A DNA stretch of 44,841 nucleotides, from the NCBI GenBank assembly GCA_005888755.1, contig VBBQ01000037.1:11937-56777 (forward strand), given 5' to 3'. The notes under the pieces are model-generated. The model was not told the origin of the DNA. It saw only the letters and a program-made list of their open reading frames with translations, and made no database searches. Numbering within the stretch: the stretch's first letter is position 1; the number at the start of each line of letters is the position of its first letter. Both the position numbers and the translations under genes were made by a program. Positions 1 through 44,841 of the stretch are shown one piece after another. This DNA comes from Candidatus Bathyarchaeota archaeon. Its GTDB lineage: Archaea; Thermoproteota; Bathyarchaeia; 40CM-2-53-6.

Positions 1-11
1 TAGGAGCACTG

Positions 12-365
12 ATGGGAGGAGTCACCGGGTTCTCCTTGCAAGAATTTCTCACGCAGAGAATGCGCAACAAGATTGGGACCGAAATGCAGCTGACCTCGCT
101 TGGAAAGAACGATATCGAGATCGAATACAACGATCTACTGGAAGTCAGACTCGTGAAGAGCCGGCTTCATTTGATATCTGAAAACGGTTCGCTCACAGCT
201 AATTTCCCCGGAGGATACGCAATAAAAATAAAGCCGATGCTAGCGGATCTTTTCGAAACGAAATTCACGACGGAAGAGTCACTCAGGGCGGCCGAGGCTG
301 CGGAGAAAGAGAATGAAAAGCGCCAGCATCCCGGTAGCGACCGTGGCAAGTTCTCCCGCCGCTAA
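12..365 (+). CDS. Hypothetical small soluble protein
   Basis: A 117-residue protein that I do not recognise. It starts at ATG 12, with a GGAG ribosome-binding site at bases 3-6, five bases before the start. It is predicted soluble: a mixed alpha/beta first part (residues 1-85), then a charged, Glu/Lys/Arg-rich tail that may be disordered. There is no signal peptide or membrane segment. Its last 87 bases overlap, tail to tail, the small membrane-protein gene on the other strand, so one of the two 3' ends may be wrong. The ribosome-binding site and coherent protein composition favour it being real. No function can be assigned. Confidence 0.55.
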   Translation: MGGVTGFSLQEFLTQRMRNKIGTEMQLTSLGKNDIEIEYNDLLEVRLVKSRLHLISENGSLTANFPGGYAIKIKPMLADLFETKFTTEESLRAAEAAEKENEKRQHPGSDRGKFSRR

Positions 366-521
366 AACTCTGTTAGGTTCTATGAACAACGCTCCCCGTC
401 CAGTAGTTTCCACGTAGAATGCCCAGGCCATGAATATCATGCTCGCCAGACCGGTGGCCAACGAGTAGATCCATAAGCCGCTCCAGAAGAATTTCTCACG
501 CGAAGAGGCCAAGGATAGCAC
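279..521 (-). CDS. Small two-helix membrane protein
   Basis: An 80-residue protein of unknown function. Two strongly hydrophobic segments, about residues 13-38 and 53-74, predict a membrane hairpin with a short connecting loop. It starts at a GTG (base 521). A TATA-like element inside a short inverted repeat (AGCACT / AGTGCT around 518-532) lies right against this start, so the true start could lie further in. It converges with the preceding plus-strand gene and overlaps it by 87 bases. The neighbour upstream on the same strand is another membrane protein. Confidence 0.5.
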   Translation of the reverse strand: MLSLASSREKFFWSGLWIYSLATGLASMIFMAWAFYVETTGRGALFIEPNRVLAAGELATVATGMLALFILFLRSLGRPE

Positions 522-597
522 TTATAGTGCTTATCTGCATAATTAAGATCGCGATGTGCGAAAACTCCACATCAGACTCAACTCGATGATACACAAT

Positions 598-1200
598 CTA
601 CTTTCGTCGTCGAAAGGCTCTCACAAGGTTCTTGGTACCCTTAACACGCCAGAGTTGCAAGCCACCAATGGTCAGCGCTCCCAGAGCCGCGACCATTTGC
701 GATATGATGAACCGAGTTGCACCGTCGATCTGTGAGACATTGAACGCCCAGTTGTAGAACGACTCTGCGGTTGGTTTGAACGCTTGGACTGACGCGACCG
801 CATTCACAAACCAGTTTGCCTCTACTATGTATGGAGCGAACAGGATTATCGTAAAGGGAGCAAGCACCAGTGCTGCCGTCCTGATCATCCTCAGCGGGTA
901 AAGTATCCTCCGGACCTGCTTGTCAGGTCCAGCTTTGACGTAGGCCGTGCTTTCAAACACGTTCATCCAGAGAGTGACCACGACCAGAGCGTTTCCAAGC
1001 GCTAGCGATAGCGCGATAGAAATAGGCAGATTCCAAGAACCTATCGGGATAGACACGGTCTTGTCAACGAAGCCCGTGTTCAAAGCGTCGTAGAAGAAGA
1101 GAAGCTCCAGGCCGACGCAGATCGCGGCGAAAATGATGGCTGGAATCCAGCCGCGAAGAATCTCCCATCGCAAAAAGAGTCTATGGTATTGCTCGGACAT
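598..1200 (-). CDS. Four-helix membrane protein, unknown function
   Basis: A 200-residue integral membrane protein. Hydrophobic segments are visible at about residues 17-38, 57-80, 104-127 and 163-184, and both ends are rich in Arg/Lys (the C-terminus ends RAFRRRK), as expected for a protein with cytoplasmic termini. No catalytic motif is seen. It is divergent from the membrane protein and AAA-Lon pair at 1387-5049. A TATA-like run of T followed by AAC lies about 36-44 bases before its ATG, so it probably has its own promoter. Its function is unknown; its position suggests, but does not show, a link to the AAA-Lon system. Confidence 0.7.
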   Translation of the reverse strand: MSEQYHRLFLRWEILRGWIPAIIFAAICVGLELLFFYDALNTGFVDKTVSIPIGSWNLPISIALSLALGNALVVVTLWMNVFESTAYVKAGPDKQVRRILYPLRMIRTAALVLAPFTIILFAPYIVEANWFVNAVASVQAFKPTAESFYNWAFNVSQIDGATRFIISQMVAALGALTIGGLQLWRVKGTKNLVRAFRRRK

Positions 1201-1235
1201 TTCTGCTTGTGTCCTTTTGACCCGTTCTCGGCCTT

Positions 1236-1271
1236 GTTAAAAAACCAATGGACCCTGTAACCAATTGGTTT
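1236..1271 (-). promoter_or_regulatory. TATA-like box with adjacent palindrome between divergent genes
   Basis: On the minus strand a TTTTTTAAC element (1236-1244) lies about 40 bases before the ATG at 1200 and fits an archaeal TATA box. Just upstream of it (in the minus-strand sense) is a perfect 12-base palindrome AACCAATTGGTT (1259-1270). Its half-site also recurs as AAACCAAT at 1242-1249, overlapping the TATA box. The arrangement resembles an operator, but that is inference. Confidence 0.4.
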
Positions 1272-1386
1272 CTCTCGGGGTTACGGGACCTTAGTCTATT
1301 CCTCGAACAGCCCTGACTCTCCGGAACGCGATTCTATGGTCGCGCGCTAAGTGTCAGAGCCTAGACTTCAGAGGTTGATGTGTTAG

Positions 1387-2244
1387 TTGAAAAAACTGAC
1401 TGGTGCCCTAGCCGTCCTCATGATGGCGGCAATTGCGCTGCTACCTCTCCCTGCCCACACTGCCACAATGAATCCCCAAGAGAACCTGAATCTCTATGCT
1501 GGAAACAAGCTCATAGTCGACTCAACCCAGCCATCGATAAAGTCCGTCGTTGTTCGAGGAAATCTTACCGCTGCTATGGTCTCGAATAACGCGTATCCCG
1601 CTAAGAACTTCACGATCACAACTAACTCGACACAGCTGTACACACTCAACTTCTTACTCTCGTACCAGTCTCCATATACCACGGAGATAACTATCAAAGA
1701 TCCCTCGTCAGGGTCCAGCACCCAATACACGTCCTACTTTGTCTCCGGTGGAGACCTGAATCTCACAGTGTTCGCCTCGTTTCAAACGGCTCCTTCAAAC
1801 GGGCCCAACACGCCTCTAGGATGGGCATCTTTCTACGGATGGGTCTCCCAGTTCGGAGGCGCATTCCCCTTCTGGATCAAAATACTGTACGCAGTCCTGG
1901 GGGCCCAGTTCGCCTTTGTCGGATACAGATGGATAAAATTCGAGGATGAGCGCAGAAGAATTGAGGGACACCTGCCTCCGTTGGACCGAGGAAACAAGGC
2001 CTATCTTTGGACCGAGGTGGTCTTCCGCACTCTTCTCGCCGGTTTTGCGATCAGTCTAGCAGTAATGATCGGAGAGGTCCTAGTACTCCTAATCGCACAG
2101 TATCTTTTCTTTGTCAACTTGGACCTAGTATCACTCATTGATTTCTTCTCCATATTCTTCGTCGCAGCATTAGGAACCCTGGTCTACCTTACGAGGGAAG
2201 GCCTTGACCGTATCTTCGATCTCAAGCCGATCATGGAGGACTGA
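1387..2244 (+). CDS. Membrane-anchored protein with extracytoplasmic domain, upstream partner of AAA-Lon
   Basis: A 285-residue protein starting at TTG 1387 with a GAGGT ribosome-binding site at 1371-1375. Residues 1-26 form a clear signal peptide or N-terminal anchor (KK, hydrophobic core, AHTA). Residues about 27-155 are Ser/Thr/Asn-rich and beta-like, probably outside the cell. Three hydrophobic segments follow, near residues 165-182, 213-241 and 246-268, with a charged cytoplasmic loop between the first two. The stop codon is three bases before the TTG of the AAA-Lon gene, and that gene's ribosome-binding site lies inside this one, so the two are almost certainly co-translated. I infer a membrane platform or sensor for the downstream ATPase. 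Confidence 0.75.
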   Translation: MKKLTGALAVLMMAAIALLPLPAHTATMNPQENLNLYAGNKLIVDSTQPSIKSVVVRGNLTAAMVSNNAYPAKNFTITTNSTQLYTLNFLLSYQSPYTTEITIKDPSSGSSTQYTSYFVSGGDLNLTVFASFQTAPSNGPNTPLGWASFYGWVSQFGGAFPFWIKILYAVLGAQFAFVGYRWIKFEDERRRIEGHLPPLDRGNKAYLWTEVVFRTLLAGFAISLAVMIGEVLVLLIAQYLFFVNLDLVSLIDFFSIFFVAALGTLVYLTREGLDRIFDLKPIMED

Positions 2245-2247
2245 TCT

Positions 2248-5049
2248 TTGGCGTCTAAGATACGGGTCGCGTCAAACGATGATCAACTATCCGAATTCCT
2301 CTTCGGATCCGTAAGACCCTGGTGGGACAGGCAACCATGGTTTAGACGATTGTTTGTTATCCCTCTCAAATCGGTTGACAAGTCCTACTCCAGATGGAGC
2401 AAGGCCAGAGTCTCGCCCAGACGATTCCGGAAAATCCAGGAACGCTTGGACAGGGAATACCCACCGGAGAAATTCTCGCCCGCAAATCTGATCGGTCGAG
2501 ATAAAGAATTCAACATTCTCATGGACTCCTTCAGACTCCACGTACTGCGACACCCAATGCTTGCAAAATACTTTGGCCGAGACGAGCTTCCAAAGGCCAT
2601 CTGCCTCGCCGGGGACAGTGGAACTGGAAAGACGTTTCTGACCATGGTCTCGTTGAGACAGATGCTCTTGGAAGGATATCGCAGCGGTGTACTAGTCACA
2701 CCGGTCATCCTGAAAGGATCAGATGTCTATTCGGAATTCTACGGAAAAAGCACCCGACAACTGGGCAGATTCCTGGATTACGCAAGCTCCGTCCCGTCGG
2801 TCGTGTATGTCGACGAGTTCCAGAGCTTTGGTAGAAAAGTGAGAGGAGAAACTGGAGCCGAGATAGAGGATACAAGGTTGCAGGACGAGCTGAATCGTTG
2901 GCTCGACAAGATAGTAAGCGGAAAAACCCGGACCCTCGTAGTCGTCGCAACCAATGCCTACGAGAAGATCAGAGAGGACATACGAAGACGATTGACAAAG
3001 GTAAGCCTCAACGATGGAGTGACACGCGAAATGCTTCTCGCTGTCGTGGAAGACTCGATAAAACGAGAGGCTTGGCTTGGCTTGAAGGCGGAAGATCTTC
3101 TCGATCTGATGGAGAGAGAAGTCACCATGAGACGCAGAGCCTCCCTCACGCCCAGTGACATCCAAGAAATCTTCCGCGAAGTCAGAAAATCCAAAGAAGC
3201 TCCACTAAGAGAGAAATTCAGAGACAATCGCAACCTCTCTGTTAGTATCGAGAGACCCAAAATATCCGTCAAAATAGACGACTTTGTGATCGCCGCCAGG
3301 AACATCAAGCTCTACTCCGAACAAGAAAAATCCCAAGAAGTGACAGACGCAGTTTACGTGAGCAAGCCCAAAGTCAACAGAGAAGACGTCGGGGGCTTGC
3401 ATGATGTCAAAAACAAGATTCTGAACCACATCGCGCTCGCTTTCAATCCTTCAATGGCAGAGCTGGGACACCAGTCCAACCCCAGGTTCTTCTTGCTGGG
3501 TCCACCGGGCACCGGCAAGACTCTCCTCGCCATGGTAGCTGCTGCAGAGAACAACGTGGGCTTCATCAAAGTCAGAGGCGGCGAACTCATGAGCGGCGCG
3601 AACTACATGGGTGACCCCGAAAAAAGGGTCAAGGACCTATTCTCGCTCGTCCGCCAAAAGAGCCCCTGTATCCTACTATTGGACGAGGCGGACGCGATCT
3701 TCTGGGGAGGAGATCCCTCAAGTAACAAGATCCTTGCCCAGGTAAAGGCAGAACTGAGCGAGTTGAGGCCCGAAGACAAAGTAGTTGTCATCGCGACTTC
3801 GAATAAGGAACAATTGATCGACCAGGCCACACGGGACAGGTTTGAGCCTAACATCTACTATGTTCACCCACCACAGAACGATGCCGAATGGAACGAAGTC
3901 GTCGGAATCCACCTAAGAAAATTCGGCACATACCTGCACCCAGAAGTGGACGCAGGGAAGATCACGAAGATGTTCAGGCGACAGCGAATTCTCAGCCCAA
4001 GAGGTGCGGCAGAGACAGTGTCGGAAGCCCATCGCATGTGGGCATCCGAGGTCGCCGCCGCTCGCGAAGTTACTCAAGCCAAAGGCCAGGAAACATCGCT
4101 TCAAGCTATCACGCTCAAGTACCAAGATGATCTGGACCGCTTGGACCAACTACTGGCGATTTACAAGAACGAGGGAAGCACGCTCACCCCCGACCAGGTC
4201 AACCAGGACAACTACAAGATACGACTCTTTCACTTCCAACGAGCCATCTCAAGCCTTGAGTCCCTAGAGGACAAGGAACACCGAGAAATCGCCGAGGCGT
4301 TGATCTTATCGCAAGCGATACCCGGGGTAACGTATGGTCTCTACACCAGTGACAGAGGAAGTGGCGGTATCCTAACTATTCAGTGCACCGTGAGACCAAT
4401 CAATCCCGGAGAGAGACACGTATCGGTGACTGGCCAAGCAAGCTCGATGATGATGGGACAGAGCTTCGTACCCGATGATTCCGTCATACAAAGCGCTACC
4501 AATGCTGTCGAGGCGGTCCGGTCATGGCTGTGGTTGAAAGCTCGGGCGAACCTAACCAGGTTCCATGTCGCGTTTCAGATTCGATCCATCCTGGAAGGCG
4601 CGCCCGGTCAGGGTGTATCGGGCCCAAGCGCAGGGTATGCGCTGCTGAACGCGCTGGTCTCCGAACTGTCAGGAATTCCAATCCCACAGTCCAGAGTGAT
4701 GACTGGAACCATAGGGCTGAAAATGGACATCGGACCGGTTGGAGGGCTCGGTGGAAGGGGTCGAGAAGCCGGAAAGCTAGTGGGTATCCTGAAGGCGGAG
4801 AAGATCAAGGTCACTGACCTACTAATCCCCGAGTCCAACTTCAAGAACGCATCCGACGAGATGAAGATGATTCAGGACGAGGGAATAATCGTTCACCCCA
4901 TCGCGAACGCTCCGGATGGATGGCCAATACTCTTCTCGATGAACGCCGAGGACCTTGCGAAGAGAATTCGCCAATCTCTCATCGAAAGAGAGTCTGTAGT
5001 GGATATGGGACCCAGTTCTTCGCGACTCGTCGGAAGCTCAGGAACGTAA
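2248..5049 (+). CDS. Tandem AAA+ ATPase fused to a Lon-type (S16) protease domain
   Basis: A 933-residue soluble protein starting at TTG 2248, with GGAGGA at 2235-2240. Domain order: N-terminal region (1-85); first AAA+ module with Walker A GDSGTGKT (122-129) and Walker B ending D189-E190; second AAA+ module with GPPGTGKT (418-425) and D479-E480; a helical region (about 570-690); and a C-terminal Lon protease domain. The Lon serine is present (GPSAG, Ser794). The lysine that should lie 43 residues later is Arg837, within VGGLGGRGRE. Canonical Lon has a single AAA+ module, and archaeal LonB has membrane helices inside it. This protein has two modules and no membrane helix, so it looks like a Cdc48-like tandem ATPase joined to a Lon domain. 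The preceding gene probably supplies the membrane anchor. It may be a protease of unusual chemistry, or an unfoldase with a dead protease fold used for oligomerisation. Confidence 0.9.
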   Translation: MASKIRVASNDDQLSEFLFGSVRPWWDRQPWFRRLFVIPLKSVDKSYSRWSKARVSPRRFRKIQERLDREYPPEKFSPANLIGRDKEFNILMDSFRLHVLRHPMLAKYFGRDELPKAICLAGDSGTGKTFLTMVSLRQMLLEGYRSGVLVTPVILKGSDVYSEFYGKSTRQLGRFLDYASSVPSVVYVDEFQSFGRKVRGETGAEIEDTRLQDELNRWLDKIVSGKTRTLVVVATNAYEKIREDIRRRLTKVSLNDGVTREMLLAVVEDSIKREAWLGLKAEDLLDLMEREVTMRRRASLTPSDIQEIFREVRKSKEAPLREKFRDNRNLSVSIERPKISVKIDDFVIAARNIKLYSEQEKSQEVTDAVYVSKPKVNREDVGGLHDVKNKILNHIALAFNPSMAELGHQSNPRFFLLGPPGTGKTLLAMVAAAENNVGFIKVRGGELMSGANYMGDPEKRVKDLFSLVRQKSPCILLLDEADAIFWGGDPSSNKILAQVKAELSELRPEDKVVVIATSNKEQLIDQATRDRFEPNIYYVHPPQNDAEWNEVVGIHLRKFGTYLHPEVDAGKITKMFRRQRILSPRGAAETVSEAHRMWASEVAAAREVTQAKGQETSLQAITLKYQDDLDRLDQLLAIYKNEGSTLTPDQVNQDNYKIRLFHFQRAISSLESLEDKEHREIAEALILSQAIPGVTYGLYTSDRGSGGILTIQCTVRPINPGERHVSVTGQASSMMMGQSFVPDDSVIQSATNAVEAVRSWLWLKARANLTRFHVAFQIRSILEGAPGQGVSGPSAGYALLNALVSELSGIPIPQSRVMTGTIGLKMDIGPVGGLGGRGREAGKLVGILKAEKIKVTDLLIPESNFKNASDEMKMIQDEGIIVHPIANAPDGWPILFSMNAEDLAKRIRQSLIERESVVDMGPSSSRLVGSSGT

Positions 5050-5183
5050 TTCTACCACAAGGCTAGGGCCTGCGAGAAGGATCAATTACGCCAAACATTG
5101 AAACCGTTGAGAGGCCAATTCTCCTAAGTCTGGACGGTAGAGGATTCCACGTATTACGATACTCGGCGATTCCAGAGGAGGAA

Positions 5184-5387
5184 ATGACTAGGTTGAGCTT
5201 CGAACTCGTGGACCCTAACACCGGTGAAGGCGCATCCGCCGAGGCCGTTGTCGATCCAAAGCTAGTCGAGGACCTAAACTTCTACCGAACGCAAGGGGCA
5301 ACAGGCAAGGCATTCCTGATCTGGATCGATACTGTGAAAGGCGAAGTTAGTTGGCAGCTTAGAACGATCCCGGTTTTTGGCCTTTAA
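5184..5387 (+). CDS. Small hypothetical protein
   Basis: A 67-residue protein of unknown function. The start is well supported: GAGGAGG at 5175-5181 immediately precedes ATG 5184. It looks like one small alpha/beta domain; the last third alternates hydrophobic and polar residues, as in beta strands. There is no membrane segment. Its last 29 bases overlap, tail to tail, the acetyltransferase-like gene on the other strand. It lies 134 bases after the AAA-Lon gene and could be the last gene of that transcript. Confidence 0.6.
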   Translation: MTRLSFELVDPNTGEGASAEAVVDPKLVEDLNFYRTQGATGKAFLIWIDTVKGEVSWQLRTIPVFGL

Positions 5388-6168
5388 TGAAACTGCTGCT
5401 CGGGACATTACTATCTGGGCTGGTATAGAGGAAGATCTTGCCAACGATTTTTTCTCCTGCTCTTGCAGCGTGGCTGGACGATGCTATGTTGGACTCGGAA
5501 ATCTCGTTGATCAGGGTATGGACGTGCCTTGATTTGAGATAGATGAGCCTAGCGTGCAGGTTGTCTCTCATTATGCCCTTTTTTCTGAACTGGGGTTCAA
5601 CATAGAGGCCGTGGGATCTTGCTACTCCGCCGACAATCGTCATCCATGCCATACTTACGATTCTGTTTGCTATTCTGACAACGAAGCATTTGTCTCCGTT
5701 TCTGAGGGCGACCTTGATCCATTGCCTATTTGTCTCGGGTTGTGAAGAGGCCATAAAGCGTTCTATTTCTCCGACATCATACTCCATGCTGACATGGTGC
5801 TTGAATCTGTGGTCCAGGGAAACCTTCTCGATGTCGAGCTGCCAGATGTTCCAGACTTCCTTCGGATGCTCCGCTGCCTCATACTCCGAGAAAATGTAAC
5901 TGGAAGGCTTCAACAAATAGAAGTGGTCGAATACTTCCCTTGATCTCGTAAAGATGGTTCCCGTCGCTTCATAGTCATCATATATGAACAAACCACTCTT
6001 GTGTCCATCAGAATTCTGGGAGACGTAAACTTCACCGCCGGCTTCAAGAGCCTCTTTGGCTTCGTGACGTATGATCGGGTCAAAGAAGGAGAGGCCCTTC
6101 GGCAAATCACGAAGTTCCTCATCTGCAGATTTTACCTCAGATACCTGAAGGCTATTGCTATTTTTCAT
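5359..6168 (-). CDS. GNAT-family acetyltransferase-like protein
   Basis: A 269-residue protein. The C-terminal half (about residues 145-255) reads as a GNAT acyl-CoA-dependent N-acyltransferase: a central strand region (RIVSMAWMTIVGGVARSHGL) leads into the acetyl-CoA loop VEPQFRKKGI, a variant of the Q/R-x-x-G-x-G/A motif in which the last Gly/Ala is not obvious, followed by a helix and a closing strand. The N-terminal half (1-140) is a separate domain without recognised motifs, possibly a second degenerate GNAT repeat. The substrate is unknown. It is last in a loose minus-strand run with the genes at 6239-10137. Confidence 0.65.
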   Translation of the reverse strand: MKNSNSLQVSEVKSADEELRDLPKGLSFFDPIIRHEAKEALEAGGEVYVSQNSDGHKSGLFIYDDYEATGTIFTRSREVFDHFYLLKPSSYIFSEYEAAEHPKEVWNIWQLDIEKVSLDHRFKHHVSMEYDVGEIERFMASSQPETNRQWIKVALRNGDKCFVVRIANRIVSMAWMTIVGGVARSHGLYVEPQFRKKGIMRDNLHARLIYLKSRHVHTLINEISESNIASSSHAARAGEKIVGKIFLYTSPDSNVPSSSFIKGQKPGSF

Positions 6169-6238
6169 GATTCTCTACCCACGTCACCTGACTTTCCGTT
6201 TGTGCGCGTCTTGACCGTGTAAAGATGGTTGTCGTAGG

Positions 6239-7429
6239 CTACCAATCCAGAATCGTGAATCTCTTGCTTAGCCTCTCTTCTCCAAGTATATTGCCTATGA
6301 CTAGTTCAAGGCTATCTTGGCTCCGATGGAGGTCTACAACCTCATCTTCTTTCAAGGCATCCTTCAGGAGGTACTCGAACTGGGTCTTGCGATCAGTGAT
6401 ATGACCGAACCTCCTGACCCGCTCCCTTTCTATCTGTTCATAGGCATACATGAATTCGTACAGGGACCTGTATATCTGATGCTCCATCTTCTCCTCGATA
6501 TTGAATTCGAGGTCGGCCCTGTCCCTTCCCCCAATCACTATCATCTGGAGCCCTTCCAGGTCCGCCCAGAAGATGGTCCCGTCTGGAGCTAGTACCGCAT
6601 CCTTATCCAGCCAGACATCGTAAAAATCCAACCCGCTGTATGTTCCATTGCCATTGTCCCTTAGGGACCTAACGAACAGAGTGAGGATCGCAATTCCGCT
6701 CTTAACGAAGTTCTCTAGGAAACCCATCGCCTTGTCATTGTTGTTGATGCGGAAAAAGTCAAAAAGGTCCCCCGTATCGTCCCCGATGGTCCAGTCTGAA
6801 TGGAAATAGATCCTGATATTGGATGGGATTAGCCTCATCTCCTGAACCATCTCCTGCTTGAACCTCCTGTACCAGTACACTTGAGTGACCTCGTTTTGGA
6901 GGGCTTCCGGCAGCTTGACAATCTTCACCAGGGGAGCAATGCGGAACCCGTGGATGGATGTGGTGCTAGCATCCGACATCTCAGTTGCTTTCATCGCAAT
7001 GGACGCGAATTCGAGCCCTTGAGACCCATAAGGGCATCCCCTCGACCACAACTCTCCGGTAAGATACCTCGGAAACGTCATCTCTTTCTCCTTGGCATTC
7101 ATGATCCTTTCCTTCGTAGCACCAGTCTTGAGAAGCCAGCAAATCTCCTCCTTCTTGAAGAGCTGGCGGCTGAACGGACTGGTTGTGGACCCTATTCCCT
7201 TGACGGAGAAGTAGAAATCGGTGCCGTCAATTGTCATGTAGGGCTGTCTACCAACAGCGCTCCGATTGTCATCTATCAAGAGCTCTTTGGTTCCTATCGG
7301 GTCCACGTCAGAGAAGGACCTTAGACTATCAGGGAGGTATATCCTCTCGAAGTCCGGCATCGGAAAACGCTTGAAGTACTCGTTCGTGATCGTCGCGGCT
7401 CCGTCGTATACATTGAGGTTGATGGGCAT
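6239..7429 (-). CDS. Hypothetical protein, possible SelO-like kinase fold
   Basis: A 396-residue soluble protein with no confident family. Parts faintly resemble SelO/YdiU, the pseudokinase-like protein AMPylase: VKGIGSTTSPFSR near residue 76 recalls the SelO KGxGxTPxSR segment, and PYGSQGLEFASIAMKATEM recalls its SSIREFLxSEAM segment. Further on, GLDFYDVW followed by an acidic DLEG has the spacing of the catalytic and metal-binding aspartates of kinase folds. These are readings by eye, and the length is shorter than SelO (about 480 residues). There is no signal peptide or membrane helix. It lies between the GNAT-like gene and the zinc-ribbon membrane protein, all on the minus strand. Gaps of 66-70 bases on either side leave room for separate promoters. 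Confidence 0.5.
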   Translation of the reverse strand: MPINLNVYDGAATITNEYFKRFPMPDFERIYLPDSLRSFSDVDPIGTKELLIDDNRSAVGRQPYMTIDGTDFYFSVKGIGSTTSPFSRQLFKKEEICWLLKTGATKERIMNAKEKEMTFPRYLTGELWSRGCPYGSQGLEFASIAMKATEMSDASTTSIHGFRIAPLVKIVKLPEALQNEVTQVYWYRRFKQEMVQEMRLIPSNIRIYFHSDWTIGDDTGDLFDFFRINNNDKAMGFLENFVKSGIAILTLFVRSLRDNGNGTYSGLDFYDVWLDKDAVLAPDGTIFWADLEGLQMIVIGGRDRADLEFNIEEKMEHQIYRSLYEFMYAYEQIERERVRRFGHITDRKTQFEYLLKDALKEDEVVDLHRSQDSLELVIGNILGEERLSKRFTILDW

Positions 7430-7495
7430 CCCTCTAAGGGTGATCGGCGCTGGCTTGGTGATTGCTAATGTCAGAGCTTTTCTCGCGCTCGAATA

Positions 7496-8551
7496 CTACC
7501 GTCTGGGCGCTCCGCAGTATGGGCACGTGTCTGCTGTGGTTGGAATGAGAGTTCCACAGTACTTGCAGTTCACCTTTGCCACGTCCCTTATCACGACCTG
7601 AGGCAGTGGCCTTGAGCCTAGGTCTATTCCAGATCCCAGAGGCGTTGAAGGTGGTGCACTTGGGAGGGTGGCTGGACCTGTTGGGTGCTCGGGAATAGTG
7701 TCCATGCGTCTCCTTCGCTTTGAAGCATAGACCAATATCACCACGGCGAATAGGACAGCTATCAACGCCAAGATGAGGTAAGGAGCCAACGCCAAGAGAG
7801 TATCAATGGGATTCACAGGGGGAGGATCCGCCGGTGCCAGATTGTAGCTAGTTGAAGTGACGTAGAGATTATCGGTGTAAGTGAAGCTCCCGGCCTGCCC
7901 TTGGTACGAGCCGTTATCCTGCTCAACGTAGTTGTAGCCTATGATGTATCCAGTTGATGGGTCGAAGTATTCGTACCAGGTGTAGGATGCTGTGAAGAGG
8001 CCGTAGGCGTCGTTCCGCTGGTATTGACCTGTCCCCTTGGTTTGGATGCTCTGAACGTACTTGTTACCTTCCGTAGGTAACTGCAGACTGTAATTCTTCG
8101 ACAACACTGTGAATTGAGTGTTGAGAACATAGAAGGTGCCCCCGACTGGAAGCGAGGGGTTCACGTCAAACCAAACGTAAATGGGGTTTGTGTAGCCCAC
8201 CTGATGATCGGTTCCCTTTACGTACGTGAAGCTACTTGTTGACCAGGTATAACTGCCAGAAGACGAGCTAGAGTTGGAGAGCCCCTGGTTGTTGCTGTAT
8301 TGAAATGAATAGCTATAGGTGGCTGATACATTGCTTCCGCTTATGGAGGTCATCTTCTCCATACCCGTTGTCTGGGTTTGATCCGTGTAGCCGGAGTACA
8401 TGTTCTGACCGTTGTTCACAGTCGTCGTTTCGGAATAGTTGAAGAAGTCGCCGCTCTGCGGTGCGTACGCGGAAACCAAGCTCGCATTCGCTGCAACTGC
8501 AAGTGCTATCAGCAATATTGATAGAGCTATGGCGAAGACTTTGTGGTTCAA
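7496..8551 (-). CDS. Secreted/membrane protein with C-terminal cytoplasmic zinc ribbon
   Basis: A 351-residue type I membrane protein. Residues 1-30 are a signal peptide (ending near VSAYA). Residues about 31-245 are an extracytoplasmic beta-type domain rich in Ser, Thr, Tyr, Gly and Asn. Residues about 252-276 form one transmembrane helix followed by KRRRR, a stop-transfer sequence. The cytoplasmic tail ends in a zinc ribbon with spacing C-x2-C-x10-C-x2-C. This predicts an outside domain linked through the membrane to a small metal-binding reader inside. Its ATG overlaps the stop of the upstream gene (ATGA), so the two are translationally coupled. Function unknown; sensing or surface anchoring are guesses. 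Confidence 0.75.
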   Translation of the reverse strand: MNHKVFAIALSILLIALAVAANASLVSAYAPQSGDFFNYSETTTVNNGQNMYSGYTDQTQTTGMEKMTSISGSNVSATYSYSFQYSNNQGLSNSSSSSGSYTWSTSSFTYVKGTDHQVGYTNPIYVWFDVNPSLPVGGTFYVLNTQFTVLSKNYSLQLPTEGNKYVQSIQTKGTGQYQRNDAYGLFTASYTWYEYFDPSTGYIIGYNYVEQDNGSYQGQAGSFTYTDNLYVTSTSYNLAPADPPPVNPIDTLLALAPYLILALIAVLFAVVILVYASKRRRRMDTIPEHPTGPATLPSAPPSTPLGSGIDLGSRPLPQVVIRDVAKVNCKYCGTLIPTTADTCPYCGAPRR

Positions 8552-10137
8552 CCTGCGAATCCTCCTACGCCGTGGCTATGAGCCGGATGGAATCCTCCCA
8601 TCCCACTGAAGGTTGAATGATAGGATCCGTGGGCTATGATTACCGGGTAGTACCCGAAAAAGAGTGGATGTGGTCCATACGTGAACTGCACTGGGGTTCC
8701 CGTGATCTTGGCTGTAGGGTCAATCTCCTTTACTATCTCGTTTCGAACCCCATGGATCATCCTCACTGCCATGGCTACTAATTCGGACCGTTCTAGGCCT
8801 GTAACATAGGTTGCAGCGTAGCCTCTGAGTAACGTAACTGCCTTCTCCATGAGGTCGAGGACCTCGTGGGCCTCGAACACAGGTATGGAGGCGAGAATCG
8901 CGGCTGCGACTATCGGATACTGCAAATAGTTCTGCAGCTGTTCAATAATATACTTCAGTTTCTCTTTTACCTCGTCTGGGTTTAGTTCCCCGATTCCCAG
9001 GAAGGCCGAAGAGATCTCCGTGTCCTCTGATGTCGTGTATCCCCAGGAGTTGAACAATGACCTGAACTGCTGGAATTTGGAACTCAACCCGTCGATTGGA
9101 ACATTCATGATGGCCAGTATCGAAGCAGCTTCGCTTGATTTGGTCAGATTCTTAAACTGGGAAAATCGGCCGATGGGATAGGTGCCGTCGAACCTTCGGC
9201 CTGCCATGATCGTAGCGGCAACTCCAGCGGATTGTTCCTTCGGAACACCCTGATGCCTCAGCTGTTCGTCCAGATTCCTTAGAGTAGCTCCAAGAATTTG
9301 GACGTCCTGACTGCTCAGCGCGGCCATGATCTCAGCGGCCATGAGCTTGTTGGGAAGTGTGGAATCGAACGCCCGAAGAGCCGAGAGGGCATCAGCGAAC
9401 CTTCGACCTATTTTAGCCGTATCCCCTTCGAGTTTGGCTAGTCCTATTCCCGTGCTCCATAACAATGACAGACCTTGATCCCCATTACCATTATCGCCGT
9501 TTTCTGAGTCGTCTAGATCCTCTATCTCAGGGACTTGAGGTCTGATCCAACCCACGTAGGAAGCAGCTTTGTCGCCTATAGATCGCAACTCTGCATAGGT
9601 TGCCTTGATTTCCGTGATGAAATCAGGGAACTCTTGATTGGCTACCCTGTAGTTCCTGACACTGAGGTCGTTAAACACGAGGGTTCCAAGACCCGTAATA
9701 GACAAGTATTCTCCATCACATGCGACCATTCGATCAATCGTGGACTTCTGCTGGATGAGTCTATTCACATTTGCTTCTAGCTGATTTATCTCAGATTCCT
9801 CTCCGAAGATCGCGGCCGTTTCTTTCTGAATCCTCTCACCTAGCTCATCTTTACCCTCTCTTCCTTCAAAGTGGAATTGGAACGAGTGCTCTTTTCGCTC
9901 ATCGGCCTGCAAGGCCTCTTTGGCTTGCTGCTCTGCGGATCTCTCAGTGTCTATTTGCGTTAGTACTTGGGACATTCTGGCAACATCGCTAACCCCCTTT
10001 TCGTAATCCTCTTTTGTCGTCTTCAGAACATAGCCGTTGGCGGACAGGTATTCCAAATCGGTTGATGGAACAGGACTAACGGGTTCTTTCCTATCATATA
10101 ACTGAGATAGAATTGTTCTTACTTCAGTACACTTCAT
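8548..10137 (-). CDS. Helical protein with coiled coil and Gly/His-rich tail
   Basis: A 529-residue protein, with the start taken at ATG 10137. The reading frame is open for 25 more codons to 10212, but a TATA-like box at 10172-10182 lies inside that extension, so the shorter form is preferred. Residues about 50-135 are strongly charged and coiled-coil-like (repeated Glu/Lys/Gln). The middle and C-terminal parts are alpha-helical, somewhat like the bacterial DUF4003 helical proteins. The last 45 residues are aromatic and Gly/His-rich (for example HPAHSHGVGGF), unusual and possibly metal-binding. There is no signal peptide. It is coupled by ATGA to the downstream zinc-ribbon membrane protein and probably works with its cytoplasmic tail. 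Confidence 0.65.
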   Translation of the reverse strand: MKCTEVRTILSQLYDRKEPVSPVPSTDLEYLSANGYVLKTTKEDYEKGVSDVARMSQVLTQIDTERSAEQQAKEALQADERKEHSFQFHFEGREGKDELGERIQKETAAIFGEESEINQLEANVNRLIQQKSTIDRMVACDGEYLSITGLGTLVFNDLSVRNYRVANQEFPDFITEIKATYAELRSIGDKAASYVGWIRPQVPEIEDLDDSENGDNGNGDQGLSLLWSTGIGLAKLEGDTAKIGRRFADALSALRAFDSTLPNKLMAAEIMAALSSQDVQILGATLRNLDEQLRHQGVPKEQSAGVAATIMAGRRFDGTYPIGRFSQFKNLTKSSEAASILAIMNVPIDGLSSKFQQFRSLFNSWGYTTSEDTEISSAFLGIGELNPDEVKEKLKYIIEQLQNYLQYPIVAAAILASIPVFEAHEVLDLMEKAVTLLRGYAATYVTGLERSELVAMAVRMIHGVRNEIVKEIDPTAKITGTPVQFTYGPHPLFFGYYPVIIAHGSYHSTFSGMGGFHPAHSHGVGGFAG

Positions 10138-10171
10138 GATTAGGACCGCGCGGTGCGCGAAAGTGTTGCAA

Positions 10172-10182
10172 CTCTTAAAGTG
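10172..10182 (-). promoter_or_regulatory. TATA-like box for the 8548-10137 gene
   Basis: On the minus strand CACTTTAAGAG lies about 35-45 bases before ATG 10137. This is the usual position for an archaeal promoter with a short leader, and it decides the start codon of the downstream gene. Confidence 0.4.
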
Positions 10183-10230
10183 ATTTGCTGTGACAGCAAG
10201 GATGCACCACACCTGAAGCCATCTGCGATT

Positions 10231-10827
10231 TCAAGTTCGTTTGTGTTCTTCTACAATCCCGAGGAAGTTCTTGAATAGGTCGACGCCCTTCGTCGTGTGC
10301 GATACCTCTGGGTGGAACTGGACCCCAAAAATATCCCTTTTTTCGTGTCCCATAGCTTCGACCGAACAGCTAGTTGACTTTGCGATAACTTCGAAGCCAT
10401 CCGGCTTCCTTACCACCTCATCGTTGTGAGACTCCCATGCGGTAAAACTCGGTCCCAATCCTTCAAGAATTCGTCCATCGTCAAGAACGGAGATTTCCAC
10501 TGGGCCAAACTCCGGTTTCCGCGCAGCTTCAGTCACTCCACCAAACGCCGTTGCCAGAAGCTGGTGAGTCACGCAGATACAGAGCATAGGCAATTTGACT
10601 TGTCTGATTAATCGGGCTGCATCTGCCAGTTCACCTGTTAGTTTGTCGGGAGACCTGACGCTTTGAGGCCCTCCTCCCATTACCAGCGCGTCAGGCTTCA
10701 TAGATTCAAGTTGTTCAAGCGGGACAGATGGTGAGAGTAGTTTTGAGGTCACTCCCAGCTCCTTCAAGTTTCGGACGATAAGGTGGTTGTACTGGCCTTT
10801 CACGTATACGACTGGTATTGTCGTCAA
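10231..10827 (-). CDS. guaAA: GMP synthase, glutamine amidotransferase subunit (A)
   Basis: A 198-residue class I glutamine amidotransferase. In GMP synthesis it releases ammonia from glutamine for the ATPase subunit, which aminates XMP. Seen in the sequence: the oxyanion-strand region GGGPQSV (51-57), nucleophile Cys85, and the catalytic dyad His172/Glu174 in FHPEV. The length is typical of archaeal stand-alone A subunits. The nucleophile elbow is odd: it reads CICVTHQ, whereas this family normally has GICxGHQ, so both glycines flanking the cysteine are replaced (Cys83, Thr87). It starts three bases after the stop of the ATPase-subunit gene, so the two form an operon. GMP-specific assignment rests on that pairing and the SHND segment. 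Confidence 0.92.
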   Translation of the reverse strand: MTTIPVVYVKGQYNHLIVRNLKELGVTSKLLSPSVPLEQLESMKPDALVMGGGPQSVRSPDKLTGELADAARLIRQVKLPMLCICVTHQLLATAFGGVTEAARKPEFGPVEISVLDDGRILEGLGPSFTAWESHNDEVVRKPDGFEVIAKSTSCSVEAMGHEKRDIFGVQFHPEVSHTTKGVDLFKNFLGIVEEHKRT

Positions 10828-10830
10828 GTC

Positions 10831-12051
10831 TTATTCGAACTCGATGGTTCCCGGTGGTTTGGGCGTGATGTCGTAGTAGACCCGGCTCACATTCTCTTCT
10901 TTCATAATCTGCTGGCCGATGTCTTTGAGGATTTTCCAGGGTACTGGAGACACCGCAGCGGTCATGAAATCCCTGGTTGAAACCGCCCTCACGATAATCG
11001 ATAGGGGCCCTCCGCCTCTTCGTTCCTTTACGAGCAATGCGACCCTTGTGATGTCCGGGAACTTTTCGACGATTCCTGTTTGGAGCTGGCGAAGGCGATC
11101 TTGTAGCCAGCCATAGGTCTCGCGGGACTCTTCTGAGAGCTTGACGCCGGCCACTAGACCATAGCATCTCTGGTCACCCTTCACTCCTGTTACTCTGTCT
11201 TCGAATACCTCTGCGTGGACCTCAGACTTTGGAAGTCCAAGTGCTTCACTGGCTGTTTCCGAGATTGTTTTGGTTGAGGGGTCTTTAGCGAACTTGTTTT
11301 CGATGATTGCTGCAAAATACTGCTCATAGTTGAAAGGCGAGAGGCTTGTCTCGACAACCTTTGTCGCCTCTTTGAGCACACGAATCTTCTTCTTGGTCAC
11401 ACTCCCAATGCATCGGACGAGGAGACCTGGTCCTGGAAACGGTTGTCTCTCTGAGAATTCCTTTGGAAGATTGAGGTGGCGTCCGAGCGCTCGGACTTGG
11501 TCTTTGTAGAGGTCAGCCAGGGGCTCGATGATCTTGAATCCGTAGGTTGTCGCGGGGTCTATTCCGACCTGTTCTAGAACATTGTGTTGAGTCTTGATAC
11601 CGCCCTGCGTCTCAATCCAGTCGGGAGCAATTGTTCCCTGGAGGATGTACTCACAACCTTCTTTCTGAGCTTCTTCTCTGAGAACCTGGTAGAATGTTTC
11701 TCGGAATTTTTTCCGTTTTTCTTCCGCGGTTGTTTCTCCTTTGATCGAGGAAAGGAACCGTCCACTCGCGTGGACTAGGCGGAGTTTCAATGATATTGGA
11801 GATCGGGATAGTCTGTCTTTTACTTGTTCGGGCTCACCGGCCCGGAGAAGGCCGGTGTCTATCATAATCGGAAGAAGGTTATCGCCTAGCGCTTGTCTCG
11901 CAACAAGTGTAGCAACGGTGCTGTCCACTCCGCCTGATACTGCGGATATGACCTTCTTGCCTTGCGTGATGTCGCGGATTCTTCCGGTTTCTTCGGATAG
12001 AAAGCTTGACGGGTGGAAGCCTTGGACCGCCACCGACAACCGTTCGCCCAT
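10831..12051 (-). CDS. guaAB: GMP synthase, ATP-pyrophosphatase subunit (B)
   Basis: A 406-residue PP-loop ATPase that adenylates XMP and transfers ammonia to make GMP. The N-terminal third carries the PP-loop SGGVDST (about residues 39-45). The middle has QGTIAPDWIE and FPGPGL, typical of GuaA. The end, YDITPKPPGTIEFE, is the conserved GMP-synthase C-terminus. It is about 100 residues longer than usual archaeal B subunits (about 305-310). The extra sequence lies in the dimerisation domain as two apparent insertions: one before VKGDQR, and one after CYGLVAGVK up to the restart at RAVSTRDFMTA. A TATA box precedes it, and the A subunit follows directly. Confidence 0.93.
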   Translation of the reverse strand: MGERLSVAVQGFHPSSFLSEETGRIRDITQGKKVISAVSGGVDSTVATLVARQALGDNLLPIMIDTGLLRAGEPEQVKDRLSRSPISLKLRLVHASGRFLSSIKGETTAEEKRKKFRETFYQVLREEAQKEGCEYILQGTIAPDWIETQGGIKTQHNVLEQVGIDPATTYGFKIIEPLADLYKDQVRALGRHLNLPKEFSERQPFPGPGLLVRCIGSVTKKKIRVLKEATKVVETSLSPFNYEQYFAAIIENKFAKDPSTKTISETASEALGLPKSEVHAEVFEDRVTGVKGDQRCYGLVAGVKLSEESRETYGWLQDRLRQLQTGIVEKFPDITRVALLVKERRGGGPLSIIVRAVSTRDFMTAAVSPVPWKILKDIGQQIMKEENVSRVYYDITPKPPGTIEFE

Positions 12052-12070
12052 CTTGCCAAGATTCGGTTAC

Positions 12071-12083
12071 GGTAATTTATTAC
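12071..12083 (-). promoter_or_regulatory. TATA box for the guaAB-guaAA operon
   Basis: On the minus strand GTAATAAATTACC lies about 20-32 bases before the guaAB ATG at 12051, which predicts a nearly leaderless transcript. The element is itself close to a palindrome (GTAAT / ATTAC). Confidence 0.5.
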
Positions 12084-12819
12084 TTCTTTCGCTGCCTGAC
12101 CAGCAAATGAGCAAAGCAATGCTTCAAAGTCCAAGGGAGTTCTCTAACAACATGCTTTGATCCCATACTCAGGCCCTCGACGCAACTGACCCGCGAGCTG
12201 CATCCATCGAGCTTGGTGCGGAGAGCACGTTCAAATTCTGGTCTCAGTTCTTCAGGCTAAGGGCAATAGAGGACCGAAATCGCCCATAATCAGCCCAAAT
12301 CTCGAATCTAGGTCACGCCCTGATTCTCGTCCGCAAATCGTTCGGGAATCGTCCTATATTTCCCGTCCTTTTGCCCTGCCGTCAAAGCCTCGAATGCGCC
12401 CTGAATCGCCAGAATCGCTCGTTATCCACGCCAGACAGAAAATCTTCTCCAGAGAAAGAGTAGGGGGTATAGCGCAGAGCATCTCGCGACGCAAGAACGG
12501 GTTTCCGAACAAAGAAGAGATGTGGAAATCCCCCGTTTTCAACCCTGATGCGCCATCTGAACCGGCACAGCCAGTACACGGGATATTTTACGCTGTAAGA
12601 TGGGGATAACTTCCGGTCGATCCGGGCTCAGACTGTGCCTCGATCAACGAGACTCACGTCGAATCATTACCAGACAGCCGGCGTTTCAGAAAAAGGAGGG
12701 TTTTGCGCAGCAGTTTTGCGTGGCATGAGACCAGAGTTCAGAGTTCTCCAAAACTGGACGGAGCTGCGTGGCATGAGTGATCAAGGGCACGCTTCTGACC
12801 GACAGATGTCAAAGTGGAC
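12084..12819. other. Intergenic stretch of about 735 bases without a supported gene
   Basis: It lies between the guaAB promoter and the 3' end of the corrinoid-protein gene. The open frames present are short, lack ribosome-binding sites and read as low-quality protein (many Arg, Ser, Pro), so none is called. I found no tRNA, rRNA or CRISPR structure. The only internal order seen is the 13-base direct repeat at 12717 and 12765, and weak inverted repeats such as CAAAGCA/TGCTTTG near 12112-12155. Confidence 0.5.
12717..12777. repeat. Short direct repeat pair, 13 bases
   Basis: TGCGTGGCATGAG occurs at 12717-12729 and again at 12765-12777, 48 bases apart start to start. It lies just downstream of the corrinoid-protein gene. 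Its meaning is unknown. Confidence 0.5.
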
Positions 12820-13476
12820 CTACGCTTTTGAGATCAGGATCTCGGCGATCTTGCTGAAGGCGCTGAAATAGTCATCCTCCAGCATCGTGAACTTTTGGCC
12901 TGTGAGCCCGTGAGCGCCTCTTCCATAGGCTATGATCCGGAGTTTCCCGCCCGTGTCCTGAATGTGCGTGTTCGCATCAATGAGCTTCTTGGCCGCCGAC
13001 TCTGTAAGCAACGGAACCGCGAGGATATCCGGTCTGTTGTGCTTGACCTTGCTCGCAACCTGTTCAGGTGAAAGGTCGGTTCCCCCGTCAATGGCGGTGA
13101 AACCTCCGATTTCCAGCATAGTCAGCAAAAGCGTCTTGTCGAAACCATGAGGATCGCCTTGCAAAGAGCCAACCATCACGCGTCCCTTGATCTTCTTGTG
13201 GTCAATCTTGATCCTGGGCCTGACAGCGACTAGTGCTTTCTCGGCAGCATCCTCACACTTCTCCACCTCGGCAACAGAATAGCGTTCCATTCCGTGAAGA
13301 TCGGAGACAATGTTCATTGCATCAGCGATCGTGTCGACAACATCGTTCGCACTACCACTCTTCGCAACAATCTCGACCGCGACCCTAGCCGCATTCTCAT
13401 GATCACCTTTCAGAATAAGATCGGTAAGCGTCTTCGACCCATCGTCCGGGATCTGAGCCTGCTCCTCAGTAGTCAT
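12820..13476 (-). CDS. Corrinoid (B12-binding) protein of the methyltransferase type
   Basis: A 218-residue protein (221 if the upstream GTG at 13485 is used). The layout matches MtbC/MttC-type corrinoid proteins: an N-terminal four-helix cap (about 15-90), then a Rossmann-like cobalamin-binding domain beginning VMVGSLQGDPHGFDK. The His of the base-off cobalamin motif is present, but the motif reads D-x-H-x-x-D where the family has D-x-H-x-x-G. The following L-E-I-G-G-F matches the usual second half of the signature. Such proteins carry the methyl group between a substrate methyltransferase and an acceptor. No partner methyltransferase is in the window. Its start overlaps the end of the 3-hydroxyacyl-CoA dehydrogenase gene by 11 bases. 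Confidence 0.82.
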   Translation of the reverse strand: MTTEEQAQIPDDGSKTLTDLILKGDHENAARVAVEIVAKSGSANDVVDTIADAMNIVSDLHGMERYSVAEVEKCEDAAEKALVAVRPRIKIDHKKIKGRVMVGSLQGDPHGFDKTLLLTMLEIGGFTAIDGGTDLSPEQVASKVKHNRPDILAVPLLTESAAKKLIDANTHIQDTGGKLRIIAYGRGAHGLTGQKFTMLEDDYFSAFSKIAEILISKA

Positions 13477-14305
13477 AGAAACCACTCTTCGTCTTTCTTC
13501 CCAGCTTTCCTTCCTTGACCATTTTTTCGAGCAAGGGTGTCGGCGCGAACATCTCGCCGAACTCGGTCTCCAGAACCTTCAACGTTGACAGGACCACATC
13601 TATTCCGATAAAGTCCGCGAGCTTCAGCGGCCCCATCGGATGATTTGTTCCGAGAAGGAACGCTTTGTCGATATCATCGCGCGTGGCAACGTTCTCCTCT
13701 AGGAGCTTAACGCTTTCGTTGATGAACGGCATCAGAGCTCTGTTCACAATGAACCCCGTCCGATCAGCGGACTGGACTACAGTCTTTCCCAGCGTCTCAA
13801 CGAAAGAGGTCGCGGCCTTGACCGAGTCCGGAGACGTACGTTCGCCCTTGATCAACTCCACCAGCTTCATTGTCGGCACCGGATTGAAAAAGTGTAACCC
13901 GAGGACTTTCTCCGGCCGTTTTGTCGCTGAAGCGATCTTGCTAATACTTATCGACGAAGTGTTCGAAGCCAGAATAGTACTCCTAGGACAGACCCTATCC
14001 AGGGTCGAGAAGACCTTCTCCTTGATCCCAGGATCCTCAAACACAGCTTCCACGACGAGATCAGCGTCGCTGCAAGCCTTCGCAAAGTCTGTGCTTCCTC
14101 TAATCTTCGCGTGGATCTGCGACGCCTGCTCCTTGTTAATGTGCCCACGAGTAAGGTTTCTCTGGACATAGTCGTCGACTCGCTTCATTCCTTGGTCGAG
14201 CAGCTTCTGATCCTGCTCAATAACCGTAACAGCGTGTCCGGAAGCAGCGGAAGAGTAGGCAATGCCTGAACCCATTGTTCCCGCTCCAACAACGACGATG
14301 TTCAT
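13466..14305 (-). CDS. 3-hydroxyacyl-CoA (3-hydroxybutyryl-CoA) dehydrogenase
   Basis: A 279-residue NAD(P)-dependent enzyme oxidising 3-hydroxyacyl-CoA to 3-oxoacyl-CoA, or working in reverse. The N-terminal Rossmann fold has GAGTMGSGIA at residues 7-16. The family signature LASNTSSISI and the catalytic HFFNPVPTMKLVE follow, and the C-terminal helical domain contains DRTGFIVNR and GPLKLADFIGID. It is the usual length for the monofunctional bacterial/archaeal type (about 280-290). In archaea such enzymes serve fatty-acid turnover or the 3-hydroxypropionate/4-hydroxybutyrate cycle; which one cannot be told here. It lies in a tight minus-strand run, 15 bases after the nuclease gene and overlapping the corrinoid gene. 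Confidence 0.9.
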   Translation of the reverse strand: MNIVVVGAGTMGSGIAYSSAASGHAVTVIEQDQKLLDQGMKRVDDYVQRNLTRGHINKEQASQIHAKIRGSTDFAKACSDADLVVEAVFEDPGIKEKVFSTLDRVCPRSTILASNTSSISISKIASATKRPEKVLGLHFFNPVPTMKLVELIKGERTSPDSVKAATSFVETLGKTVVQSADRTGFIVNRALMPFINESVKLLEENVATRDDIDKAFLLGTNHPMGPLKLADFIGIDVVLSTLKVLETEFGEMFAPTPLLEKMVKEGKLGRKTKSGFYDY

Positions 14306-14320
14306 GTGTCTTGACGGATG

Positions 14321-15031
14321 TTAGTTGGATTGACTCATAGGGTTTTCCACGACGGCGTGAGGTGAAGTTATGAAGGGAAGATTCTCGTCGTAGGGAGTCA
14401 CATCGCCTAGAAAGCTCGGAAGCTTCTCAACCGAGACGAGTATCGTATTCTCGGACAATTGCGCAGGCGGCTCACGAAGTGTGAGGATGACAGCCAGTGC
14501 TTGCCTCCCTTTCCTCCCTTCAATCGTCTTCTCATTTAGAGTTGCAAGAAGATGCGAAGCGGCATGCCTCTGGTGGTCTGCCGCAGGTCTGAATCTAGAG
14601 AGATAACTGGGAGTGTTCCAGTGCTTACAATCGATCGCAAGTACCAACTCGCCTCGGAATCCAACAACATCGATCTGCCAAGCCCGTCCTTCACCCTTGA
14701 CCCTTACATTCCTCTCAGCTTCAAACCCTGCCTCCTCCAGGCATTCCTCGGCAAAATTCTCGAACTCCTGCCAGGTGAGAACTCGAGCCGCATCTCCCAG
14801 CCGTCCAGCACGAGCGACTTCCAAGGCAAGCTGGATACGAAGCCTTGGACTCAGAGAAACATAGGAATCACCAATCTCGCCAACAACAGGCGTCAGGACG
14901 CTTCTGGCAAAGGATTCCGAAGCTTTCGCGTTAGACGCGATATTCTCCAGTTGGACGCGGTCCGCGATCTTGCTTAGCATCAGAGCTTCAACCAGAACTC
15001 TGACTGTCCCATCTCTCGCATCGTGCCGCAT
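14321..15031 (-). CDS. PD-(D/E)xK restriction-endonuclease-like protein
   Basis: A 236-residue protein. The N-terminal 85 residues are helical, possibly a winged-helix or DNA-binding part. Residues about 90-205 form a restriction-endonuclease-like domain: a glutamate helix (FENFAEECLEEAGF), the metal-binding aspartate in WQIDVVG, and DCKHW with the catalytic lysine, in the order typical of Mrr-like/archaeal PD-(D/E)xK nucleases. All expected acidic residues and the lysine are present, so it should be active. It starts 10 bases after the site-2 protease stop. No methyltransferase partner is present, which argues for a repair or Holliday-junction-like role rather than classical restriction. Confidence 0.78.
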   Translation of the reverse strand: MRHDARDGTVRVLVEALMLSKIADRVQLENIASNAKASESFARSVLTPVVGEIGDSYVSLSPRLRIQLALEVARAGRLGDAARVLTWQEFENFAEECLEEAGFEAERNVRVKGEGRAWQIDVVGFRGELVLAIDCKHWNTPSYLSRFRPAADHQRHAASHLLATLNEKTIEGRKGRQALAVILTLREPPAQLSENTILVSVEKLPSFLGDVTPYDENLPFITSPHAVVENPMSQSN

Positions 15032-15041
15032 TGCGAATCTT

Positions 15042-16262
15042 CTAGAATGGAGAGAACGCGAAGGTCAACAGTAACATGCCAAGCGCCAGAATGTAAAGCA
15101 GTTTTCTCGAGTTGCTGACTGGACTGATGTCGTCGAGAGGTTCTACTCCTGCAAAGCCGCGGCGTGAGAAGAACATGAAAGCGAGAATCAGAATGCCGAA
15201 GGTCCAATACCCGGATAAGAAAAGCAGCAGCAGCCCGATCACGCTGGCAACTCTATGTCCATCCGCGCCAAACACTGCCCTGGAAATATGGCCGCCGTCG
15301 AGTTGCCAAGCCGGAACAATGTTGAGAAAGGTCAAGAGAGCACCTATCTGCGCCGCAAAGAAGAGCTGTCCATCCAAGAGAACGCCAGGTCTCACTCCGC
15401 TAGTAAGACCGGAGATAATTATCAAAATGAGAGGTTGGCCAGGCCAGATGCTGAAATCAATGCTAGAGAGACAGCCCGAAGTTCCAAGCTGAGCTCCACA
15501 CGTTGAACTCCATTGTGCAAGTTGTGTTGCTTGGCTCGCGCTCGGCAATATCCCTATAAGCACACTCAAAGCCGCAATAACAATCGTTACAACGAACCCG
15601 ACTACAGGACCGCTCAAACCAAGGTCGAAGAGCTGATCACGATTGGCAGGTGGCGACTTTAGAGATATGAGAGCTCCGAACGTTCCGATCGGCGGTGGAC
15701 CTGGAACGAAATAGGGAAGCGTTGCGTCCATCTTATGATGTCGGGCCGCCGCCTTGTGCCCGAATTCGTGAAGACCTATGATGGAGAGTAGACCTCCGGC
15801 GAACAACCCCGCCTTGAGATACGGATTCGCCGTAGGATCAATTATCGCAACAAGTTGTTGCTGGAGTACCTGGCTACCGAAGAGGCCTGTAGTCCAGAGA
15901 TAGTAGCCTGCGAGGAAGACTGTTGCGACGGTCGCGAGAAAGAGGCCGAGATTGATATTCTTGTTTGATGGTTTGACTTGAGGCTTCTGGAAGACTTTGA
16001 TAGTAAGACCATCCGTCGTTCCCCTTATCGCCGCGATTAACCCCTGTTGGCGAAGTTGTTCGAGCAGCCGCTGGAACTTCTCCTTAGCCGGCTCTCGGGT
16101 TACTTGAACAGTTGGAATCCCGTTAGGATCCAGGAAAGCGTCTTTGACCTGGAACTCTGAAGCGACCATCGTCTTGATCGAATCCAGTGGAGGCCCAGCG
16201 TATACCGCGAAGCTAGTTTGACTCGCCGGTAAAGGAGTCGGCGATAGGGGCCCATCACTCAC
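15042..16262 (-). CDS. Site-2 protease family membrane metalloprotease (M50)
   Basis: A 406-residue zinc metalloprotease that cleaves substrates within the membrane. It starts at GTG 16262, about 45 bases after a TATA-like GTTTAAATC (16304-16312). Residues 1-95 are a soluble N-terminal domain. Membrane helices then begin near residue 104. The zinc-binding HEFGH motif is at 165-169, and the third ligand motif (PAWQLDGGH) lies near residue 327. Two or three more helices close the protein. It fits the archaeal S2P group with several segments around the catalytic core. It is the first gene of a four-gene run with the nuclease, dehydrogenase and corrinoid genes. Confidence 0.9.
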   Translation of the reverse strand: MSDGPLSPTPLPASQTSFAVYAGPPLDSIKTMVASEFQVKDAFLDPNGIPTVQVTREPAKEKFQRLLEQLRQQGLIAAIRGTTDGLTIKVFQKPQVKPSNKNINLGLFLATVATVFLAGYYLWTTGLFGSQVLQQQLVAIIDPTANPYLKAGLFAGGLLSIIGLHEFGHKAAARHHKMDATLPYFVPGPPPIGTFGALISLKSPPANRDQLFDLGLSGPVVGFVVTIVIAALSVLIGILPSASQATQLAQWSSTCGAQLGTSGCLSSIDFSIWPGQPLILIIISGLTSGVRPGVLLDGQLFFAAQIGALLTFLNIVPAWQLDGGHISRAVFGADGHRVASVIGLLLLFLSGYWTFGILILAFMFFSRRGFAGVEPLDDISPVSNSRKLLYILALGMLLLTFAFSPF

Positions 16263-16303
16263 TCAAGAGTCGCCTGTCTTTCGCGGCTCGCTCCGTTCTG
16301 AGC

Positions 16304-16312
16304 GATTTAAAC
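16304..16312 (-). promoter_or_regulatory. TATA-like box for the site-2 protease operon
   Basis: On the minus strand GTTTAAATC lies about 42-50 bases before the GTG start at 16262, the expected place for a promoter with a short leader. Confidence 0.4.
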
Positions 16313-16393
16313 GTGTTGTCAAACTGAGAGAAATTATCGAATTCGACGACAAGATATTATACATCAGGATTCCCAACTATCTTAGAGAGAGAG

Positions 16394-16882
16394 TTGCTCG
16401 AAGCACCCTACCTGTTACGCCCGTTTCATCCAGACGATCTCTCATCGGTTATCGAGATCAACAGGGTCTGTCTTCCAGAAAATTACAGCCCTTACTTTTT
16501 CCTCGAGGTCTACAAAAGCTGCCCCGAGGCGTTCATTGTCGCGGAGAAGGAACGCAAGGTCGCAGGCTACATCATGTGCAGACTTGAGTTCGGCTTCTCG
16601 GATGTTCGCAGGTTCAGAATGGTCCGAAAAGGACATGTCGTCTCTGTCGCGGTGATACCTGATTTCAGGCGACAAGGAATCGGAAAGGAACTGGTTCTTG
16701 CTGCAATGAAGGCACTCGAGTTACACGGCGCCGAAGAGTGCTTCCTCGAGGTCAGAACCGCCAATGAGGACGCCGTAAGGCTCTACAAGAATATGGGATT
16801 TGAGACCTCGAGGGTGGCGACTCACTACTATCATGACGGTGCTGATGCTTACGTCATGACCATCAAGCTGCCTCATAACTAG
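16394..16882 (+). CDS. N-terminal protein acetyltransferase, RimI/Ard1 type
   Basis: A 162-residue GNAT enzyme that acetylates protein N-termini. It starts at TTG 16394, about 35 bases after a TATA-like GATATTATAC (16353-16362). Visible motifs: the substrate-side segment ENYSPYFF, the central strand VVSVAVIPDFRRQGIGKEL with the acetyl-CoA loop R-R-Q-G-I-G, and the C-terminal LEVRTANEDAVRLYKNMGF, which is diagnostic of the RimI/Naa10 group. The length is that of archaeal Nat (about 155-170). It is an isolated single gene, divergent from the site-2 protease. Confidence 0.9.
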   Translation: MLEAPYLLRPFHPDDLSSVIEINRVCLPENYSPYFFLEVYKSCPEAFIVAEKERKVAGYIMCRLEFGFSDVRRFRMVRKGHVVSVAVIPDFRRQGIGKELVLAAMKALELHGAEECFLEVRTANEDAVRLYKNMGFETSRVATHYYHDGADAYVMTIKLPHN

Positions 16883-16890
16883 CCTGTTAA

Positions 16891-17097
16891 CTAGGAGGAA
16901 CTGTCGGTTTTTCTCAGCGCTCTCGTCAGAAACGGTCCCACAATCAGAACTGCCGTCGGCAAGTAAACGAACGAAACATTGAAACTGATCGCGAACGGGT
17001 TCACGCTCAAGACATAGGCTAAGATGGAAACCGCCGACAGCAGAACCATAACACCACGCGCAGCCTTGAACGAGAATCGCTCGTCCTCAGCACTCAC
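16891..17097 (-). CDS. Small two-helix membrane protein
   Basis: A 68-residue protein of unknown function, starting at GTG 17097. Two hydrophobic segments, about residues 14-32 and 40-58, with a charged N-terminus and a basic C-terminal flank (RALRKTD) predict a membrane hairpin. It follows rpoK by 38 bases on the same strand and may be the last gene of the thermosome-rpoK transcript. Confidence 0.55.
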   Translation of the reverse strand: MSAEDERFSFKAARGVMVLLSAVSILAYVLSVNPFAISFNVSFVYLPTAVLIVGPFLTRALRKTDSSS

Positions 17098-17427
17098 CCC
17101 AACCGCTAGGACCGGTTCCTGAGATGGTTGGATGGTTATTCGTCTTCCTTCTTTGACCTAGGCTTCTTCTCCTCTTCTACAGGATGAAGGAGCCATTTCA
17201 ACGGAATATTCTGGCTTGTTCCGTCAGGTAGTGAGCGACGTATGCTGATAGGGAGGACACCTTCTTCCAGTTCCAGCAGAGCTACATCAATAGGCGACAG
17301 CCGATCTTGTTTGAGGTCGAGAAGAACTGGGGCGCCCATTGATATCTGGAGAGCCCGAGCCCCTACTACTCTCGCTTTTTCGAAGCGTGTGAGTTTTGGG
17401 GGTCCGATCTCGATGCTGTCCGGCTCT

Positions 17428-19080
<1,653 letters not shown>

Positions 19081-19126
19081 TTTTTTCTTTGTCCCCGAGT
19101 CTCGCCGAGCGAGAGATTTCGCGTGC

Positions 19127-19134
19127 AATATAAA
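19127..19134 (-). promoter_or_regulatory. TATA box for the thermosome gene
   Basis: On the minus strand TTTATATT lies in an A/T-rich stretch about 47-54 bases before TTG 19080. With initiation about 25 bases downstream, the leader would be about 25 bases. The upstream 21 codons of the open frame would then not be translated. Confidence 0.55.
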
Positions 19135-19431
19135 ATTTATCAAGCGCTAGGGGTCCGAAACCGAAAGCAAATATGACCTAGGCGAGTTATGCGGCTCTAA
19201 TTCTTCGTTATAGGCTCATTTCCGACGATTTGCTTCCTTCCAACCGTCTAAGACTCAACAGGAGAATTCAGGGCGGTGGTGCGTTCACAATCGCATCCTT
19301 TTTCTTGCGAGATTTTTCCCATTTTTTTCGGAATTTGAGCTTGAGAAAAGCTTGCGACGAGAATTTGTTTTGGGCCAACTCTTTTAGGCATCAGAAGGTA
19401 CGTTGCTGAAAACCGGAGCGAAGCTGAACGA

Positions 19432-20553
19432 ATGCGGGAACTGATCAGGATCAACCAACCCTTTCTTGGAAAAGAAGAGATCGATGCAGCTGTAGAAGTC
19501 CTGCGCAGTGGAATCTTGACTGACAAGAGCGGTATGGGGCCTCGCGTTCTGGAGTTTGAAAGGAGCTTCGGCAAGTTTGTGGGTGCAAAGCATGCCGTAG
19601 CTGTAGTGAATGGGACAGCAGCATTACATGCCTCGTTACTTGCCGCAGATGTCGGTCCCGGTGACGAAGTCATTCTTCCGTCGTTCACGTTTGTGGGAGC
19701 AGCCAACGCGGTCGTCCTGACTGGTGCAACCCCCGTGTTTGCGGACATTGACAAGGACACATATTGTATCAGAATGGAGAGCATTGAAGAATGCATATCG
19801 CGGAAGACGAAAGCGATCATTCCCACGGATCTCTACGGGCTTCCTTCCGATATTACGGCAGTCGCGAGTTTAGCCAGGGGAAAAGACATTGTTGTAATAG
19901 AAGATGCGGCGCAGGCGCACGGCGCTCAACTTGACGGTAAGAGAATAGGTTCCATTGCCGACATGACCTGTTTCAGTTTCTACGCTGGAAAGAATATTAC
20001 AACCGGTGAAGGAGGGATGGTTACGACGAACGATGATGGGTATGCTCAAGCGCTGAGAATGGTTCGTTCTCATGGAGAACAACGCCCTTACTGGACCGTT
20101 AGGCCAGGTCACAATTATCACATGACGGAGATCGCAGCGGCGATCGGTTATGCCCAGCTGAAGAAGTTACCTTCTTTCCTTGAAAAGAGGCGGAAGAATG
20201 CTGAGTTGACCACTGAGAAATTGAACATGACGGGCAAACTCTTGTTGCCTAGGGAGCCCGACGGTCGAAAGCACAGCTGGTATCTTTACACTGTGCGGTT
20301 GAGAGGCGTCAACGCCGCGAAACGGAACAAAATTGTGGATAAATTGTGGAACAAGAACATCGAAGCCGGCGTCTACTATTCATCGCCAGTACACTCTACT
20401 CCATTATACCGGGACTCGAATATTGCTCGGAGAGGGCGATTGCCTGAGACTGAGAAAGCGTCCAGGCAGGTCTTTTCGTTGCCTGTTCATCCTAGGCTGG
20501 GAGAAACCGAGATAGAGTATGTGGCTGAGACGTTGCGGAAGACGATAGCCTAG
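19432..20553 (+). CDS. DegT/DnrJ/EryC1/StrS family sugar aminotransferase
   Basis: A 373-residue PLP enzyme that transfers an amino group onto nucleotide-activated keto-sugars, for surface glycans. Typical features: N-terminal QPFLGKEEIDAAVEVLRSG, the phosphate-binding NGTAALHASL (60-69), PSFTFVGAANAV, the PLP-ring aspartate in VIEDAAQAHG (Asp158), and the Schiff-base Lys187 in FSFYAGKNITTGEGG. All catalytic residues are present and the length is normal. It stands alone, without neighbouring sugar genes. A TATA-like CTTTTAGG at about 19382 precedes it. The 288 bases before it, back to the thermosome promoter, hold no gene that I can support. Confidence 0.9.
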   Translation: MRELIRINQPFLGKEEIDAAVEVLRSGILTDKSGMGPRVLEFERSFGKFVGAKHAVAVVNGTAALHASLLAADVGPGDEVILPSFTFVGAANAVVLTGATPVFADIDKDTYCIRMESIEECISRKTKAIIPTDLYGLPSDITAVASLARGKDIVVIEDAAQAHGAQLDGKRIGSIADMTCFSFYAGKNITTGEGGMVTTNDDGYAQALRMVRSHGEQRPYWTVRPGHNYHMTEIAAAIGYAQLKKLPSFLEKRRKNAELTTEKLNMTGKLLLPREPDGRKHSWYLYTVRLRGVNAAKRNKIVDKLWNKNIEAGVYYSSPVHSTPLYRDSNIARRGRLPETEKASRQVFSLPVHPRLGETEIEYVAETLRKTIA

Positions 20554-20568
20554 TTTTTTTTAGGAAAT

Positions 20569-21882
20569 CTAGATGATCCCTTTAGTGTGGAGAACGTCCT
20601 TGATTTCTGGTTTCGTCTGTTCCTTCAGCTCGTAGCCTACTCTAACAGTCGGCTTGGGGAACTTGATGATTCTCCTAATATCAGCCGGCTTCGCGATCAT
20701 AATGGTATCGCAGTCTACTCGAGCTATGGTCGCTTCCATGTCCCGGATCTGCTGGTTACCGTACCCGACAGTGGGCAGAACCTCAGTGACATGGGTGTAT
20801 TTTTTGAAGATGTCTTTTACGATTCCCACGGCATACTTGCGCGGATCCACGATTTCTTTCGCGTGGAAAGACTTCGCGGCAACGTATCCGACTCCATAGG
20901 CCATGTCACCGTGGGTGACAGTTGGACCGTCTTCTATGACCAGGACTCGTTTCCCTCTGACAAGCTCAGGCTTGTCCACCGTAACCTCTGATGAGGTCTT
21001 GATCACGATAGCGGTGGGGTTCAACATTTTCAGATTCGATTCTACCAGCTGAATGTTCTTCGGTTCGGCGACGTTGACCTTGTTGATGATTCCAACATTG
21101 GCGAGTCTGACGTTTACCTCACTTGGATAGTGCGTCAGCTCGTCCCCGGGACGTAGTGGATCTAGGACCGCGAAGTGGACGTTTGGTTGGATGAAGGGTA
21201 TGTCGTTGTTTCCTCCATCCCACAGGATTATGTCAGCTTCTTTCTCCGCAGATCGGAGGATTTGTTCGTAATCTATGCCCGCGTAAACGACGAACCCGTG
21301 TTCAATGTGGGGTTCGTATTCCTCTCTCTCTTCGATCGAGCAGTCCGCTTTGTCTAGGTCTTCAAAGGAAGAAAATCTCTGAACTCCTTCTTTGGTGAGG
21401 TCGCCATATGGCATAGGATGTCGAATTACTACGACTTTCTTGCCAGCGTCTCGGAGAGTTAAGGAGATTTTTCTCGAGACTGTACTTTTGCCAGCCCCCG
21501 TTCGGACTGCCCCGACAGAGACCACTGGTAATCTTGAGCGAAGCATGGTGTTCCTGGGGCCAAGCAACTGGAAATCCGCCCCCGCAGCCAGTGCCGACGA
21601 CCCGACGTGCATAACGTCCCCGTAGGAAAGGTCGCTGTAAGACAATATCGCGAGGTCGGCCTTCAGGTCTTTGATAAGGCGAGGAAGTTCTTTCTCCGCG
21701 AATATGGGTATTCCTTTCGGGTATCTTGGTCCAGCTAGCTCCGGCGGGTATGTTCTTCCTTCTATTCCGGGGATCTGGGCTGCTGTGAATGCAACTACTT
21801 CATGGTCGGGCGAGTTCCGGAAGACCATGTTGAAGTTGTGGAAGTCTCTGCCGGCTGCCCCAATAATGATAACTCGTTTCAT
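20569..21882 (-). CDS. Cyclic 2,3-diphosphoglycerate synthetase-like P-loop enzyme
   Basis: A 437-residue protein. Residues 1-115 form a Rossmann-like N-terminal domain (IIIGAAGRDFHNF). A P-loop GAVRTGAGKST at 124-134 follows, then ILWDGGNNDIPF as the probable Walker B region, and a nucleotide-binding C-terminal part with VLVIEDGPTVTHGDMAYG. This is the signature of the archaeal cDPGS family, often annotated simply as GTPase. cDPGS itself makes cyclic 2,3-diphosphoglycerate, a thermoprotectant in some methanogens, but homologues are common in archaea not known to make it, so the substrate is uncertain. It probably shares a symmetrical TATA box with the divergent cyclophilin-like gene. Confidence 0.8.
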   Translation of the reverse strand: MKRVIIIGAAGRDFHNFNMVFRNSPDHEVVAFTAAQIPGIEGRTYPPELAGPRYPKGIPIFAEKELPRLIKDLKADLAILSYSDLSYGDVMHVGSSALAAGADFQLLGPRNTMLRSRLPVVSVGAVRTGAGKSTVSRKISLTLRDAGKKVVVIRHPMPYGDLTKEGVQRFSSFEDLDKADCSIEEREEYEPHIEHGFVVYAGIDYEQILRSAEKEADIILWDGGNNDIPFIQPNVHFAVLDPLRPGDELTHYPSEVNVRLANVGIINKVNVAEPKNIQLVESNLKMLNPTAIVIKTSSEVTVDKPELVRGKRVLVIEDGPTVTHGDMAYGVGYVAAKSFHAKEIVDPRKYAVGIVKDIFKKYTHVTEVLPTVGYGNQQIRDMEATIARVDCDTIMIAKPADIRRIIKFPKPTVRVGYELKEQTKPEIKDVLHTKGII

Positions 21883-21917
21883 TCGAACTCGCTTTGTCGG
21901 CGTGCGCCCTGAGCGAG

Positions 21918-21926
21918 CTATATAAC
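21918..21926. promoter_or_regulatory. Shared TATA element between divergent genes
   Basis: CTATATAAC (21918-21926) is nearly symmetrical. It lies 36-44 bases before the minus-strand ATG 21882 and 26-34 bases before the plus-strand ATG 21952, so one element could serve both directions. The plus-strand message would be essentially leaderless. Confidence 0.5.
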
Positions 21927-21951
21927 TTGGTTCACCGGGGTGTGCAGGGAA

Positions 21952-22338
21952 ATGTCACGGGGACTGGCTTCAGAAGTCTCGCGGCCCAAAGTCGCTTTTT
22001 CGATCGAAGGATTGGGCGAGGCTCAGGGGGAGTTCTTTAGGTTCGCTGCCCCTCGAACCTCTGATGCTCTGCTTCGCAATCTTCCAGTCAATGGCCGGGC
22101 GGTCAGGTACGGGGAAGAGATCTATTTCCAAGTCACAGTGAAAGCTCCGGGCGAGAAGCCCCGCAGCAATATGGAAGTGGGATCAGTGGGCTATTGGCCG
22201 CAGGGCGATGCGGTCTGTGTCTTCTACGGGCCGACGAAGCCTTACAGTCCCGTTAATCTCTTAGGCCGCATTACCAGCGGGTTGGAGCTCTTCAAGCAGC
22301 TGAAGGAGGGTACGGTGATAACGATAAGAAAGGTCTAA
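21952..22338 (+). CDS. Cyclophilin-like fold protein (TM1367/DUF369 type)
   Basis: A 128-residue small beta-barrel protein. The segment YGEEIYFQVTVKAP, then VGSVGYWPQGDAVCVFYGPT and SPVNLLGRITSGLELFKQL resemble the cyclophilin-like family exemplified by Thermotoga TM1367. The prolyl-isomerase active-site residues are not evident. The frame is open from GTG 21940, but the TATA at 21918-21926 places initiation near 21947, so ATG 21952 is preferred. Its last four bases overlap the S25e gene on the other strand. Confidence 0.72.
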   Translation: MSRGLASEVSRPKVAFSIEGLGEAQGEFFRFAAPRTSDALLRNLPVNGRAVRYGEEIYFQVTVKAPGEKPRSNMEVGSVGYWPQGDAVCVFYGPTKPYSPVNLLGRITSGLELFKQLKEGTVITIRKV

Positions 22339-22664
22339 GCAGCGGCAGGCTGATAAATTCTAATTCTCGCATTGCCGCCCACAAGCCGCACCAACCGCCT
22401 CTTCTCCAGGTCCTCCAGGAGATCCTTTGCCACGCTTAGCCTCAGATTGAACTGTGATGCTATTGAGAATGGGGTTATTGCTCCCATCTTCTGGACCTCA
22501 GCCAGGAACTTGGGGTCGGAGATGTCGGGACTCTGCAATCCTCTAGGCCTCTTTTCAACAACTGTCTTGCCCTTGGCTTTTTTCGATCCGGGTTCATCTT
22601 TCTTGTCAGTCTGGTCCTGGGTCTTTTCCATCTGTGCCATGCTCTTCTTCTTAGCGCCGCCCAT
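22335..22664 (-). CDS. rps25e: Small-subunit ribosomal protein S25e
   Basis: A 109-residue protein. The N-terminus MGGAKKKSMAQMEK and a basic, disordered stretch (about 15-45) are followed by a winged-helix domain (AITPFSIASQFNLRLSVAKDLLEDLEKRRLVRLV), exactly as in archaeal/eukaryotic S25e. It is part of the 30S head. S25e is typical of TACK archaea and eukaryotes, which helps place the organism. A TATA box at 22695-22704 precedes it. Confidence 0.9.
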   Translation of the reverse strand: MGGAKKKSMAQMEKTQDQTDKKDEPGSKKAKGKTVVEKRPRGLQSPDISDPKFLAEVQKMGAITPFSIASQFNLRLSVAKDLLEDLEKRRLVRLVGGNARIRIYQPAAA

Positions 22665-22694
22665 AATTCGTCACTGCGTCCATACGGTTTTGCT

Positions 22695-22704
22695 GGATAA
22701 ATAC
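22695..22704 (-). promoter_or_regulatory. TATA box for rps25e
   Basis: On the minus strand GTATTTATCC lies about 31-40 bases before ATG 22664, which predicts a short leader. Confidence 0.45.
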
Positions 22705-22769
22705 GTTATCGGAAAAATCGGGGAAACCCTTATTCCTCTTAAGCCTCGTAAAGCCCTTTTGCTGTTGCC

Positions 22770-22922
22770 TTGAAGCTAGTCACCGTTAAGCTTCCTGAGA
22801 AACTGATCGACGATGTTGACCAGCTAGTTAAGGCCGGAATCTATCATAGCAGGAGCGATGCTATTAGGGCGGCGGTCCGGGATCTCCTACGGCGCGAGCT
22901 CTGGCAGCCTGGCCAAGCCTAG
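22770..22922 (+). CDS. Ribbon-helix-helix (CopG/NikR-type) DNA-binding protein, 50 residues
   Basis: A very short gene, starting at TTG 22770. The protein begins MKLVTVKLPEKLIDDVDQLV, a DNA-contacting beta strand followed by the first helix. YHSRSDAIRAAVRDLLRREL then gives the turn and second helix. This is a complete ribbon-helix-helix unit, which dimerises and binds palindromic operators. Only about five residues follow the domain. Possible TATA sequence CTTAAG about 30 bases upstream suggests a leaderless message. Its stop overlaps the 3' end of pyrF on the other strand by four bases. Its target is unknown; autoregulation is the simplest guess. Confidence 0.82.
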   Translation: MKLVTVKLPEKLIDDVDQLVKAGIYHSRSDAIRAAVRDLLRRELWQPGQA

Positions 22923-23701
22923 GTGTCTAAGTCAACGGAAGCTTTTGCGAATTCCTCTGCGACATTCCCTGGGTTCTTCGCTGTTGTGATTGATCTTCCG
23001 ATTATGAAATAGTCTGTTCCTGCCTTTAGAGAGCGGGCTATTTCTCCACCCTGTGTCCCAACGCCGGGTGAGAAGATAGGCACGCTCGTCCCCAGTATTT
23101 CTTTGGCTCTCAGAACTATGCTGGGCCGGGTTGCGCCCACTACCGCCCCGTCGGCCTTCCACTTGACTGCTCTCTCGGCAAAGATTTCGAACTCGAGTCT
23201 GGTCTTTTTGGATCTTGCGTTTGACAAGATTTTCTGGCCATATCCTTCAGAGGCTCCGGGGTGGCTCATGTAGACGAGCGCTAGAAGCCCCATTCCACGT
23301 TCGTGGGCGAGCTTGAAGGTCGCTTCGAGGCCACCTTTCCATCCTGTGAACGGGTTAACGGTTATGGCATCGAATCCGAGATTGTGATAAGCCCGTGTAA
23401 TCGCCGCGTTTGTCTCGTCGATATCATTGAGCTTGTCGTCTATTATCGTCGTTAGCCCACTACCATGTATTTTCCTTAGCAATTCAGCCGTTCTTTCTGG
23501 ACCAATACACAGGATTGTCTGGCGTCCGAGCTTCACCGCGCATATCCATTGAAGGGTCTGTTCAATCAGATCGGTTGCACGGTCGCTCAGCTCTTTAGGT
23601 GGGCCATCGTTGACATCGATGGCGAGAACGATCCGGGTCTTTTTGGATCGTGAGGATTGTAGGATTCGGTTCTTGAACGGTTTCTGGCTACTTTTCCTCA
23701 A
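22919..23701 (-). CDS. pyrF: Orotidine 5'-phosphate decarboxylase
   Basis: A 260-residue TIM-barrel enzyme that decarboxylates OMP to UMP, the last step of UMP synthesis. Seen: LAIDV (Asp29), the catalytic array D-x-K-x-x-D as Asp88, Lys90 and Asp93 in IIDDKLNDI, the phosphate-binding part AVVGATRPS, PIFSPGVGTQGG, and DYFIIGRSIT. There is an extra basic N-terminal stretch of about 20 residues compared with short archaeal forms. Its ATG overlaps the stop of the inositol-phosphate synthase gene (ATGA), so they are co-translated. No other pyrimidine genes are nearby. Confidence 0.93.
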   Translation of the reverse strand: MRKSSQKPFKNRILQSSRSKKTRIVLAIDVNDGPPKELSDRATDLIEQTLQWICAVKLGRQTILCIGPERTAELLRKIHGSGLTTIIDDKLNDIDETNAAITRAYHNLGFDAITVNPFTGWKGGLEATFKLAHERGMGLLALVYMSHPGASEGYGQKILSNARSKKTRLEFEIFAERAVKWKADGAVVGATRPSIVLRAKEILGTSVPIFSPGVGTQGGEIARSLKAGTDYFIIGRSITTAKNPGNVAEEFAKASVDLDT

Positions 23702-24762
23702 TTCGGCCTTGGACCCATCGGCATCCAGCCCAATTCTTGGTTAAGGTTTTCGAGAGCTACGCGTCTCGGTGGTGCTTTGAACCCGTACGATGAGACCGCG
23801 TTTAGTGCTCCGGACTGCTCTTTCTCCTCCGCAAGTTTCACCATTCGTATGACGTCCGTTAGAATTCCGGCGCACGCCGGGCCATCTTCGAGAGAGATGC
23901 GCATGTCGAGGGTGAAGTCTGTTCCTGCGAAATATTCGCCTTTGATCCAGAAGTAGCTTGTCCTCCGGTTCTCCATGAAATCCACGAAATCAGAGGACCC
24001 TGCGACTATTGGGAACTTGTAAGGTACAGCGGCAGCGACTGCGGCGGTCTTTATTCCCCGCTTGATCTCGTATCTCTTCTTGTCAAGAGCGAGTTGTGAT
24101 TCTGTTCCGCCACCTATGTCGAGCTGGTAGGTTTCCTCGATCTGTGTCCCCCTGTTCACGAGCAAGGATAAGAGGTTCTTGTGGAGGATGGTTGAGCCAA
24201 TCTGGTCCATGATGTCATCTCCGACGACCAGGGCTCCTTTTTTCTTGTATTTGGCTTGCCACGCCTTGTTCGAGGCTATCTTCGCTGGCGTGGCATTGAT
24301 GAATGCTCGGCCCGCCTGCAGTGCCGCTTGGGCATACATGTCGCTGGCTTTTGAGGCGCCTGTTGGAGTGAGGTTCACCACCACATCAGTCTTGGTGTCC
24401 TCTAGTACCTTGGTAATGTTAGATGGCTTCGCGTTGCTTGGCTGTATCTTGTCGCCTGCGATAGGGGATATTCCATCTAGCGGTTGGGCCATCTGGACCT
24501 TGACTCCGATGGGGCGCAATTGAAGAATCTTTCTCGTGTTGTTCGGTTCTGCGTATACTGCTTCTGACAGGTCCTTCCCAACTTTTCTCTCGTCGATGTC
24601 AAACGCGGCAACGAATCGTATGTCTGATACTTTGTAGGGTCCAACTTTCTCGTTCATCAGTCCAGTTTTCTTTTGGGCGGTGCGGTAGAATTCTGTTCCT
24701 TGAACGAGGCTTGAGGCGCAGTTTCCGATTCCGGCGATGGCGACTCTGATTTCCCTTGGCAA
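23698..24762 (-). CDS. ino1: myo-Inositol-1-phosphate synthase
   Basis: A 354-residue NAD-dependent enzyme that converts glucose 6-phosphate to 1L-myo-inositol 1-phosphate, the precursor of archaeal inositol phospholipids. Seen: the Rossmann motif VAIAGIGNCASSLVQG, VVNLTPTGAS, the catalytic core VVGDDIMDQIGSTILHKNL, LDIGGGTESQLALDKKRYEIK and IKGEYFAGTDFTLDMRISLEDGP, all hallmarks of the archaeal/actinobacterial short MIPS. The length is normal for that group. It is followed by pyrF with a 4-base overlap. Confidence 0.93.
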   Translation of the reverse strand: MPREIRVAIAGIGNCASSLVQGTEFYRTAQKKTGLMNEKVGPYKVSDIRFVAAFDIDERKVGKDLSEAVYAEPNNTRKILQLRPIGVKVQMAQPLDGISPIAGDKIQPSNAKPSNITKVLEDTKTDVVVNLTPTGASKASDMYAQAALQAGRAFINATPAKIASNKAWQAKYKKKGALVVGDDIMDQIGSTILHKNLLSLLVNRGTQIEETYQLDIGGGTESQLALDKKRYEIKRGIKTAAVAAAVPYKFPIVAGSSDFVDFMENRRTSYFWIKGEYFAGTDFTLDMRISLEDGPACAGILTDVIRMVKLAEEKEQSGALNAVSSYGFKAPPRRVALENLNQELGWMPMGPRPN

Positions 24763-24818
24763 GACGTTATCAGTAGTCTTGAGAGAGTATCTACTGCTGA
24801 AAAGTCTTTGGCCCTGGT

Positions 24819-25568
24819 CTACTTCGGGAAGAGTGGGAAGTTGATGACGTCAATGACCTTCGTGTAAAAGTATTTTGCGTCCGTAGCGGCGTTTGTGAAT
24901 TCAAGTCTCTCGCCGTGTGGTTTTGCTGCCAGATACTTGAGAAACGGTCCGGAAGGTGGGCTCATCGTTGCGATATAGAAGAAGATTGGGAGAGCGTCGG
25001 AGTCGTAGTAGTGTTCGAAGGGTATGCAGTTGCCCAGTATGTGTCTGTCTCCTCTGCGGAAGTGCCACAGGGGAAAGACGTTGCCATCTCGCATGGAGAG
25101 TGTGAGTAGAACCCTCGCCAAGGACTTCGCGTCTTGAAGCTCCGTTAGAACCGGATCAGGGGCATCCGGAAAGTCGCCTTCGATACTCTTTGCGAAAGCG
25201 TCAGGCAGGTTTTTCACGTTGATTATGGAGGCGTATTTGAATCTGGTATCATCGGCTTCGTCGGAGAACTGCCATTCTTCCCCTTTGGGAGAGTCGCTCT
25301 TGTACGCAAGGAAGGGTTTGTTATCGTCAAAATCGGCCTCTGTGTACGCCAAGATTGGAATGTCTCCATCCCAGTACATGTATGCAGTGAAGAATGCTAG
25401 TATGTTGCTGGATTTGTGTTTGAAGCTCCAGATCATCTGGGACCCTTCTGTTAGGCCTAATGCTAGGCGGGCGAAGTTTTGGATATCCCGGACGTGTACC
25501 GACATCGGTGGTTTGATCGGCTCCATTGTCAACCCTTTGTCATCCTGCCAACCTATTCCTGGTATCAT
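24819..25568 (-). CDS. Hypothetical protein with an internal domain duplication
   Basis: A 249-residue protein that I do not recognise. By eye it is two copies of one domain of about 105 residues. Repeat 1 (about 25-130) ends in a charged stretch and then FKYASIINVKNLP. Repeat 2 (about 145-247) ends FLKYLAAKPHGERLEFTNA followed by YFYTKVIDVINFP. The matching positions (FLxY, GExxxF, a D/N-A-x-D turn, a final I/V-x-N-x-P) run in the same order. Both are beta-rich with many aromatic residues. There is no signal peptide or metal-binding cluster. The ATG at 25526 (residue 15) is an alternative start. It lies between cofE and ino1 on the same strand. Confidence 0.6.
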   Translation of the reverse strand: MIPGIGWQDDKGLTMEPIKPPMSVHVRDIQNFARLALGLTEGSQMIWSFKHKSSNILAFFTAYMYWDGDIPILAYTEADFDDNKPFLAYKSDSPKGEEWQFSDEADDTRFKYASIINVKNLPDAFAKSIEGDFPDAPDPVLTELQDAKSLARVLLTLSMRDGNVFPLWHFRRGDRHILGNCIPFEHYYDSDALPIFFYIATMSPPSGPFLKYLAAKPHGERLEFTNAATDAKYFYTKVIDVINFPLFPK

Positions 25569-25600
25569 TAAGACTTAGCCAGTTGCTGAGAAAGCCGGAC

Positions 25601-26350
25601 TTATCTGAATAGGTCCAGTTCTTCAGGTCTTAGAAGGTCTTTGCCCGTTCCCTTGCCCCGCCTGAATCTGTATCCTCTCACCAGCGCAACTGGGACCTTG
25701 TCGGATTTGTTCATTACTAGTTCACCCGCCGAAGCGAGTTCGTCGGCGACAGCAATCTCAGTCACACGAAGAGTGTGACGATACATATCTCTGGATCCTC
25801 TGTAGTCGTGGATTGACTTCATCCCTGAGATTCCTATTGCGAAGTTGACCTGGCCCATTCTCCAGGCCCTACCAAACGTGTCAGTTACGATTACCGGCAC
25901 GGCTTTTCCCGTAAGCTTTCTGATAGTTTTGCCAATGCGGTCGGCGGAGGCATCAGGGTCCAACGGTAACAGTGTAACGATGTCCTTCCCTCTTGCGACA
26001 TTCGAGGCGTCGACCCCGGCGTTGGCGCAAATGAATCCGTGCCTTGTTTCGGTGATCAAATGCCCCGCTTTCATCCTAATGATCTTTCGGGTCTCTCGAA
26101 GGATAATCTCTACCTGGCGCGGGTCCTTTCCTGCTTCTTTGGCGATAAAGGATGCAAACGGTGAAGGTGTCACCTTAGACAGGTTTACGACTCGGCCTTC
26201 TGCCTTTGACACAACTTTCTGAGAAACGACCGTAACATCGCCATCTTGAAATTCCTCTCCTTGATCCTTTAGCCTGGAAACAATTATCTCGCCTAGGTTA
26301 TCCCCTGACTCAATATCTGGAATCCCTTTCACAGGGATTATCGCAAGCAA
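25601..26350 (-). CDS. cofE: Coenzyme F420-0:L-glutamate ligase
   Basis: A 249-residue GTP-dependent ligase that adds glutamates to F420-0, completing coenzyme F420. Family marks: the N-terminal IIPVKGIPDIESGDNLGEII, DVTVVSQKVVSKAEGR, HGFICANAGVDASN, VIVTDTFGRAWRMGQVNFAIG, and the closing YRFRRGKGTGKDLLR. The length matches archaeal CofE (about 250). It starts seven bases after the polB stop, so it is read on the polB transcript. Presence of cofE means the cell makes F420, known in methanogens, Thaumarchaeota and some other archaea. Confidence 0.94.
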   Translation of the reverse strand: MLAIIPVKGIPDIESGDNLGEIIVSRLKDQGEEFQDGDVTVVSQKVVSKAEGRVVNLSKVTPSPFASFIAKEAGKDPRQVEIILRETRKIIRMKAGHLITETRHGFICANAGVDASNVARGKDIVTLLPLDPDASADRIGKTIRKLTGKAVPVIVTDTFGRAWRMGQVNFAIGISGMKSIHDYRGSRDMYRHTLRVTEIAVADELASAGELVMNKSDKVPVALVRGYRFRRGKGTGKDLLRPEELDLFR

Positions 26351-26357
26351 AACGATG

Positions 26358-28943
26358 CTAGGCCCCAGAAAAGAAAGATGTCAGCTTCTTTGCACCAGTG
26401 AGCTCCTCGTAGTCGAGGCCTACGGCGTCAAGTACTTGTTCGAAGGTGGATCGAATATATTCATTGTATTTTTCGACATCAATCTCATGAATGCTAGCAA
26501 GTTGAACCGGCTTTACCCCGCTCCCCGTGGTGACCTTAACAAAGCTGACCAAGTCACCAGCCCTGACGTCACCTCCCTTGTTACTCAACTGCTGGGCCGC
26601 TTTGACGTGCTGTGGAGTAGTCTTGGTGTATGCAGAGACGGATTTTCCAATCATCATGTTGAATGCCAGGTCATTCAGCGAGTATTTCCTGCTGCGCAGT
26701 TTGCTGTACGAATCCTGCACGAGATCCTTGATCTTGATCCTTGCCACGTCGAAGTCGATCGGTGTCTTGACCTGACCCAGAATCTCCACAAGTTGGGTGA
26801 AAGTGTTCTTGAGAAATTCGGGGATGTGCCTCTTCTTCCCAGTTAGTCCTTTGATGTCGACTTTGTTATCGGGATGAACTCCAAGGTAGTTTTTCTTCCT
26901 AAGACTCAGAGCAACGTACCGGTAGTTCTTGTCGACTTCGAGCTCCATGCCGAGCTCCTTCTTCGACCAACGAATCAGCTCGTCCAGCTTCTCCCTTGCA
27001 GGCGTACCCAGGAAGAGGGAGTCGGTGTCCCCGTAAAAGACCTCGATGCCCAGTCGTTTTGCTTCTTGAATCGTGTTTGTTATCGCGTACCTTCCAACGG
27101 CGGCTGTTGACTCCGCGAGGGGAGGACAGTAGAGCGAGAACCTGTCCGAGCCGAAGACCCCGTAGCTGGCGTTCAATACTACTTTGAGCGCATTCTGTAC
27201 TACCTGGTACCAGGTGAGCTTTTCCGACGAGAGTCCCTTGTCTTTGGCTCTGGGTTTGTACCAGTGTATTCTGAGATCTCGAAGCGATCCAACTAGTTGA
27301 CTTTCCATTGCCTTTCTGTGTCGGCACACCCAGTGGTCTGTATCTGGAATCTTATTTGTCCGGCAATCAGGATGCCCGCACAGAATCGTCTCGTAGCCCA
27401 AGTTCCACGTCTTGATTATAGATGGGTAAAGTGAAGCGAAGTCGAGCACAGCGACGTCAAAGTGAACACCTGGAACCGGATCAACAACCATTCCCCCTTT
27501 GTACTTCTTGCCCTTGATGACGGCAGTCGTGCTAGTCGACCCTTTCTTTGCGGTGATCTCTTCCGACCGTGGAATGATGAAACCTCGTGCTCGATGTTCG
27601 CGGAATAGCATGCTTCTGATCCAGCCGGAGACACCCTGACGGGCCATATCCTCCATGGGCAGGAAGCTAATTCGAGAGAGAGCAGTGATCAGTTTCATGA
27701 CAACCTCTCCGTCGAACGTTGTGAGATTCATCACGAGCTCAGCATCTTGGTAGCAATATGCGGCAAGTTCGGTTGGACTTAGTCGAGATACTGAAGCCGA
27801 AATGTCTAGCTTACCAGTTTCGAGGAGCGCCTCAGAGACAGCATCTAGCGTGACCTCTCTGTATCGATTGCTAAACGCGTAAACTTGGATGGATCGGTTG
27901 AAGAAGAACTTGTAGAGATCCAAGTGCACACCGTATTTTACGGTGGCGGATTCTCTTCCAAGCTCTATGGGTATCTGGTCCCGGTAAAAACCGAGATGGT
28001 TTAGCGCTCTATGAAATAGATATCGGAGGTCGAAGTCATCTCCGTTGAAGGTTAGGACAAACGGGTAGTCGTTGACAGCCGTGAAAATGGCCGAAATGAG
28101 TTCCGGTTCAGAATCGTACACTTCGACCTCAATTCCTGGAAGTTCTACACCTTCTGTCCCGGTCTGTTTGAGCAGCAGAACTCTCTTTGAGCCGTCAGAT
28201 CCGCAAAGGCTGGCACAGATGACCTTGTACTCCGCCGCCGTCGGGTCCGGAACTCTCGTCTCAATCGGCGAGTAAACTTCGATGTCGAGCGCGAGGCGCC
28301 TATAGTTTGGAACCGGGTATTCTAAGAGGCGCAGCCATCGTTCCATCAGCTTTCTGTATTCCTCGTCTTTTTCTTCGATTGCCTCCCTTACAGCTGGGAC
28401 TTGGGCTGAGGTTCCGGGTTTGAGATCGCCTTGATGAATGTTGTAGGACATTCCGGGCTCAAGGTGTCTATCGTAAATGTAGTTCTCGACGTATCGGATA
28501 TCGGCCTCCCATGCGGTAATTATGTCTCGGATACATCCGGTGGGTCTTCCGCCAATGGAAAGAGGGTCTTTCGCCAGCACAATAGTCACGGGAATTTCTT
28601 TGCCTTCCAGAGCGTCGAATCGTCTTGCTGGCTCGAGGCCTAAGAGTCCGGGATGATTCATCAACTCCTTGTTCTTCCGCAGATTCTCGAGAGTATCCTT
28701 GGACAGGCAATAGGGCGTATGGCCAGTGTTGTCGTACCAGAACTGTATCTTCTCAGTTTGAGGATCGTAGAGTTTGAGGAATACCGCTCTTCTCTCGCCA
28801 TCGTATGCAGCTCCCACAAAGTATGACTGATCCATCTCCCTCGGCGTCTCAGGCTTGAACTCGAGCTGCGTCTTCGCCGGAGCCCTGGGCTTCGGAGTCT
28901 CCGGCTCAGGCTTTGTTAGATAGTGGTCAAGGCTGGACATCAT
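26358..28943 (-). CDS. polB: Family B DNA polymerase
   Basis: An 861-residue DNA polymerase with proofreading exonuclease. Exonuclease motifs: Exo I ALDIEVYS (Asp220, Glu222), Exo II TFNGDDFDLRYL (about 298-309) and Exo III YCYQDAE (Asp400). Polymerase motifs: A LDFASLYPSII (Asp501), B NALKVVLNASYG (about 584-595), C YGDTDS (Asp639, Asp641), then KKNYLG. A Cys/His cluster (C522, C527, C540, H542) between motifs A and B may bind zinc. The C-terminus (KKLTSFFSGA) is PIP-box-like, and the N-terminus (SSLDHYL) resembles one as well, suggesting PCNA binding. All catalytic residues are intact. Its start codon abuts that of the divergent RNA methyltransferase; cofE follows. Confidence 0.96.
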   Translation of the reverse strand: MMSSLDHYLTKPEPETPKPRAPAKTQLEFKPETPREMDQSYFVGAAYDGERRAVFLKLYDPQTEKIQFWYDNTGHTPYCLSKDTLENLRKNKELMNHPGLLGLEPARRFDALEGKEIPVTIVLAKDPLSIGGRPTGCIRDIITAWEADIRYVENYIYDRHLEPGMSYNIHQGDLKPGTSAQVPAVREAIEEKDEEYRKLMERWLRLLEYPVPNYRRLALDIEVYSPIETRVPDPTAAEYKVICASLCGSDGSKRVLLLKQTGTEGVELPGIEVEVYDSEPELISAIFTAVNDYPFVLTFNGDDFDLRYLFHRALNHLGFYRDQIPIELGRESATVKYGVHLDLYKFFFNRSIQVYAFSNRYREVTLDAVSEALLETGKLDISASVSRLSPTELAAYCYQDAELVMNLTTFDGEVVMKLITALSRISFLPMEDMARQGVSGWIRSMLFREHRARGFIIPRSEEITAKKGSTSTTAVIKGKKYKGGMVVDPVPGVHFDVAVLDFASLYPSIIKTWNLGYETILCGHPDCRTNKIPDTDHWVCRHRKAMESQLVGSLRDLRIHWYKPRAKDKGLSSEKLTWYQVVQNALKVVLNASYGVFGSDRFSLYCPPLAESTAAVGRYAITNTIQEAKRLGIEVFYGDTDSLFLGTPAREKLDELIRWSKKELGMELEVDKNYRYVALSLRKKNYLGVHPDNKVDIKGLTGKKRHIPEFLKNTFTQLVEILGQVKTPIDFDVARIKIKDLVQDSYSKLRSRKYSLNDLAFNMMIGKSVSAYTKTTPQHVKAAQQLSNKGGDVRAGDLVSFVKVTTGSGVKPVQLASIHEIDVEKYNEYIRSTFEQVLDAVGLDYEELTGAKKLTSFFSGA

Positions 28944-30314
28944 ATGGGGCCAAGCCGAAAGGGCTTATCGGTAAAAAGGTTCCCCGAAAGGATACAAGAA
29001 ATGCTCGACTCGAAACTGGTGGACAGGCTCAGACTAGCCCGCGAAGCTTTGCTGCTTGTGTCACAGGGAAAGAGTGAACGATCTGCGGTTTCAAGAATCG
29101 CATCTTCTGATCCTCAACTCCGACACGAGAAATCTTCCGCCCTCGCATTAGTCATTGACACGGTTGCGAAGCTTGACCTGCTGGACAGAACAGTCCAGAC
29201 AACGTTTCCAGGCTCTCAATTTGACAAGAGGAGTCTCGCACTCTTCCGCCTCGCGGTCCACATGATTTTTGCAGACAATACCGATCCAAAGGCTGATGTG
29301 ATTCGGGCCTTGAGAAAAATATCATCTGGGCTCGAAAGTCCAAGGCTCGAACACCTACTGGGGCATCTAGTCGCAAGTGGGCCTCCCAACCCTTCGAATG
29401 GTATGAGCGAGACGGAGCGGGTCGGCCTTCTTACCCACAATCCGCCATGGTGGGTCTCGTATTGCTTCTATCATTTCGGGAGGGAGACTGGTCTCAAGAT
29501 TCTTTCCTCTCCCCCACGTCCTCGATATGTTCGGGTCAATCCCCTGCGAAATCGTGGACGCATCAGACTCCCCCTTGAACTCAGAAAATACTCCGGCCAG
29601 CTTGTTGAGGCTGATTCTGGTATTTACCTGCTGAGGGGATCACCTTCGATCTTGGCGAAGTATTTCGAGAAAGGACTCTTCCAAGTTCAGGACTTGGCCT
29701 CTTTTCTAGCGGTTAAGGCTGCAGATCCTGTTCCAGGCGACGACGTCCTGGATCTTTGTGCTGCACCTGGCGGCAAGAGTGCGACTCTGGCTCAGTTGAT
29801 GAAGAATCGGGGACGAATCATCTCCGTCGACTATTCAAGGAATAGGATGGCCTCTTGGAGGTCAGAAACAGAGAGGCTTGGAGTAAAGATAGCCTCGCCT
29901 CTAATCGGAGATGCCTCAAATCTGGGACTTAACTCGGATTTTGATCTCGTAATTGTTGACCCACCCTGCACAGGAACAGGAATTCTAGACAGAAACCCCA
30001 GGATGAAATGGCACCTTTCTCCTAAACTCGTTCAGAAGTTCTCCCTCCTGCAATCCAGAATGCTTGAAGAATCTTCCCAATACGCTCGGCCAGGCGGACG
30101 AGTCCTCTACTGCACTTGCAGTCTGACTCTTGAAGAGAATGAACTTGTGTTGTCAAGGTTTCTGTCTGCACACGTTGATTTCGAGACACGTCCAATCTTG
30201 GAAGGCTATGGCTCACCGGGTCTCCAGGGCCAAAATAATTGTCGACGGTTCTATCCTCATCGAGACAGGACTGCTGGCTATTTCATTGCTAGACTCGAAC
30301 GTACCCAATCATAA
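28944..30314 (+). CDS. RsmB/NOP2-family RNA m5C methyltransferase
   Basis: A 456-residue SAM-dependent RNA cytosine-5 methyltransferase. The N-terminal 150 residues are helical and NusB-like. The catalytic part has DLCAAPGGKSA (SAM site), VDPPCTGTG (motif IV cysteine) and LYCTCSLTLEENE (catalytic cysteine, motif VI), so both cysteines are present. The target (tRNA or rRNA) cannot be read from the sequence. The frame is open seven codons further upstream, into polB. ATG 28944 is directly back to back with the polB ATG, so promoters must lie within the opposite coding regions, or the true starts lie further in. Confidence 0.92.
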   Translation: MGPSRKGLSVKRFPERIQEMLDSKLVDRLRLAREALLLVSQGKSERSAVSRIASSDPQLRHEKSSALALVIDTVAKLDLLDRTVQTTFPGSQFDKRSLALFRLAVHMIFADNTDPKADVIRALRKISSGLESPRLEHLLGHLVASGPPNPSNGMSETERVGLLTHNPPWWVSYCFYHFGRETGLKILSSPPRPRYVRVNPLRNRGRIRLPLELRKYSGQLVEADSGIYLLRGSPSILAKYFEKGLFQVQDLASFLAVKAADPVPGDDVLDLCAAPGGKSATLAQLMKNRGRIISVDYSRNRMASWRSETERLGVKIASPLIGDASNLGLNSDFDLVIVDPPCTGTGILDRNPRMKWHLSPKLVQKFSLLQSRMLEESSQYARPGGRVLYCTCSLTLEENELVLSRFLSAHVDFETRPILEGYGSPGLQGQNNCRRFYPHRDRTAGYFIARLERTQS

Positions 30315-30371
30315 GGCTGCGTATTAGACCAGATTACCAAGGGATTAAGGAGCGCTTGGCCGACACGGTGT

Positions 30372-31619
30372 CTAGGAGCCGTAGAGTCGACTTCGACCCA
30401 CGAGGTCTGTAATTATGGGCATCAGATCAAGCCCGCGTATCCTTCCAAGGTTTCCCCTTGCGGCTGAGGCCTCGCTGAGCTTGAGAACTCTGCTTGCAGG
30501 GACGTCTGGACCCCCGATTATGACCGGGACTGGGTCACCGGTATGCGCTCCATAGCCAACAGGAGTAGCGTGGTCGGCTGTCAGCGCGACATAATTGAGC
30601 CCGATATCGACCTCGTCTATGATGTGGCCTACGAGCCCATCTACCTCTTCCAGAGTTCTGACCTTGCCTTTGAAATCGCCATCATGGCCTGCGATGTCGG
30701 GCGCTTTTACGTGGACGAGAACGAAGTTCTTGTCCTTGCTTCCTTCGATCACTGCCTTGGCCTTTGCTTCGTAGTCTGTCTTGATCCCGCCACTTGCGCC
30801 CTTGACGTCCATGACCTCCATCCCGGCGGCCATTGCTAGTCCTTGGACCATTGGTGTTCCGGAGATGCAACATCCTCGGAGGTCGAACATGGACTTGAAA
30901 CTCGGAAGATTGGGAATAGTTCCAGCCCCTCTTGTCAGGACAATGTTCGCCGCCTTTTCACCATCATTGGCCCGTTCTTGATTCAATGGATGTTCTCGCA
31001 AGGCTTCATGTGATCTCTTGACGAATTCGTTGATGGCGGCAGATGTTCGTTTCGCTTCTTCGCTGCCATCGAGCGCTCTCGAAATCGCGATCTTCGCGCC
31101 TTCTTCTTTCGGATCTACATCAGAGACCATTCTTGACAGCTTTTCACCCCGCAATACAAGGACCGCTCTGTGATCAACCGTGGCCTTGAAAATCGTCCTG
31201 ATTCCTGGTACGCTGTCAATCTTGATCGCATCAACCACCTTGGCAAGTTTTGAGGTTCCCTTTCTGATTCGTCCAGCGCGTCTGTCTTCGACGCGGAAAT
31301 CATCATCAACAGTAGCGAAGTTGCATCGAAACGCCACATCCCCGGGTCGAAGCTCTATTCCAGCACCGAGAGCCTCCAAGGCTCCCCTCCCCGTGTAATA
31401 CTTGACGGGGTCATATCCGAGCAGGGCTAGGTTTGCAACATCGCTTCCGGCGCGTATACCGGGAGATATAGGGTCAAGCTGACCGACTAGGCCTCCTTTG
31501 GCCAGTCTGTCCATGTTAGGAGTGTTCGCGAATTCTAGAGGCGTCTTGTAGTCATGATCAATTAGCGGCCTATCAGCCATTCCATCTACGATTAGCAATA
31601 CAGCTCTCTTATCTGCCAA
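30372..31619 (-). CDS. apgM: 2,3-bisphosphoglycerate-independent phosphoglycerate mutase, archaeal type
   Basis: A 415-residue alkaline-phosphatase-superfamily enzyme that interconverts 3- and 2-phosphoglycerate. Seen: LLIVDGMADRP with metal ligands, NTPNMDRLA, GIRAGSDVANLALLGYDP with the catalytic serine, YTGRGALEALGAGI, VHVKAPDIAGHDGD, and ALTADHATPVGYGAHTGDPVP. The frame is open to 31691, but a TATA-like element at 31656-31663 lies within it. TTG 31619 (LADKRAVLLIVDG) gives the usual archaeal length and N-terminus. It is convergent with the RNA methyltransferase gene. Confidence 0.93.
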   Translation of the reverse strand: MADKRAVLLIVDGMADRPLIDHDYKTPLEFANTPNMDRLAKGGLVGQLDPISPGIRAGSDVANLALLGYDPVKYYTGRGALEALGAGIELRPGDVAFRCNFATVDDDFRVEDRRAGRIRKGTSKLAKVVDAIKIDSVPGIRTIFKATVDHRAVLVLRGEKLSRMVSDVDPKEEGAKIAISRALDGSEEAKRTSAAINEFVKRSHEALREHPLNQERANDGEKAANIVLTRGAGTIPNLPSFKSMFDLRGCCISGTPMVQGLAMAAGMEVMDVKGASGGIKTDYEAKAKAVIEGSKDKNFVLVHVKAPDIAGHDGDFKGKVRTLEEVDGLVGHIIDEVDIGLNYVALTADHATPVGYGAHTGDPVPVIIGGPDVPASRVLKLSEASAARGNLGRIRGLDLMPIITDLVGRSRLYGS

Positions 31620-31655
31620 TGGTTGAACTACCAGCGACCATTTTACGGTAATACA

Positions 31656-31663
31656 GTTAAAAC
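31656..31663 (-). promoter_or_regulatory. TATA-like box for apgM
   Basis: On the minus strand GTTTTAAC lies about 37-44 bases before TTG 31619, which predicts a short leader and supports that start. Confidence 0.4.
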
Positions 31664-31756
31664 AGTTTGCTTTAGACGCGATTGTTAGCACATTTGATAT
31701 GGACTCACATCTATAGCCAGACGTCGCCGACTTTAGGGTCTCACGGCACAGGTATA

Positions 31757-32011
31757 ATGAGAACGGAGGGGGAAGATCTGGATCAGTGCGCTGTCTGTGG
31801 AATGAAAATTGTAGACGCCACTACGAGTTTTTGCGGCAATCATTCGGAGGCGTATCGTAAAGTCAATGACGCATATTCGCTCTGGTACGCCGCCTACGGC
31901 AGCTTAACAACCGACGCTTTCCTCAAGCGTCTACTCACATTGCCTGAAACTGGTGATCGCGCCAGAGAGATGGCTCGGTTCCTGTCTCGTGATCCTGAGA
32001 GGTGGAAATAG
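31757..32011 (+). CDS. Small zinc-binding protein upstream of topoisomerase
   Basis: An 84-residue protein from ATG 31757 (the frame is open further, to 31682, but the extra part overlaps the apgM 5' region). A C-x2-C pair (CAVC) and a later C-x2-H pair (FCGNHSEAY), 14 residues on, look like a single zinc site. The remainder is helical (YSLWYAAYGSLTTDAFLKRLL). Function unknown. It ends at TAG 32009-32011, and the very next codon continues the topoisomerase reading frame. A strong GAGAGGTGG ribosome-binding sequence lies just before that stop. The two proteins are therefore made together, or as a readthrough fusion. Confidence 0.72.
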   Translation: MRTEGEDLDQCAVCGMKIVDATTSFCGNHSEAYRKVNDAYSLWYAAYGSLTTDAFLKRLLTLPETGDRAREMARFLSRDPERWK

Positions 32012-34144
32012 ATCAGGACACTGATCGTATGCGAGAAGCCCGACGCGGCTCAACGCGTCGCCCGAGCCCTCGACGACGAAAATCTCCCCCGAAAATTAGA
32101 ATCTCAGGGTGTTCCCTATTTCGAGTGTCATACCAAAACCGGACCGCTCATAGTCTGCTCAGCCCTCGGACATCTATATGGTGTCGATTCGAAAGGTCGA
32201 TCAAGTAGGAGCTCATATCCTGTCTGGGATTATTACTGGGCGCCAAAATATCTGATCGACAAGGCTTCAGCGAGGTTAGCTCGATGGGTACGTGTCATAG
32301 GATCCCTTGCCACAAACATGGATCGTTACATCAACGCCTGCGATTACGACACTGAAGGATCCGTAATCGGTCACACAATTCTGCAATACGCATGCAACGG
32401 CGCCGCCGTTAAGGCGCTTAGAATGAAGTTCAGTACCATGACCGAGCGGGAGCTTCGTTTCGCGTTTCAAAAGCTTGACTCAAAGGCCGAACTTCCGATA
32501 GTAAACGCGGGAAAGTGCCGGCATGAACTAGATTGGCTCTACGGGATCAATCTGTCACGATTGCTAACAGAGTCGGCGCTGAAGCAAGGGAAAGGCTACG
32601 CCACACTTAGCACAGGAAGAGTACAGGGACCCACTTTGGGCTTCGTTGTCGCAAGGGAGGAAGAGATATCATGTTTCGTCCCAGTTCCATTCTGGACAAT
32701 AGAAGCCACGATCGTTCACGACGGCAAGACCTTCGCACTAGAGTACGAAAGGGACAAGGTCGTTTCGCAGTCTGAGGCCAAGGTGATCTGCGGCGAGTGT
32801 CGAGACGTGCTTCTTGAAGTCAAGGGCATAGAATCCCATGACATTGAGCAGCAAGCCCCCTACCCATTTGACTTGTCTACTCTTCAATCAGAGTCCTATC
32901 GTCAATTTGGCTTCTCCCCGGGGAGGACGCTTGCTTTGGCTGAGAGATTGTACCTCGACGCGCTAATCTCTTACCCGAGGACGTCTAGCCAGAAACTCCC
33001 ACCCGATATCGGGTATGCGGAAATCTTGCAGGGAATCGGGTCTCATGCCGAATATCGATCTTTGGTCGCCAAACTCATGACCCGAGGCGTTCTTCATCCG
33101 AACAATGGTCCCAAGGATGACTCCGCTCATCCCGCAATCTTCCCTACAGGCGAATCTGCGAAAAAGCCCCTGTTCGGCGGAGAAGCCAAATTATACGATC
33201 TCATTTCGCGACGATTCATGGCCACCTTCGCAGACTCCAGCCTCAAAACCAGTTCCAGAATAATTCTCAACTACAACAACTACAGATTCTTTCTCTCAGG
33301 TTCCCGAATCGTCAGACTGGGTTGGATTGAATTCTACCTGCCATATGTGTTTGATGAATCACGATCTTTGCCTGACTTGAAGATCGGCGACAGAGCAAAG
33401 GTTCGAGATATGAAATCCGTCGAGAAGTTCACGCAGCCGCCTCACCGTTACAATCCCAGTAGTCTGCTGAAGAAAATGGAAGAGACGAACATAGGAACAA
33501 AGGCCACTCGAGCCGGTATAATTGATCTACTTTACACACGCGGGTATGTCAGAGACGAGAGGATGAAAGCTAGCGAACTCGCTGACAAGGTAACTGATGT
33601 TCTCTCAGAGTATTGCCCCTTGATCATCGATCCATCCTTCACGGCGAACATGGAGAACTTGATGCAAGACATCCAAAATGGAACATCATCTAAACGACTC
33701 GTATTGGTGGAAGCACTGGAGCATCTTCGATCCATCATGCGTTCCTTGGCAGAAAACGAGGAGAGGATTGGTTCTCAGCTCTCCGAGGTTGTTGTGGCAC
33801 AGAGAGTGGCTGATGTTACCTTTGACACACCCTGCCCGAAATGCGGGCTAAAGCTTGCGGTCGTTCGCAGCCGCGGGACTGGCAAGAGGTTCATTGGTTG
33901 CAATGGAAAATGGCAAACCGGATGCAGTTTCACCCTTCCATTGCCTCAATTCGGCAATCTTACACTTCTGTCCCGTCACTGCAAGACCTGTGGCTTCCAA
34001 ATGATTCAAGCAAGATCTAGAGGACGCCGGCCGCTAGTCTCCTGCCCGCGTTGCTACGTAACAAAAGCTAGAGATGCGGGTTCGTCTTCCAAGCGAATGG
34101 ATGTTCTCGCACGAATCGCGAGCGAAGCTCCGTCGGCTACTTGA
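32012..34144 (+). CDS. Type IA DNA topoisomerase (topoisomerase III-like), non-AUG start
   Basis: A 710-residue enzyme that relaxes or decatenates DNA by single-strand passage through a 5'-phosphotyrosine. The Toprim domain begins IRTLIVCEKPDAAQRVA (Glu8) and holds DYDTEG (111-116). The catalytic tyrosine is Tyr321 in LISYPRTS. GTKATRAGIIDLLYTRGYV closes the core. Two four-cysteine zinc fingers (CPKCG... and CKTCG...) end the protein. Between the TAG at 32009 and the first in-frame ATG at 32318 there is no ATG, GTG or TTG. Starting at 32318 would remove the catalytic Glu8. Translation must therefore begin at a rare codon (ATC 32012 or CTG 32021), preceded at 31997-32005 by GAGAGGTGG, or read through the TAG. 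A base error is also possible. Confidence 0.9.
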   Translation: MRTLIVCEKPDAAQRVARALDDENLPRKLESQGVPYFECHTKTGPLIVCSALGHLYGVDSKGRSSRSSYPVWDYYWAPKYLIDKASARLARWVRVIGSLATNMDRYINACDYDTEGSVIGHTILQYACNGAAVKALRMKFSTMTERELRFAFQKLDSKAELPIVNAGKCRHELDWLYGINLSRLLTESALKQGKGYATLSTGRVQGPTLGFVVAREEEISCFVPVPFWTIEATIVHDGKTFALEYERDKVVSQSEAKVICGECRDVLLEVKGIESHDIEQQAPYPFDLSTLQSESYRQFGFSPGRTLALAERLYLDALISYPRTSSQKLPPDIGYAEILQGIGSHAEYRSLVAKLMTRGVLHPNNGPKDDSAHPAIFPTGESAKKPLFGGEAKLYDLISRRFMATFADSSLKTSSRIILNYNNYRFFLSGSRIVRLGWIEFYLPYVFDESRSLPDLKIGDRAKVRDMKSVEKFTQPPHRYNPSSLLKKMEETNIGTKATRAGIIDLLYTRGYVRDERMKASELADKVTDVLSEYCPLIIDPSFTANMENLMQDIQNGTSSKRLVLVEALEHLRSIMRSLAENEERIGSQLSEVVVAQRVADVTFDTPCPKCGLKLAVVRSRGTGKRFIGCNGKWQTGCSFTLPLPQFGNLTLLSRHCKTCGFQMIQARSRGRRPLVSCPRCYVTKARDAGSSSKRMDVLARIASEAPSAT

Positions 34145-34553
34145 AGCTCCTTCTCTTATCAAGAACGAGCAGAAAGGTCAAGGATGCAAAGAACATTAGA
34201 ATTGCAAGCGACACGATGTAAGCTATAGCGGTGCTGCTCGAGGCCACACCAGGGTATTGCAAGGCGGTCATCAGCGCGAACGCAGGGGCGACTATCTGAA
34301 GGGGAAAGAGGGAGAGCCCGGCCCAGAGACCCCATCTCGTCACTCTCATTATTCCGACCGAGCCTACTATCGACAAGGCTCCAATGATGTACAAGGGGTA
34401 CAGCGACGTATCTTGCACCACGAACGGATAGATCAGATAGTATAAGCCCGAAGCGGCGTAGAAGAACGAGGAGAAGGAAAGACCAACGGGTCGTATCACT
34501 CCTGTGCTAATTGCCTCATCTTTCGACTCTTGCTTTACTTCCTGCTTGGGCAT
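34137..34553 (-). CDS. Four-helix membrane protein, unknown function
   Basis: A 138-residue membrane protein from ATG 34553; the frame is open to 34670, but that extension overlaps the divergent agmatinase gene. A short hydrophilic Lys/Glu/Gln N-terminus is followed by four hydrophobic segments at about residues 23-43, 50-70, 72-95 and 105-130, ending in a basic DKRRSFK tail. It overlaps the topoisomerase 3' end by eight bases, tail to tail. No functional motif is seen. Confidence 0.65.
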   Translation of the reverse strand: MPKQEVKQESKDEAISTGVIRPVGLSFSSFFYAASGLYYLIYPFVVQDTSLYPLYIIGALSIVGSVGIMRVTRWGLWAGLSLFPLQIVAPAFALMTALQYPGVASSSTAIAYIVSLAILMFFASLTFLLVLDKRRSFK

Positions 34554-34624
34554 CGTATTGATCGAATGGTCGGTTCTGCCTCTTACCCAATAAGCTTTAC
34601 AATGGCTGTCCTCGACAGTATCGA

Positions 34625-35524
34625 ATGGATTTGAGCCGAGCAAAATTATACCTGTCACCTCGGGTACCATTCACCGGAATATCCTCAGCATATGACGAGT
34701 CTCACTTCGTCTTCTTTGGAGTTCCGTACGACAAGACCAGCACCTACAAGGCTGGCTCAAGATTTGCTCCTGGATCACTCCGGGATGTTTCCGCCAACAT
34801 GGAACTCTACAGCGTCAGATCTGGCGTGGACTTGGAAAGGATCGCAGTTCACGACTGGGGAGATGTCGATATCGTTGAGGACCTTGGTCAGACTCTCGAT
34901 AGAGTCAAGTCCGTTTGTTCGGAGCTTGTAGAGTCAAAGAAGGTTCCGATAATGGTCGGCGGAGAACACTCCATAACCAAAGCAGCGGCCGATTCCCTGC
35001 CGCCGGACTCAGGACTCGTGAGCTTTGACGCTCATCTTGACTTGCGAGACGAATTTCTGGGAGAAAAACTCTCCCATGCCACTTTTATGCGCAGGGTCAG
35101 CGAGCAACTTGGCCCCGATCACATTATGGAAGTCGGAATACGCGCCTTCTCCAAGCCGGAGCTAGATTTCACAAAGAAATCCGGTGTCACGATGATTACT
35201 CCACAGGACCTGAGGAGCGCGGGGATTTCAAAGACAGCTCAAGGAATCCGGGGATTCCTGTCCAGGTTCTCGCACAGCTATGTAACAGTGGATATCGATG
35301 TGCTGGATCCAGCGTTTGCCCCAGGCGTCGGGAATCCCGAACCGGATGGGCTTTCAACAGACGAGCTTCTGACACTAGTTGATGCAGCAATGGAAAAGAA
35401 CACGGTCGGATTCGATCTGGTCGAAGTATCTCCCCAACTGGACACGGGGCAGACAGCCGCGGTCGGTGTAAAAGTCATATTCGAGGCAGTTGCCGCTCTG
35501 TCAGCGCGGAGCCATAAGACGTGA
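34625..35524 (+). CDS. speB: Agmatinase / ureohydrolase
   Basis: A 299-residue binuclear-manganese ureohydrolase. The family cleaves agmatine to putrescine and urea, or related guanidino compounds. Metal-binding motifs are intact: GGEHS, SFDAHLDLRD, and VTVDIDVLDPAFAPG; the closing DLVEVSPQLD contains the conserved Glu. SHATFMRR replaces the usual (S)HGT(x)F segment near the substrate site (Ala for Gly), so substrate specificity is not certain. Its stop overlaps the GTG of the HPr-kinase-like gene (GTGA), indicating joint translation. Confidence 0.9.
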   Translation: MDLSRAKLYLSPRVPFTGISSAYDESHFVFFGVPYDKTSTYKAGSRFAPGSLRDVSANMELYSVRSGVDLERIAVHDWGDVDIVEDLGQTLDRVKSVCSELVESKKVPIMVGGEHSITKAAADSLPPDSGLVSFDAHLDLRDEFLGEKLSHATFMRRVSEQLGPDHIMEVGIRAFSKPELDFTKKSGVTMITPQDLRSAGISKTAQGIRGFLSRFSHSYVTVDIDVLDPAFAPGVGNPEPDGLSTDELLTLVDAAMEKNTVGFDLVEVSPQLDTGQTAAVGVKVIFEAVAALSARSHKT

Positions 35525-36696
35525 AACTGGACAACTACATCACATCATCCACCGCTCGAGTCAAAAGCGACAAGAACGTACCAAGAGCGAAGTTTGAAAC
35601 GCTCAAGGCCATCGCTGAAAAAAAACTCCACGAGGCACAAGCTGCACGTTCAAAGGCTAACCTCAACGGCGTTACCGTAGAGTTCTACGGCAACAGCAGG
35701 CATCAGAAAGATTTTTGGAAGCTAAATTGGAAGGAGGCACCCGATTCCTCCCACCCCGATGCAAGAATATACTCGGCGTATGGCGTCGAGGGGCGTGAAC
35801 CGACCGCCTACTACTGCCCGGAGACGCACGAGTCAGTATTCTTCAATACAGAATACTACGGGCAATGCAAGAGTTGGGCCTTGGGAATGGCCGCCGCCAT
35901 CATGGAGGAGAAGAGGAACACCCACTCCATACACGGTGCTTGCGTTGACGTTTCGGACAAAGGAGTCATCATTGTTGCCCCAACCGGGACAGGGAAGACA
36001 ACACAGGCCTTCAAGTTGATGGAGCTTCCTGGAGGCAGAATCGTTGGAGACGACTGGGTCTACATTGACCATAACGAAGGAGAACGACTGAGACACTTGG
36101 TTGGAAGACAGCCTGAGAAGAGTCTCTACATGAGGACTGAGACACAAATGAGCAAACCGTGGCTACGAAAGATTTTCGACGAAAGCAAGTGCGAGAACAT
36201 CACTACGACCAAAGAGAGTTGCGAGTTCACCCAAGGCCTCACAGGCTGCAAGCTAACAAATGGCAAGTGCGTGTTCGACGAGCGACTGCACTGGTGTTAC
36301 TACGCTTTCGGAAACAGTAGAGCACTGGTTCCTCGAGAAAAAGTGTTTGGGGCCGGAAAAGTCACCGATGAGGCAAGAATTAGGCTACTCGTTCTCTTGC
36401 GAAGAGACGACAAAAGCCCTCCCGAAGTGCACTTGGACGCTGACGAGGCAATCAAGGTCCTCAGGAAGGGAGAGTACATGGTACGCCCTGGCGCCGGTCC
36501 CAAAGAGATGTGGGGAAAGCTTGCCAGCGAACCATGGTACAACCCCTATCTCCTACTATTGGACCACGCTCGCCAAGAACAGTTCTTCCGGAGAATGATT
36601 TCCAAATTCGACGTCAAATGTCTACTGCTAAACACAGGGGTCGACAGCATAGACGAAACCCACAAGCGGATCATCTCTACTCTCGACGACACTTAG
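35521..36696 (+). CDS. HPr kinase/PEPCK-like P-loop protein
   Basis: A 391-residue protein starting at GTG 35521. The central part resembles the HPr kinase/phosphorylase catalytic fold: IHGACVDVSDKGVIIVAPTGTGKTT with the P-loop at 153-161, then GGRIVGDDWVYI (Asp177, Asp178), like the second Asp-Asp motif of HprK. The N-terminal 130 residues and the C-terminal 150 are not recognised. A cysteine-rich stretch lies at about residues 220-260 (five cysteines). Archaea lack the PTS protein HPr in most cases, so the substrate is probably a small molecule or another protein. It is coupled to agmatinase by a four-base overlap. Confidence 0.72.
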   Translation: MKLDNYITSSTARVKSDKNVPRAKFETLKAIAEKKLHEAQAARSKANLNGVTVEFYGNSRHQKDFWKLNWKEAPDSSHPDARIYSAYGVEGREPTAYYCPETHESVFFNTEYYGQCKSWALGMAAAIMEEKRNTHSIHGACVDVSDKGVIIVAPTGTGKTTQAFKLMELPGGRIVGDDWVYIDHNEGERLRHLVGRQPEKSLYMRTETQMSKPWLRKIFDESKCENITTTKESCEFTQGLTGCKLTNGKCVFDERLHWCYYAFGNSRALVPREKVFGAGKVTDEARIRLLVLLRRDDKSPPEVHLDADEAIKVLRKGEYMVRPGAGPKEMWGKLASEPWYNPYLLLLDHARQEQFFRRMISKFDVKCLLLNTGVDSIDETHKRIISTLDDT

Positions 36697-36750
36697 AGAA
36701 CAAGCGCCTTTCCAGAAAATGTTAAGACATCTAGCTACAAACCCCAACTC

Positions 36751-36906
36751 ATGCCCGCGAAACCCTTGAGCGCCTCGGCAAAGAAACGCAAAGCCTACTA
36801 TTACTACGCTGGAAAAGAGACCAAAGCAAAGAGTGTAACAAAGAAGAAAGCAAAGAAATCTCCCAAAAAGACGAAAAAGTCAATCCGTAGGCCGAGAAAG
36901 AAATAG
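36751..36906 (+). CDS. Small lysine-rich basic protein, 51 residues
   Basis: A very short gene starting at ATG 36751. After MPAKPLSASAKKRKAYYYYAG the protein is almost only Lys, Arg, Ser, Thr and Ala (KKKAKKSPKKTKKS near the end), with a stretch of four tyrosines near residue 16. It should bind nucleic acid non-specifically, like histone tails or small ribosomal or chromatin proteins. A TATA-like TGTTAAGA (36719-36727) about 25-30 bases upstream suggests a leaderless message. It converges with the primase-like gene, with a gap of only five bases. Confidence 0.7.
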   Translation: MPAKPLSASAKKRKAYYYYAGKETKAKSVTKKKAKKSPKKTKKSIRRPRKK

Positions 36907-36911
36907 ACGGC

Positions 36912-37721
36912 CTAACTCCGGGAGAACCCTGGAAGACAGAAAGGGTCGGTCACGGCGTCGAAAGAACGGACCTTAACTCTACCCAATGGTCTGGCCACGC
37001 GACTCACTAACCCGTTGAGGGAGTGCGGCAGCCTGATCAGTCTCATCGCCCCACCCGCGACCCACTCATCCATTAGGTATCCCCTATGTGAAAGAGATCT
37101 GGCCAATTTGAGACGTCGCTTCGGTGTCCAGAAGAATGCGTCCTCGTCGAGAACGTGCACGTGGAAACCTCTTCCCGAATAGACCATCCGGAGTTCCCCG
37201 AAAGAATGGGACAACTCGTCCACTAAGCCGAGCGCCTGCTCTTGGGCCAGCTGGAGCTCTAATCTACAAAACGACAATCCTTGCCGCCTGTTCATTTTCT
37301 CTTCAAGAGTGCCGTGGATCGGACATTCGAAATTCTCCGGATCAATGTCGAAAGCTAGTTGTTGGCCGAACGACTTGCCCAGTTGTTCAATCTTGCCTGG
37401 GCCACGCCTGGCTTCGTCCCAGTTCTTGTACACGTTCCTGTCGTAGTATACGGATTCGGGCTTGAATTCGACGCAATATCGTCGGAGATCTTGCAAGGTA
37501 TCGTACTCGTCAATGAGAACTGTTCGGTCCCTATCCCCACGATATCTGGCTGGAAAGATCTTGGTATGTCGTCCAATGACGACCGCGAATACAATTGGCT
37601 TCATCCAACCTCGAAACCATTCCCGAATGAGATTCGTACGGAACTCTCGCGTGTAGAATTCATGTCTCTCTTGGAGTGATGCAGGACGCATTTGGTCTGG
37701 GAATCTGTATCGCGATCTCAA
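36912..37721 (-). CDS. Primase small-subunit-like (archaeo-eukaryotic primase/PrimPol) protein
   Basis: A 269-residue protein of the archaeo-eukaryotic primase fold. Seen: LAFDIDPENFECP with the first two catalytic aspartates (Asp125, Asp127), a knuckle-like Cys/His site (C133, H136, C152), MVYSGRGFHVHV (Ser182, His187), and MRLIRLPHSLNG, matching the PriS RLIRLPGSLHG segment. The third catalytic aspartate of PriS (D-x-x-V-T-x-D) is replaced: the sequence reads DEWVAGG, with Gly224 in its place. It is also shorter than normal PriS (about 330-400). It starts one base after the DNA ligase stop. Either a divergent replicative primase subunit or a ligase-associated polymerase like the LigD Pol domain. 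Confidence 0.78.
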   Translation of the reverse strand: MRSRYRFPDQMRPASLQERHEFYTREFRTNLIREWFRGWMKPIVFAVVIGRHTKIFPARYRGDRDRTVLIDEYDTLQDLRRYCVEFKPESVYYDRNVYKNWDEARRGPGKIEQLGKSFGQQLAFDIDPENFECPIHGTLEEKMNRRQGLSFCRLELQLAQEQALGLVDELSHSFGELRMVYSGRGFHVHVLDEDAFFWTPKRRLKLARSLSHRGYLMDEWVAGGAMRLIRLPHSLNGLVSRVARPLGRVKVRSFDAVTDPFCLPGFSRS

Positions 37722-37722
37722 G

Positions 37723-39507
37723 CTAGGTTGCTTCCAGGTTGAGTTTCTCTGAAACCTTCTTCAGCTGAGCCCGGTACATCTTAACCACTTCATCAGTGGT
37801 CGTGCAGTCTTCAGGTGACTTGTCCTCCCGATACTTCCCAGTAAACCGTGGAAATCTCACGGCCAGACCAGCACCCTGTCTGATACTGTTCATACCACAT
37901 GTGTGTATTGGACTCAGAGTGATTTCTGCTCCAACTATCTCGAGGACAAGTCCTGGAATGAACCATGCGTCCGGTTCAATCTTAGAATCGACCCTCGGAT
38001 GTCGATGACCTATTCGATACTTCTCGAGCAGCTTGGGTAGTTTGTTCAAGTCTTCATCAGTAAATCCTGAGCCGCACTTGCAGAGGGTTCTGAACATGTC
38101 CTCGCTCTTGTCATAGGCTGCGAGAAGCAGAGCACCATAAGTTCCTCCTCGTCGTCCTCTACCCGCGAACGCCCCCACCGCCGCGAGATCGACGCTGTCT
38201 TGCATTTCCGACTTGTATTCACGCTTGTACTTGATCCAAGTCCATCCTCTCGCTCCGGCCTGGTAGGTTGAGTCGGGACCGATCGACTTGATCATCAAGC
38301 CTTCACATCCGTCTGCGACCGCCTGCTGCATGAAGTCATCGAGTTGCTTGGGATCATTGCAAATTTTCTGCCGTGAGAGCTCGGTTTTTCCATTCATCGG
38401 GATAAGCTCTCGGAGCCGTTCGCGTCTTTCGAGATAGCGACGATCTGCATAGTCAGTCATGTCGGCGTATAGGAGATCAAAAGGGAAGAAAGCCACGGGT
38501 ATCTCCTCGATCGTTTTGTCAAGGTCATATTTTCTGCCTCGACGTTGCGAGATCAGCTGGAACGGTAGAAGCTCACCGGTAGACGAGTCAACAGGGACAG
38601 CTTCTCCTTCAAGGATTACTCCTCTTGCCTCTATGTTATCCTTCAGCAGTCGTTGAACGTCTGGGAACTGGTCAGTGATGTTCTCAAGACGTCGGGAAAA
38701 GAGTGTGACTTCCTCAGCGGAGATGTGTGCCTGGATTCTTAGTCCGTCGTACTTGTACTCCGCCGCACACTCGCCGTTCATCTTGGCCATGATCGCCGCC
38801 GCGTTGGAAAGCCGTTCGGCGAGCATTGGGCGGATTGGCCTTCCGACCGTAACTTTGAGCGATTCAATTGTTTTGATACCTCCACTGGCGAGAGTTCTAG
38901 CGACGTAGCCGAGGTCTGACGATCGATTGTAAGCACGCTCTAGAAGATGCCTTGACTCTTTTCCCCCTCCTAAGGAAATCGCGAGCGCGTCGAGAATGGT
39001 CATGTCAGCTACTCCAAGCCGTAGGCGGCCGAGAGCCATTCGGGTGAGGTACTTTGCCTCCCTTGGAGAAGCCTTTCCCAAGAGGCCAGTCATATGCCTG
39101 AGCTTAGAGTCGACAGAGCCCTGGCCTGCCTCGTGTGCTATCGTGTCGAAGATTTTGTAGACTTCCTCTACTGTGAGGGAGTCTCTTTGAAAGGACGCCT
39201 GAGTTTTGTCTCTTAAGAGTTCCTCAGCAACGGTTCCTAGATCGCCTTCCTTCTTGTAGACCGTTGTAACCTTTGCCTCATTTTGTCCGGTTACTTTCGC
39301 GAGAACACGGAAGAGCAGTTTCTCTGCGACTCCGAGTTCAATCCCGAGAAAATCCGGATACAGTTTTCCTTGAGTCAGATATACCACCTTATCGAGAATT
39401 GAACGTGGAGTATCTTGAATGAGTTCGACGAGAAAACTGGTTATTTCAAGCCTTTTCGTGGTCGCCTCGATCTTCGTGTACGTTTCGACTATCCGCGAAT
39501 ATAGCAT
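37723..39507 (-). CDS. lig: ATP-dependent DNA ligase
   Basis: A 594-residue ligase that seals nicks through a ligase-AMP intermediate, of the archaeal replicative (Lig1) layout. The N-terminal DNA-binding domain (1-220) is followed by the adenylation domain with motif I YKYDG (Lys252), LEGEAVPVD (motif III region), GCEGLMIKS (motif IV) and WIKYKREY (motif V), and an OB-fold ending with RFPRFTGKYREDK (motif VI region). All are intact and the length is normal. It follows carbamate kinase by 37 bases and is followed with a one-base gap by the primase-like gene. Confidence 0.96.
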   Translation of the reverse strand: MLYSRIVETYTKIEATTKRLEITSFLVELIQDTPRSILDKVVYLTQGKLYPDFLGIELGVAEKLLFRVLAKVTGQNEAKVTTVYKKEGDLGTVAEELLRDKTQASFQRDSLTVEEVYKIFDTIAHEAGQGSVDSKLRHMTGLLGKASPREAKYLTRMALGRLRLGVADMTILDALAISLGGGKESRHLLERAYNRSSDLGYVARTLASGGIKTIESLKVTVGRPIRPMLAERLSNAAAIMAKMNGECAAEYKYDGLRIQAHISAEEVTLFSRRLENITDQFPDVQRLLKDNIEARGVILEGEAVPVDSSTGELLPFQLISQRRGRKYDLDKTIEEIPVAFFPFDLLYADMTDYADRRYLERRERLRELIPMNGKTELSRQKICNDPKQLDDFMQQAVADGCEGLMIKSIGPDSTYQAGARGWTWIKYKREYKSEMQDSVDLAAVGAFAGRGRRGGTYGALLLAAYDKSEDMFRTLCKCGSGFTDEDLNKLPKLLEKYRIGHRHPRVDSKIEPDAWFIPGLVLEIVGAEITLSPIHTCGMNSIRQGAGLAVRFPRFTGKYREDKSPEDCTTTDEVVKMYRAQLKKVSEKLNLEAT

Positions 39508-39544
39508 GGTGCCGAAACAGCTCGGTGGAGAACCTTGGAGAGTC

Positions 39545-40528
39545 TTAATTTCTTATTTGCGTTCCAGCAGTGCCATTGATTGCTTTTCCCAGGTCTCCGA
39601 GGTTTGCTATCACCGCTCTCTTTCCGCCGTTTCGGAGAAATCTGATTGCAGCTTCCACCTTCGGTCCCATACTTCCTTTGGCGAAATATCCCTTTTGGGC
39701 ATAGGTCTCAAGCTCGCTTGGGCTAATTTTTGAAAGTAATCGCTGGTTCGGTTTTCCGTAATCAAGGTAGACACCTTCAACATCAGTGAGTATGACAAGG
39801 CTCTCTGCGTGAATCGATGTGGCCAATCTTTCAGCAGCCAAGTCCTTGTCGATTACGGCTTCTACCCCCTGAAGGCTTGTCCCTTGCCTTATGACCGGTA
39901 TCCCTCCTCCTCCGCAAGCGATGACCACCGACTCATCGTCAACGAGAACTCGGATAGCATCATCCTCTACAACTGCTTTAGGATCAGGTGACGGAACGAA
40001 TCTTCTATATCCCCTGCCAGAGTCTTCTTCAATGACGAGGTCGCTCCTATCTCTGAGCAAGGTCTCTCTCTGCCCCTTCGTGTAGAATGGACCGATGGGT
40101 TTTGACGGATGCTTGAACGCAGGATCGCTCTGGTCCACGATAACCTGGGTGATAATCGTTGCAACTGATCTCTTGACCTCAAGCTTAGCTAACTCGTCTC
40201 GAAGAGACTGTTGAATAATGTAGCCTAGGAAACCTTGAGTCTCCGCACCGCAAGCGTGAAGTGGCAAAGGCGGCACCTTCGCATGGCCCAGCTCGTGCCT
40301 GATGACAGTTGCACCAATCTGGGGACCATTTCCATGGACGATGACAACTCTGAACCCGTCATTAAGAAGAGCCGCTATCTGAGCCATGGTCGACCTTACG
40401 TTTTCATATTGTTCCTGAAAGGTCCCCCTTTGGCCACGCTGAAGAATTGCATTCCCGCCGAGAGCAAGAACTGTAATTGGAGCTCGACTCAGCAAGCGTT
40501 TCGTCTCTTCGAAGGGCGGGTGAAGCAT
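39545..40528 (-). CDS. arcC: Carbamate kinase
   Basis: A 327-residue amino-acid-kinase-family enzyme interconverting carbamoyl phosphate plus ADP with carbamate plus ATP. Seen: VLALGGNAILQRGQRG, VIVHGNGPQIG, LPLHACGAETQGFLGYIIQQ, the ATP site IACGGGGIPVIR, VIDKDLAAERLA, LTDVEGVYLDYG and GSMGPKVEAAIRFL. The length is typical (about 310-320). No arginine deiminase or ornithine transcarbamylase is adjacent; with agmatinase about 4 kb away, nitrogen from agmatine or arginine breakdown is a possible but unproven source. A long leader with an inverted repeat precedes it. Confidence 0.94.
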   Translation of the reverse strand: MLHPPFEETKRLLSRAPITVLALGGNAILQRGQRGTFQEQYENVRSTMAQIAALLNDGFRVVIVHGNGPQIGATVIRHELGHAKVPPLPLHACGAETQGFLGYIIQQSLRDELAKLEVKRSVATIITQVIVDQSDPAFKHPSKPIGPFYTKGQRETLLRDRSDLVIEEDSGRGYRRFVPSPDPKAVVEDDAIRVLVDDESVVIACGGGGIPVIRQGTSLQGVEAVIDKDLAAERLATSIHAESLVILTDVEGVYLDYGKPNQRLLSKISPSELETYAQKGYFAKGSMGPKVEAAIRFLRNGGKRAVIANLGDLGKAINGTAGTQIRN

Positions 40529-40561
40529 GATAGGTTCCTTTTGTCTCCTACGTCCCCATCA

Positions 40562-40643
40562 CGAGGCGGGATAGGGTAGTCCATGAGCCGTGTTTTCCGC
40601 CTCGAAATTTGATCTCACCGAGAAATTTGGCGGGATTAAAGGA
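40562..40643 (-). promoter_or_regulatory. Possible arcC leader: TATA-like box and inverted repeat
   Basis: On the minus strand TCCTTTAATCC (40633-40643) is TATA-like but lies about 105 bases before arcC. With initiation near 40612, the leader would contain an 8-base inverted repeat, CGAGGCGG/CCGCCTCG (40562-40569 and 40597-40604), with a 27-base loop. GAAATTTG occurs twice nearby. It could be a hairpin in the mRNA or a protein site. Confidence 0.35.
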
Positions 40644-40985
40644 TAGTTGTTATGTCTGCAGAGTTTGCAGCGACACGAGAACTAGTCGATCACGCCACAT
40701 GATCGTGACGACTCAATCGAAAGAAAGGAATTACTGACATAGCCGCGACCCTGCCCAACGACGCTCGAAGCGTGAAGCGATATTAGGTCGTGGGCGAATT
40801 CTACGACTGGGTAGCCGATCCCAGGGCCCTGGAACGAATATTCCATTGGGGCGATCTCTTCTACGAGAATCTTCTGATGAACCTCTTCACGGCCCGAGGA
40901 CCGGCGCCCAGTAGACGCTAGGCTTGAACGCCATTGCTTGCTGGTTGTTAAATAGCAGTGTTGCCTCCCAAGCGCAACAATACCA
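40644..40985. other. Intergenic stretch, no supported gene; promoter for next gene at its end
   Basis: No gene that I can support. A 43-residue open frame (GTG 40790 to TAG 40921, plus strand) reads acceptably as protein but has no ribosome-binding site. TTGTTAAATA at 40945-40954 is a good TATA candidate 32-41 bases before ATG 40986. Confidence 0.4.
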
Positions 40986-41510
40986 ATGTATCCATATCCT
41001 GGATGGCGACGAGTGATATTTGTTGCAGTGCTCGTCGTCGTACTGGTCATTGCCCTTGCGCCCTCGATTACCCAGGGCATCATCAAGGTTCACATCTATG
41101 GACTGACTTCGCCCGGCGTAATTGACCATCTTTACATCAAGTTCACGAGCTTACAATTCCATACGTACGGGTTCGGATCCAGTGCCGGATGGGTTAACGT
41201 CACTGAGACAACGCCGACCATAGATCTAATACCCATCCCAACTCAGTTCTTGCCCCAGATCGTGGCCTCCGCACAGATAACCTCAGGTAGATACGATGCA
41301 ATTCGGTTGCTCATGACAAATTCGACCGCAATAATCGGCGGAACTCATGTGTCCCTGTCAAATACCCCGACATTGAGCGCAAACTTCACCCTTCCAATCC
41401 CTCCGAATGGCTTTGGAGACGTTCTGTTACTCGTAAGCTTCGATGATTCACTTGTACTTGCAAATCCAGCAGCCCTCTCGATTCAAGTCGTCCAGACGTC
41501 AGTGGTCTGA
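40986..41510 (+). CDS. Secreted or anchored protein, DUF4382-like
   Basis: A 174-residue protein. Residues 8-30 are a hydrophobic signal anchor after a short basic N-terminus (GWRR). The rest is an extracytoplasmic beta-sandwich-like domain with repeated strands (KVHIYGLTSPGVIDHLYIKFTSLQFH, GWVNVTETTPTIDLIPI, SGRYDAIRLLMTNSTAIIGG). The order, a strand describing an exported ligand domain and then an AxRLxM/T strand, resembles DUF4382 proteins found in archaea and bacteria. No lipobox cysteine is seen. Single gene with its own TATA box. Confidence 0.65.
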   Translation: MYPYPGWRRVIFVAVLVVVLVIALAPSITQGIIKVHIYGLTSPGVIDHLYIKFTSLQFHTYGFGSSAGWVNVTETTPTIDLIPIPTQFLPQIVASAQITSGRYDAIRLLMTNSTAIIGGTHVSLSNTPTLSANFTLPIPPNGFGDVLLLVSFDDSLVLANPAALSIQVVQTSVV

Positions 41511-41557
41511 CGACTCTACCGAAACCATCAAATTCGACCACTTAGTGCGCGATTTGC

Positions 41558-42094
41558 ATGTGTGTGATCGGCAAAAACCAACTCGTTAGCCTAATCAAGG
41601 CTCACAAGTGCATTCATCCGTTCGACTATGGACTCCTAGACGGAGACGGCTACGTCCTTACTGTTAGGGAGGAAAGGACGCTCCACTATCTGGAACACCA
41701 GAACCTGGTCTCTAACGAGGTCGTGTTCACGCCCCCTGAATTCGTGGCCCATCTCACCGCTAAAAGCAAGTACGGGAGAATGGGTCTCTCCTTTCTGAAC
41801 GCGGCAAAAGTCCACAGCGGCTTCATAGGACGCCTCGCACTCGAGCTAGTTAACCTCAGCAACGAGCGACAGCCAATAACGATCAAGAGGGGGGACCCGC
41901 TATTGCATATTGAGTTCATGAAACGCGAGGGGGAAGCCTCGCCTTACAACGGAGGTTACATGTTCCAATTCATGAGTGAAGATGAAATCGGGGAATACAT
42001 GTTGATCCTGGCGAGAGACTTCAAGACTCTGTTTCCCAAAGAGTATCTAACAAAAGCGGCTCAGGCGCGCGTTGCTGTGGTCACTCAAATCTAG
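41558..42094 (+). CDS. dCTP deaminase/dUTPase-fold protein
   Basis: A 178-residue protein with the trimeric dUTPase/dCTP deaminase fold. AHLTAKSKYGRMGLSF corresponds to the RSSLGRLGL motif, GFIGRLALELVNLSNERQPITIKRGDPLLHIEF to the motif with the catalytic Glu, and the end (YNGGYMFQ) to the flexible C-terminal arm. Several usual residues differ: the T/V-x-D-x-G-F aspartate is His (KVHSGF), and the G-x-x-I-x-Q-L glutamine is His. It may therefore not be a standard Dcd. The start could be ATG 41558 or GTG 41564. Confidence 0.75.
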   Translation: MCVIGKNQLVSLIKAHKCIHPFDYGLLDGDGYVLTVREERTLHYLEHQNLVSNEVVFTPPEFVAHLTAKSKYGRMGLSFLNAAKVHSGFIGRLALELVNLSNERQPITIKRGDPLLHIEFMKREGEASPYNGGYMFQFMSEDEIGEYMLILARDFKTLFPKEYLTKAAQARVAVVTQI

Positions 42095-42119
42095 TCGCGC
42101 GGCGTCGAATAAACTGGAG

Positions 42120-42740
42120 TCATTGTCCATAGTCAGCGCCGTCCGGCTGGTTCTGCGCTTGCCTTGGAGACGAAATTTCGTCCAAAAGCCGCTTTAGCTT
42201 CGGATCTTTGATTGCAGCCCTGGAGGATTCGTAGAACTCTTTGAGTTTGGTCGCTTCAATGCCTCCCTTAGCATATTCATTCGCTTGAAGGGCCATTTCC
42301 AGCTTGTCGAGTTCGTGAACTAGCTGTGCTTCTTTGCTTCTCTCGTTCTCCAGCTCCGACCATAATTCCTGATAGACCCGTTGATTCTCCTTTGGAAAGT
42401 AGGAAAGCAATTGTTCGCGGGCAGCGATTTTCTGAGCCTTGACGATATTTTCGCCCCTCGACTCCTTATCTTGGGGAGTTAGATCTCCTGTAATCGATTC
42501 CTCTAAGTCGTGTAATAAGGCGAGCTTTAGCAGTCTTTCCACGTTGTAGCCTCGTCTTTCGCCTTCGAATAAGCATAGAAGCGATAATGCAAAAGAGTGA
42601 TCGGCCACCGACTCAGTTCTTTGAAGACGAAGTTTCTTGACCCAGCCCTTCCGCTGTTCGGCCTTTAGTCTTGCAGCGAATTCCCAAAATCGGACAAGCT
42701 GGTCCAGAAGTATTCCTTCCTTGGCCGCGAATATTACCAT
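42120..42740 (-). CDS. HD-domain phosphohydrolase (YfbR/HDDC2-type 5'-nucleotidase-like)
   Basis: A 206-residue metal-dependent phosphohydrolase, starting at ATG 42740 (the frame is open to 42767). The HD signature is complete: the first His in SVADHSF, His-Asp in LLHDLEE, and the final Asp in HELDKLEMALQA. The spacing and the first-helix region (FAARLKAEQRKGW) match the YfbR/HDDC2 group, which hydrolyses 5'-deoxynucleotides. It is next to, and convergent with, a dCTP deaminase-fold gene, so both may act on nucleotides. Its start lies one base from the ATG of the divergent gene. Confidence 0.88.
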   Translation of the reverse strand: MVIFAAKEGILLDQLVRFWEFAARLKAEQRKGWVKKLRLQRTESVADHSFALSLLCLFEGERRGYNVERLLKLALLHDLEESITGDLTPQDKESRGENIVKAQKIAAREQLLSYFPKENQRVYQELWSELENERSKEAQLVHELDKLEMALQANEYAKGGIEATKLKEFYESSRAAIKDPKLKRLLDEISSPRQAQNQPDGADYGQ

Positions 42741-42741
42741 A

Positions 42742-43044
42742 ATGCCTAAAAACCCTTCACGATGCAAATACGTCAGCTATTCAGCTCGTCAAAGGCTTAG
42801 CAAATTGGTTAAGAAAATCCTAACTAGATTCGCCGTCGCAAAGAAGCCAGCTCGATCTGAGCGTACACAATACAGATCCCCGCGAATATATTTGCCAACA
42901 AAACTGACGGATGACTCTAGTTTTCCATTCAAAGAAGGAGACTTACTCACCATTCGAGTTGATGGCCGTAAGTTGATCGTTCAGAAGGCTCAGAAACGCA
43001 TTCTCCAGATATCTGGGACCGGAGATGCCCGGCAGAAACCATAA
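42742..43044 (+). CDS. Small basic protein with AbrB-like C-terminal domain
   Basis: A 100-residue protein from ATG 42742; TTG 42805 (79 residues) is an alternative. The C-terminal part, RIYLPTKLTDDSSFPFKEGDLLTIRVDGRKLIVQK, has the strand pattern of SpoVT/AbrB swapped-hairpin domains, which usually dimerise and bind DNA. The N-terminal 45 residues are very basic. It starts back to back with the HD-domain gene, so it could regulate it; this is inference. Confidence 0.55.
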   Translation: MPKNPSRCKYVSYSARQRLSKLVKKILTRFAVAKKPARSERTQYRSPRIYLPTKLTDDSSFPFKEGDLLTIRVDGRKLIVQKAQKRILQISGTGDARQKP

Positions 43045-43082
43045 TACCTCAGGGACCCGACCCGTCTTGCGTTGCAAGCCGA

Positions 43083-43526
43083 ATGTTAAGGGTGACCGTG
43101 CAAGTTACGAGTCTTACTGGTGAACGTTTCTGGGGCCAAGACACGCAATTACCGCCTCAAGTCCAGATCGCTGTTAACATCAATATCGTCGGACTAGAGA
43201 TGAAAAATGAGTCCACGGCTGACGCTCCCTTTGTTTTCACGGTGAACTATAGTCCGTCGATTGCACAGCTCAGCGTCAAAGGCCGGGCGCAAGTGATCGG
43301 CGAAAAAGAAGAGATCCGTAAGATGATAGATGAGCACAAACAGAACAAGCCGCCGCCAGTCGCGATAATTCAGGCAGTATCGAGCATTGCGATGGCTGAG
43401 GCGATTCTCTTATCGAAGAGCCTGGGGATCCCTCCGCCACTCCCTCCTATGGGCCTTCCGCCAGAACAAATGCAAGCGCTGCAACAGCAAGGACTGCGAA
43501 ATTCCGAGCCGCGTTACACAGCGTAG
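43083..43526 (+). CDS. SecB-like chaperone-fold protein (archaeal type)
   Basis: A 147-residue protein. The pattern VQIAVNINIVGLEMKNES, PFVFTVNYSPSIAQLSVKG, a helical KEEIRKMIDEHK, and then a long helix (VAIIQAVSSIAMAEAILLSKSLGIPPPLPP) follows the SecB fold: strands with F-x-V-x-Y, then a C-terminal helix ending in prolines. Small archaeal SecB-like proteins such as MJ0357 have this shape. A Gln/Pro-rich tail ends the protein. Assignment is by pattern only; a role in holding unfolded chains is possible. Confidence 0.6.
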   Translation: MLRVTVQVTSLTGERFWGQDTQLPPQVQIAVNINIVGLEMKNESTADAPFVFTVNYSPSIAQLSVKGRAQVIGEKEEIRKMIDEHKQNKPPPVAIIQAVSSIAMAEAILLSKSLGIPPPLPPMGLPPEQMQALQQQGLRNSEPRYTA

Positions 43527-43535
43527 TGTAGCTTG

Positions 43536-43592
43536 GATTTTTTCTAGCCTTCCAAAATTTTGGAGGATGTTGATATCTCCAAAAAATTGGAG
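43536..43592. terminator. Overlapping hairpins between convergent genes
   Basis: A T-run (43538-43543) follows the SecB-like gene. Then come a perfect palindrome TCCAAAATTTTGGA (43551-43564) and a hairpin CTCCAA-AAAA-TTGGAG (43577-43592). The two can also pair with each other through TTTTGGAG (43558-43565) and CTCCAAAA (43577-43584). The region separates convergent transcripts, so termination is likely; it is also the outer boundary of the recombinase cassette. Confidence 0.5.
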
Positions 43593-43604
43593 CCAGCTTC
43601 AAGC

Positions 43605-44240
43605 TCACAACGGAATACCTTCTTCGGCCAGTACGCTCTCAACAATGCTCCGCCGTCTATCTAGCGGAGTAGCCGGAACATATCTAGCAATTACACCCAG
43701 GGGAGTCCGATCATGTCTCTCAATGTCGTAGAACTCGAACTGGTTCAAAGGCTGCCCTGAGACCGAAACACCAAGCCTCTTAGACATTATTCCGTGGAAC
43801 CAGTGCCGAATCCGATGTGGATGAGCACAAGCCCAGTCCTCAATCCCGATTATCTTAGCATACTTATGCACGAGATTATTAGGAGTCTGATGGCTAATCT
43901 GAAACAGTTTTCCATTTTCTCGTTTTCCTACAAACTCCTTCAATCGGGCCAATAGCAAAGGAGAGATTGGAATTGACTCCCAGGACCTTCTCCACGGTTT
44001 GTCAGTTGTCGGGCCATACCCTTTTCCAGTTAGCCAAAAATATCCATCTTTCCACTTGATATCCTCAATCATCATGCCGGGCAACTGATTTCCTTTTTGA
44101 TCCCCGCCTATGGGCTCGGCGCGTCTTAGCCCGTAACCGATATACAGCCCAAAGAGACAGAAGTGTTCTAGGTTTTCCTTCTCGGTTATGGCAAGAATCC
44201 GTGCGAGATGCCGGCTCGTGAAATCGATCTCATGCTTCAA
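43605..44240 (-). CDS. Tyrosine recombinase (phage-integrase family), catalytic domain only
   Basis: A 211-residue protein. Order of catalytic features: the first Arg in YIGYGLRRAEP (about residues 33-43), Lys in LTGKGYG, the HxxR-type box in CAHPHRIRHWFHG, and a C-terminal Tyr in GVIARYVP (Tyr188). The DNA-binding N-terminal domain of most integrases is missing, as in other short archaeal recombinases. Its ATG overlaps the stop of the GIY-YIG gene (ATGA), so the two form a unit. It probably moves or rearranges DNA at flanking sites. Confidence 0.8.
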   Translation of the reverse strand: MKHEIDFTSRHLARILAITEKENLEHFCLFGLYIGYGLRRAEPIGGDQKGNQLPGMMIEDIKWKDGYFWLTGKGYGPTTDKPWRRSWESIPISPLLLARLKEFVGKRENGKLFQISHQTPNNLVHKYAKIIGIEDWACAHPHRIRHWFHGIMSKRLGVSVSGQPLNQFEFYDIERHDRTPLGVIARYVPATPLDRRRSIVESVLAEEGIPL

Positions 44241-44770
44241 GGTTCTTCAGGCATTCGCAGAGTGAGTTCACGGCTGCAATGTAATAGCAGCTTACAAAGG
44301 GCCTTGGATCTGACATAGTCTTGAGGCCAGTGCTTCCGTCTCTCGGAGTCTGGAAGGTCATTATTGCGTCGGTAGTTGAAAGGAGGCCTCAGACTGGCAA
44401 TATAGTCGGACTCTTTTCGATCCAATTCCTCGACGGGACATTGAATAGTGTGGGCCGCATCTACGCTTCCATATACACAATCGATTGCCGGCATTGAATC
44501 AATCATAGCCAAAGGCCAGCCTATGATGCGCGAGATCTTATCGAATCGGGCTCCGTCCTCTTGATCGGATGCCTCCTTAATTCGAAGATTCAGGTTTTCG
44601 AATTGCTCGTCGAAGAAGCACATCCACGGCTTCACAATATCATAGTTGGCTTCATGTTGTCTAAGTCGGACTCGAAGGTTATTCGCCCTGCCCACGTAGA
44701 GAATATGCTCTTCCTTGTCATGAAGGAGGTAGATTCCTGGTTCGGGTGCGATTTCCTGAAGATGTATCAT
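44237..44770 (-). CDS. GIY-YIG endonuclease
   Basis: A 177-residue protein from ATG 44770 (the frame is open to 44809). The GIY-YIG domain lies in residues about 1-85: GIYLLHD for the first motif, ILYVGRANNLRVRLRQHE for the second with the catalytic Arg, and a Glu/Asn-bearing later part (LRPPFNYRRNN near residue 140). It cuts DNA once or creates ends, as in homing endonucleases and UvrC. Coupled by overlap to the tyrosine recombinase. A perfect inverted repeat lies upstream. Confidence 0.82.
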   Translation of the reverse strand: MIHLQEIAPEPGIYLLHDKEEHILYVGRANNLRVRLRQHEANYDIVKPWMCFFDEQFENLNLRIKEASDQEDGARFDKISRIIGWPLAMIDSMPAIDCVYGSVDAAHTIQCPVEELDRKESDYIASLRPPFNYRRNNDLPDSERRKHWPQDYVRSKALCKLLLHCSRELTLRMPEEP

Positions 44771-44809
44771 GAAGGTGTCGCACTCGAGGAAACATAGTGA
44801 CAAGCACAA

Positions 44810-44838
44810 ATTAGTCTTTCTGTAATGGAAAGACTAAT
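44810..44838. repeat. Perfect inverted repeat, 11-base arms
   Basis: ATTAGTCTTTC (44810-44820) and GAAAGACTAAT (44828-44838) are perfect complements separated by seven bases. The repeat lies 40-68 bases before the GIY-YIG ATG, at the edge of the window. It may be an operator, a recombination core site, or the end of the element. Confidence 0.7.
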
Positions 44839-44841
44839 GAT

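Follow-up and report, generated by a model that had tools for sequence, protein, structure and literature searches.

The window analysed here, a stretch of 44,841 nt (G000:C37:11937-56777), comes from a 2.0 Mb soil Bathyarchaeota MAG, and its nearest deposited relative is the MAG BA_21 (VBBP01000061). On the plus strand it carries a small zinc-finger-like gene (CxxC...CxxH; 31778..32011) and, as its downstream partner, a gene of 710 codons for a type IA DNA topoisomerase of the topoisomerase III-like kind (32012..34144). The zinc gene ends with ...CCT GAG AGG TGG AAA TAG (...PERWK-stop). From 32012 onwards, and in the same phase as this TAG (32009..32011), the sequence reads ATC AGG ACA CTG ATC GTA TGC GAG AAG CCC GAC, which places the peptide IRTLIVCEKPD at the opening of the topoisomerase. 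The GAG at 32033..32035 encodes the catalytic glutamate of the Toprim domain, residue 8 if the ATC at 32012..32014 is counted as residue 1. The first in-frame canonical start, an ATG at 32318..32320, is codon 103, and starting there would remove both the catalytic glutamate and the N-terminal part of the Toprim domain.

The earlier note on this DNA had pointed out that the topoisomerase frame lies directly behind an in-frame TAG, that no in-frame ATG, GTG or TTG occurs before 32318, past the catalytic glutamate, and that an SD-like GAGAGGTGG in the last codons of the zinc gene (31997..32005) is spaced for the ATC at 32012. All of this is borne out by the sequence, with GAGGT (31999-32003) ending 8 nt before the ATC, and the observation on the opening of the topoisomerase is correct and does not stem from a sequence error.

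Membership of the type IA topoisomerases is given by a Toprim domain with an N-terminal catalytic glutamate followed by a Topoisom_bac domain, and it needs translation from upstream of codon 8. Both Pfam matches are over their cut-offs: Toprim (PF01751) begins at residue 3, and Topoisom_bac (PF01131) covers residues 163-564 (E 2.7e-111). Among solved structures it comes closest to a topoisomerase III (PDB 6k8n, E 5e-99), with the alignment starting at query residue 4. The N-terminus thus read fits the family, where the Toprim strand begins at residue 3-4, and the C-terminal end holds two zinc-ribbon-like motifs. A search with PF01131 found this single type IA topoisomerase gene in the genome, and the topoisomerase is present in 86 of 101 related genomes. 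Its first 102 codons are under strong purifying selection (dN 0.02-0.11 vs dS 0.2-2); in species with dS of about 0.8-2, topoisomerase codons 2-102 show a dN of about 0.06-0.11, compared with 0.10-0.21 in the zinc gene. Among the window genes with comparable relatives, the topoisomerase alone can be aligned from codon 1 while its first canonical start lies, in nearly all species, 29-138 codons further downstream.

In G015 the topoisomerase (L193:12364-16014) is interrupted, in the DYDTEG region of its Toprim domain, by an intein (PF14890) about 500 residues long. A radical SAM protein from the same genome as the window (G000:C32; L165:2225-4348) has a PF14890 intein-splicing match just under the cut-off, together with an endonuclease-like domain. 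In the Toprim part of a topoisomerase fragment at a contig end of G008 (L050:4151-4747), a histidine codon has given way to an in-frame TAG (GSLIG*TIL), which is read as error or decay.

The upstream zinc protein has no Pfam match, and its dN is well below dS in all species. Its start is probably the CTG at 31778, judging from the homologous codon, which is CTG in nine species, CTA in G017 and ATG in G005. In G000 itself, ATG 31757 offers an in-frame upstream alternative. Five species, however, have an in-frame TAA two codons before the zinc-gene start, and this leaves them without a canonical alternative, apart from the ATG of G005. A short in-frame ATG/GTG...TAA stretch precedes the start in five species, as in ATG AGA ATG GAG AGG TAA GAT CTG.

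The junction between both genes was compared in 11 ingroup species, represented by independent assemblies and forming one supported clade (100/100). The zinc gene ends in TAG in all 11, and in all of them stop and presumed start touch at a distance of 0 nt on the same strand, the arrangement of the pairs in which termination-reinitiation takes place. The codon behind the stop is ATC in eight species (G000, G014, G004, G006, G017, G001, G010 and G015), ATT in two (G007 and G005) and ATG in one (G013), so that the relatives display a third-base variant as well as a canonical one. Topoisomerase codons 1-9 contain no further canonical codon in any species, and in 10 of the 11 no canonical start fits the conserved N-terminus, which is the situation known from infC and sigR. 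In the tree, G013 is the sister of an ATC species within the ATC group (supports 97/92 inside 100/99). Because it is nested among ATC species, the ATC would predate it and the ATG would be a later change at the same codon, and codon 32012 is very probably the start of the topoisomerase.

The earlier note had named an ATG at this position in close relatives as grounds for refuting its observation. Such an ATG was indeed found in G013 but, nested as it is, it points to the start codon and leaves the observation standing. Since Ile to Met is an ordinary substitution, the lone ATG is suggestive, not conclusive. The note had also offered ATC or CTG as a rare start codon. Of these, ATC gains from the ten species with ATC or ATT and from the nested ATG, whereas the CTG at 32021 (codon 4) is rejected because the codon varies between species, which have CTG, CTT, CTA or CTC there.

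The zinc gene also adjoins the 5' side of the topoisomerase in other Bathyarchaeia, and the comparison indicates that the pair is older than the same-frame junction. Outgroups from the same family (L009/L026, L013, L025 and L014) close the zinc gene with a TGA that is out of frame with the topoisomerase, whose GTG or CTG overlaps the zinc-gene end (GTGATA, GTGATG, CTGATT) in the usual -4 nt overlap. In almost all outgroups the start (GTG, ATG or CTG) lies one codon upstream, exactly at the position of the ingroup TAG. A one-base length change at the junction, from AAGTGATA to AAATAGATC, would bring both genes into one frame; the same change would place a TAG at the old start, leaving the next codon, ATA or ATC, to serve as the start.

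The topoisomerase start, which the earlier note had treated as a single-gene oddity, has company in the genus: phosphoglycerate kinase (PGK), GatE and the zinc gene show conserved non-canonical starts as well. The topoisomerase is best explained as belonging to a small set of genes in the genus that appear to start outside ATG, GTG and TTG. A second same-frame junction of like geometry is that of GatE (G000:C13:72886-74787; L250-L267), which in 15 genus genomes follows GatD in the same frame, behind a TAG or TAA. The codon after the stop is TCG in 12 genomes, GCG in two and TTG in one (G009), and in 14 of the 15 no canonical start is compatible with the conserved N-terminus. GGAGG lies 8 nt before GatE codon 1 in all 15 genomes, and in G014, G006, G017, G016 and G012 codons 1-7 include no codon within one mismatch of ATG. 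An ATA was considered as the GatE start and rejected, its place being taken by GTA, CCA, CAG or TTC in relatives.

PGK (G000:C41:12473-13729; L233-L248) has a CTG at codon 8 in every readable ingroup genome. No canonical codon precedes it there, and the next one in the downstream direction comes at codon 19-185. At the homologous codon the outgroups have TTG, ATG, GTG or CTG. The frame of SecY (G000:C4:21484-22983; L108:2484-3983) follows in phase behind an L15-like frame and its TGA, runs for 45 codons without a canonical start, and by coordinates opens at the same point in ingroup genomes.

The SD-like GAGGT is found 8 nt before the topoisomerase ATC in most ingroup species, and G005, a member of the genus, carries the anti-SD GGATCACCTCCT at its 16S 3' end. 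The spacing equals that of the Pyrococcus abyssi aEF1A mRNA, where GGAGG stands 8 nt before the AUG (PMC7531240). The element is weakened to GAGAAGTGG in two of the 11 species, G007 (ATT) and G001 (ATC), and its GG is lost in the ATG species G013 (GAGAGATGG). The coincidence of ATG with the loss of GG in G013 is suggestive only; two ATT/ATC species have a weakened element too.

Termination-coupled reinitiation at AUC/AUU is proposed as the best explanation of the topoisomerase start, with a probability of about 0.7. According to this model, the ribosome would end the zinc protein at the UAG (32009-32011), stay at, or be recaptured by, the SD-like GAGGU within the last zinc-gene codons, and restart on the adjacent AUC at 32012 (AUU or AUG in relatives), producing a separate protein (M)RTLIVCEKPD.... 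Methionine would be inserted at the AUC, initiation would be coupled to termination, and the weak codon may lower or tune the dose of topoisomerase. In Haloferax, termination-reinitiation operates at touching stop and start codons. An SD within the upstream gene assists it in most of the pairs tested (PMC6728339), and its efficiency drops sharply with distance (PMC10666635). Counting against a non-canonical start, SUI1 aIF1-like proteins are present, and in Sulfolobus aIF1 favours discrimination against such starts.

To our knowledge, starts outside ATG, GTG and TTG have been proven for very few bacterial genes. Among these are infC, with ATT or ATC, and sigR, which has GTC in 32 and GTT in two of 34 species (PMC5472188). 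The start of infC (IF3; ATT in E. coli, ATC in Streptomyces) resembles that of the topoisomerase in being a conserved third-base mismatch in an essential gene. However, infC is bacterial and autoregulated by IF3, whereas the topoisomerase is archaeal, abuts a stop codon and has no shown regulation. Streptomyces sigR likewise has a genus-wide non-canonical start with third-base variants, which annotation missed because gene callers assume ATG, GTG or TTG (PMC5472188), but it is bacterial, has a strong SD (AGGAGGTG) and does not lie directly behind an upstream stop. In Borrelia burgdorferi, the AUU start of pncA (BBE22) restores a catalytic N-terminal residue missing from the annotated protein (PMC13398362), much as the AUC would do here, although that case is bacterial and concerns a single gene. 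The reinitiation pairs of Haloferax volcanii and E. coli, with overlaps of -4 and -1 nt, share with the topoisomerase a stop that touches the start and an SD within the upstream gene. Those pairs use canonical starts in another frame, while here AUC or AUU (UCG or GCG in GatE) stands at zero distance in the same frame.

A 2021 review of archaeal recoding describes non-canonical archaeal translation as shown only at elongation and termination (PMC8211752). In the literature outside subscription journals we found no report of a natural archaeal start other than ATG, GTG or TTG, and no description of near codon-independent reinitiation in any archaeon. If the proposed reading is true, the AUC/AUU of the topoisomerase, the CUG of PGK and the UCG/GCG of GatE would extend non-canonical translation to archaeal initiation, and gene callers would be shortening or missing essential proteins of these archaea. 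The genes would also lend themselves, as constructs ready-made by nature, to finding out to what extent ribosomes that have just terminated depend on a start codon at all.

An alternative, which the earlier note had also raised, is readthrough of the UAG, with a fusion of zinc protein and topoisomerase as the functional product. The single TAG between two same-frame proteins in 11 species would suit it, and so would the similar layout of GatD-stop-GatE, whose products are subunits of one complex. This reading is nevertheless disfavoured and regarded as unlikely, given the lack of PylS and of a convincing CUA tRNA and the frame of the outgroups. PylS over the family cut-off was found in none of 18 genus genomes, against one of 14 control genomes, and TAG lacks the rarity as an ordinary stop that pyrrolysine use would lead one to expect. 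It is instead the commonest stop in the genome, ending 257 of 504 strong genes, in agreement with the earlier view that TAG is a normal stop here and that general recoding is unlikely. Conservation of the TAG was rejected as a sign of readthrough, since neighbouring genes with an ordinary TAG stop keep it equally well. Moreover, the zinc gene of the outgroups ends in TGA, out of frame with the topoisomerase, GatE is found after TAA as well as TAG, and the like layout of ribosomal protein L15-TGA-SecY would give an implausible fusion.

The tRNA evidence for readthrough consisted of one tRNA named 'Pyl (cta)' by ARAGORN (C17:8553-8644), which is conserved genus-wide except for some ten bases that vary. 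It has been reread as tRNA-Arg(UCU) bearing a bulge-helix-bulge intron: in our own splice reading, a central helix CCTC/GRGG with three-base bulges on both sides would leave the loop CCUCUAA, with the anticodon UCU. No convincing tRNA(CUA) was found in the genus, where intron-rich tRNAs make detection incomplete. Many of these tRNAs (e.g. G000 L213-L221) have introns, also at non-standard positions, and ARAGORN finds about five intron-free ones. The initiator tRNA was not found among them either, because they carry several introns.

It is also conceivable, though quite unlikely, that the initiator tRNA sits on the stop codon itself, which would place the start one codon earlier and give (M)IRTLIVCE whatever the codon. 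The start of almost all outgroups (GTG, ATG or CTG) coincides precisely with the ingroup TAG, and GatE has Ser or Ala immediately behind the stop in 14 of 15 genomes, residues that are typical in second place. Against this, UAG cannot pair with a CAU anticodon, and initiation at UAG in E. coli depended on an engineered initiator tRNA (PMC2268962). Where a canonical codon does turn up, as with the ATG of the G013 topoisomerase and the TTG of the G009 GatE, it is the one that follows the stop.

Quite unlikely, too, is a variant in which ribosomes start at the AUC de novo, guided by the SD in the ordinary way on a polycistronic or internal transcript and uncoupled from the zinc gene. The SD-like GAGGT at 8 nt from the ATC would serve such initiation equally, and PGK and the zinc gene have a CTG start without any abutting upstream gene. 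Yet the zero-distance junction is kept in 11 species, and in Haloferax junctions of this kind are known to be coupled.

A sequence error or a decayed gene, lastly, is an almost negligible explanation: these are metagenome assemblies, and the RpoB of G000 apparently has a spurious stop, but a junction common to 11 species of independent assemblies excludes chance as well as the base error at the TAG envisaged in the note, and the gene is under purifying selection and the sole one of its type found.

Beyond termination-coupled reinitiation at the topoisomerase, a broader reading is put forward tentatively, at somewhat less than even odds: relaxed start-codon recognition may be a trait of this lineage. 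CUG would then be routine (PGK, the zinc gene and probably others), and SD-positioned ribosomes behind stops would restart in a nearly codon-independent way, on AUC/AUU for the topoisomerase, UCG/GCG for GatE and perhaps UCA for SecY.

Less certain candidates for further start-less genes are ParA, UbiA, pyruvate kinase, TrpE, an SMC/Rad50-like protein and SecY, in all of which, in G000 only, the Pfam domain or expected N-terminus extends upstream of the first canonical codon. RpoB was rejected from this group, its frame being longer in relatives (1115-1127 codons). The G000 gene (L114:14202-17486) has an in-frame TAA about 20 codons past the point where the frame of the relatives opens, probably an assembly or strain error. 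Since the RpoB case came down to a problem of the sequence, the remaining candidates seen only in G000 are to be taken with caution.

Across the genome, SD anchoring gives no usable count of start codons because SD use is weak (ATG only 50 vs 27 expected). A codon-usage scan upstream of the first canonical start is noisy, with the topoisomerase itself scoring -2.7, and its second batch of candidates proved mostly ordinary when checked with Pfam. Four-nt CTGA overlaps are no more than mildly enriched over NTA controls (16/130 vs 59/976, p = 0.014).
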